A stretch of 33,102 bases of DNA from IMG/VR virus record IMGVR_UViG_3300037993_000335, positions 1-33,102 of that record, one strand, 5' to 3'. Below, in pieces: positions 1 through 33,102 of the stretch (positions are counted from its first letter, which is position 1; each line of letters opens with the position of its first letter). The translations under genes were made by a program, and so were the position numbers. Below the pieces are notes generated by a model. That model did no database searches. It was not told the DNA's origin and saw only the letters and a list, made by a program, of their open reading frames with translations. This DNA is from a virus.

Positions 1-160
1 AGACAACCAAATTCTCATTACTCCATTACCGTCCGATAGGTGGATTCGTTGCAGGCGGTTCCCGTGGCGATCTTTTGGCAAAGTCGCACGTTACGATGAG
101 ACGAAACCTAATCCACCTTAAAATAGGTAACGATATACTTGGCTCATCAAACGACTTAAG

Positions 161-174
161 AAAATCGCGATTTT
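161..174. promoter_or_regulatory. 14-bp perfect palindrome, operator-like
   Basis: AAAATCGCGATTTT is a perfect palindrome just upstream of the -35 box at 188. A second 10-bp palindrome, CGCATATGCG (201-210), overlaps the first base of the -10 box. Placement suggests binding sites for a dimeric regulator. That is inference; no regulator is identified. Confidence 0.4.
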
Positions 175-187
175 CGCGACATTTCTC

Positions 188-215
188 TTGATTTTTTGTT
201 CGCATATGCGATAAT
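188..215 (+). promoter_or_regulatory. sigma70-like promoter for the 263 gene
   Basis: TTGATT (188-193), a 16-bp spacer and GATAAT (210-215). Transcription would start near 222, giving a leader of about 40 nt that contains GAGG five bases before the ATG at 263. The preceding bases 1-160 hold no gene I can support. Confidence 0.55.
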
Positions 216-262
216 TCCTCCATCGGACGACCGGATAGCAGGTCGCAAAAGATGAGGTCTAC

Positions 263-820
263 ATGACGCATCACAACCACCAGATTCACGAGCGATTCAG
301 GGGAAGCCGAAAAGCAGCATCGGCCAAAAAACTGGCTGCAAAGCATGGATGGACACACCAGATCGTCAAAAACGCGAATGGCTGCTCCGGGATGTATGCC
401 CGCACTGATGCCATAATCACAAGGCCGATGACCGAAATTGAGGCTGCGGATCACATGAGGCAGATCCGGCTTCGTCGTCTCGCATCCTCCCTGATGCGAG
501 ATGCGAATCTCGCGATAACCGAGAAGGAAATAAACCGCCTTATTTCTCGTGCGGAATTTGCCAAACTCGACGACGTGCGTGGTGCGCTGCGGAACAGGAA
601 AAAGGAAATCGTGGCCCTTGGATCGGAGTTTTCGCGATTGGGCGTGTTCCACCGGCTCTATAACTCCGGCCTGTCCTCGTTGGCTCGCCGGCAGATTGAT
701 CTCGCGATAAAGCATGGTGTAACTACCTTTGCTGGTCTTCGTGATTTCGCTGGGGTACATGCTGCTGATCGGACCTGCCGTGGAACTGCGTGCCAAGAAC
801 TGATCGACCGCATGAAATGA
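263..820 (+). CDS. hypothetical protein, 185 aa
   Basis: I do not recognise this family. The start is supported by GAGG five bases upstream and by the promoter at 188-215. The protein is basic, soluble and probably mainly helical, with no membrane segment or signal peptide. The C-terminal 50 residues contain an Arg/Asp-rich helix followed by a short Cys-bearing tail. It stands 9 bp upstream of the transposase gene and is probably co-transcribed with it. It could be an early phage protein, but nothing seen in the sequence fixes a role. Confidence 0.6.
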   Translation: MTHHNHQIHERFRGSRKAASAKKLAAKHGWTHQIVKNANGCSGMYARTDAIITRPMTEIEAADHMRQIRLRRLASSLMRDANLAITEKEINRLISRAEFAKLDDVRGALRNRKKEIVALGSEFSRLGVFHRLYNSGLSSLARRQIDLAIKHGVTTFAGLRDFAGVHAADRTCRGTACQELIDRMK

Positions 821-829
821 GGTTATCCA

Positions 830-1771
830 ATGGAACCCAACAGCCTCATCGCTGCCGTCCGTTACTTCGCGGATTTGAAAATCTGCAACGATTACATGCG
901 CAAGCTGAAATGGCCCGACGGTCATATCGTATGCCCGAAGTGTGCGGGTGAACGCATCGGCGAAATCGGTAGCCGATCCATGCTCCAATGCAAAGACTGC
1001 CGCAAACAGTTTTCGTACAAAGTCGGCACGATCTTCGAGGATTCGCCGCTCGGACTCGACAAGTGGTTTCCCGCCGTCTGGTCGATTGCCAACGCCAAGA
1101 ATGGCATCAGCAGCCATGAGCTTGGCCGTTCTCTTGATGTAACGCAAAAGACGGCCTGGTTCATGTTGCATCGCATTCGCGAAGCAATGCGCGCCGGAAG
1201 TTTCCGCAAACTGACCGGCACAATCGAATCGGACGAAACGTTCATCGGGGGCGAAGCCAAGAACATGCACGCGAAAATCCGAGAGAAGAAAATCCGTGGT
1301 CGTGGCTCGGTCGGCAAGCGTATCGTTCATGGACTGTTGGAGCGCGGTGGTGAAGTACGGGCCAACGTCATTCCCACAACCGAAGCGACTGAAATTAATC
1401 CGATTGTACTGCGAAATGTCGAGCAAGGATCGAATCTCTATACCGATGCCGCCTTGTCCTACGAAATGCTTGCTGATCGGTACGTCCATGAGGCAGTGAA
1501 CCACGCCGAAGAATACGTGCGCGGTCTGATTCACACCAACGGCATGGAGAATTTCTGGTCGCTGTTCAAGCGGATGCTCAAGGGTACTTACGTCCAGTGC
1601 GCGTCTTTCCATCTCCAGCGATACGTTGACGAAGAAGCGTTTCGGTTCAACGCGCGAAAGACGGATGATGCACACCGCTTCGCCAGCGTCATGCAGACGA
1701 CGGTTGGACGGCGCATCACCTACCGCGAACTCTGCGGAATCGACGGCTGCGGATTCATGGGGCTGCAATGA
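830..1771 (+). CDS. IS1595/ISXO2-type DDE-like transposase
   Basis: 313 aa, full length for the family. An N-terminal zinc ribbon has CPKC at residues 35-38 and CKDC at 54-57, followed by a helical linker and an RNase H-fold catalytic domain. Likely catalytic residues are Asp135 (in ESDET), Asp206 (in YTDAA), and Asn237/Glu240 (HTNGMENFW) with Lys247, the pattern typical of IS1595-type enzymes. It starts 9 bp after the upstream gene and its TGA overlaps the next ATG (ATGA), so it sits inside an operon. I see no terminal inverted repeats or target duplication around it. It may therefore be a resident or domesticated transposase rather than a recent insertion. Confidence 0.88.
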   Translation: MEPNSLIAAVRYFADLKICNDYMRKLKWPDGHIVCPKCAGERIGEIGSRSMLQCKDCRKQFSYKVGTIFEDSPLGLDKWFPAVWSIANAKNGISSHELGRSLDVTQKTAWFMLHRIREAMRAGSFRKLTGTIESDETFIGGEAKNMHAKIREKKIRGRGSVGKRIVHGLLERGGEVRANVIPTTEATEINPIVLRNVEQGSNLYTDAALSYEMLADRYVHEAVNHAEEYVRGLIHTNGMENFWSLFKRMLKGTYVQCASFHLQRYVDEEAFRFNARKTDDAHRFASVMQTTVGRRITYRELCGIDGCGFMGLQ

Positions 1772-1773
1772 GC
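1750..1773 (+). repeat. 24-bp copy of a transposase 3' end (pair with 32255-32278)
   Basis: The last codons of the transposase and the next start are repeated at 32255-32278 with one mismatch. Similarity stops sharply on the left, at the end of the TnpB remnant, and on the right after ATGAGC. Confidence 0.75.
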
Positions 1774-1998
1774 TACGGTACACGCAAGGCAATCGCTGGG
1801 ACCATGCGCGGGGGCGAGAACGCGCACTTGGCGTGCGTGGAAACAATCCGCCGCTTCGACGCCTGCGCGACTGGGGCGGATATTCGCGCCGTCCTCGCGT
1901 GGGATGGCTTCGGGGGAAAATATTTCCTTCGCAGCAAGGCAGATTCGGAAGCCATGCGGGAAGCGTTTGAACGGGCAAGGAAGCGAGTGAATCCATGA
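1768..1998 (+). CDS. hypothetical protein downstream of transposase, 76 aa
   Basis: It starts within the ATGA overlap with the transposase stop and ends in an ATGA overlap with the next gene, so it is translationally coupled on both sides. The protein is basic at its C-terminus, with a helix rich in Arg, Glu and Ala. It has no motif I recognise. Its position between a transposase and an FDAL-type small protein suggests an accessory role in that gene set, which is inference. Confidence 0.6.
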   Translation: MSYGTRKAIAGTMRGGENAHLACVETIRRFDACATGADIRAVLAWDGFGGKYFLRSKADSEAMREAFERARKRVNP

Positions 1999-2126
1999 GC
2001 GAAGAAAGGCCAGCACGGAAGCCGCGCGGGTTCAAAAAGTTCGATGCGCTCATGCGCGGACTGATCCGCGTTGACCCTCGCGAGGTCAAGCCCGCTCCAA
2101 AATCGAAGCGGCGCAAGCCGAAGTGA
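1995..2126 (+). CDS. small basic protein with FDALMRGLIRV motif, 43 aa
   Basis: Start and stop are set by an ATGA overlap with the upstream gene and a TGA at 2124-2126. A Lys/Arg/Pro-rich N-terminus leads into GFKKFDALMRGLIRV, then a basic tail. The core resembles GYRAFDALARELARQ in the small gene at 32785-32880, which also lies downstream of a transposase 3' end. I recall small proteins with a FDAL-x-R motif as common but unassigned in bacterial genomes; this is from memory. Function unknown. Confidence 0.6.
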   Translation: MSEERPARKPRGFKKFDALMRGLIRVDPREVKPAPKSKRRKPK

Positions 2127-2144
2127 TTTTCATTTTTTAAACGC

Positions 2145-2468
2145 ATGATGAGTCAAGTAAGTCGTTACCTTAAAATACCACTCCCCGGCTTTCGTTATTC
2201 GATTGCGGTTGCTCATCCCGAGAACGTCCAGCATGATGCGCGGGCAATATGCGAGCTTTTGACCGCGCTGATCGACGCCGAAGTCGCCAAAATCTGCGCA
2301 TATATTCTTGAGAGGGACGAGCATTTATCGGGTGTCTACACCTATGGCCCAACATTGCTCAGGGTAATTGCCGAGGCAATCCGGACTGGCCGATACGCCG
2401 ACACTCCCACACAAACTCCCTCCGATCAATCTCCCCCGCAATCCAACGGTGCCAAGCAGACCGGATGA
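2145..2468 (+). CDS. hypothetical protein, 107 aa
   Basis: The ORF begins ATGATG at 2145 with no clear ribosome binding site. Residues 28-60 form a plausible amphipathic helix rich in Ala, Leu, Ile and Glu. The last 25 residues are Pro/Gln/Ser-rich and disordered. Its 3' third lies opposite another coding-like frame on the minus strand (2359-2622), so one of the two is probably decayed. No family recognised. Confidence 0.45.
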   Translation: MMSQVSRYLKIPLPGFRYSIAVAHPENVQHDARAICELLTALIDAEVAKICAYILERDEHLSGVYTYGPTLLRVIAEAIRTGRYADTPTQTPSDQSPPQSNGAKQTG

Positions 2469-2622
2469 GCGGCTTGTTCCCAACGCGGCGCGGATCAAAC
2501 CCAGCCTCCGCGATCCCGTGCATGACGATGCTGGCGGCTTGCTCGTTGACGGGAATTTCGGCGAAGCGGTTGACAAACCGGGTGAGTTCCGTATAATCTC
2601 CGTAAATGAAACGATGCGAATT
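2359..2622 (-). pseudogene. 5'-truncated coding remnant on the minus strand
   Basis: An 88-codon open frame with no usable start at its 5' end reads like real protein, with strong G/C bias at third codon positions and runs such as SAWHRWIAGEIDRREFVW. It stops at TGA 2361-2359. Upstream it is cut off by a stop at 2625-2623, where the ribbon-helix-helix gene begins on the other strand. An internal ATG at 2523 could still give a 54-aa product. The best reading is the 3' half of an older gene whose 5' part was replaced. Family unknown. Confidence 0.4.
2570..2597 (+). promoter_or_regulatory. near-consensus sigma70 promoter, leaderless
   Basis: TTGACA (2570-2575), 16-bp spacer, TATAAT (2592-2597). 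The ATG at 2606 lies eight bases after the -10 box, so the transcript would begin at or next to the start codon. Both hexamers match consensus fully. Confidence 0.75.
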
Positions 2623-2749
2623 TCAAATCGAGCCAGAGCAACTTGCCAAACTCCAAAAACTCGTCACGCCTCGTCTGCCACTGGCGGAACTCATCCGCCG
2701 GGCGATTGACGAATACTTGGAGCGGCAAGAGAAAAAGGAGAAGCGATGA
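2606..2749 (+). CDS. ribbon-helix-helix DNA-binding protein, 47 aa
   Basis: The short N-terminal strand CEFQIEP is followed by EQLAKLQKL and LPLAELIRRAIDEYLER, which match the strand-helix-helix pattern of CopG/Arc-type regulators. Such proteins dimerise and insert a two-stranded sheet into the DNA major groove. The gene lies directly behind a consensus promoter with no room for a Shine-Dalgarno sequence, so translation is probably leaderless. Its TGA overlaps the next ATG (ATGA), coupling it to the 2746 gene. It may regulate its own promoter or act as an antitoxin, but no toxin is evident. Confidence 0.65.
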   Translation: MKRCEFQIEPEQLAKLQKLVTPRLPLAELIRRAIDEYLERQEKKEKR

Positions 2750-3288
2750 AGCGGAAACGAGCAAACCATCAGCGCATCACAATGCACGATGCAATGCGAG
2801 AAATTCGCTTGGCCAATCAGCGCATCACGGACCTCGCCGGCCAAGTCAAGTTCCTCCTCGATGCTCAGTCAAAGGCGACTGGACTGAGGAGCGACCAAAT
2901 TGAAAAGCTGGAGCGATCCACGCGGGAGATATTCCGCGAGGCGGAACGGCTCCTGGACGAATTGTCCGGCGCGTCCGGACTGCTGTTCCTGGTGTCTGGG
3001 CCAGCGGAGTTTTCCCCAGAAAAACTCGCGGAGTTTTATCCCGCTGGCAAGTTGATCCCATTCGTATTTCCAATAATGACCCGCAAGGGGATGATCGGAA
3101 TCGGCATGGCTAACTGCCTGCCCATCCTCGACGGACTGCGCGAACACGCTGCGAAACCGAACGAATATCAGATGCGCCAAATCATGGAAGCCGAGGCTTG
3201 TTGCCTCATCTGCGAAATCGAACGCAACCTTGGCAGAGACGTTTTTATGCTTGGTGATCGAACGCAACCTTGGCAGAGCCGTTTTTAG
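2746..3288 (+). CDS. hypothetical protein, 180 aa
   Basis: Translationally coupled to the ribbon-helix-helix gene. Residues 10-80 are predicted long helices with heptad-like Leu/Ile spacing and many charged residues, so probably a coiled coil. The C-terminal half has hydrophobic stretches but no clear membrane span. The last 13 or so codons lie in a 40-bp imperfect tandem duplication (3217-3296) that altered the original C-terminus. No family recognised. It could be the partner of the upstream DNA-binding protein. Confidence 0.55.
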   Translation: MKRKRANHQRITMHDAMREIRLANQRITDLAGQVKFLLDAQSKATGLRSDQIEKLERSTREIFREAERLLDELSGASGLLFLVSGPAEFSPEKLAEFYPAGKLIPFVFPIMTRKGMIGIGMANCLPILDGLREHAAKPNEYQMRQIMEAEACCLICEIERNLGRDVFMLGDRTQPWQSRF

Positions 3289-3296
3289 GCTTAATG
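3217..3296. repeat. 40-bp imperfect tandem duplication at a gene 3' end
   Basis: Copies 3217-3256 and 3257-3296 differ at four positions. Forty is not a multiple of three, so the second copy is read in another frame and supplies the TAG stop of the 2746 gene at 3286-3288. Confidence 0.8.
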
Positions 3297-3311
3297 ACGG
3301 CCCTTCTACGG
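3293..3311. repeat. 19-bp repeat shared with 24924-24942
   Basis: Bases 3293-3311 match 24924-24942 at 17 of 19 positions, with the shared core AATGACGGCCCTT. Both copies are in or next to intergenic control regions. Function unknown. Confidence 0.45.
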
Positions 3312-4172
3312 TTGCGCCTTCGGCGCAATCCTAAATGCCCAATGGCACCGATCAGCAGGACCGCACGAACGTAAGCCAATATCTGGAAGTTGCCCGATTG
3401 TCATCCATCCTGCCGCAGAACATTCAGGGCAACCAATCGTAAATGGCCCAGTTCGGCAATGGCGCTCCACTGTGGGGTCCATGACGTTCAGTTCTTGCAG
3501 TTCCAACCCAGCCGCAATCGCCATCCTCTCATGCGCATCCCGCTGCACGGTAGTCCAAAGCGAATAACCGGGGCTTGAATACTGCCCAGCGCGCCTTATC
3601 ACCTGCCCTTCGCTACCCGCCGCCCCGAATTGCTGCTGCGGCGAATCCTGGCGCGCCTCTGGCACGGGGGCTATCAGTTCATCCCGGAACGCCGCGAGCC
3701 TTGCCTGGGCGTCAGCCAAGCCGGTCCCCGGCAACTCTGGCGTGGTTACGCGCCCAGCAATGGTTTCATAATCAGCATCGGTCAGCTTGTCGATTCCACC
3801 GGCGCCCAATGCGGCCAAAAGTATAAACTCGTTGTCTATTTCATCCCACTGCCGCTGATGCCAATCGTCTAGGGAAATATCGCCGTTGACGTAGTCCACG
3901 GCGTTATGCCGCATGTCAGAATCACAGCCGATCAGCAAACTCAAGGCCACGGCGCGTTGCTCGTTCGGGCTGAGTTTGACGCCATGGTCGGAGAGATAGA
4001 GACCCTGGCCGGTACGGTCATCGAAAACATACTGCCAACCCGAACCGATTAGCAGTCCGTCAAACGCCCGGCTGGTATGGGCATCCCAAAGCGCGAACAG
4101 CGCATCATCGTCATCCCGCCTGCGGGGAGCGGGGGTGGAATCAGCATCAAGCTCAGGTTCCGTCGCTTCCAT
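3306..4172 (-). CDS. head morphogenesis-type structural protein, 288 aa
   Basis: The C-terminal 75 residues hold a Cys/His cluster, HCRTGPFTIGCPECSAAGW, followed by TIGQLPDIGLRSCG and a final C-H pair. This resembles the C-terminal tail I know from phage minor head proteins of the SPP1 gp7/Mu gp30 kind. The central part is acidic and helical. Its position just after the portal gene in transcription order fits a portal-associated head protein. The ATG at 4172 lies inside the upstream 57-aa gene. The N-terminal half matches nothing I recognise, so a fully different structural role is possible. Confidence 0.55.
   Translation of the reverse strand: MEATEPELDADSTPAPRRRDDDDALFALWDAHTSRAFDGLLIGSGWQYVFDDRTGQGLYLSDHGVKLSPNEQRAVALSLLIGCDSDMRHNAVDYVNGDISLDDWHQRQWDEIDNEFILLAALGAGGIDKLTDADYETIAGRVTTPELPGTGLADAQARLAAFRDELIAPVPEARQDSPQQQFGAAGSEGQVIRRAGQYSSPGYSLWTTVQRDAHERMAIAAGLELQELNVMDPTVERHCRTGPFTIGCPECSAAGWMTIGQLPDIGLRSCGPADRCHWAFRIAPKAQP
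3312..3328. terminator. hairpin between convergent operons
   Basis: TTGCGCC-TTC-GGCGCAA forms a perfect 7-bp stem with a 3-nt loop, placed where the plus-strand genes end and the minus-strand head gene stops. It also encodes the last residues of the 3306 gene. There is no clear U-tract, so it is only a candidate bidirectional terminator. Confidence 0.35.
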
Positions 4173-4326
4173 CGGTATCGGCCGTCCTTTGCCACTCTTT
4201 TTCTTTCGCAGCTTTGCGGACGCTCTTGCGAATCAGCCCCGCCTTAGGTGGTTTACCACACTCGGGCTTTATTTCCCACGTCTCCTCGTCCAACCCCACA
4301 TTTTTGTTTTTCCGCTTCTTTGCCAT
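4153..4326 (-). CDS. small basic phage protein, 57 aa
   Basis: It begins ATG GCA AAG AAG at 4326 and ends at TGA 4155-4153, overlapping the next gene by 20 bp. GGAG lies eight bases upstream, formed partly by the end of the preceding mini-ORF. The protein is Lys/Arg-rich, with two Trp residues and one Cys, and is probably soluble. It lies between the portal and the head protein. Function unknown. Confidence 0.55.
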   Translation of the reverse strand: MAKKRKNKNVGLDEETWEIKPECGKPPKAGLIRKSVRKAAKEKEWQRTADTDGSDGT

Positions 4327-4329
4327 GGT

Positions 4330-4434
4330 TCACTCCGACGCCCTCGATCCCCGGCCCACGGCGTCACCGCTCGGAAGATTGGATAACCGCAGGCAGGGGA
4401 TCAATTGCGCTGGTTCGGGGATGCTGCCGAGCAT
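4330..4434 (-). CDS. possible leaderless mini-gene, 34 aa
   Basis: It starts at ATG 4434, seven bases after a -10 box, and ends TGA 4332-4330, three bases before the next ATG. Its last codons form the GGAG of the downstream gene. The peptide is Pro/Ser/Gly-rich and unrecognised. The only support is gene spacing and the promoter, so it may be a translated leader that couples expression of the next gene. Confidence 0.3.
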   Translation of the reverse strand: MLGSIPEPAQLIPCLRLSNLPSGDAVGRGSRASE

Positions 4435-4441
4435 GAGTGTG

Positions 4442-4470
4442 ATTATCGCGCACCGACTCGGAAAAGTCAA
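4442..4470 (-). promoter_or_regulatory. sigma70-like promoter inside the head operon
   Basis: On the minus strand, TTGACT (4470-4465), a 17-bp spacer and GATAAT (4447-4442). The -35 box overlaps the portal stop codon. It would separately transcribe the small basic protein and the head protein genes. Confidence 0.55.
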
Positions 4471-6041
4471 TGCTGCCCGTTCCCTTTCGCCCGCGCCGCC
4501 ATTGCCGCTTTCGCCCGGCCCTTCAGCCGTGCCGCTATCTCTGACGCTGGCTTGGGCAGCGCTTTGTCCGTCTCGGCCATCCGCCCAGCGGCCGGCGGTG
4601 ACTGCCCCAGGTCAATCGCCGGTTCCGGCTGACTAAACATAAACTGCGCATCTCGCATCTTGTCATTGATGGGAAAATCTCCACGATCAAGCAATCCGGT
4701 AATGTTCAGCACGCTTGTCAGCCACGGTCCAATGATCGGATTAGCCGCCAATACTTTCAGCAAGTCTAATATCCCCTGAATCGTGTTATCCTCAATCGGG
4801 TTTGGATCGGCGTATACCGCACCTCTTGCCTCCGGTCCGAACCGTTGTTCAAGCAGCGGGTTGATCGTCTGCTCATTCACCGCGTCCGCGATTGCGACGT
4901 CCAATAGTTCCGCGTTGATTGTGGCGATGCTGCGGTGTTCCTTGCTATCCGCCCGGCTGCCGTGCTCTGCCTCTAGTGCGGCACGTTCAGGAACCAGCCA
5001 GCCGCGGCAAAACAGCGCGTCGTAATACTTCAGGACCGTCAGGATGCCCGGCGTATGATCGCCCGGCCCTGGATTGACATACCAGATCGCCCAATCCGAA
5101 AACTTCGCCATTTCTAGCGCGGTTTTCAGGTCCGGGAAGCTGGCGAACTTGTTCTTCAGGGCGATCCCGTCCCCCCGAACTGCATGCTCAAGGATGCTCT
5201 TGGCAATGTACTCGTTCGGGTACGGTGCGCCGTTGACCAGACTTGTCCCGTCCGGGTGGCTGACGATAGGAATGATCGTCGCCTGCTTCATCATGTACTG
5301 AGCTAAGCGTCGGCGGACGCATGCGCTCTGGTCATACTCGATCCGCACATCCTCATTGCGTCCGATCCCGTAGGGTTGGCCGGCGATTGCGTTCCAGCGG
5401 AAAACAAAAGCGTTCGGTCCGGTTAGCTGGGTCGCTTCTTTTTCGTCGGGCGGCTTGTTCTCGACGCCGGCAACACTCCCGTTCTCATCAAACAGGAGCG
5501 TCGAGATGTCCCAGAGCAGCGGCTTGAACCGTGTAGGCTGTAACCAACCCTTCTTTTTCTCCCAGACCTGTTCCTGCGGCGCCCACCCAAAGCGATTTGC
5601 CAACAAACTGTTTCGCACCACTTCGCTTCGCAGTGGGTCAACCACGTCATGTACGAAATGCACCCAATCATCGGGTACGGCGGACGCCATTTGCCTGCCA
5701 TATTCTTTATTGGTCCGCTTGTATCGCCGCCCTTCGCCGCGTTTGAAATAGTTCCATTGATTGCTCTGTACCGGCGGGTAGACCACGCCGTTCTCGATCA
5801 ACGCTATCGTCGGATGCCGACTGATCTCCCGATACTTGTCGTAGGTTCCCGGCCCTGGAGCGGGAAAGCCGTGGTCTGACGACTGGACAGCGGAATATCC
5901 GGACAGTCCCATCCCCCGTGCAAATGCTTCGGCAGCTTTATCTACGGCAACGGCAGTCGCGCCATCCTTGGTCTGCAATCCCGTCTGCTCGCCAAGGTCG
6001 GCGGATTGTTTCCGGCTGTGTTTTACGGCGCGCTTTGCCAT
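4467..6041 (-). CDS. phage portal protein, DUF935/Mu gp29-like
   Basis: 524 aa, typical of Mu gp29-like portals. The region from about residue 75 to 420 contains the usual mixed helical core, including QWNYFKRGEGRRYKRTNKEYG, an NKFG/RFGWAP-like element and the YDALFCRGWL segment. The Pro/Gly-rich N-terminus and Ala-rich basic C-terminus are likely flexible. Portals form the dodecameric DNA channel at one head vertex and dock the terminase. Placement three bases after the terminase large subunit in the same operon agrees. No membrane span or signal peptide is present. Confidence 0.82.
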   Translation of the reverse strand: MAKRAVKHSRKQSADLGEQTGLQTKDGATAVAVDKAAEAFARGMGLSGYSAVQSSDHGFPAPGPGTYDKYREISRHPTIALIENGVVYPPVQSNQWNYFKRGEGRRYKRTNKEYGRQMASAVPDDWVHFVHDVVDPLRSEVVRNSLLANRFGWAPQEQVWEKKKGWLQPTRFKPLLWDISTLLFDENGSVAGVENKPPDEKEATQLTGPNAFVFRWNAIAGQPYGIGRNEDVRIEYDQSACVRRRLAQYMMKQATIIPIVSHPDGTSLVNGAPYPNEYIAKSILEHAVRGDGIALKNKFASFPDLKTALEMAKFSDWAIWYVNPGPGDHTPGILTVLKYYDALFCRGWLVPERAALEAEHGSRADSKEHRSIATINAELLDVAIADAVNEQTINPLLEQRFGPEARGAVYADPNPIEDNTIQGILDLLKVLAANPIIGPWLTSVLNITGLLDRGDFPINDKMRDAQFMFSQPEPAIDLGQSPPAAGRMAETDKALPKPASEIAARLKGRAKAAMAARAKGNGQH

Positions 6042-6044
6042 TAA

Positions 6045-7457
6045 TTAGGTCCAGGGATTACTGCCCCCGCTTTGCCACGGGTCAATGCTGCTTTCGGCGA
6101 AGGTTGCAATAGTTCCGGTGGTCGCCGGAACGGCATAACCATCAAGGTTGTCCAATTTGGCCATGACGTACCGCGTTTCGTCCAACCCGTGATTGTCCTT
6201 ATCTACCGGCACTTCTTTCACCGCCTTCCCATCTTGTCCCTTCGGCCATGAGTACGAATCGAACTCCTCTCGCGTGTTCGTCGGCAACCGACTTGTTAAC
6301 AGCACGTCGTCAACCTCTTCGCGTGCATCCTCCACGATGAACAATCTCGGCTTGCCGTCTCCGGCGTTTTGTAGCCTGCGCTCTACGCATTGGATGCCGG
6401 GCGAAATGTCGTTGAACCCCTCGATAACCGGTAATCCAGCCATCCGAAATTGCTTGATGTTCGCCGGCTCGGCCGGATCACAAACAATCACTTCTGGCTT
6501 ATACCGATCAAACCATTCCTTCGCCTTGGCAATCCACCAATCGAGCGTGCGCTTCGATTGGTATACCTCTCGGTCAAGATACGCCCGCCCATCTCCGTCT
6601 ACCGCCCAAGCGCCTAGAACGCCTGGGTTGGTATATCCCCAATCAACTCCAAAGACGTACCGCTTGACGCCAACCGATTCAAATGCCTTGCGGGAAATAA
6701 TATGGCGCGCCGCGTCGAACGATTCGTAAACCAAACCTTCGGCCTGCGACCATTTCCCCTCAAGCAATCGCAACCGCCGGCTGCCCGTAAGAGTGTTCAG
6801 GATCGCCATCGTCTTGACGCCCTGAGCGGTCAACTTCCCATCATCATCGTACAGTGTCGGGTTGTCGGCATGCCGCGATTCAAGGAGCCTGAGCGGACCT
6901 ATTGCGGCGCGCTGTTTAATCCAGTGTTGGGGCGGACCTGGATTGCAGTCCCCAAACACCCGCGTATAGGGCATGACCGCGCCGCGCCCGGTTGTGCGTG
7001 TCAAAATCGTTTCATAATCACCAAGCGCTAGTTCTTCAGCTTGGTTGATATAGACAAAATCCCGCTCACTCGATAACGCCTTACCAGGATTGTCCATGCC
7101 GGCGAGCCAAAACCTTGAGCCGTTCGGATAATCAAACCACTGCGGCAACTCCCCACCGAAAGCCTTGACCGGAGTGTTCTCACCAAGGATGCGCCGATAC
7201 GTCTGAATCGCCGTGCTTACCAGCGTCGAGTAGACCTTGCGGCACATGACGCCTTGCGCGCCCGCATACTTCCAAAGCAATGCGTCGGCATAGTTGAGAC
7301 AACCCCACGTTTTGCCAGTTTCGGCAGGCCCGGAGACAATCGTTTCAAAGTCCCGCGTCTTCCAAAGCGTCTTGAGCGCGCCGCGTGGACAGAAGCCGCC
7401 CTTCTCGCCCGGCTTTAGTTCCGCAATGTAGTACCGGCTCTGTGCTATCGCGCTCAC
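6045..7457 (-). CDS. terL: terminase large subunit (packaging ATPase/nuclease)
   Basis: 470 aa. The ATPase domain has a Walker A GPAETGKT at residues 43-50, a Walker B-like FVYINQAEE at about 134-142 and a coupling motif FGDCNPG near 168-174. The C-terminal RNase H-like nuclease has candidate metal ligands Asp272 (FGVDWGY), Asp327 (VCDPAEP) and Asp426 (GLDETRY). It cuts and translocates phage DNA into the prohead with the small subunit and portal. The start overlaps the small subunit stop (ATGA-type), so the two are coupled. All key residues appear present. Confidence 0.92.
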   Translation of the reverse strand: MSAIAQSRYYIAELKPGEKGGFCPRGALKTLWKTRDFETIVSGPAETGKTWGCLNYADALLWKYAGAQGVMCRKVYSTLVSTAIQTYRRILGENTPVKAFGGELPQWFDYPNGSRFWLAGMDNPGKALSSERDFVYINQAEELALGDYETILTRTTGRGAVMPYTRVFGDCNPGPPQHWIKQRAAIGPLRLLESRHADNPTLYDDDGKLTAQGVKTMAILNTLTGSRRLRLLEGKWSQAEGLVYESFDAARHIISRKAFESVGVKRYVFGVDWGYTNPGVLGAWAVDGDGRAYLDREVYQSKRTLDWWIAKAKEWFDRYKPEVIVCDPAEPANIKQFRMAGLPVIEGFNDISPGIQCVERRLQNAGDGKPRLFIVEDAREEVDDVLLTSRLPTNTREEFDSYSWPKGQDGKAVKEVPVDKDNHGLDETRYVMAKLDNLDGYAVPATTGTIATFAESSIDPWQSGGSNPWT

Positions 7458-8110
7458 ACATCATCCATCGTCACGTCGCGGAGAACCTTGACGGCCAGCG
7501 GCTTGCCGCCGCTAGTTATATCGGTTCGATCAACTAAAATCCCCTGCATCTTCGCAAGGCTGGTCAGTGACTGTGTGGGGTCGTGCATTTTCACGGTGCG
7601 CTTGATGACCTTGGCCGGCCCCTCGCCGACTTTGATAATCTCCTCTTTGATTTCCTTAATTTGGCCAAGCGCACCATTTTCAACCGCCGTCTGTGAATCG
7701 AATTGCAACTCGCCATCTTCCCCGGTCTTGACTACGTTAGCAATGGTGCTGCCGGCAAGCTCACGGAGACGGTTGGTCGTCCATTCCGGCGTAGAATGGC
7801 AGGCGGCAAACGCAAGTCCTAATTCGGCCTGCACCTTTGCTTTTCTTAACACCCTCCAGGCGGTCGTCGCTAGCGTATCGCGGTTGTTGGCGTTGTACCC
7901 AGCCATCTCTGCGGCCTTTGTAGCACAACCGCCAGCCGGACCAACATAGGCCAACACAAACTTCTTCTCACGGACGGTCAGATCGCTGCCCGGCTCATAG
8001 GGAGCATCGTCGATTTCCGGCTTGTGCTCAATATTCGGTAGCGTAAACGGTTGATTTTCCGTGCTTTGCACCAATTTGGCGGTGGTTCGTTTTGTCGGCT
8101 TTCTGGCCAT
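7454..8110 (-). CDS. terS: terminase small subunit
   Basis: I choose the ATG at 8110 (MARKPTK), four bases after the upstream stop; an open frame extends further to 8227 but overlaps the gp36-like gene. The central part, with LTVREKKFVLAYVG, an Ala/Asn-rich turn and WRVLRKAKVQAEL, has the helix-turn-helix pattern of Terminase_2 proteins. The C-terminal half is a charged oligomerisation-type region. It recognises the packaging site and regulates the large subunit. Direct coupling with terL supports the call. Confidence 0.85.
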   Translation of the reverse strand: MARKPTKRTTAKLVQSTENQPFTLPNIEHKPEIDDAPYEPGSDLTVREKKFVLAYVGPAGGCATKAAEMAGYNANNRDTLATTAWRVLRKAKVQAELGLAFAACHSTPEWTTNRLRELAGSTIANVVKTGEDGELQFDSQTAVENGALGQIKEIKEEIIKVGEGPAKVIKRTVKMHDPTQSLTSLAKMQGILVDRTDITSGGKPLAVKVLRDVTMDDV

Positions 8111-8114
8111 GCTG

Positions 8115-8561
8115 TCACAATCCACCGACAGATACGGGGCAAGTCGATGTCGGCCATCGCCTTGCGGCGTTGAGCCGCTCCCTAGCCCGATACTCCTCGA
8201 TCTCCCTCCGTACCTGATCGCCGGCATTCTTTATCGCATTACCCGTCATGTCGGCATCGTCGCCCTTGGTCACGGCGCGCAATCCACGGTTGAAGTATAG
8301 CCACTCTCCGCAAAGAGTGCGAGACCATTCTTTCACCCGCCAGATGTCCGAGCCGAGCGGTTGTAATGGATAGGCATAGTTGCCGTAGTCGATGAACCGG
8401 CCCTGGATGTAGGCATCTGTCGTATTAAAACCGTCCTGTGTTCTCGCGTCGTTGTAGATGGGCGGGCTGTCGTCGCCATCCAAGTCAGACCATGCCGCGA
8501 TGTTGTTCGGCCCCCAACGGTTGTTCAGATCATCCGTGCTGGCGTATGCACCTTGAGCCAT
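8115..8561 (-). CDS. Mu gp36-like (DUF1320-type) phage protein
   Basis: 148 aa. The N-terminal YASTDDLNNRWG, the following SDLDGDD and a central DAYIQGRFIDYG...YPLQPL match the layout of gp36/DUF1320 head-tail proteins: a short helix, an Asp-rich loop and a helix ending in a Y-P-L motif. The C-terminus (REIEEYRARERL) is helical and charged. In Mu-like phages this gene normally follows the major capsid gene. Here it precedes the terminase, which is unusual. Three-base spacing to its neighbour shows an operon. Confidence 0.65.
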   Translation of the reverse strand: MAQGAYASTDDLNNRWGPNNIAAWSDLDGDDSPPIYNDARTQDGFNTTDAYIQGRFIDYGNYAYPLQPLGSDIWRVKEWSRTLCGEWLYFNRGLRAVTKGDDADMTGNAIKNAGDQVRREIEEYRARERLNAARRWPTSTCPVSVGGL

Positions 8562-8564
8562 TGG

Positions 8565-8873
8565 TCATATCCCCGTCAGGCTGAATCCGGTTACGTCCGA
8601 TGAAGCGTTGCCGCGAGAAAGCAATATCGTCGCGTTGGTCAGGCTGATTACCCACGGCGGCGCGTTGGCGCTGCTCGGTGGAATCGCAAAGCCATAGGTC
8701 GGCGTCGTCTGCTCGCCATCAAATGAAATGAGCGCCTCTATCGTCCCCCTGTTGATTCCCTGGAAGTGGAACTCTCCAGTGACGCCTGTCGCCAGGACAA
8801 CCGGGGTCGATCCACTCGTTCCGACGTTTGTCGGAATACCGACAACAAAGCGATATGTTCCACTACTTGCCAT
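8565..8873 (-). CDS. small beta-rich phage structural protein, 102 aa
   Basis: First gene of the head/packaging operon. GAGG lies eight bases before the ATG. The sequence is rich in Gly, Ser, Thr and hydrophobic beta-branched residues with few charges, suggesting a small beta-sandwich. It could be a head decoration or head-tail protein. I do not recognise the family. Confidence 0.55.
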   Translation of the reverse strand: MASSGTYRFVVGIPTNVGTSGSTPVVLATGVTGEFHFQGINRGTIEALISFDGEQTTPTYGFAIPPSSANAPPWVISLTNATILLSRGNASSDVTGFSLTGI

Positions 8874-8943
8874 TGTTGTTACCTCATCTCCCGCAACGCT
8901 TTACGTCGGGGCGAAAAATCGCGGAATTTTTGTTGGATTTTCC

Positions 8944-8971
8944 TTGACTCCTGTACGATACATGATACTCT
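8944..8971 (+). promoter_or_regulatory. probable promoter for the 9001 operon
   Basis: TTGACT (8944-8949), a 16-bp spacer and TACTCT (8966-8971). The spacer contains GTACGATACATGATAC (8953-8968), which has repeated GATAC and resembles the palindrome at 25063-25076. The -10 box is weak. Bases 8874-8943 hold the divergent leader and no gene. Confidence 0.4.
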
Positions 8972-9000
8972 ATCAGTCGTGACAAATGAAAGGATCAACG

Positions 9001-9186
9001 ATGACAGCAAAAAACAGCCCGTCGCTTGTCAGTATGACCTGCCAGCGGTGCGGGCACAAATGGCTGCCCCGTGTCATTCCGGTAGTCCAATGCCCGCGTT
9101 GCCGGTCGGGCAGGTGGAATACGCCGCGTCCAGCGCCGAAGCAGGCGGGGGAGACCACAAACCAAGCTCAGGAGGAACAGCCATGA
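9001..9186 (+). CDS. small zinc-ribbon protein, 61 aa
   Basis: The ATG at 9001 is preferred over 8986 because AAAGGA lies about six bases before it. CQRCGHKW and CPRCRSGRW form a four-Cys zinc ribbon, and the Pro/Gln-rich tail is disordered. Small proteins of this kind are frequent in phages and mobile elements and usually lack an assigned role. The stop overlaps the next start (ATGA). Confidence 0.65.
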   Translation: MTAKNSPSLVSMTCQRCGHKWLPRVIPVVQCPRCRSGRWNTPRPAPKQAGETTNQAQEEQP

Positions 9187-9485
9187 ACATCATCAAGAAA
9201 ATCACCGCAATCGACTATCATCGAAATGGCATCGCTGGCAACGGGTTTTATGTTGCCACCTTTACGGCCCGACATCCCGGCGGCAATTTTATGATGGCGG
9301 TCGTTTTTCCAGAACCGGGCAATTGCGCCGTATTTAGCGTCCCTGAATTGGCCAAGTGCAATATCCAATTCGCGCAAGGCAACTCATGGCGCGGTGATTG
9401 GTATGAACCTGAGTTACGGGATGCTATCGACAAGCTGCGCGAATCTGAGGGAATACAGGAAAAGTTCACGTTTGAGCTTGCTTAA
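9183..9485 (+). CDS. hypothetical phage protein, 100 aa
   Basis: GGAGG lies seven bases before the ATG at 9183, and the start overlaps the zinc-ribbon stop. The first 70 residues read as beta strands rich in Tyr, Phe, Val and Gly; the end is a charged helix (ELRDAIDKLRESEGIQEKF). No membrane segment or known motif. Part of the plus-strand operon of small phage proteins. Confidence 0.65.
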   Translation: MNIIKKITAIDYHRNGIAGNGFYVATFTARHPGGNFMMAVVFPEPGNCAVFSVPELAKCNIQFAQGNSWRGDWYEPELRDAIDKLRESEGIQEKFTFELA

Positions 9486-9520
9486 CCGGTTACAGCCACT
9501 CACACAGAGGAGAAGAACCA

Positions 9521-9730
9521 ATGAGAACCGCTTGTGAACACAAAAAACCCCGCGTCAAACTGTCCGGTACGAATGGCAATGTATTTGCCGTTGCCGCAAC
9601 CGTCCGCCGTGCCGCAGAGGACGCTGGCTGGACCGATGAGCAATGGAACAAAGTCTGGAAAGAGGCCAAGGATACGCATTCCTATGACGGCGTTATCCAG
9701 ACCTTCATGCGATACTTTGACGTACGTTGA
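9521..9730 (+). CDS. small conserved-type phage protein, 69 aa
   Basis: GAGGAGAAG precedes the ATG. The layout VKLSGTNGNVFAVAATVRRAAEDAG followed by a helix, a YDG turn and a final short helix matches a small protein I have seen in many phages, in which a GxDGNAF-type strand precedes two helices. Its role is unknown to me. It sits between two genes that are each preceded by strong ribosome binding sites. Confidence 0.65.
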   Translation: MRTACEHKKPRVKLSGTNGNVFAVAATVRRAAEDAGWTDEQWNKVWKEAKDTHSYDGVIQTFMRYFDVR

Positions 9731-9770
9731 CTCGTCCCCGCGTTCCCCCGCCCGTGACTGGACGGGGATG

Positions 9771-9788
9771 CGCCGGAATTGGCCGGCG
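9771..9788 (+). promoter_or_regulatory. hairpin before the 9809 gene
   Basis: CGCCGG-AATTGG-CCGGCG forms a perfect 6-bp stem, followed by GGAGA and the GTG start at 9809. A weaker pairing, TCCCCG with CGGGGA, lies just upstream. It could be an attenuator or a translation-control hairpin. Confidence 0.35.
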
Positions 9789-9808
9789 GGAAGATGGAGA
9801 GAAACACC

Positions 9809-10222
9809 GTGAAAAATGTCATCAAATATATCGCCGACGACGGTTCAGAATGGACCGATAAGGCAAAAGCGGCGAAACGTGATGCGCTCCACGCCGAAGT
9901 GGTTGCCATTGAGCGCACGATCCCAGAGCCGCCGAATTCTTCGGATAAGCGGATTGCCGTCGATCCGACGGTAATGGCGAAAGCAAAATCGGTTGTTATC
10001 GAACTCTGCCGGCGCGAGTTTCCAAACGAGCCGGTCTTCAAACACCCGGCAGACAAAATACATCCAATGAGCTTCGCCGGCCGATTCTTAGACGATACCG
10101 GCGCCCCACTCTACCGCATCTGGCATCGGTTCATGTGCTATGCCGATGGATGGATGTACGAGCAGCCCTACTTCGCGCTGCACCCCGAACAATGGAGAAG
10201 GAAACAATCTGCCTCTGCCTGA
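9809..10222 (+). CDS. hypothetical phage protein, 137 aa
   Basis: I choose GTG at 9809, because GGAGA lies 8 bases upstream; an ATG at 9794 is the alternative. The N-terminal IKYIADDGSEWTDKAKA suggests a short strand and a basic helix. The C-terminal half is rich in aromatic residues (WHRFMCYADGWMYEQPYF). No family recognised. It is soluble and co-directional with the operon of small proteins. Confidence 0.6.
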   Translation: MKNVIKYIADDGSEWTDKAKAAKRDALHAEVVAIERTIPEPPNSSDKRIAVDPTVMAKAKSVVIELCRREFPNEPVFKHPADKIHPMSFAGRFLDDTGAPLYRIWHRFMCYADGWMYEQPYFALHPEQWRRKQSASA

Positions 10223-10250
10223 GATTACCCCCGCCGCTCCGGCAACTCGG

Positions 10251-10301
10251 ATCGGCGATGGGCAATTTCGCCCCATCCGATAGCCAGCGGATTTACTGGC
10301 T
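10251..10301 (+). promoter_or_regulatory. two adjacent hairpins in a 96-bp intergenic gap
   Basis: The first pairs GATGGG (10257-10262) with CCCATC (10272-10277), extended by ATCG/CGAT across a bulge. The second pairs AGCCAG (10282-10287) with CTGGCT (10296-10301). They end five bases before the AGGAG of the next gene. This may be a terminator, an RNase-processing site or a structured leader. Confidence 0.35.
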
Positions 10302-10318
10302 GAATAGGAGCGTGATTT

Positions 10319-10648
10319 ATGGAAATCTCCTTGGCTGATCTAAAGTCACTTATGTCGAGCGCGGAGCATTGCTTTCCCGACAAAGACTACGGCTGGATCG
10401 TGCTGATTCTCCGCAACGGGTTCATTTTCGTCGGCGATACAAAGCGCGTCGGCGGCGTCGGCTTTTTGCGCGGCTATCAGGTGCGATACTACTCGAAACG
10501 CATCGGCGGCCTGCCGGAATTTGCCAGCGGCGGAAAGAGCGCCGACGACAAATTGGATGCCATCGACGGCGAATTGGAATTTCCTTGGTCTGCGGTCAAT
10601 GTGATTGGAGTATTACCATGCGGATCAAATTGGAAGAAGCACAACTAA
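10319..10648 (+). CDS. hypothetical phage protein, 109 aa
   Basis: AGGAG ends eight bases before the ATG. A strand-rich domain with GWIVLILRNGFIFVGDTKRVG is followed by a Gly/Lys loop and a Trp-containing C-terminus. The last 31 bases overlap the start of the Gly-repeat gene. Function unknown. Confidence 0.6.
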   Translation: MEISLADLKSLMSSAEHCFPDKDYGWIVLILRNGFIFVGDTKRVGGVGFLRGYQVRYYSKRIGGLPEFASGGKSADDKLDAIDGELEFPWSAVNVIGVLPCGSNWKKHN

Positions 10649-10884
10649 GGCGATACGGCTCCGGCTCCGGCTACGGCTGCGGCTCCGGCTACGGCTACGG
10701 CTACGGCGACGGCTACGGCTACGGCGACGGCTCCGGCGACGGCGACGGCTCCGGCGACGGCGACGGCTACGGCGACGGCTCCGGCGACGGCGACGGCTGC
10801 GGCGACGGCTGCGGCTACGGCTACGGCGACGGCTCCGGCGACGGCTACGGCCTCTCGGCGTCCGAATCAAATACGCCGGAATAG
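10618..10884 (+). CDS. Gly-Xaa dipeptide repeat protein, 88 aa
   Basis: GGAG lies seven bases before the ATG. A short basic N-terminus (MRIKLEEAQLRRYG) is followed by about 33 dipeptides in which Gly alternates with Tyr, Ser, Asp or Cys, then LSASESNTPE. Asp-Gly becomes dominant in the middle, and three Cys are spread along it. Such a chain should be highly flexible; DG/GDG runs could bind calcium and Tyr could promote condensation, both inference. The other frames of the repeat would give Arg/Leu or Arg/Ser runs, but only this frame has a good start. I have seen similar Gly-Tyr/Ser/Asp proteins in phages but know no function. Confidence 0.6.
   Translation: MRIKLEEAQLRRYGSGSGYGCGSGYGYGYGDGYGYGDGSGDGDGSGDGDGYGDGSGDGDGCGDGCGYGYGDGSGDGYGLSASESNTPE
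10653..10851 (+). repeat. degenerate hexanucleotide repeat, GGC-NNC
   Basis: About 33 hexamers of GGC followed by TAC, TCC, GAC or TGC. Adjacent units differ only at one or two bases of the second codon. The pattern suggests growth by slippage or unequal exchange with selection to keep Gly-Xaa coding. Confidence 0.85.
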
Positions 10885-10974
10885 CCAAACACCCGCGCTT
10901 TGCTTAACGGCGATCGGTCCACCTTGAGCCGCGATCCCGCCGCCGGATTGCAGGCGGCAGAACCAGAGGTATTT

Positions 10975-11259
10975 ATGACATATGAACAAGCGAAAAAGCT
11001 ATGCGATTCCGGCTGGTGGAAGGATAAAACCGACCGCGAACTCGCCGAATTCCAGTTATTCGAGCGAAGGCTATGTATGCCTTGGGAGAGATTCCACCAA
11101 GCGGTTAGCAAAGCATTGGGCCGTCCGGTCTACACCCATGAATTCGGTTTGAATGTTGAGGGATTACGGCAAGAACTATTGGGCCATCGTCCCCCGCCGA
11201 CTTTGCAGGAAATCATCGAAATGATCCCGGCGGATAAGCGCATCATTGTGACTACTTAA
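10975..11259 (+). CDS. hypothetical phage protein, 94 aa
   Basis: I choose ATG 10975 because AGAGGT precedes it; an upstream start at 10900 has no ribosome binding site. The protein is helical, with Trp-rich GWWKDKTDRELAEFQLFERRL and a second part ending in LQEIIEMIPADKRIIV. No known family. It lies in the plus-strand small-gene operon. Confidence 0.6.
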   Translation: MTYEQAKKLCDSGWWKDKTDRELAEFQLFERRLCMPWERFHQAVSKALGRPVYTHEFGLNVEGLRQELLGHRPPPTLQEIIEMIPADKRIIVTT

Positions 11260-11277
11260 CCCTACAGGAGCTTGACC

Positions 11278-11475
11278 ATGCTGTGCGAATTCAAATGCGA
11301 TAATCCCGACTGAGGCGCGACATTTTACGTCGATTGTGATGTCGATACCCCCGTGTCATCCTGTTGTTGCCCTGGTTGCCGACACGACGTTGAACCTACC
11401 GGCCGCGAATTTGAAGGACCGGGGGTCCAAGTCCTGCACCTTCCGCCCAAACTTCCGAAGGTTGTTGAATGGTAG
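11278..11475 (+). pseudogene. zinc-ribbon gene with an in-frame TGA at a Cys position
   Basis: AGGAG ends seven bases before the ATG at 11278. The frame reads MLCEFKCDNPD, then TGA (11311-11313), then GATFYVDCDVDTPVSSCCCPGC and continues to TAG at 11473-11475. A zinc ribbon would expect Cys where TGA stands (CDNPD-C-GATF), one base change from TGC. A perfect 6-bp stem, CGACAT with ATGTCG (11318-11323 and 11339-11344), begins five bases after the TGA. The simplest view is a nonsense mutation or base error. Recoding as selenocysteine is possible but unproven, and other genes here use TGA as stop. Confidence 0.55.
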
Positions 11476-11533
11476 CCCCGGATGATCGCGCCGGCGATCC
11501 CGACCCCTTTGACCCGATTTAGGAGCAACGACC

Positions 11534-12550
11534 ATGAACACGCAATCATTCCTTGAAAAATGGCGTCCATCTCGGCTCGATCAGGTGATTGGGCAAGATG
11601 AGATTGTCGCAATCCTCAAAGCCTACGTTGCCAACCCCGAACCGACCGCGTTCATCCTGTGCGGATCGACCGGCTGTGGCAAGGGAAGCGCCGCATCGGC
11701 CCTATGCAATGAACTTGGGGCCGATCCGTACTGGGGTGTTCAGGACATCCCCGCCGGCAAGCAGACTGCGGAGGCGGTTGATGAGATGACCCGCACACTT
11801 TGGCAGCATTGCCCCGCCGGTTCGGGCTGGAAAGTGGTAATCGTCAACGAATGCGACCAGATGCACCCCAAGGTCAACGCCAGGTGGTGCGATATTCTGG
11901 AAAACATACCGCCCAAAGTCTGTATCATCTTTACGACGAATAAGATCGCGGAAATGACCAAAGACGATGAGGGCCGAAGATTCGTTGACCGCTGCCATCG
12001 GCTCGATTTCCGATCAGACTGGGCGATCCTGGACAGCGCCCAACCGCTCATAAATCGCATTTGGGCTGCATCCGTGAATCACAACCACGTTCCCCGCGCC
12101 GCCGATCTTGTCAGTTCTGGCGGTTTCGGGGGACAAGTCTCGTTCCGCCGCATCGTCAACGCTCTGCATGACCGCATCATGCGCCTCCCGGCATCCGAGC
12201 GTATTCTGCCCGTCGATCCTCCCAAACCGCAAGCCCAGCCAGCGGCAGAGCCGGAAGTGGCGATGGATGCCCCGGCGATACCGGATGCGCCAGAATCACA
12301 GCCATTGCCTTGCGAGCCGCTGCCGGAAGTCAAACCAGAACCAGCGCCGGTTTACGTTGCCCCGACCCCGGTATGGCCGGAATGGAAATTGCAGCCGTGC
12401 TGGTATGTGACTGTAACCGACGGGCCGCGCACCGCGCTGGTTTGCGGGCCGTTCGCGGAGGCTGGCCAAGCAGCGGCTCGACGAAATCGACCCCGAAAAG
12501 ATCGTGCCGAAAGGACCGTGAACAATGCGCAAAATTTACAGTCCCATTAG
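11534..12550 (+). CDS. clamp-loader-like AAA+ ATPase (RFC/DnaX family)
   Basis: 338 aa. The AAA+ domain begins with EKWRPSRLDQVIGQDEIV, a classic RFC/DnaX entry. It has a Walker A GSTGCGKG at 44-51, a Walker B-like VVIVNECDQM at 101-110 (Asn-Glu rather than Asp-Glu) and sensor 1 IIFTTNK at 131-137. A Pro/Ala/Glu-rich linker follows (about 226-300), then a small Trp-containing domain. It would help load a sliding clamp at phage replication forks. No clamp gene is in the window. From about 12455 a different frame (AKQRLDEIDPEKIVPKGP, stop 12519-12521) reads more naturally than the annotated tail, so a frameshift is likely. Confidence 0.78.
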   Translation: MNTQSFLEKWRPSRLDQVIGQDEIVAILKAYVANPEPTAFILCGSTGCGKGSAASALCNELGADPYWGVQDIPAGKQTAEAVDEMTRTLWQHCPAGSGWKVVIVNECDQMHPKVNARWCDILENIPPKVCIIFTTNKIAEMTKDDEGRRFVDRCHRLDFRSDWAILDSAQPLINRIWAASVNHNHVPRAADLVSSGGFGGQVSFRRIVNALHDRIMRLPASERILPVDPPKPQAQPAAEPEVAMDAPAIPDAPESQPLPCEPLPEVKPEPAPVYVAPTPVWPEWKLQPCWYVTVTDGPRTALVCGPFAEAGQAAARRNRPRKDRAERTVNNAQNLQSH

Positions 12551-12767
12551 GCTAGCCGAACGAAATGTTCATTTCAGTCCAGACAGAACGCACATAATGC
12601 TGTTGCTGCACGATTCTTACATACATATTGGACCGTTTCATCCGGAGGTCACTCCAGAGCAACGGATAGAATCGCTTGAAATTCGCCGCGCCCAATATGC
12701 CTGTTTCGTTCGGGATCAGCGGGAAATTGGCGCGCGGTTAGCGCAGCAACAGAAGGATATCCCATGA
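12525..12767 (+). CDS. hypothetical phage protein, 80 aa
   Basis: AAGGA lies nine bases before the ATG. The protein has a beta-like first half (IYSPIRLAERNVHF, HIMLLLHDSYIHIG) and a charged helical second half with EQRIESLEIRRAQ. Its stop overlaps the next ATG. No family recognised. Confidence 0.55.
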   Translation: MRKIYSPIRLAERNVHFSPDRTHIMLLLHDSYIHIGPFHPEVTPEQRIESLEIRRAQYACFVRDQREIGARLAQQQKDIP

Positions 12768-12877
12768 CCACCATCCGCGCCGCCATCTCATCGAAAATCC
12801 GCTCCGAACGCGCGAGGCTGGGAATCTCACAGGCCGAACTTGGCAAGCGGTGCGGGGCTAAACAAACTAGACCCTAG
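12764..12877 (+). pseudogene. truncated XRE-type HTH gene, 37 codons
   Basis: It starts in an ATGA overlap. IRSERARLGISQAELGKRCG is the first two helices of a Cro/C1-type helix-turn-helix; the recognition helix and the rest are missing, and the frame ends at TAG in unrelated sequence. The break at about 12857 coincides with the change to AT-richer DNA that carries the next gene, so a foreign segment probably replaced the 3' part. Confidence 0.6.
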
Positions 12878-12885
12878 AGAAATCT

Positions 12886-13287
12886 ATGATTATCGACAAT
12901 CGCCCCATCAACAAATATGCCAAGCATCGAGGATCATTCAAATATCTAACGGAGCCGACGGAGTTTGAAATTCAATCCTACCTGTTTTCCTCGCTAACAA
13001 CAATGGGCTATCACGTCCGCGGAGAAATGGCGGTCTTTGGACACAAAGCAAGATTCGATTTAGTAATCTTCGAGCACAAAAAATGCAGCGGGACAGGATG
13101 CAAATACCGGCCGCTCCGAATCATTGAGGTAAAACGCAGTCGTACCGCAAAAAGACTAACAAAAACTAATGTGCAGCTCGACGGTTACCATGACCGCTTT
13201 GGAATCCCCATAGATTCAATCTATGGAATGGGAGAAGCAAACCGATATTTGAAAGAAATTCCTTTGGTCGTTTCGGCAACAACTTAG
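12886..13287 (+). CDS. PD-(D/E)XK nuclease-fold protein, 133 aa
   Basis: An N-terminal helix with Glu residues (TEFEIQSYLFSSL) leads to a strand, then RFDLVIFE with Asp58, and IIEVKRS with Glu81 and Lys83. This matches the core of restriction-endonuclease-like folds: helix, D-strand, ExK-strand. A CxxxxC pair in the intervening loop may bind metal. The gene is clearly AT-richer than its neighbours and follows a truncated HTH gene, which suggests horizontal entry. It could be a small restriction-type nuclease or resolvase. Substrate unknown. Confidence 0.6.
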   Translation: MIIDNRPINKYAKHRGSFKYLTEPTEFEIQSYLFSSLTTMGYHVRGEMAVFGHKARFDLVIFEHKKCSGTGCKYRPLRIIEVKRSRTAKRLTKTNVQLDGYHDRFGIPIDSIYGMGEANRYLKEIPLVVSATT

Positions 13288-13312
13288 CGTTCGTTTCGTC
13301 TAAACGTAGCGC
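13287..13312 (+). terminator. hairpin after the nuclease-fold gene
   Basis: CGTTT (13292-13296) pairs with AAACG (13102-type partner at 13302-13306), flanked by GCG/CGC. It begins at the stop codon. No U-run follows, so termination is only suggested. Confidence 0.35.
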
Positions 13313-13348
13313 CGCCTATCTAGCACATAGGATTAACTACGGGACGAG

Positions 13349-13377
13349 CCAGGTATTAAGAAATACTTAATAGCTGG
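13349..13377. repeat. 29-bp inverted repeat between convergent operons
   Basis: CCAG-G-TATTAAG (13349-13360), loop AAATA, then CTTAATA-G-CTGG (13366-13377); only the G-G pair is unmatched. It lies between the ends of the plus- and minus-strand operons. It may be a bidirectional terminator or a protein site. The rest of 13313-13487 has repeated GCAAACA-like words but no gene. Confidence 0.6.
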
Positions 13378-13487
13378 ACGCAACGCAAACACTACAGCGC
13401 AAACACAAACATTACGCCAGCGGATGCGCCCTCCCCCTCCCGCCGTCCGGTTGTGATGGTTCACCCCGCCAGCGACGGCACCGGCGA

Positions 13488-13694
13488 TTATCCAATCGTC
13501 CCGAGGGCCGTCAGTCCTCCGCCGATGCTGCCGATGAAAATATCCCCGCTTGTCGGCAATGGACAGATTCCCCCACCAATGCCTGTCGTGATCGCTCCTG
13601 GGCTGGGCGGCGACACGGCCTGCGGACAATATCCCAATATCCACAGTGAACCGGAGTTTTGCGGCGCGGTCGTTGGACAGTAGCCGAGGATCAT
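13488..13694 (-). CDS. small Gly-rich tail-associated protein, 68 aa
   Basis: It starts in an ATGA overlap with the stop of the tail-fibre gene. The chain contains LGYCP twice (MILGYCPTTAP and WILGYCPQAV) and GICP once, then a Gly/Ile-rich end. The repeated Cys-Pro turns suggest a small beta-structured or cross-linked protein. As last gene of the operon it may be a fibre cap or chaperone. No family recognised. Confidence 0.5.
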   Translation of the reverse strand: MILGYCPTTAPQNSGSLWILGYCPQAVSPPSPGAITTGIGGGICPLPTSGDIFIGSIGGGLTALGTIG

Positions 13695-15769
13695 CCCACT
13701 CTCTCCAAAATTGACCAAGGTACATCATGCTCAGCCGTACCCGTGACGACTGTCGAAAGCACAATAGGAACGTCCGCCGCGCTGTTGATCGAAATCACTT
13801 TACTGATGAAGGAAAACGGACCGGCAACGGCGGAATCGGAAGCAACGATGGTCCCAGCACTGGACATCAGCGAAATGGTGTCGTTTTGGCTGACGCCCTT
13901 CTGATCGGGATAGGTCAGATTTACAGCGACGGAGCCAGTCACTGTATAGCCCGTCGTGTTCATGTACCCCTGAATCCGGTATGTCTGGGTATTCTTGACG
14001 CCATCACTAACCGGCGTGTAACTGATTAGCGTCTGTGATGTCGTCTTACTCGCAAATGATCCGGTAGCGGTTTGGATCGGGGCAAACTGCGTCCCCGAAC
14101 CATTGGCACACACATTGCCAACGCCGTCGAGGAGCACATAGGAGTTGCTCTCGATTTGCGTGCCAGTGCCGGCGTCCCAAATTTCGGCGTTGGGCACGTT
14201 GGCGGGGTTCATGCAATTTCGGACACACCCATTATTCAAGATGCTGGTCCCCACCGCGCCGGCCGCAACTGTGATCGCCTGGTTGACGCACTCCGTGATG
14301 TAGTTGCCGGATATATCCGCCCCAATCGCGGACGCGCCCACGCCGATCCCGGTGAACGCGCCATAGATGCGGCAATCCTCGACCGCAGAAGCCGCACCCG
14401 AAATGCCGACGAACTGTGGTCCCTGAAATTGCACGCAGTCTCGAATCTTTCCTCCGATGGCCGCCGCATTGATGCAAGTCTGGGTTCCCGCGTCATTCAC
14501 CCCATTCCAGTTGTGCGTCTGGCCGCTGACGAGGCTGTTGAACGCGAGCAAATTCGTCTTGATTCCAACGGCGAACGTCTCCAATCCGGCGGCGTAATTA
14601 AAGGTGCCCCCGGAAACTTTCAGATTAGAAACGACCTGGGAGAAGCCCGCGTTTCCGCCCGTGGTGGTGATCGTCACCTGATCGTTCAAGCCGGGATCGG
14701 CGAAGAGTTCGTATGAGGAACCCGATCCCGTGGGACTGAGGTAATAGACCACGGAGTTCGGCGTCACGCCCCCGATTGATCCCTCGACAAATACAATCCC
14801 CGTCCCCGCCGCAAGGATGGGGGCGGAGCTATCCAGCACGGTAATCGTGTTCGACGATGAGGAGTAACTTGCCGTGTAGCCAACTAAAATTCCGGCGAAG
14901 CTTCCGCCTCCAGCCGACGTTGTGACAATCGGTGTTCCCCCCGGCGTTGCCGCAAGCTGACAGGTCGCCGCGCCGAATCCGGTGGGCGTCGCGTTGACGA
15001 TGTAGTAGCGCGTGTAATTATCCAGCCCGGCGGGCGGCGTGATCGTGGCCATGAGATAGCCGGAATCACTATTGAGGAATCCCGCGCCGCTGCCGGAATT
15101 CGTGAAGAGCGGAGCTTGCCCGGAACTCCATGAGACCGTGCCCAATGATGCGATATGGTTCGGCCCGACCTGTATGGGGAATCGGCCCGCCGGCGCCCAA
15201 GTGGAACCAAAGTTGAATACCGCGTCGTCCAGGTCCAGCTTCGTGTTGGCCGTGCGGTGGAAGAAAATCTGCGCTAGTGCGAACGTGCCAACGGCTTTGA
15301 TGGCCCGGTTCGCTGTGATGGCCGCCTCAGCGGCTCGGAAAACGACCTCATCGCCGGAATAATTGCCCGCGCTGCCGGTGATCGTTCCGGTGCAAACGAA
15401 TGGCGTAGCATTCTTTACCGATAAAGGCGCATCGCTGCCAGCGACAATGATGTCGCCGACCGCGAGAGCGCCAGCCAAAACCGCCGCCGTCATGTCCCCC
15501 AGCGCTACAGATTCGCCGACCGCATGTGTCGTTGCCGTTGTGCCTTCGGCTCCGCGAGTCGTCAATGTAAGGGTTGTTCCGCTGATCGTACAGTAGGCTA
15601 TCTCGCCCGTGGCGAAAGTCACGGCAAGCGTGCCAGCCGCAGTTGAAAGAACAACGCCCCCGGCGGTCGTGACCGTAGCAACGCCGCACGTCGCGTTAGC
15701 GCCCGTGCTGGAGCAGGTGCTGCTCAGCGTTGTTATGAGGCCGTTGACTGGGGGTTGGAGAGAGGGCAT
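13691..15769 (-). CDS. tail fibre/spike protein, probable beta-helix
   Basis: 692 aa, rich in Gly, Ser, Thr, Ala and Val and poor in Lys. The N-terminal third looks like a virion-attachment region (AVALGDMTAAVLAGALAVGDIIVAGS-like repeats of short strands). The central 400-530 region has repeated short turns with Asn and Gly (SAVEDCRIYG, GADISGNYITECVN, GTSILNNGCVRNC), typical of right-handed parallel beta-helices in phage fibres and spikes. AAGGA precedes the ATG. It probably binds the host surface. An enzyme activity on surface sugars is possible, but no catalytic motif is visible. Confidence 0.65.
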   Translation of the reverse strand: MPSLQPPVNGLITTLSSTCSSTGANATCGVATVTTAGGVVLSTAAGTLAVTFATGEIAYCTISGTTLTLTTRGAEGTTATTHAVGESVALGDMTAAVLAGALAVGDIIVAGSDAPLSVKNATPFVCTGTITGSAGNYSGDEVVFRAAEAAITANRAIKAVGTFALAQIFFHRTANTKLDLDDAVFNFGSTWAPAGRFPIQVGPNHIASLGTVSWSSGQAPLFTNSGSGAGFLNSDSGYLMATITPPAGLDNYTRYYIVNATPTGFGAATCQLAATPGGTPIVTTSAGGGSFAGILVGYTASYSSSSNTITVLDSSAPILAAGTGIVFVEGSIGGVTPNSVVYYLSPTGSGSSYELFADPGLNDQVTITTTGGNAGFSQVVSNLKVSGGTFNYAAGLETFAVGIKTNLLAFNSLVSGQTHNWNGVNDAGTQTCINAAAIGGKIRDCVQFQGPQFVGISGAASAVEDCRIYGAFTGIGVGASAIGADISGNYITECVNQAITVAAGAVGTSILNNGCVRNCMNPANVPNAEIWDAGTGTQIESNSYVLLDGVGNVCANGSGTQFAPIQTATGSFASKTTSQTLISYTPVSDGVKNTQTYRIQGYMNTTGYTVTGSVAVNLTYPDQKGVSQNDTISLMSSAGTIVASDSAVAGPFSFISKVISINSAADVPIVLSTVVTGTAEHDVPWSILERVG

Positions 15770-15837
15770 TTCAGATTTCCTTCAGCCGCGTCTTTGTTGC
15801 GAATTGGTCGAGGGTCGGAGCGGACACTTTGATTCCT

Positions 15838-17904
15838 TTATGCGGCTACCGCCGGCGGCTGCCATGCCCGATATGCGCTCGCGGTAAATCTTTGATCCCA
15901 ATTCATTGAGGTCATCTGCTCCGCGTGTGCGATGAAGCTGGGACCGTCAACGACTCCACCAACCCCCAAAGTTTTAGCGTAAGCCGATACCGTTTTCGCC
16001 GGGTTCGACGGCGTTGTCGGTATCGGAATTAACAACCCCGACGAGGTTTGAATCGGCACGACGGTTGCGCCGTTGATGTTCACGGTCGGCTGCGCCGCCG
16101 GGGAACCGGGGCTGATCTGAATTCCCGCTGGTCCGCTGACGTTCGGCGATGAGGTCCATGAGAAGAAATTCCATGCCCCATCGTTATTGAAGTCGATTGC
16201 CCCAACAGTCGTGAGTAGCGCTGGGGTCTTGTTGGCGTCTGCCGTCATAACCGACCAGCACGCAACCCCCGCGTTGATCGGATCGGGCTTGTCGTAAACG
16301 TAGGATTCCTGCATTGTGCCGCTCGGCACGCAGTCAAACGCAACGCCCCATCCGCGCTCGTAACCCGTCAAATTCCCCGGCGTGCCGGCGGGCCCGAGCG
16401 ACAGTGCCGCGCCAGCTTTTCCGTATTCCGCATTCGTAATTGAATTGTTCGTTCCAAGCGTACACCACGACGTAATCGCGTCGAATTCCTGGTTGTCAAA
16501 ATCAAACTCACACTGATCGACGAGCGAATCGTAGGTTGTCATGTAAAGCATGATCGGATTAGCCACGCCCAAAATCTTATAGGCATATCCGCCGTTGTTT
16601 TGTTGCGCACCCTCCGCAGCCGCTTGACAGAAAATCAGGTTGTTCAGGCGCGCTTGCGGGTCTGGAACTCGGCGGATCGCGGTGTCAATGTTGACACTAT
16701 CAACGCCGCAATAAATTGAATGGCTGCGGGGATCGCCGGTTTTCGGACAGGCCGTAAAATTCCAGCCCGTTTGATTGAAAATTCCGTTCCAGACAAGCCA
16801 ATCCTGTAAGCCGTACACATACAAGCCGTATGTGTATTCCCCAGGCCCATTGAAAATATGACTGGATGTCGGATGATTCAGAATCCAATGGCTGAACTGA
16901 TAGGCGTTCCCCGACTGCCATTGCGGGCCGTGAGCAAAAAAGTACCAGTGCAAATCATCGCCGTAGAAAAATCCCGTATTCGCGCCAGCGCCCCCGTCAA
17001 TCCACCCAAACGGCATCTGTTGAGTCGCATTGTCCCCAATGCACGCCGCGTTGTACGTTGGAGAAGCAGGGTCTCTCTTATCGGCGTACCAAATCAGTCC
17101 CACATAGAATTGGTTGGGAAGCGGCTCCTTGTTGTTGTAGGCAAGTTGGGCCAAAAGGATCGGAAGCTGGCCCACCGACCTGTCGGCAAATCCGTTCGGT
17201 CCAATGCGGGAGACCTGCACACCCGCATTGATATTGTTGTTGAGAACCGCCGCCGAATATCCGAAGGTTTTCTTTCCAAAGAACGTAATGGCCTGATCGC
17301 CTCCCCCATCCCGGAAGCAAACCCAATTTGATCCGTCCGCTTGCGCCGCCTGTTGCGCGCTGTTGAAGTTCTTGAAGTCCGTCGATTGATAGCCAGGATT
17401 GCCGGAAAATCCGATGATCTTTGGATTCGACGGAATCGGCGGAACGATGAACCCGTTTGCATCATGCGGCAACGCCGCGTCGATGGCCGTCGTCTGTGGG
17501 ACTGGCTGCCCTGGAAAACTGGGAAGGTCGGGCTTGTATCCTGTCGGCGGCACCGCCGCCGTCACCGTCACGCTCGCCACCCCGCTCACCGCGCCCGACG
17601 ATGCGGCCACGCTCACCGCGCCAGCCGCAGACGGAGCGGTCAAAAGACCCGACGCGCTGATCGTCCCGGCGCTGGCCGTCCAGGTGAAACTTAGGTGTGT
17701 CGCCAATGGATTGCCGTTCTGGTCAAGGCCTGTCGCCAAGAATTGTTGAGTGCCGCCAGCGGGAAGCGTTGTGGATGCGGGGCTGACCTGGATCGTCGTC
17801 AGGACCGGCGCGGGCGGAGTTATCGCGGGCGTAGACGTTAGAACGCCAGCCAGAGTGCTGCCGTTGCTGCCGGTCACGCTGAAGGTGAAAGTCTCACTGC
17901 TCAT
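15838..17904 (-). CDS. large adhesin-like protein with Ig-like (Big_2) domain
   Basis: I choose the ATG at 17904, preceded by GGGAGAA and overlapping the upstream stop. Residues about 30-120 form a Big_2-type Ig domain (VSPASTTLPAGGTQQFLATG ... GTISASGLLTAPSAAG). The remaining 560 residues are rich in Trp, Tyr, Asn and Gly, with many aromatic repeats (LHWYFFAHGPQW, YTYGLYVYGLQDW), like exposed receptor-binding or polysaccharide-binding domains. There is no signal peptide, so it is more likely a virion protein than a secreted adhesin. It shares the late operon with the tail fibre. Confidence 0.6.
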   Translation of the reverse strand: MSSETFTFSVTGSNGSTLAGVLTSTPAITPPAPVLTTIQVSPASTTLPAGGTQQFLATGLDQNGNPLATHLSFTWTASAGTISASGLLTAPSAAGAVSVAASSGAVSGVASVTVTAAVPPTGYKPDLPSFPGQPVPQTTAIDAALPHDANGFIVPPIPSNPKIIGFSGNPGYQSTDFKNFNSAQQAAQADGSNWVCFRDGGGDQAITFFGKKTFGYSAAVLNNNINAGVQVSRIGPNGFADRSVGQLPILLAQLAYNNKEPLPNQFYVGLIWYADKRDPASPTYNAACIGDNATQQMPFGWIDGGAGANTGFFYGDDLHWYFFAHGPQWQSGNAYQFSHWILNHPTSSHIFNGPGEYTYGLYVYGLQDWLVWNGIFNQTGWNFTACPKTGDPRSHSIYCGVDSVNIDTAIRRVPDPQARLNNLIFCQAAAEGAQQNNGGYAYKILGVANPIMLYMTTYDSLVDQCEFDFDNQEFDAITSWCTLGTNNSITNAEYGKAGAALSLGPAGTPGNLTGYERGWGVAFDCVPSGTMQESYVYDKPDPINAGVACWSVMTADANKTPALLTTVGAIDFNNDGAWNFFSWTSSPNVSGPAGIQISPGSPAAQPTVNINGATVVPIQTSSGLLIPIPTTPSNPAKTVSAYAKTLGVGGVVDGPSFIAHAEQMTSMNWDQRFTASAYRAWQPPAVAA

Positions 17905-18017
17905 GGGTTCATTCTCCCGACCACCCAACACGCTGCCAGAGCAGCCAAGCTCGCAATCACCGCGCGCGAAGCGCAGAATTTCCTCAGCCGCCTCGCCGGC
18001 GCGCCGGCGCGCTCCAT
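17901..18017 (-). CDS. small membrane protein, 38 aa
   Basis: The ATG at 18017 has GGAGA ten bases upstream; a longer frame to 18107 overlaps the preceding gene. A basic N-terminus is followed by a single hydrophobic stretch (AVIASLAALAACWVVG). The stop overlaps the next ATG. It could be a lysis accessory or tail membrane peptide. Role unknown. Confidence 0.45.
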   Translation of the reverse strand: MERAGAPARRLRKFCASRAVIASLAALAACWVVGRMNP

Positions 18018-18039
18018 CAGGGTATTCTCCACTTCCCAG

Positions 18040-18462
18040 TCAAGGCGTGTTTTGCCGATTATCGGCATCTTCGTCCTCGCCGTCTTTCTTGTCGTCGCCA
18101 AGCTCATTGTCGCGATGTTTGTCTAGGAGGTCATCGGTTTCCTCGTCCTGTTCACCGCGATTACGGTTGACCAACTCCATCAACTCGGCATCCATATCTT
18201 CGGCCTTCACGGGGTCCGTCCAGTCCACTACCGATTCGACCTCTTCTTCTTCTGGCTTCGGCTCGATGGCCATGCCACCTCTCTCGCCAAAAGACTGTGC
18301 GAACTCCATGATGGCGTTAATGTCGGTTTCGGCCAGCGGCCCGGCTGGCTTGGTCTTCTTGTATTCCTTCTCCGACTCTTCCTGGCACAACGGGTCGAGG
18401 TCGAGGGCTCGGCGCAGCTTGCCCCGCATCTTGTCCCAGAATTCCTTGCTTTCGTCAGCCAT
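18040..18462 (-). CDS. acidic hypothetical protein, 140 aa
   Basis: It begins with a helical EFWDKMRGKLRRALDLDP and continues into a very acidic Asp/Glu-rich tail with EPKPEEEEVES and DNELGDDKKDGEDEDADN. No membrane or signal segment. Such acidic low-complexity tails may act as chaperones or DNA mimics, but nothing here decides. It starts one base after the preceding gene's stop in the same operon. Confidence 0.6.
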   Translation of the reverse strand: MADESKEFWDKMRGKLRRALDLDPLCQEESEKEYKKTKPAGPLAETDINAIMEFAQSFGERGGMAIEPKPEEEEVESVVDWTDPVKAEDMDAELMELVNRNRGEQDEETDDLLDKHRDNELGDDKKDGEDEDADNRQNTP

Positions 18463-18463
18463 T

Positions 18464-18583
18464 TTAGCGCCTTCCAGCGTTGCTGGGGTAGTAACCCAAT
18501 CTGATCATTTCGGCGCAGATTGTCTTTCGGGCTTTGCAGCGGGCAGTGTAGATAGAACCGTTTGAAGCGTTTGGATTTTTCAT
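18464..18583 (-). CDS. small basic hypothetical protein, 39 aa
   Basis: The ATG at 18583 lies 20 bases after the preceding stop, and the frame ends one base before the 18462 start. ARCKARKTICAEMIRLGYYP gives a short basic helix with two Cys. No clear Shine-Dalgarno is visible. Function unknown. Confidence 0.45.
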   Translation of the reverse strand: MKNPNASNGSIYTARCKARKTICAEMIRLGYYPSNAGRR

Positions 18584-18603
18584 TGAAATGCCACGTTGAA
18601 ATC

Positions 18604-18843
18604 TCACGGTCTGCTCGTTGCTCCCGAAATTACAAATCCCCGCGATGCCCCGGTTGCCGGATACTTCTCCGCCATTGAGTGCGGAAACACGACCCACTCG
18701 AGCGCCTCGACGCGCTTCTCCATCAGTGCATCGCCGATGACTTTCGCGTCATGCGCCTGCACGATTTGGTTTTCAATGGCCCCGGCGGAGGCGATGCCCA
18801 CCAGAATTGCGGAGGCAAGGCTGATTTTGGTGCCGGCGGTCAT
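18604..18843 (-). CDS. single-span membrane protein, 79 aa
   Basis: The start is in an ATGA overlap with the holin-like gene stop. Residues 6-26 (ISLASAILVGIASAGAIENQ) are a transmembrane segment or signal-type anchor, followed by a soluble helix. Directly downstream of a holin-like gene, it may take part in lysis control, which is inference. Confidence 0.5.
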   Translation of the reverse strand: MTAGTKISLASAILVGIASAGAIENQIVQAHDAKVIGDALMEKRVEALEWVVFPHSMAEKYPATGASRGFVISGATSRP

Positions 18844-19094
18844 CGTCCCGATACTTCCTTCCATCGAATCAGTAGATCAATCGCCACCGGAAGGCTCGCC
18901 CCGATGAAGCTGAAAAGCGCACACATGGCGGCAACCTTGATCTTCACTCGCGTCAATTCGTCCTTCAATTCATCCAGCACCTGCCACAGCCGCGTGACCG
19001 TGGCGTCGAGTCGTTGCAGACTTCCCATAACGTGAATCCTGTACGTCTCCCAGCCGTCATGCTCTTCCTGATCGCTTGAGTGGGGCAACGGCAT
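18840..19094 (-). CDS. XhlA-like holin/haemolysin, 5' end displaced by insertion
   Basis: 84 aa from ATG 19094, which has AAGGA six bases upstream. A coiled-coil-like helix (QRLDATVTRLWQVLDELKDEL) is followed by a hydrophobic segment (VAAMCALFSFIGASLPVAIDLL) and a short basic end, the layout of XhlA-type proteins that assist lysis. The original start was probably ATG 20377-20375. Removing the TnpB element would join that ATG in frame to ACT ACC GTG at 19130 and add 13 residues. The present protein may still be made from the internal start. Confidence 0.55.
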   Translation of the reverse strand: MPLPHSSDQEEHDGWETYRIHVMGSLQRLDATVTRLWQVLDELKDELTRVKIKVAAMCALFSFIGASLPVAIDLLIRWKEVSGR

Positions 19095-19130
19095 TATTCG
19101 TCCTTGGTGCAGGCGGTTATCCACGGTAGT

Positions 19131-19290
19131 GGTCAAGTTTGACCTGCGCAGTTCAACGGGCCGACTTGCGGTTCGCCGATGCTTGCCGTAGCGGTCAATC
19201 CCTCCGTGCATGTACCGACGCCTACCGCGCCGGGTGTTGAGAGATTCATCAGCGCCCGCATCAACACGTTACGGGCGGCGTTTTCGTCCC
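19131..19290 (-). ncRNA. predicted omega RNA of the TnpB element
   Basis: By family knowledge the guide scaffold overlaps the 3' end of tnpB and runs to the right end, with guide bases taken from the flank below 19131. The extended C-terminus after the NAARN motif fits. The exact 5' end cannot be set by eye. Confidence 0.4.
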
Positions 19291-20344
19291 GGTCAATCGT
19301 CAGCCCGCACTTCGGGCATTTGTGAATCCGATCCGACAGGGTTTTCGGAACCGGCTCGCCGCATCGGCTGCAATCAATCGACGTTCCGCTTGGGTTTCCC
19401 TGGATAACTGTGACTCCGGCGTTTTCAGCCTTGTAGCTACAACGAAACAGGAATTGTCCCCAAGCGGCATCGAGGATGCTCTTGCCTAAGCGGCCTTGAA
19501 CCATTCCCTTGATATTCAGTTTCTCGGCGGCGATGAAATCGTAGTCCGCCACCAGTTGCTTACTGAGCTTGTGCGTGAAATCGTCACGGCAATCGGCGAT
19601 CTTCGCATGGATGCGCTGGACGCGGAGAAGAGCGCGCTTCCATCGACCGCCGCCGCGTGTTCGGCGGCTCAATAACCGCTGAGCACGGCGAAGCTGCGGA
19701 GTCAATCGCCGATAATGTTTCGGGCATTGGACGCGCAGGCCATCCGAAGTCGTCAGGAACGAATTTAGGCCCATGTCAATACCGACGGCCTTCTTGATCG
19801 GACGTTTCGACGGAGCCTGTTTCTGATCGTCAACGAGAATCCGACCAAACCACTTTTCGGCTCTGCGAACAATTGTTAGTCGCTTTGGCGCATGCTCGAA
19901 CGGTTGCATTCCACGACACCGAATTGGCTTGCGGATGCCGGGAATTCGGATGCGACCACCGCCGATTTCGTTCGACGGGCTTGTAAACGTGACGCTGTTA
20001 TATCGGGATGCCGACTTGAATCGCGGAAACCCCTTTTTCTTCGCGCCTTCCCGGCAACAGCGGAAAAAGTTCTTGAAGGCTGAATCGACTCGGCGAAGTC
20101 CGTCACGCTGGGCCTCTACCGGAATTGACGCCATTTGTTCGTCCGCGGCGCGCTGGAACGTCAGTTGCTTCTGCTGATCGTAAAGGCCGAAACCGTTGCC
20201 ATCTGATCGAATGGCGTAGATTCGCTGTTCAAGAGCGCGGTTGTAAACGCGACGAGCCTGATCGAGATAATTGGAAAGATTAGCCCGCTGGCTATCGTTG
20301 GGATAGAGCCGGAATTTCAGGACTCGCAACACGTCCACCAGCAT
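19133..20344 (-). CDS. tnpB: TnpB RNA-guided nuclease (IS200/IS605)
   Basis: 403 aa, full length. N-terminal recognition region, then a RuvC-like nuclease with Asp190 (GIDMGL), Glu274 (AAEKLNIKG) and Asp353 (DRDENAARN), spaced as in active TnpB. A zinc finger has CSRCG (325-328) and CPKCG (343-346). The stop codon lies inside the right-end palindrome. TnpB cleaves DNA guided by an RNA from the element's right end and helps keep the element after excision. All catalytic and zinc ligands are intact, so it should be functional, needing a transposase in trans to move. Confidence 0.9.
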   Translation of the reverse strand: MLVDVLRVLKFRLYPNDSQRANLSNYLDQARRVYNRALEQRIYAIRSDGNGFGLYDQQKQLTFQRAADEQMASIPVEAQRDGLRRVDSAFKNFFRCCREGAKKKGFPRFKSASRYNSVTFTSPSNEIGGGRIRIPGIRKPIRCRGMQPFEHAPKRLTIVRRAEKWFGRILVDDQKQAPSKRPIKKAVGIDMGLNSFLTTSDGLRVQCPKHYRRLTPQLRRAQRLLSRRTRGGGRWKRALLRVQRIHAKIADCRDDFTHKLSKQLVADYDFIAAEKLNIKGMVQGRLGKSILDAAWGQFLFRCSYKAENAGVTVIQGNPSGTSIDCSRCGEPVPKTLSDRIHKCPKCGLTIDRDENAARNVLMRALMNLSTPGAVGVGTCTEGLTATASIGEPQVGPLNCAGQT

Positions 20345-20382
20345 AGCGGATTCCAGCTAAATGTCAAACTTGACCATTACCG

Positions 20383-20481
20383 TTATCTCCTCACCGGCAA
20401 GTTGAGCCAGAACATCGCCAGCGCCATTGCAGCAAACACGGTATAGGCGATTGCGAAACTTGGTCGAAGGATTTCAAACAT
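20383..20481 (-). CDS. small membrane protein, 32 aa
   Basis: It starts at ATG 20481 in an 8-bp overlap with the upstream gene's end, stop TAA 20385-20383. One hydrophobic span (FAIAYTVFAAMALAMFWLNL) fills most of it, with a basic end. It lies just before the start codon of the interrupted holin-like gene, so it may be a lysis-module peptide. Confidence 0.5.
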   Translation of the reverse strand: MFEILRPSFAIAYTVFAAMALAMFWLNLPVRR

Positions 20482-20686
20482 GCTCGGCTACCTTCTCCGT
20501 AGGTGATAATCCGCCGTGCCGCTTGCAGAATGACCGCGCCCGCTCCATTGTTTCCAGTACGCGCTCCAACTCCTCCGCGTCCATCTCGAAGCCGCGCTTC
20601 AGCGTGTGCTCGCGGATCATCCGAACGCGCGGGATTTCCGCGTCCAGTCGCATCACGATTTGCTGAGCCTCAACGTGGTCGCTCAT
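20474..20686 (-). CDS. hypothetical protein, 70 aa
   Basis: The ATG at 20686 follows AGGA at close spacing and lies just after the preceding stop. The protein is almost wholly helical and charged (EAQQIVMRLDAEIPRVRMIR, ELERVLETMERARSFC), likely a helical hairpin or coiled coil. No family recognised. Coupled to neighbours on both sides. Confidence 0.6.
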   Translation of the reverse strand: MSDHVEAQQIVMRLDAEIPRVRMIREHTLKRGFEMDAEELERVLETMERARSFCKRHGGLSPTEKVAEHV

Positions 20687-20688
20687 AG

Positions 20689-20988
20689 TCAATCCTCATC
20701 GTCCATAACCGTCTGGTTGGGATAATGCCTCATCGCGTGCTCTGGCAAATAATCAGCGAAGCGCTTGACTACTTTGTATCCACGCCAGTCCGGCGGAAGC
20801 GACAACGTGCTGCGGTGGCGAAGGTAGACAAACAGCGTCGGTTTGCCTTTCAATGTGCCCTTGCAGACACCGGACAATCCGTCGCCAGATTCATCGACGG
20901 ACAATTTCCCGTCCTCGCGCAGTTTCCGTTCGAGTAACTCGCGAGCCTTTTCGTGAAGGTCGGCAGACGGAAGGGAGAGAGTCGGCAT
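20689..20988 (-). CDS. hypothetical protein, 99 aa
   Basis: A helical N-terminus (LHEKARELLERKLRED) is followed by a beta-rich domain with GTLKGKPTLFVYLRHR and a basic Trp-containing stretch. The C-terminus is acidic. The layout suggests a small nucleic-acid- or ligand-binding fold, but I cannot name it. Part of the late operon. Confidence 0.55.
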   Translation of the reverse strand: MPTLSLPSADLHEKARELLERKLREDGKLSVDESGDGLSGVCKGTLKGKPTLFVYLRHRSTLSLPPDWRGYKVVKRFADYLPEHAMRHYPNQTVMDDED

Positions 20989-21043
20989 AGTTCAAACGCC
21001 GCGCCCGCTCGATGTAGACGGGCGCGGCAAAGCGGAAGGAGGA

Positions 21044-21508
21044 TCATCTCCGCAGCCGCGCCCTCAGTTCGGCGGGAGTCGCCGGGGGCGGCGGAATGTT
21101 CAATATTTGGGGGGGATTGCCGACGCTGACGGTTGGAAGTCCCTTGATGTCCGCGTAGACCTCGACCGCAGCCAATCCGATAGTCGCGCCAGCCGACAGC
21201 ACCGTCCCCAATGATGGCTGAGTAGTAGCAAGCGTTGAGATGATAGATTGCAGCGCGGTAATCGAATCGTAACTGGCCTGAAAATCCGTCGTTAAATGCG
21301 CCGCCGTGCTGGCGTTGATGCAGCCGAGATTGTTCAGCGCCGTAACCATCGAGTAGGCCGACCCGTAGGCCGACCATGCGTTTGAGACGATCAGATTGCC
21401 GACCTGTTGTGGTGTTTCCGTTGGGATGATTGGGGTCGTACCACTGGATGCGCAGCCCGTGGTTGCCAGCAATCCAATGGCGATCAAGGCGAGAAAAAGT
21501 CGGTGCAT
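21044..21508 (-). CDS. phage-encoded lipoprotein, 154 aa
   Basis: The N-terminus MHRLFLALIAIGLLATTGC is a signal peptide with a lipobox-like ATTGC and modified Cys19. The mature part is Ala/Ser/Thr-rich and helical, ending in a Pro-rich, Arg-rich tail. It may anchor in the outer membrane. In a lysis-gene context it could be an outer-membrane spanin-like protein or a superinfection-exclusion lipoprotein; it is longer than classic Rz1. Confidence 0.6.
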   Translation of the reverse strand: MHRLFLALIAIGLLATTGCASSGTTPIIPTETPQQVGNLIVSNAWSAYGSAYSMVTALNNLGCINASTAAHLTTDFQASYDSITALQSIISTLATTQPSLGTVLSAGATIGLAAVEVYADIKGLPTVSVGNPPQILNIPPPPATPAELRARLRR

Positions 21509-21517
21509 GGTTCGCTC

Positions 21518-22321
21518 CTAAATCTGTGATAAGTATTCTACCAAGGCGTCAATCGTGTAACCCGCCGGACTCTTTTGCGTCAGCCGGGAAATAACATCGG
21601 GAGAAAGCAGAACGAAAAGCGCCCCATTGTTTTCGGGAACATAATACTTGGCCAGTGCGGCGTGGGTCAATATTCCGAGCATTCCCCAGGTGTCGATCAC
21701 AATGCCATCCTGGGACAAATCAACGCCCGCGACACAGTGTCCGTTTTCTGGGTCGGGATCGCCCGCAACGTCCCATGTGAATCCAGAACTCTCCGGTAGT
21801 GGCGAAATCCAGGCATCCGGCAATTCTCCACACGGATAGAGGTTTTCAAGAAGGAAACAGGCAAGCCGAACCTCGTCGGCGTTAGTCGCATCAACCGTTA
21901 CCGCGTTGTCGAGCAATACGCCGTCCGCAAATCCATTGGTCTCCCAATAGGCAAGCGCCGTATTTTCGTCACAGCCCTCGTCACTCGACGGGTCGTTCGG
22001 GTTATAGCCGCCGATTGCGCTGTACTGCCGAATCGTCTGTGCGTCCGTGAAAATGACACCTTGGCCGCTGTTGAAGCTCGTCACTCCGCGAATATGCTCG
22101 CCACCAGATATGACACAACATCCTACGGAAGAATTACAGTACACATTGCTCAATGCGGCCATTGCCGCCGCCGAGTAATTCGTACTACCCGGCACAGCCA
22201 CGTCCGGCAGCACCTTGGCTTCGAGCATTTCATGGAAAGACGAACGGCCATGCGGAACACGCGGCCGCTTGCGGCCAAGCCGGTATTGTTTTCCGGTCAG
22301 AGGATGGACGAGAATTTTCAC
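21518..22321 (-). CDS. papain-like (C1/C39-type) cysteine peptidase
   Basis: 267 aa, GTG start with GGCGGA upstream. A Cys pair in SSVGCCV (68-69) at the head of a helix, His195 in NGHCVAGV and Asp210 in VIDTWG reproduce the Cys...His...(N/D)xWG order of papain-like enzymes, with Asp replacing the usual Asn. No signal peptide. In phages such proteins may cut host or virion proteins or peptidoglycan cross-links. The acidic middle segment is typical of an insertion. A second cysteine hydrolase lies two genes upstream. Confidence 0.6.
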   Translation of the reverse strand: MKILVHPLTGKQYRLGRKRPRVPHGRSSFHEMLEAKVLPDVAVPGSTNYSAAAMAALSNVYCNSSVGCCVISGGEHIRGVTSFNSGQGVIFTDAQTIRQYSAIGGYNPNDPSSDEGCDENTALAYWETNGFADGVLLDNAVTVDATNADEVRLACFLLENLYPCGELPDAWISPLPESSGFTWDVAGDPDPENGHCVAGVDLSQDGIVIDTWGMLGILTHAALAKYYVPENNGALFVLLSPDVISRLTQKSPAGYTIDALVEYLSQI

Positions 22322-22337
22322 TTTCCGCCTCTCATTA

Positions 22338-22520
22338 TCAATCGCTCGCGTCCGCAGCCGACGGCTTGTCTAGGAACGGCGGAAGTTGCATTAGTTCAAT
22401 CGTCTTGCGCTCCCATCCAGCGGAAACCATCGCGTCAATGCCTTCCGAGAGGCTGCATTTTCGGACCGGACGATCATCGGGTTTTTCGCTCATGCGATCC
22501 TGTGCTGTCAGCATACCCAT
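22338..22520 (-). CDS. small hypothetical protein, 60 aa
   Basis: GAGAG lies six bases before the ATG at 22520. The sequence is charged at first and then helical (GIDAMVSAGWERKTIELMQL), with a Pro-rich end. It precedes the peptidase gene by 16 bases. No family recognised. Confidence 0.5.
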   Translation of the reverse strand: MGMLTAQDRMSEKPDDRPVRKCSLSEGIDAMVSAGWERKTIELMQLPPFLDKPSAADASD

Positions 22521-22596
22521 TTCGTTCTCTCAAAATCGCCGCCGTCGAGATCGCCAAGACCAGCGGCGGCGGCGCTCGGAGGGGGAAAATGCGTCG

Positions 22597-22815
22597 CTAC
22601 GAAAGTGCTATGTTGACGCCCAGGCCCGCAAGCGCGCCCGCTGCGGTGCCGCTCACGATGGTCGTGATAAACAATCGCCAATTGAACGGTGCTCCGGCTG
22701 CGGCGGAATTGTATCCGCGCAGGTCAGTCACGATGGCATAGAGCAGCCCCACAATCGCGCCGGCAAGCGCGCGATGGATCGTGACGCTGTTGATTGTCGG
22801 TTGAGTTGTCGGCAT
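22597..22815 (-). CDS. two-span membrane protein, holin-like, 72 aa
   Basis: Hydrophobic segments at about 14-30 (RALAGAIVGLLYAIVTDL) and 46-70 (RLFITTIVSGTAAGALAGLGVN), with a short polar link, match small class II-type holins or phage membrane proteins. The start overlaps the stop of the NlpC/P60-like gene (TGATG). A role in releasing a lytic enzyme is inference from context. Confidence 0.55.
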   Translation of the reverse strand: MPTTQPTINSVTIHRALAGAIVGLLYAIVTDLRGYNSAAAGAPFNWRLFITTIVSGTAAGALAGLGVNIALS

Positions 22816-23390
22816 CAGAGAATCCTCCCGATGAACGAAATTTGGGATGGCGCAGGAATGTCGCCCGGCGCGACAAAGTTGTGCGGGTTATCAGGAATTG
22901 GACAACCCATCGCTTGATAAATCGCCTGCACAAGCTCAGAACATACCCAGGATTTCCCGTTCGGAATTTCCGGGGCGATGGGCCAGCCCATATTCCTCAG
23001 TGCGTCCTTAGCGATGTCTAAATCGGCGTAAGCCTTGCCAAGCTGTTGCATCGCAAATGCAATCCCCGCAGCAGCGTTCTGCGGAGGAAGTCCGCCCCAT
23101 CGGGCAACTGCGATTGAACCAGGATATGGATTATCGCTGTTGTTGTAATCTTCGGTTTCCCAAACCAAAGGGACAATCCGAACCAGCGGCGAATAGGCTT
23201 CCAAGGTGAACCATCTACCGTTGATTTGGACCGCGATGCCGACGTGACCGAAAAGAGAATTCGTCACGTCCTCAATCACTTTGCTCAGAAAATCTCTGCC
23301 GGAGAAAAGCAGAATGTCGCCCCATTCCAAGGCATCCGCCGTTATCAGCGGCAATGCGGCAAGACTGGCGGGGGTCAAGGGGAGTGCCAT
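22815..23390 (-). CDS. NlpC/P60-superfamily (YiiX-like) cysteine hydrolase
   Basis: 191 aa. LEWGDILLFSG, then SLFGHVGIAV with His49 and TLEA with Glu64, and later WVCSELV with Cys150, are the signature order of the permuted YiiX/YebB branch, where His precedes Cys. Members hydrolyse amide or ester bonds in peptidoglycan peptides or lipids. It has no signal peptide. With adjacent holin-like genes it may be the phage endolysin or a tail-associated hydrolase. Confidence 0.7.
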   Translation of the reverse strand: MALPLTPASLAALPLITADALEWGDILLFSGRDFLSKVIEDVTNSLFGHVGIAVQINGRWFTLEAYSPLVRIVPLVWETEDYNNSDNPYPGSIAVARWGGLPPQNAAAGIAFAMQQLGKAYADLDIAKDALRNMGWPIAPEIPNGKSWVCSELVQAIYQAMGCPIPDNPHNFVAPGDIPAPSQISFIGRIL

Positions 23391-23445
23391 TTGAAAAGCT
23401 CGTAAGGTGGAGCGTTTTGAGCGCTATTGTCGCTCCCTCAACGAA

Positions 23446-23679
23446 TCAGGCTGAGTGTTCAAGCCATACCGTCACAGCCGGATGTCTTGCAGACCAATTC
23501 CTACTCGCGCCGCCCGACTTTTCCGAATCCGGCGAGGCAACACTTTCGGGAGCATTATTCGGTTCGGCCATTTCCCTTACCGAACCATTGCGCGACCCAG
23601 CCAAAGCCAAGCCGCTAAATCTGAGAACCAGCATACCGACGCGAGCCGACAAGTCAACGGAAATCGGGGCAAAAATCAC
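23446..23679 (-). CDS. hypothetical protein, 77 aa, GTG start
   Basis: The GTG at 23679 directly follows the TGA of the winged-helix gene. A weakly hydrophobic N-terminus (RVGMLVLRFSGLALAGS) is followed by a polar Ser/Ala/Glu-rich region. It might be a membrane-anchored peptide. Support comes only from spacing and frame. Confidence 0.4.
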   Translation of the reverse strand: MIFAPISVDLSARVGMLVLRFSGLALAGSRNGSVREMAEPNNAPESVASPDSEKSGGASRNWSARHPAVTVWLEHSA

Positions 23680-23952
23680 TCATGTCGCCGACTCCAGCAG
23701 CGCCGCGACGGCAAAACCATCCTGCACTATGCGCGGCCAGCCGTCCATTTCCGTCAGAATAATTTCTACCGCCCCAGCGCGCTTCACCCTCACCCGGTAT
23801 CCCGCAGCGCTCAGCCGACGCACGCATGCCAGGACGTGTTTCACCGTCAGGCACAACTCCGCAGCGATTTCGCTTGGCGTCACGCCGCGATTAGGACGGC
23901 GAAGCATAGTCAGAACCTGTCCGTCGATGGGGTCTAAGTCGGCGGCGTTCAC
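23680..23952 (-). CDS. winged helix-turn-helix regulator, 90 aa
   Basis: DGQVLTMLRR, then VTPSEIAAELCLTVKHVLACVRRLSAAG and a wing VRVKRAGAVEIIL fit the HTH_11/BirA-like winged helix. It overlaps the NusG-like gene stop (ATGA), so the two are co-expressed. A transcription regulator acting with the NusG-like protein on the late operon is plausible. No effector domain follows. Confidence 0.7.
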   Translation of the reverse strand: MNAADLDPIDGQVLTMLRRPNRGVTPSEIAAELCLTVKHVLACVRRLSAAGYRVRVKRAGAVEIILTEMDGWPRIVQDGFAVAALLESAT

Positions 23953-24572
23953 GCCTCACTCCTCAGCCTGCGCTCATAGTCCACAATCTCGTCGTCATCC
24001 ATCTCGTGCAGCAGGTGCTTTGGAATCCGCCATGCCACGCTATCCGCCATGATCCGCACGCGAAGCACAAATAGTCCGTCATCGAGAGCCTCTAAGATTC
24101 CGACCTGCCCAACCATCGGATGCGGCGACAAAATTTGATGCAGCCGACCGATTGGAAGTCCCGTATATCGTTTGGCCCGCGGATCGTTCAAGAGCATTCT
24201 ACGAATCTCGTCCACTTCCCGTATAAACCGCGCTTGGTTGGCAATCGTCAGTTTCTTTAAGACCTTGTGGCTTGTGATTGCGGCATATTGCGCCTCTGCA
24301 TCTCCGGCAAAAAAGCTGTAGCGGGCGAAATACGGCCGCCATTCTTCCCGGCTGACGCCGAACCGCTCGATCACTTTCAGGCCCATCGGCGTATAGGCTG
24401 CAACCCCAATGTCCCGCATAAGGTTGACGAAAAGAGACTCCTCGCCGGTTTTGACTTGAACCACGAACCAAGGATCAGCAACAGCGGAAAGGTCAAAATC
24501 GTTTGGACAATCCGACGGCGGGGGAAGGACTTGGAGCGACTCCGATGCTTCACAAATTGCGGTGCTATCCAT
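23949..24572 (-). CDS. NusG-like transcription factor (RfaH/LoaP-type)
   Basis: 207 aa from ATG 24572. Residues 34-125 match an NGN domain: PWFVVQVKTGEESLFVNLM at its start, then YTPMGLKVIERFG and RPYFARYSFF. A shorter C-terminal region (about 150-185, GQVGILEALDDGLFVLRV) resembles a KOW barrel. NusG proteins bind RNA polymerase through the NGN domain and increase processivity; specialised paralogs act on single operons. Here it is the first gene of an 11-kb operon, behind a promoter and a leader hairpin. That context suggests operon-specific antitermination. Confidence 0.72.
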   Translation of the reverse strand: MDSTAICEASESLQVLPPPSDCPNDFDLSAVADPWFVVQVKTGEESLFVNLMRDIGVAAYTPMGLKVIERFGVSREEWRPYFARYSFFAGDAEAQYAAITSHKVLKKLTIANQARFIREVDEIRRMLLNDPRAKRYTGLPIGRLHQILSPHPMVGQVGILEALDDGLFVLRVRIMADSVAWRIPKHLLHEMDDDEIVDYERRLRSEA

Positions 24573-24607
24573 GCGCCGTCCGAAAATGTCAAGCCTACCG
24601 GCAATGA

Positions 24608-24625
24608 CAACCGGAATCCCGGTTG
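24608..24625 (-). promoter_or_regulatory. leader hairpin upstream of the NusG-like gene
   Basis: CAACCGG-GATT-CCGGTTG on the minus strand forms a perfect 7-bp stem with a 4-nt loop, between the promoter at 24653-24680 and the ATG at 24572. A compact leader hairpin is the type of element that specialised NusG factors recognise (established for LoaP). Confidence 0.5.
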
Positions 24626-24652
24626 CCAAGGCGTCTGACCCAATGGTGGGGG

Positions 24653-24680
24653 ATTATACGATGCGAATCTTGGATTGCAA
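24653..24680 (-). promoter_or_regulatory. late-operon sigma70-like promoter
   Basis: On the minus strand, TTGCAA (24680-24675), a 16-bp spacer and a consensus TATAAT (24658-24653). Transcription would start near 24646 and give a leader of about 75 nt. Confidence 0.6.
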
Positions 24681-24731
24681 CAGGTTTATGAACCACGCGC
24701 CAACTTTCGGCAGAATTCTTGAACTTCAGAC

Positions 24732-24759
24732 TTGACGCACCAAGGACACGTTCTATACT
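24732..24759 (+). promoter_or_regulatory. divergent promoter with no gene downstream
   Basis: TTGACG (24732-24737), a 16-bp spacer and TATACT (24754-24759). It points right into 24766-25331, where I see no plus-strand gene and then only genes on the minus strand. It may make a non-coding or antisense RNA. Confidence 0.45.
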
Positions 24760-25216
24760 TGGCGGCGCATAAAAATAGCCACTGGGGTCTGTCGGCCCAG
24801 CGGCTAGAATTTCGACGGTTGCGGCGTCGAGAACTGAAGCATCTTACCGAACGCTTCCACCTCTCGCAAGCCCAAAATCGTTGAAATTCGTATAAAGACG
24901 CGCCCTGACGCCAGCCGCGTATAAATGACGGCCCTTTTGCGGCAACGGTCGTGCTGGCATGGAGTAACGTCCATAGGGACGAGCGGAACGGCCAGCGATT
25001 CAAGAGCCGTTGAGTCCGCCGAAAACGATATTTCGGCATGGCAAGTTTGGCGTACAGCCCCAGTATCATACGATACCGGCCAGCTTAGGCGCGAGGCGTG
25101 CAGGATGAAACCACCACGCCCCGGTTAACCACCGCGCTCCCTGCATCGAAGTGTGCCGATGCCACGGCAAAAATGGTTAAGGTGCAGTAACGCAAGCGAC
25201 CCCTCCGAGCCTCACG

Positions 25217-25288
25217 CCGGTTGTGTCCCAGCGAAATCCGAAAGGTGGGTTTCGCTGCGCTCGCCCCCACTCGCATCATCCGGTTGTG
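25217..25288. repeat. REP-like palindrome flanked by direct repeats
   Basis: AGCGAAA (25230-25236) pairs with TTTCGCT (25250-25256) around a loop, followed by GCGCTCG. The word GGTGGGTTTCGCTGCGCTCG resembles palindromes found in many bacterial genomes. CCGGTTGTG occurs on each side (25217-25225 and 25280-25288). Confidence 0.5.
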
Positions 25289-25331
25289 ACGCAGCAGGAG
25301 TCCAGCCACGGGCGTTTTCCATCCGACGTAA

Positions 25332-25829
25332 TCAGGCCAACGAATTTGCCGCAACCACGGCACCAGTGATTTGCAACGCCTTCACTCTATCCGCGCGTCG
25401 CGTCGGTTTAAGCCGCCGCACAAACATACGCTCCATCGTCACGCCTCGCCGAATCCGCTTCGCCAGCACGCTCCGGTTGATGCCAAGCTGTTTCGCGGCC
25501 CTCGCCATCGGCATTCTGCCCCACGGAGTCTCCATCCAATGCGTCGTGCGCCGGTTGCTCGCCTGCATCTCGATTTTCACCCAGGAGCAGTTTCCCGGCT
25601 CGTAGTTTCCTGTGTGACAATTAGCGCGTTCGATGCTCGCACCCGGAAACCACGTTGGAAGCATATCGTCCCTGAAGTTCTCGAAGTTCTGCCAGCGCTC
25701 GCATACCTTGATGCCGCGTTCGCCGTAGTCCTTGTAGGGCGTCGAATTGGGATTGCGGCATCGCTGGATCATGTCGTGCCAAATCCGATAGATCGGGTGC
25801 TTTGACAAACCGTGGGTGCGCTTTCCCAT
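25332..25829 (-). CDS. HNH/NUMOD-like phage protein, 165 aa
   Basis: The N-terminal part HPIYRIWHDMIQRCRNPNS, then YGERGIKVCERW, ENFRDDM and GNYEPGNCSW, is a pattern I know from phage proteins related to HNH homing endonucleases, with a C-terminal NUMOD-like helix-turn-helix (MARAAKQLGINRSVLAKRIRRG). Clear HNH catalytic His residues are not all present: ERANCHTGNYEP replaces the usual His-Asn core. It may therefore be a DNA-binding derivative or a weak nickase. The ATG 25829 follows the preceding stop by one base. Confidence 0.65.
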   Translation of the reverse strand: MGKRTHGLSKHPIYRIWHDMIQRCRNPNSTPYKDYGERGIKVCERWQNFENFRDDMLPTWFPGASIERANCHTGNYEPGNCSWVKIEMQASNRRTTHWMETPWGRMPMARAAKQLGINRSVLAKRIRRGVTMERMFVRRLKPTRRADRVKALQITGAVVAANSLA

Positions 25830-25830
25830 C

Positions 25831-26055
25831 TCAGTTCCCGTTTGCAACCACCAGCAACTCCGGTCGATGCTCGTTTGTCTGCGCTCGCCCGTCGAGCCGG
25901 ACGTACCGCCAGCGCTCGCCTTCGGGGTACAGTTCGCTCACCAGCGGATGCTCATAGAATCGGCAGACAATGCGGGCCAGCTTGAACGCCGACAGGCGCT
26001 TGGCCAAGTCGCGGTGGACCTCGGTCCAATGGTCAAGTATCTTCCGTCTTGTCAT
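25831..26055 (-). CDS. hypothetical protein, 74 aa
   Basis: The start overlaps the upstream stop (ATGA). A basic helical N-terminus (MTRRKILDHWTEVHRDLAKR) leads to a Tyr/Arg-rich segment and a beta end. No family recognised. Part of the early operon. Confidence 0.55.
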   Translation of the reverse strand: MTRRKILDHWTEVHRDLAKRLSAFKLARIVCRFYEHPLVSELYPEGERWRYVRLDGRAQTNEHRPELLVVANGN

Positions 26056-26150
26056 CGCCTAATCCACACAAGTTCATGCACCGTCGATCCATCAAGCGCC
26101 TCTCCGGCGTGCTCAATCGCGCCGCAAATTGTCCGGCCATCAAAACTCAC
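26052..26150 (-). CDS. mini-gene, 32 aa, GTG start
   Basis: The GTG at 26150 lies inside the end of the preceding mini-gene, and the TGA 26054-26052 overlaps the next ATG. The peptide FDGRTICGAIEHAGEALDGS reads like a small beta-alpha unit. It fits the tight tiling of this operon. Function unknown. Confidence 0.4.
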   Translation of the reverse strand: MSFDGRTICGAIEHAGEALDGSTVHELVWIRR

Positions 26151-26250
26151 AACTCGGCAGCATCCCGTCCGCCGCCTTTGGGCGCATGTAGAACAAGAGC
26201 CAGCCTATTTCTTTTTCCTCATTGGCCAATACCAACAATTCTTTAGCCAT
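26140..26250 (-). CDS. mini-gene, 36 aa, nested start
   Basis: The ATG 26250 (MAKELLVLANEEKEIGWLLF) lies inside the 3' end of the 26205 gene, and the TGA at 26142-26140 overlaps the next frame. An amphipathic helix with an aromatic patch is likely. The reading frame looks coding, but support is by eye only. Confidence 0.4.
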   Translation of the reverse strand: MAKELLVLANEEKEIGWLLFYMRPKAADGMLPSCEF

Positions 26251-26543
26251 TGCACCCATCCGTCCGGCATCGGTGGAAATGGATGTCCGTAGAGCACAAC
26301 CTGCCCAATGTAAGTCGAAAGCTCTAACAGTTCTCGCGGTCTTTCCGATGCAATGCGGAAAAACCAATCTGGATCGGCCATTGCATAGCACTTCGCAAGT
26401 TTTCCAAGCGCGCAGAGCAACGTCACCTCGTCTTTTTTATCTTCCGCATCCAAGATTATCTGCACACTGTCCGGCTGCCATCGTGCTCCCCATGCAACCA
26501 ATTCGCTATCTAGCCGTGTCCATTGATGCCTTGAATGCTGCAC
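26205..26543 (-). CDS. hypothetical protein, 112 aa
   Basis: GTG start one base after the preceding stop, with GGGGAA upstream. The protein is helical with many Trp and Leu residues (DSELVAWGARWQPDSVQIIL, LGKLAKCYAMADPDWFF) and a basic end. No known family. Early operon. Confidence 0.6.
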   Translation of the reverse strand: MQHSRHQWTRLDSELVAWGARWQPDSVQIILDAEDKKDEVTLLCALGKLAKCYAMADPDWFFRIASERPRELLELSTYIGQVVLYGHPFPPMPDGWVQWLKNCWYWPMRKKK

Positions 26544-26544
26544 G

Positions 26545-26799
26545 TTATTCCCCTTTCAATTCCAGAGCGAACGTCAGAGGCGGACCGACCCCCGCAATTT
26601 TTGCGGAGGTCAGCAATTCCGTCGCGTGAGTCGTCGGCGTTGCGTCCAGGGGCGTCATTGTTATCGCGGTCCACCTGGCTTTCACCCTTAGCGCCGCGTC
26701 GTGGCTAGTAGCCGGGCCGTGTTTCGGATACCTTACCCAGCGTCCATCGAAGTTATCGCCGTCTCTGCCCGTAGCACGGATATCCAGACGGATTGTCAA
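26545..26799 (-). CDS. hypothetical protein, 84 aa
   Basis: The start overlaps the primase stop. The first half is beta-like and Arg/Gly-rich (TIRLDIRATGRDGDNFDG); the C-terminus has Pro/Thr/Leu content. Gene order behind the primase suggests a replication accessory protein. No motif identified. Confidence 0.55.
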   Translation of the reverse strand: MTIRLDIRATGRDGDNFDGRWVRYPKHGPATSHDAALRVKARWTAITMTPLDATPTTHATELLTSAKIAGVGPPLTFALELKGE

Positions 26800-27725
26800 T
26801 AAGCGTAAGCGGCCTGCGATAGGTCAGCCGTCGCGCTGTTTTTTCTGCTCACTGTCCAGTTCGTATTTTGAATCAGGAAATCCACATCGGCGCGAGTAGC
26901 TCCGGATCGAATCCACTCCCGCGCATCTTTGTTGCGCGGCGGCAGGATGATCTTTACGGGTCGAGCAATCGCCCGCGCAAGCGCAATCGCGCCGTCCTGA
27001 CCAGGATGGAATATTGAACCATCCCTACGTTGTTTTGCTTGGTCGCGATTCGCAAATATCACAATGTCCCGTCCGCGAATCGAGCGAACATAAGCAAGCG
27101 TGTCCTCGATTCCAGCAGAACAAGATTGCCGACCAATCACCGCATATTCCAAATCCAGCACCGCCGCCGTATCGGTCGGTCCCTCGCAAATTAAAAATGG
27201 TCCAATCGGCGACTGATTCGACGGAATGAACATTCCGCCTCGGCTGTCAGCGATGGCCCACTTTCGCCCAGCTTCGTTCCGCATGCGGATGCCGACGACG
27301 TGCCCGATCCAATTTCGCATGGGGAAGGCCCAAGCCGAGTGCTCTTTGTGCCATACCGCGCCGAGCCTGCGCAGGCTGGCCACAGAGACGCCGAGAGAAA
27401 CAGACAATCGCTCAAGTAGTGGCGAAAGGGTATCTATCCGGCATTGCTGCAAGATCGCCTCAAAATCAACGTGCGATTTCCTCTCCTCAGAGATAAGCGA
27501 CGGGGTTCGTGGAATTGATCGGCCGTCGATGCCAAGCGCCGCCCATATTGATTTTGTGGGGCAACCGGAAAAGCATTTTAGAATGATTCCCCCATCCTCT
27601 TTAGCGATCCAAATTCCGAGAGATGGGTGCTTGTCGTTGTGGGCCGGACAACAGGCCGTCCAACCACGCGAGGTGCGCCGCACCTTGCGCAAGTGGGAAA
27701 GAACATCTTGAACGCTCGGCATCAT
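26796..27725 (-). CDS. phage DNA primase (CHC2 zinc finger + TOPRIM)
   Basis: 309 aa from the ATGATG at 27725. The CHC2-type zinc finger is CCPAHNDKHPSL (Cys26, His29) with CFSGC (Cys51, Cys55). The TOPRIM domain has FLICEGPTD (Glu181 in EGPTD) and a later DIVIFANRDQ acidic strand, where Asn takes the place of the first Asp of the usual DxD. It would synthesise RNA primers for the phage fork together with the helicase encoded just upstream. No C-terminal helicase domain is fused. Confidence 0.8.
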   Translation of the reverse strand: MMPSVQDVLSHLRKVRRTSRGWTACCPAHNDKHPSLGIWIAKEDGGIILKCFSGCPTKSIWAALGIDGRSIPRTPSLISEERKSHVDFEAILQQCRIDTLSPLLERLSVSLGVSVASLRRLGAVWHKEHSAWAFPMRNWIGHVVGIRMRNEAGRKWAIADSRGGMFIPSNQSPIGPFLICEGPTDTAAVLDLEYAVIGRQSCSAGIEDTLAYVRSIRGRDIVIFANRDQAKQRRDGSIFHPGQDGAIALARAIARPVKIILPPRNKDAREWIRSGATRADVDFLIQNTNWTVSRKNSATADLSQAAYAY

Positions 27726-29407
27726 GCGATATTTTCCAGTCGGCTCTTCAGTTGGTATTGCATCAATTCTGGCGGTAGTCGCCAATTGTTCTTAGCAATG
27801 GCGTCAATCCATGGACCGCCTTGCGTTCTCTCAACGTCCGTTGGAAGCCGGAATCGCCAAAGGATTTTCTTCTGCTTGTAGCTGCACTCTTTTTTGTCCC
27901 AACCCCGAATGATTTGCCCGATCAATCGTTTGCAGTCTGCGTAGTTGTACTCGTCCGGATTGATTCCCTGCTTCAACAATAGATTGCGCTGCTTGTCGGT
28001 CAACACTCGCCCCTTGTCCCAGCCGCGCTCGCGCGATGGTTGCAAGTCGAACACGTCAAATGGATTGACCTCGCGCGAATTATATTGCGCGCTGGCACGA
28101 ATGTGCATCCGCCGTGCCGCCTCTTCGCGTTTTGCGCGTTCTACTTCTTCGTGCTTTTGTCGGGCGGCGTCTTGAATCTGTTGTCGCATGTCCACGGCCA
28201 TGCCGGTTTTGATCGCGTTCCGTGCCGCCAGTTCAAGAATCTCATCATCGTAATTCCCCCCAAGAATATCAGCACTGGTCATTAGCTTGTGCTTACCGCT
28301 ATTGCCAACAAAGTCGATGATTTCCAGCGATGGCTTGGCGCTCCCCGCAATCGCGGCCTTACGTTCCTCGCGGTTGGAGAATTGATCGACCAATCCAGGC
28401 ATTGGCCGCGTTCCCCGACCGGCCATCTGCGCATAAAGTGCCCGGCTCTTTGTGGGCCGCGCCATTATGATTACCTCTGTGGTCGGATCGTCATATCCTT
28501 CGGTCAATACACCGACGTTGATGATGAATTGGAATTTTTTAGAGGCGAATTCGCTTAGCATGTCTCGGCGAACGTCCTTCGGCGTTTCTCCGCAAAGCCA
28601 TTGAGCGCATTCCGGCTTGTGGCGATTGAGAATTTCGCACAGACGTTCCGCGTGTGCTACGCTTGCCGCAAAGATGATCGCTTTCCGTTCGCCGCAAATA
28701 TCCAAGCTTGGCGTAGCGATTTCGTGAAGCGCCTCTTCGTATTCCATAACTCGCGCAAGGTCGGCCCCGTTAAGATCGCCCGCCGTTGTCCGGCATGCGG
28801 AAATATCAAGGTTCTGGCAGATTACATATCGCTGCAAAATCGGAACGAGCCAGCCATCTTCAATGGCCTCGATAATCTCATAATCCATCGCAACACTATC
28901 GAATATCTGACCAAGCGCCTGCTCATCCGCTCGATCCGGCGTGGCGGTGACACCTAAAATTTTGCAGTTCGGATTCTTTCGGAAGTGGTCGATGACGAAT
29001 CTCCATGATTTCGCCGTACAGTGGTGGCATTCGTCACAAACAAGCATCGCGAAGTCTTGTGGATTGAACTTCTCAACGCGGCGAATCTCTCCGCCAGAAA
29101 TTAGCGTCTGTACCGAAGCGATCACTGTGCCTGATGAGAAAAGCCCAGTGCTTCCCTTCATCTCGGCCATCTCGATGCTTGGGTTTTCCCCGGTGATTTG
29201 TTTGATTCGGTTTGCGGCCTGCCAAATCAATTCCTCCCGGTGCGCTACGATCATCGCCCGTCCCAAATTATTCTTAGCAATCACATGACAAAAAATCTCC
29301 GTTTTTCCGGTCCCCGTGGGGAATACGAGAAGCGTCGATTGTTTCTCCTCCCATTCTCGATAGGTCGCATCGACAGCGGCAGCTTGATAATCTCTGAGTG
29401 CGTTCAT
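27722..29407 (-). CDS. SF2 DEAD/DECH-box helicase (UvsW/RecG-like type)
   Basis: 561 aa from ATG 29407. Motif I TGTGKT (31-36), motif Ia VAHREEL, motif II DECH (125-128), motif III TATP (154-157) and motif VI QMAGRGTRP (327-335) are all present, so a two-RecA-fold SF2 ATPase. A charged coiled coil (about 420-450, AARQKHEEVERAKREEAARR) and a C-terminal domain follow. Such proteins remodel branched DNA or restart replication. The start overlaps the ParB-like gene stop, and its own stop overlaps the primase start. Confidence 0.85.
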   Translation of the reverse strand: MNALRDYQAAAVDATYREWEEKQSTLLVFPTGTGKTEIFCHVIAKNNLGRAMIVAHREELIWQAANRIKQITGENPSIEMAEMKGSTGLFSSGTVIASVQTLISGGEIRRVEKFNPQDFAMLVCDECHHCTAKSWRFVIDHFRKNPNCKILGVTATPDRADEQALGQIFDSVAMDYEIIEAIEDGWLVPILQRYVICQNLDISACRTTAGDLNGADLARVMEYEEALHEIATPSLDICGERKAIIFAASVAHAERLCEILNRHKPECAQWLCGETPKDVRRDMLSEFASKKFQFIINVGVLTEGYDDPTTEVIIMARPTKSRALYAQMAGRGTRPMPGLVDQFSNREERKAAIAGSAKPSLEIIDFVGNSGKHKLMTSADILGGNYDDEILELAARNAIKTGMAVDMRQQIQDAARQKHEEVERAKREEAARRMHIRASAQYNSREVNPFDVFDLQPSRERGWDKGRVLTDKQRNLLLKQGINPDEYNYADCKRLIGQIIRGWDKKECSYKQKKILWRFRLPTDVERTQGGPWIDAIAKNNWRLPPELMQYQLKSRLENIA

Positions 29408-30402
29408 TTCTTCTGCTCCGCCGGAAGATTCCGAAAGACTTGTTCGCCGATCCATCCCCGGCCCTTGCACAGCTTACATTTACCGCCTAAGCCGCCATCT
29501 CCATTGCAAAGTGGACAGCGTGAGTGCGGCAGCGCAAACCGAAGATGCCGATGCACGTTATCACAGTCGATTTCAAAGGCATTGTCATTGAGGATCGCGT
29601 AAAGCGCGTCGCGAGATTTTACGGCGGCAAGCACGGCGGTCTTGAGTTTGCTCACGGCGCTCATAGCCCCGGTGATTTCGTCGCGTCGAGAGAAAACTTC
29701 GGCCACGCCCTTAACTTCAATGACGTGGCCGAGACTGTCCTTTACTTCACCACTCACGTTTTTCGGCGAGCGCATTTTTCGTTTTTTCTTCGCGTCCTCG
29801 CGCACTTTGGCGGCGGCGGCAACAACGGCATCTGGCCCCTTGGCCGCCATCTTCCGCTGTCTCTTCTTGGGCAGAGTTGCGACCTTAGCGGCGGCATCAA
29901 TACTAACGTCGCCATCGCTCGCCATCTTCTTGATCGGGGCCGCCGCGCCGTCTTCTATCGCCTTCACGGCATCAGCGGTTCTTGGCGACACATCGGCTAA
30001 ATCGCCCACTAAATCGCGCGTTTTTGCCTGATTTTCCAGGGGTTTTCCTGGGGGCAAATTTGCCCCCTTATGTTTAAGCTCCACTAACTTGATGGCTGCG
30101 GCTGTCCGCTGATAGTCGTTTAGATTGCGCCGACCACATTGGTTTTCTAGAACCCAAATCTTTGCCGCATCCATATCTGGAAAGCTGATCGACTTAACGA
30201 CATATCCGTATCCCTCCTTTCGACAAATCTTCAACCGACTATGCCCGTCTAGAAGGATATTTTTTTCTTTCCAGACTACAAGGGGATCGCGACATCCCTT
30301 TGCGGAGACAATTAAAGATCGTAGTGTCTCAAGTTCCTCTGGCGTCGGGGGTTCGAGGAGGGCGTCAATTTCTGGATGAGTTTGAAATCCGGTTTCGCTC
30401 AT
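29404..30402 (-). CDS. ParB-like protein with zinc-knuckle tail
   Basis: 332 aa. Residues about 8-100 are a ParB/Srx-like domain (HPEIDALLEPPTPEELETL, DPLVVWKEKNILLDGHSRLKIC, RRNLNDYQRTAAAIKL). The middle is basic and Ala/Lys-rich, with a HTH-like stretch (DVSPRTADAVKAIED). The C-terminus has CPLCNGDGGLGGKCKLCKGRGW, a DnaJ-like CxxC...CxxC zinc fold. No ParA is in view. It may bind DNA as a regulator or act as a phage CTPase/nuclease-type ParB. A 10-bp inverted repeat lies in its leader. Confidence 0.7.
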   Translation of the reverse strand: MSETGFQTHPEIDALLEPPTPEELETLRSLIVSAKGCRDPLVVWKEKNILLDGHSRLKICRKEGYGYVVKSISFPDMDAAKIWVLENQCGRRNLNDYQRTAAAIKLVELKHKGANLPPGKPLENQAKTRDLVGDLADVSPRTADAVKAIEDGAAAPIKKMASDGDVSIDAAAKVATLPKKRQRKMAAKGPDAVVAAAAKVREDAKKKRKMRSPKNVSGEVKDSLGHVIEVKGVAEVFSRRDEITGAMSAVSKLKTAVLAAVKSRDALYAILNDNAFEIDCDNVHRHLRFALPHSRCPLCNGDGGLGGKCKLCKGRGWIGEQVFRNLPAEQKK

Positions 30403-30467
30403 TGATCCTCTGTCCAGCCTACTTCACTTCGAGATATGCCCTGAACGCACGACCCAAGAGGAATTCC

Positions 30468-30536
30468 GCTGCTAGGCAAGAGAGTCGCCCAAGGGCCGCG
30501 CGTTCAACGCATATTTCGATATTTGAGCCTAGCAGC
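30468..30536. promoter_or_regulatory. 10-bp inverted repeat in the ParB leader
   Basis: GCTGCTAGGC (30468-30477) and GCCTAGCAGC (30527-30536) are exact reverse complements, 49 bp apart, just after a promoter and before the ParB-like start. It is a candidate protein-binding site or a long RNA stem. Confidence 0.6.
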
Positions 30537-30548
30537 ATCACGGTTCAT

Positions 30549-30576
30549 AGTCTAGCAATCTCGTTGCCAGTGTCAA
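30549..30576 (-). promoter_or_regulatory. internal promoter for the ParB-helicase-primase genes
   Basis: On the minus strand, consensus TTGACA (30576-30571), a 16-bp spacer and TAGACT (30554-30549). Transcription starts near 30542, leaving a 140-nt leader with the inverted repeat. The -35 box overlaps the stop of the upstream gene. Confidence 0.5.
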
Positions 30577-31025
30577 CCCCCCCCCGCCGCAAATTCCCCC
30601 TCCGGCCCGTACCCCGACGATGGGCCGGCCGTCAGCCGGCGGCAATCGGCGGCGATAACCGATTCCACCGCATACCCTTCCGGCGCATTGCTACAGCAGC
30701 CGCATCCCGCTCCGAGTAAGCTCAGGACCGTCTCGCCGATTTCCCCGTCCATCGTCGCCGGCGTTCCGGTATATTTCGATGCGCTGCGAGCCACGCCACA
30801 CCAAAATCGACCATTCTCAAACTCTAGGGCCGGACAGGGCGCGCTGGCGAGCGGGAAAATCTCTTTTGCCAATTGACAGAGTTCGGCGGCGCAGCAGACG
30901 CCGCACCCATTACAGAGTTTGCCCATCGCCGGTTTCTCCGGTCCCGTCTCGCTCATCCGTCGCTTGCCAGCGACGGTGGCGGCGTCACAAACAACCTTCA
31001 TTGCCTTACGGGTCGGTTGATCCAT
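30573..31025 (-). CDS. Cys-cluster protein (YkgJ-like), 150 aa
   Basis: I choose ATG 31025, preceded by AAGGA. A Cys pattern CNGCGVCCAAELC followed by PCPAL and FWCGVA, and later GCGCC, resembles the YkgJ/zinc- or iron-binding CxxCxxCC family. The tail ends in Gly residues from a G9 run (30577-30585) directly before the stop, so the 3' end could vary. Role in the phage unknown. Confidence 0.6.
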   Translation of the reverse strand: MDQPTRKAMKVVCDAATVAGKRRMSETGPEKPAMGKLCNGCGVCCAAELCQLAKEIFPLASAPCPALEFENGRFWCGVARSASKYTGTPATMDGEIGETVLSLLGAGCGCCSNAPEGYAVESVIAADCRRLTAGPSSGYGPEGEFAAGGG

Positions 31026-31029
31026 GATG

Positions 31030-31503
31030 TCACGATCCTTCCATAAATTCGTCCTCAATGCTTTCCAGGCCCATCGAATGGCGGATGAGGCGCTCAATCA
31101 CGGCATTCAAGGGATCAGCGAAATCGAAATTATCGCGCTCGCGGCAATAGGCTGTTGTGATTTCACCCCGCCAATACGCGATTCTTTTCCGCTTGTTATC
31201 CTCGCGCTTTGCGGCGGCGACGCGCTCACGCTCCGCTCTGGCTTGCGGGGTGTCGGAGACAACAAAGTCTCCGTCTCCTTTCGCCAATCCGGTTCTTTGT
31301 AATCGGCGGACAACCTCACACGGAACCCACGCGATCTCCGTACTGTTCGTCCACCTGTAGCCATCGGTAAGATTGACAAACTCCAAGCTTTGGCCCCTAG
31401 CAAGCATCACCGCTGCCGATTGGCATAATTCGCGGAACTTCTCGTTCTTTTCGGCAGCGGCGAGAGATAGCTTGCGGGAACGAACCGCAGATTTCTTTGA
31501 CAT
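31030..31503 (-). CDS. first gene of the early operon, 157 aa, leaderless
   Basis: ATG 31503 lies six bases after the -10 box, so no Shine-Dalgarno exists. The protein is helical and charged, with LCQSAAVMLARGQSLEFVNL, a Trp-containing YRWTNSTEIAW turn and a basic coiled coil (RAERERVAAAKREDNKRKR). It has no known motif. Leaderless expression and first place suggest an early regulator, which is inference. Confidence 0.6.
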   Translation of the reverse strand: MSKKSAVRSRKLSLAAAEKNEKFRELCQSAAVMLARGQSLEFVNLTDGYRWTNSTEIAWVPCEVVRRLQRTGLAKGDGDFVVSDTPQARAERERVAAAKREDNKRKRIAYWRGEITTAYCRERDNFDFADPLNAVIERLIRHSMGLESIEDEFMEGS

Positions 31504-31509
31504 GCGGGA

Positions 31510-31537
31510 AGTATCCCACAAACAAATTTAATTGCAA
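31510..31537 (-). promoter_or_regulatory. early-operon promoter, leaderless
   Basis: On the minus strand, TTGCAA (31537-31532), a 16-bp spacer and GATACT (31515-31510). The start codon follows six bases later. Confidence 0.6.
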
Positions 31538-31583
31538 GCGAAAAATTGCCGTTTTTGGTATTGACATCCCGACTTATTTGTGG
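31516..31583. promoter_or_regulatory. switch region with inverted CCACAAA/TTTGTGG
   Basis: CCACAAA (31516-31522) overlaps the early promoter spacer and TTTGTGG (31577-31583) lies in the repressor promoter. The arms are exact reverse complements. This is the layout of two operators for one repressor between divergent genes. Confidence 0.45.
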
Positions 31584-31593
31584 TAGGCATAAT
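31561..31593 (+). promoter_or_regulatory. weak promoter for the HTH repressor
   Basis: Consensus TTGACA at 31561-31566. Either CATAAT (31588-31593, long 21-bp spacer) or TAGGCA (31584-31589, 17-bp spacer) could serve as -10. The ATG at 31597 follows at once, so the mRNA would be leaderless, as known for lambda cI. Confidence 0.4.
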
Positions 31594-31596
31594 CAC

Positions 31597-31851
31597 ATGG
31601 CTACAGCATCCACCAAAACCCCCCGCGAAATCCGGGGTAATCGAACGATTGAGGAGTTCGCAGTCGCCGCTGGGGTATCCAGCACAACCATCCGCGATTT
31701 TGAAAATTCCGTTCAGCGCGCCAACGTCGGCATCGCTACGGTTCGCGGCCTGTCCAGGGCATACGGCATCCCCGCATCTCGCGTCGTCGAGATTTTCTCG
31801 CCGGCCCCGGCGCGGCGCGAGGACGATCCGCTGAGAGGAAAATCGTTATGA
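31597..31851 (+). CDS. small Cro/CI-type HTH repressor, 84 aa
   Basis: I choose ATG 31597 over an upstream start at 31546. The helix-turn-helix is TIEEFAVAAGVSSTTIRDFENSV, with a third helix VRGLSRAYGIPASRVVEIF, as in XRE-family proteins. No peptidase or oligomerisation domain follows, so it is a one-domain repressor. Diverging from the early operon across operator-like repeats, it is the best candidate for the lysogeny regulator. Its stop overlaps the next start (ATGA). Confidence 0.75.
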   Translation: MATASTKTPREIRGNRTIEEFAVAAGVSSTTIRDFENSVQRANVGIATVRGLSRAYGIPASRVVEIFSPAPARREDDPLRGKSL

Positions 31852-32036
31852 GTAAGCTGAAACCAGTAAGGGCGTGGGCTGAGGTTTATAATGGAAAAAT
31901 TGTCATGCGCCTGGATTGGTACGGAGACGGAACTCTTGCGATTCATCCTAGCAAAACACTCTGCGGAGGCATCGGTCGTCCCGTCGAGATACGGTTTCTG
32001 CCGCGCAAGGCAGCTAAGTCAAAACGGAGGTCGTAA
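31848..32036 (+). CDS. hypothetical protein, 62 aa
   Basis: Coupled to the repressor by an ATGA overlap. A strand-rich first part (AWAEVYNGKIVMRLDWYGDGTLAI) is followed by a basic Lys/Arg-rich end. The TnpB remnant starts immediately at its stop codon, so its 3' end may have been altered. No family recognised. Confidence 0.55.
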   Translation: MSKLKPVRAWAEVYNGKIVMRLDWYGDGTLAIHPSKTLCGGIGRPVEIRFLPRKAAKSKRRS

Positions 32037-32245
32037 TGGTTCCCAAGAATTTATCGGTGCGCGTGCATCGGTGCGATTGCGGTCTTGTGTTGGACCGCGA
32101 TGTCAACGCCGCTCGGAACATTTTGCGACGATCTTTAACACCGGGGCCGGGTAGCGGTCTCGTTATGGACGTGGAGCTTTCGACCTCTACATCGTCAATC
32201 GTTGACGGTGCAAGCCGATGCGTTGAAACGTCTTGTCCGAATTAG
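32036..32245 (+). pseudogene. 3' fragment of a second TnpB gene
   Basis: VPKNLSVRVHRCDCGLVLDRDVNAARNIL is the end of the TnpB zinc finger and the last RuvC motif (Asp in DRDVNAARN); everything upstream is missing. It continues into a Ser/Thr-rich tail typical of the right-end coding overlap. It differs from the intact TnpB, so it comes from a different element. It cannot encode a nuclease. Confidence 0.75.
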
Positions 32246-32254
32246 GACACTACC
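32036..32254 (+). mobile_element. right-end remnant of an IS200/IS605-type element
   Basis: The TnpB fragment is followed by GTCC-GAATTA-GGAC (32236-32249), a hairpin as found at right ends, and then the ISXO2 transposase tail from 32255. The right-end RNA scaffold may still be complete, giving an orphan omega RNA. Exact limits are uncertain. Confidence 0.5.
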
Positions 32255-32272
32255 CGGATTCATGGGGCCGCA

Positions 32273-32788
32273 ATGAGCATGTGCAAAGAAGGAAAACTAA
32301 GACGCCCAGTCATCGACTGGCTATGCTCGCTGGGGATGACGCCCGTGTTTGAAGTCTATCTGCGCCACGGAACATGCGATATTGTCGGCGTTCAATGGGG
32401 CGAGAGATTTGGAAGATCGGTTCCTGCTATGCTTCGTATTGTGGCGATTGAATTAAAGGTTTCCGATGTTGCGGGTGTTCTGAGACAGGCTGAGGCCAAT
32501 CGCCCATACATTGGGGAATCCTATGCCGCGATGCCCAAATGGCGTACTCAAAAGATGCGTCAATCGACGCTACAATCATTCAAAGACGCTGGCGTTGGGC
32601 TGATATCCGTCACAGAAGAATCCTGTCGATGTTTGGTCATGCCGCTTGTCAATCTTGATGCCGACAGCCAAATGATGAAGCGGAAGCTATGGCGTCGCCG
32701 CGATCAATGGCCAAAAAGAATCGACAAAACCCATCAGCAGATGTTGCAGGAGCAAAAGCGGAAAAACGAACTGGCGGAACCAATATGA
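32273..32788 (+). CDS. PD-(D/E)XK nuclease-fold protein, 171 aa
   Basis: EVYLRHGTCDIVGV (Glu27, Asp36) and VAIELKVSD (Glu60, Lys62) form the D...ExK core, then a helix VLRQAEANRPYIGESYAAM and a strand GVGLISVT, as in restriction-like nucleases. The C-terminus is a basic helix rich in Lys, Arg and Gln. The start follows a copy of a transposase 3' end and is embedded in the repeat. Substrate unknown; it may be a host-defence or recombination nuclease. Confidence 0.65.
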   Translation: MSMCKEGKLRRPVIDWLCSLGMTPVFEVYLRHGTCDIVGVQWGERFGRSVPAMLRIVAIELKVSDVAGVLRQAEANRPYIGESYAAMPKWRTQKMRQSTLQSFKDAGVGLISVTEESCRCLVMPLVNLDADSQMMKRKLWRRRDQWPKRIDKTHQQMLQEQKRKNELAEPI

Positions 32789-32880
32789 AAAAACCCAAAG
32801 GCTACCGCGCATTCGATGCCTTGGCCCGCGAACTGGCTCGGCAGGAACTTAACCCCGAACGGTGGGACGGACAGGAATAG
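32785..32880 (+). CDS. small FDALARE protein, 31 aa
   Basis: Coupled to the nuclease-fold gene by an ATGA overlap. KKPKGYRAFDALARELARQEL resembles GFKKFDALMRGLIRV of the 1995 gene. The tail NPERWDGQE is acidic. Function unknown. Confidence 0.6.
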   Translation: MKKPKGYRAFDALARELARQELNPERWDGQE

Positions 32881-32889
32881 AGGGAAACC

Positions 32890-33048
32890 ATGCGACGAAA
32901 AAACAAAAAGTGGGATTGGTCGCTTTGGCTTAAATGCCTTGAGGAGTCGGAAATATCCGCTGCCGCGAAGCCCAGGCTGCCGCGAAGCCCAGGCTGCCGC
33001 GAAGCCCTCATCGAAATCGTGAGGGACATGCCGGAGGCGACCCAATGA
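32890..33048 (+). CDS. small protein with 17-bp tandem repeats, 52 aa
   Basis: AGGGAAA precedes the ATG. A Lys/Trp-rich N-terminus (RRKNKKWDWSLWLKC) leads into a part encoded by almost three copies of a 17-bp unit (32959-33006), then EALIEIVRDMPEATQ. The stop overlaps the next ATG. The third copy alone keeps the final frame. No family recognised. Confidence 0.5.
   Translation: MRRKNKKWDWSLWLKCLEESEISAAAKPRLPRSPGCREALIEIVRDMPEATQ
32959..33006 (+). repeat. 17-bp tandem repeat, 2.8 copies
   Basis: Units at 32959-32975 and 32976-32992 and a partial one at 32993-33006 are identical. Because 17 is not a multiple of three, each copy is read in a different frame. Confidence 0.85.
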
Positions 33049-33102
33049 CTCCCGCCCAGCCCATTCCCACTCCAATTGATGCAGAACAGGCGCGGACGGA
33101 AC
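33045..33102 (+). CDS. gene start cut by the window end
   Basis: It begins in an ATGA overlap and runs off the window after 19 codons (Pro/Gln-rich, MTPAQPIPTPIDAEQ). No identification possible. Confidence 0.4.
   Translation, partial: MTPAQPIPTPIDAEQARTE

Follow-up and report, generated by a model that had tools for sequence, protein, structure and literature searches.

A glycine-dipeptide repeat gene is very likely the second member of a widespread two-gene unit of phages

Analysis of a virus record of 33,102 bases (the window, that is, the whole stretch of DNA analysed) indicates that a repeat encoding alternating Gly-Xaa (Gly-X) dipeptides is very likely a real gene and the second of a two-gene phage unit that is widespread and little described. 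We define this unit, the DUF6948-GlyX module, as a DUF6948-like gene directly upstream, an overlapping start, the -1 frame and a Gly-X array rich in Ser, Tyr and Asp. The window carries one such module, with a 31-nt overlap, the -1 frame, 33 units and a divergent upstream gene. That the module is real and translated is, in our judgement, almost certain. At the level of sequence, our comparisons demonstrate that the two genes are paired and overlap at the start of the second, that purifying selection maintains residue type, that arrays change in length without leaving the frame and in the order of their units, and that the genes are fused at one locus. Evidence for the pairing and for coding is good; we infer what the products do.

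The first-pass annotation described a GGC-NNC hexamer array encoding 33 Gly-Xaa dipeptides, and both translation and Tandem Repeats Finder (period 6, 33.0 copies, score 242) bore this out: the dipeptides occupy residues 14-79 of the 88-aa product without interruption (Table 1). The lead before the array comprises 13 residues rather than the 12 first counted, and the X positions, described as Tyr, Ser and Asp, also hold three Cys and one Leu. All glycine codons are GGC, while the X codons are GAC (12), TAC (10), TCC (7), TGC (3) and CTC (1). The claim that every reading frame stays open across the array was correct for five of the six, the remaining minus-strand frame having 10 stops. A four-unit pattern matched the plus strand of the record 19 times and the backward-read control not once, which excludes a chance origin of the array. 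GC content is 0.78 in the array and 0.56 in the whole window, and the product contains 16 Asp or Glu residues against 4 Lys or Arg. Disorder and condensate formation, also proposed initially, are suggested by the residue composition. In the phage collection, tblastn with the 88-aa product, whose low-complexity sequence is filtered by the tool, gave no match, and a match to Pfam TrAA12 was rejected as it lay below the Pfam cut-off. Rfam had no match at 9500-12600, and a tRNA search of the window found none. Elsewhere, the window contains an imperfect tandem repeat at 3217-3292 (1.9 copies of a 40-nt period, not a multiple of 3) near the end of the plus-strand ORF 2746-3288; a 17-nt unit, GCTGCCGCGAAGCCCAG, repeated 2.9 times with 100% match at 32959-33007 near the record end; and a minus-strand gene for the terminase large subunit at 6045-7457, with best identities of 37-38% to Thermobifida and Streptomyces phages.

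Table 1. Features of the two-gene unit and its downstream neighbours in the window.
Feature	Position	Strand	Basis
Upstream partner, 109-aa Sm/LSm-like small beta protein (predicted), divergent DUF6948 relative	10319..10648	+	HMM, hhalign, AF2 model
Likely Shine-Dalgarno sequence (GGAG) of the Gly-X gene, 7 nt upstream of ATG	10607..10610	+	Sequence; SD-like cores in relatives
Overlap of both genes (31 nt), Gly-X gene in -1 frame	10618..10648	+	Sequence
Gly-X gene	10618..10884	+	ATG ORF, 88 aa, stop at 10884
N-terminal lead, 13 residues, MRIKLEEAQLRRY	10618..10656	+	Translation
Gly-X array, 33 units GGC+NNC, X = D12 Y10 S7 C3 L1	10657..10854	+	Sequence, Tandem Repeats Finder
C-terminal tail SASESNTPE (9 residues) + stop TAG	10855..10884	+	Sequence
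DUF7736 protein, next gene downstream	10975..11259	+	Pfam E 1.7e-12
Clamp-loader-like AAA protein (DNA replication)	11534..12550	+	PHROGs clamp loader E 1.1e-20; Pfam AAA E 2.2e-5

Similar proteins, which the first-pass annotation had suggested looking for in phages, are present there, mostly behind DUF6948, and comparison of these relatives supports its view of the repeat as protein-coding. In a first scan, ten units of Gly plus a KMY codon were sought in viral contigs, which yielded at least 120 stretches; among the 120 matches listed, mixed Tyr/Ser/Asp arrays occurred at 92 loci under a strict rule and 94 under a looser one. When all ORFs within 4 kb were compared with one another (matches listed), a single ORF family lay near the array in 71 of the 92 loci, the next largest in 11. 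This family is upstream of the array in 70 and, in L100, between two Gly-X runs. Pfam assigned five of seven upstream examples to DUF6948 (PF22253; E 8e-33 to 9e-8), and the two that failed its cut-off are a divergent subtype (L033) and the window's own ORF. A whole-family alignment of the upstream genes was too diverse to serve as a search query. By HMM, DUF6948 was found at 74 of the 94 array loci compared with one of the 26 loci of that scan without an array (matches listed), and 17 of the 20 array loci lacking it have less than 250 nt of upstream DNA. Of the remaining three, L062 reveals the gene when TGA is read as glycine, and L054 and L094 stay exceptions. The one array-free locus with DUF6948, L068, has a Gly-Ser/Asp run devoid of Tyr.

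We also ran two further scans and a reverse search. The second scan of viral contigs fixed only GG at every sixth base and left the X codon free; of 107 loci classified from the matches listed, 25 carried mixed arrays. DUF6948 stood at 10 of 12 new array loci and at three of 77 loci that the filter called array-free (L299, L305 and L318; matches listed), and L299 and L305 have Gly-X runs of other residues despite that call. A 14-unit pattern run against GTDB genomes returned at least 118 stretches, of which six of the 118 listed passed the array filter and three of those six adjoin DUF6948. Searching with a DUF6948 sequence alone retrieved 548 relatives from viral contigs, and we kept the 80 best. 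A Gly-X ORF follows DUF6948 in 78 of these 80, always in the -1 frame (77 in a first pass, 78 once outliers had been read and the residue set widened); L380 and L405 have no Gly-X ORF behind DUF6948. These 80 loci represent the canonical subtype and are partly near-identical contigs, and thus are not 80 independent events. Using one DUF6948 protein, tblastn identified 16 phage records, one being a second copy of phiPLPE, and 12 of the other 15 passed the array filter. The Gly-rich ORF of ct8d5349 is interrupted, short Gly-X runs in two human-gut contigs lead into a C-terminal domain, and in phage ctRVW222 (L342:1505-1660) the array precedes DUF6948 instead of following it. DUF6948 looks rare in bacterial genomes: among 299 sampled from the phylum of G002, only G002 itself had it.

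Several individual loci are of interest in their own right. In L062 (2524-3153) the DUF6948 gene contains in-frame TGA codons; inspected by eye, relatives have Gly at three of them and not at a fourth, and the three matches suggest that this phage translates TGA as glycine. The first units of its array are written with GGT, TCT and TAT. L042 carries five tandem Gly-X genes at about 1690-2970, downstream of DUF6948 at 687-977, which share the N-terminus MGLKAFLKF and the C-terminus GEPNLTSAGATVVEE and differ in their arrays. In L339 (3283-3528; gene 25 of Chlorobiaceae phage CV-1-33) the deposited gene uses another frame of the array (MAMALA...), and the correct frame is probably that of Gly-X. 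Some Gly-X genes run on into C-terminal domains. Of the 22 such tails listed, nine were compared with Pfam, none of which matched; L343:2360-2833, L360:3085-3423 and L098:1733-1921 exemplify three unrelated-looking domain types after the array, again with no Pfam match. The second gene may thus do more than act as a tail. Sixteen of the 80 DUF6948 contigs (L345-L424; best 80 of 548) end within the array, as expected of a repeat that is hard to assemble, and the gene is therefore probably under-counted in assemblies.

At the junction of the two genes, the overlap between the Gly-X start and the DUF6948 stop is exactly 13 nt for 66 of the 75 loci that have a start (best 80 of 548). An SD-like core precedes 56 of the 75 Gly-X starts, compared with 28 of 300 shifted windows; since these cores sit in conserved DUF6948 codons, part of the enrichment may reflect protein constraint. 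We also considered a ribosomal frameshift producing a fused protein, which would fit the constant -1 frame of the canonical loci. However, in a broader set of 72 upstream genes (matches listed), 53 Gly-X genes are in the -1 frame, 18 in +1 and one in the same frame, the last being a second downstream copy in L037. The 18 cases in +1 and the conserved start codons favour separate initiation, a frameshift being the less likely reading. The Gly-X gene is probably translated by coupling to the upstream gene. L021 has both parts fused in one ORF, the only such case among 101 DUF6948 hits in the loci examined.

The array had been predicted to vary in length among strains, and it does: the Gly-X ORFs of seven annotated Pectobacterium phages measure 270, 258, 222, 222, 222, 204 and 162 nt, multiples of 6 apart. 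A length change that breaks the frame, which would have spoken against a gene, was looked for and was absent, as both the frame and the start MSKLIKPE persist in eight cultured Pectobacterium-group phages whose arrays differ in length and order. Setting aside pairs whose array is cut by a contig end, we compared arrays between close relatives. Amona and Ymer are identical over 399 nt before and 250 nt after the array, within which Amona has a different order and three fewer units, a difference of 11 unit edits. L402 and L421 have identical flanks and differ by two unit edits, both GAC to TCC. The arrays are identical in the L061/L345-L352 group (uncut contigs), Ymer/Abuela, L354/L355 and L416/L423. 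The phages of the Ymer genus were sequenced by NextSeq and assembled with metaSPAdes (PMC11445585), a paper in whose available text the word glycine does not occur. Assembly error may affect the arrays of about 130-240 nt in the Ymer group, in which Ymer and Abuela agree exactly.

While the order of units changes, the residue alphabet is kept. Positions 1 and 2 of the X codon form a two-by-two set (T or G by A or C) that specifies Tyr, Ser, Asp and Ala. A single step leads from either the Ser or the Asp codons to Ala, which is nonetheless nearly absent. We counted it over the 2406 units of 87 distinct arrays that lie near DUF6948, each array having at least 70% Y/F/S/D/N/H, a cut that leaves out unusual arrays such as the V-rich L374. 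Ala codons (GCY) numbered 5 after GGC, 3 after GGG and 0 after GGT, against 157, 34 and 32 expected, respectively; with less filtering, 8 were counted and 200 expected. Because the deficit extends to GGG and GGT, a bias against the palindrome GGCGCC does not suffice to explain it. The 2429 X residues of 70 distinct arrays are mostly Ser (958), Tyr (719) and Asp (516), followed by Phe (38), Glu (36) and Lys plus Arg (13), and 66 of the 70 arrays hold an aromatic residue, an acidic residue and Ser. Proportions differ between arrays by more than sampling, in a set that includes a few wrong-frame arrays. Pairs of identical neighbours occur less often than in shuffled arrays (465 vs 546.5 in 49 arrays; combined Z -4.8, which is inflated by related arrays), the opposite of what simple slippage would produce. 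Judged by the near exclusion of Ala and of Lys and Arg, selection acts on the array at the protein level.

We then turn to the upstream partner in the window. Among the open frames of the window it scored best against two HMMs of the upstream gene (E 5e-6 and 0.0036; six records searched). Both HMMs exclude the window ORF; for the first, the window row had been part of the alignment when it was built and was taken out afterwards. In hhalign the ORF reached probability 77.6 (E 1.9e-5), and its terminal Trp is common to most aligned family members. By contrast, Pfam returned no family for it at E up to 1, and it lies below the cut-off of DUF6948 (PF22253). Given a score below the Pfam threshold together with HMM and hhalign matches, we call the ORF a divergent relative of DUF6948, the family of the gene before the array in most examples, with which it aligns and shares a predicted fold. 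The window's upstream ORF and clamp loader, used as baits in viral contigs, retrieved no confirmed relative, so the comparisons here include no close relative of the window phage.

Structure prediction points to a small, bent beta-barrel of the Sm/LSm-like kind, matched over most of the domain by the predicted models. A model of canonical DUF6948 (pLDDT 94.2, pTM 0.85) gave 50 best Foldseek titles that were Sm/LSm, snRNP or spliceosome, bar three NatC entries, with a best Foldseek E of 3e-3 and a best VIA Z of 8.5. The AF2 model of the window ORF (pLDDT 81.1, pTM 0.64) matched nearly all Sm/LSm structures, in a list close to that of canonical DUF6948. Its best match was 3BY7 (Z 8.8, rmsd 2.0 over 68 residues), an entry from an uncultured source titled as similar to Sm/LSm RNA-binding proteins, to which the ORF has no sequence match. 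Because DUF6948 members were in the alignment behind the window model, the two fold results are not independent. In Foldseek neither model had a match under E 1e-3, and the structure tool itself describes a Z near 8 as borderline. At E up to 10, neither the DUF6948 (A2) profile nor the window ORF matched a solved chain by sequence, and the Sm relation thus rests on predicted fold.

Genes of recombination lie near the pair at some loci. Within 4 kb of the array, clustering (matches listed) found ERF at 11 loci, a YqaJ-type recombinase at 9 and SSB at 5, and the examples confirmed by Pfam comprise two of ERF, two of YqaJ and one of SSB. Near the pair, Ymer has exonuclease VIII, Erf and SSB, and Sabo has Erf and SSB. 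In the window, the clamp-loader-like gene begins 650 nt downstream of the Gly-X gene.

We propose tentatively, as a mechanism that is plausible though short of probable, that an Sm-like protein and a disordered partner, encoded separately and translated by coupling, act together on nucleic acid early in infection. Gene 1 would encode a small Sm/LSm-like protein of the DUF6948 kind, as the models predict. Gene 2 begins within gene 1, and coupled translation would provide a matched supply of a Gly-rich Tyr/Ser/Asp chain. The gene 1 product may form a ring that binds RNA or single-stranded DNA, and the disordered gene 2 product may serve as its detached low-complexity tail, making many weak contacts through Tyr and Asp. 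It could compete with nucleic acid for the ring, by analogy with the acidic tail of Hfq, or it could gather rings and nucleic acid into an assembly. The pair would act during early replication or recombination. Joint action of the two proteins is suggested by their near-obligatory pairing and by the L021 fusion. We consider it possible, though doubtful as a whole, that tailed phages from organic waste, spring water and human faeces, one of which apparently reads TGA as glycine, possess an Sm-like protein whose disordered tail became a separate, coupled gene, that unit rearrangement reshuffles the order of Gly-Ser, Gly-Tyr and Gly-Asp while selection holds the alphabet, and that the pair is an assembly or regulator of nucleic acid in early infection.

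Known Sm proteins offer parallels to this arrangement. The eukaryotic Sm proteins D1, D3 and B combine an Sm fold with Gly-Arg tails. They share with the phage pair the fold (predicted in the phage) and Gly-X dipeptides; their X, however, is Arg and lies in the same chain, whereas the phage arrays nearly exclude Lys and Arg and, except in L021, form a separate gene. In Hfq, as described in the available part of PMC5606850, an acidic, disordered C-terminal tail mimics nucleic acid and regulates the Sm ring. The likeness seen lies in an Sm fold, predicted in the phage, with an acidic and, in the phage, presumably flexible segment, rather than in sequence; unlike the Hfq tail, the phage segment is a separate, overlapping Gly-X gene with many Tyr.

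Alternatively, gene 2 could be a self-sufficient scaffold of a condensate or gel, with Tyr as stickers, Gly and Ser as spacers and Asp for solubility, the Sm-like protein being a client or merely co-expressed. An alphabet kept while order changes agrees with this, as does the shortage of identical neighbours, its Z treating related arrays as independent, and array genes have multiplied on their own in L042 (five copies) and L420 (two). We nevertheless consider a self-sufficient scaffold unlikely, for the near-obligatory pairing with DUF6948 and the fusion point to joint action. Less likely still is a counter-defence role or host inhibitor, in which gene 2 would be a flexible acidic decoy for a host nuclease or a nucleic-acid-binding defence protein. 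The early recombination neighbourhood, the overall acidity and the turnover of arrays between close strains would suit a decoy, but the charge is modest for a DNA mimic, Tyr is left unexplained and no defence target is known.

The repeat could also act as RNA. Sm-like proteins bind RNA, and the repeated mRNA might be a multivalent site for the upstream product, making the pair self-regulating. The window array RNA folds worse than each of 200 shuffles (z 2.97), and Ser codons are narrow in the arrays (TCC 775, TCT 141, AGC 14, TCA 7, TCG 2, AGT 1; under a looser cut TCC 659, TCT 168, TCG 34, AGC 25, TCA 13) compared with the neighbouring gene (TCG 175, TCA 132, AGC 104, TCC 95, TCT 75, AGT 38). 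Narrow codon use, however, also fits array growth by unit copying. Moreover, the Gly codon varies (GGC 1772, GGG 361, GGT 251, GGA 22), Ala is avoided behind all three common Gly codons, L062 departs from the usual codons in its first units, and Phe or Trp replaces Tyr and Glu replaces Asp. We regard an RNA element as improbable.

A DNA element, such as an integration attachment site, has been suggested for the same class of repeat. PMC3391216 lists in its Table 3 a GC-rich repeat of phage phiPLPE, (KMGCCG)35, published as a DNA repeat, with the speculation that it is an attachment site, and a xerD-like gene precedes the pair in ct8d5349. However, the table in that paper contains no integrase for phiPLPE, and the repeat proves to be an in-frame Gly-X ORF behind DUF6948, with coordinates agreeing within a base. 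A DNA site needs no conserved start, frame or residue selection, and six of the 118 listed GTDB stretches had arrays, three beside DUF6948; we consider this explanation very improbable. Apart from the repeat itself in PMC3391216, our literature search found no paper describing the pair of DUF6948 and Gly-X gene and none containing the name DUF6948, and the available part of a survey of low-complexity regions (PMC6821194) does not mention the Gly-X family.

Neutral expansion of a repeat in a dispensable ORF is just as improbable as an attachment site: simple units can turn over fast, but the array is kept at 78 of 80 DUF6948 loci (best 80 of 548), Ala and basic residues are nearly excluded, and the eight Pectobacterium phages show no frame-breaking change. 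The calcium binding raised in the first-pass annotation is the least credible of all, for despite its Asp-Gly pairs the array has a two-residue unit with no GG pair, unlike the GGXGXDXUX nonapeptide of the RTX motif, and Asp changes to Ser or Tyr between near-identical phages.

If a coupled Sm-like protein and its disordered partner do act together on nucleic acid, the finding would provide a lead to the function of DUF6948 and would reinterpret the attachment-site guess for the phiPLPE repeat. It would also carry a warning for annotation, as contigs stop at Gly-X arrays and the frame assigned to such an array can be the wrong one. An Sm-like system with a low-complexity partner would then belong to a common class of phages. 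Because reordered versions exist in near-identical cultured phages (Ymer and Amona), the pair would offer a natural test of whether residue type and valence, rather than order, set the function of a disordered protein.
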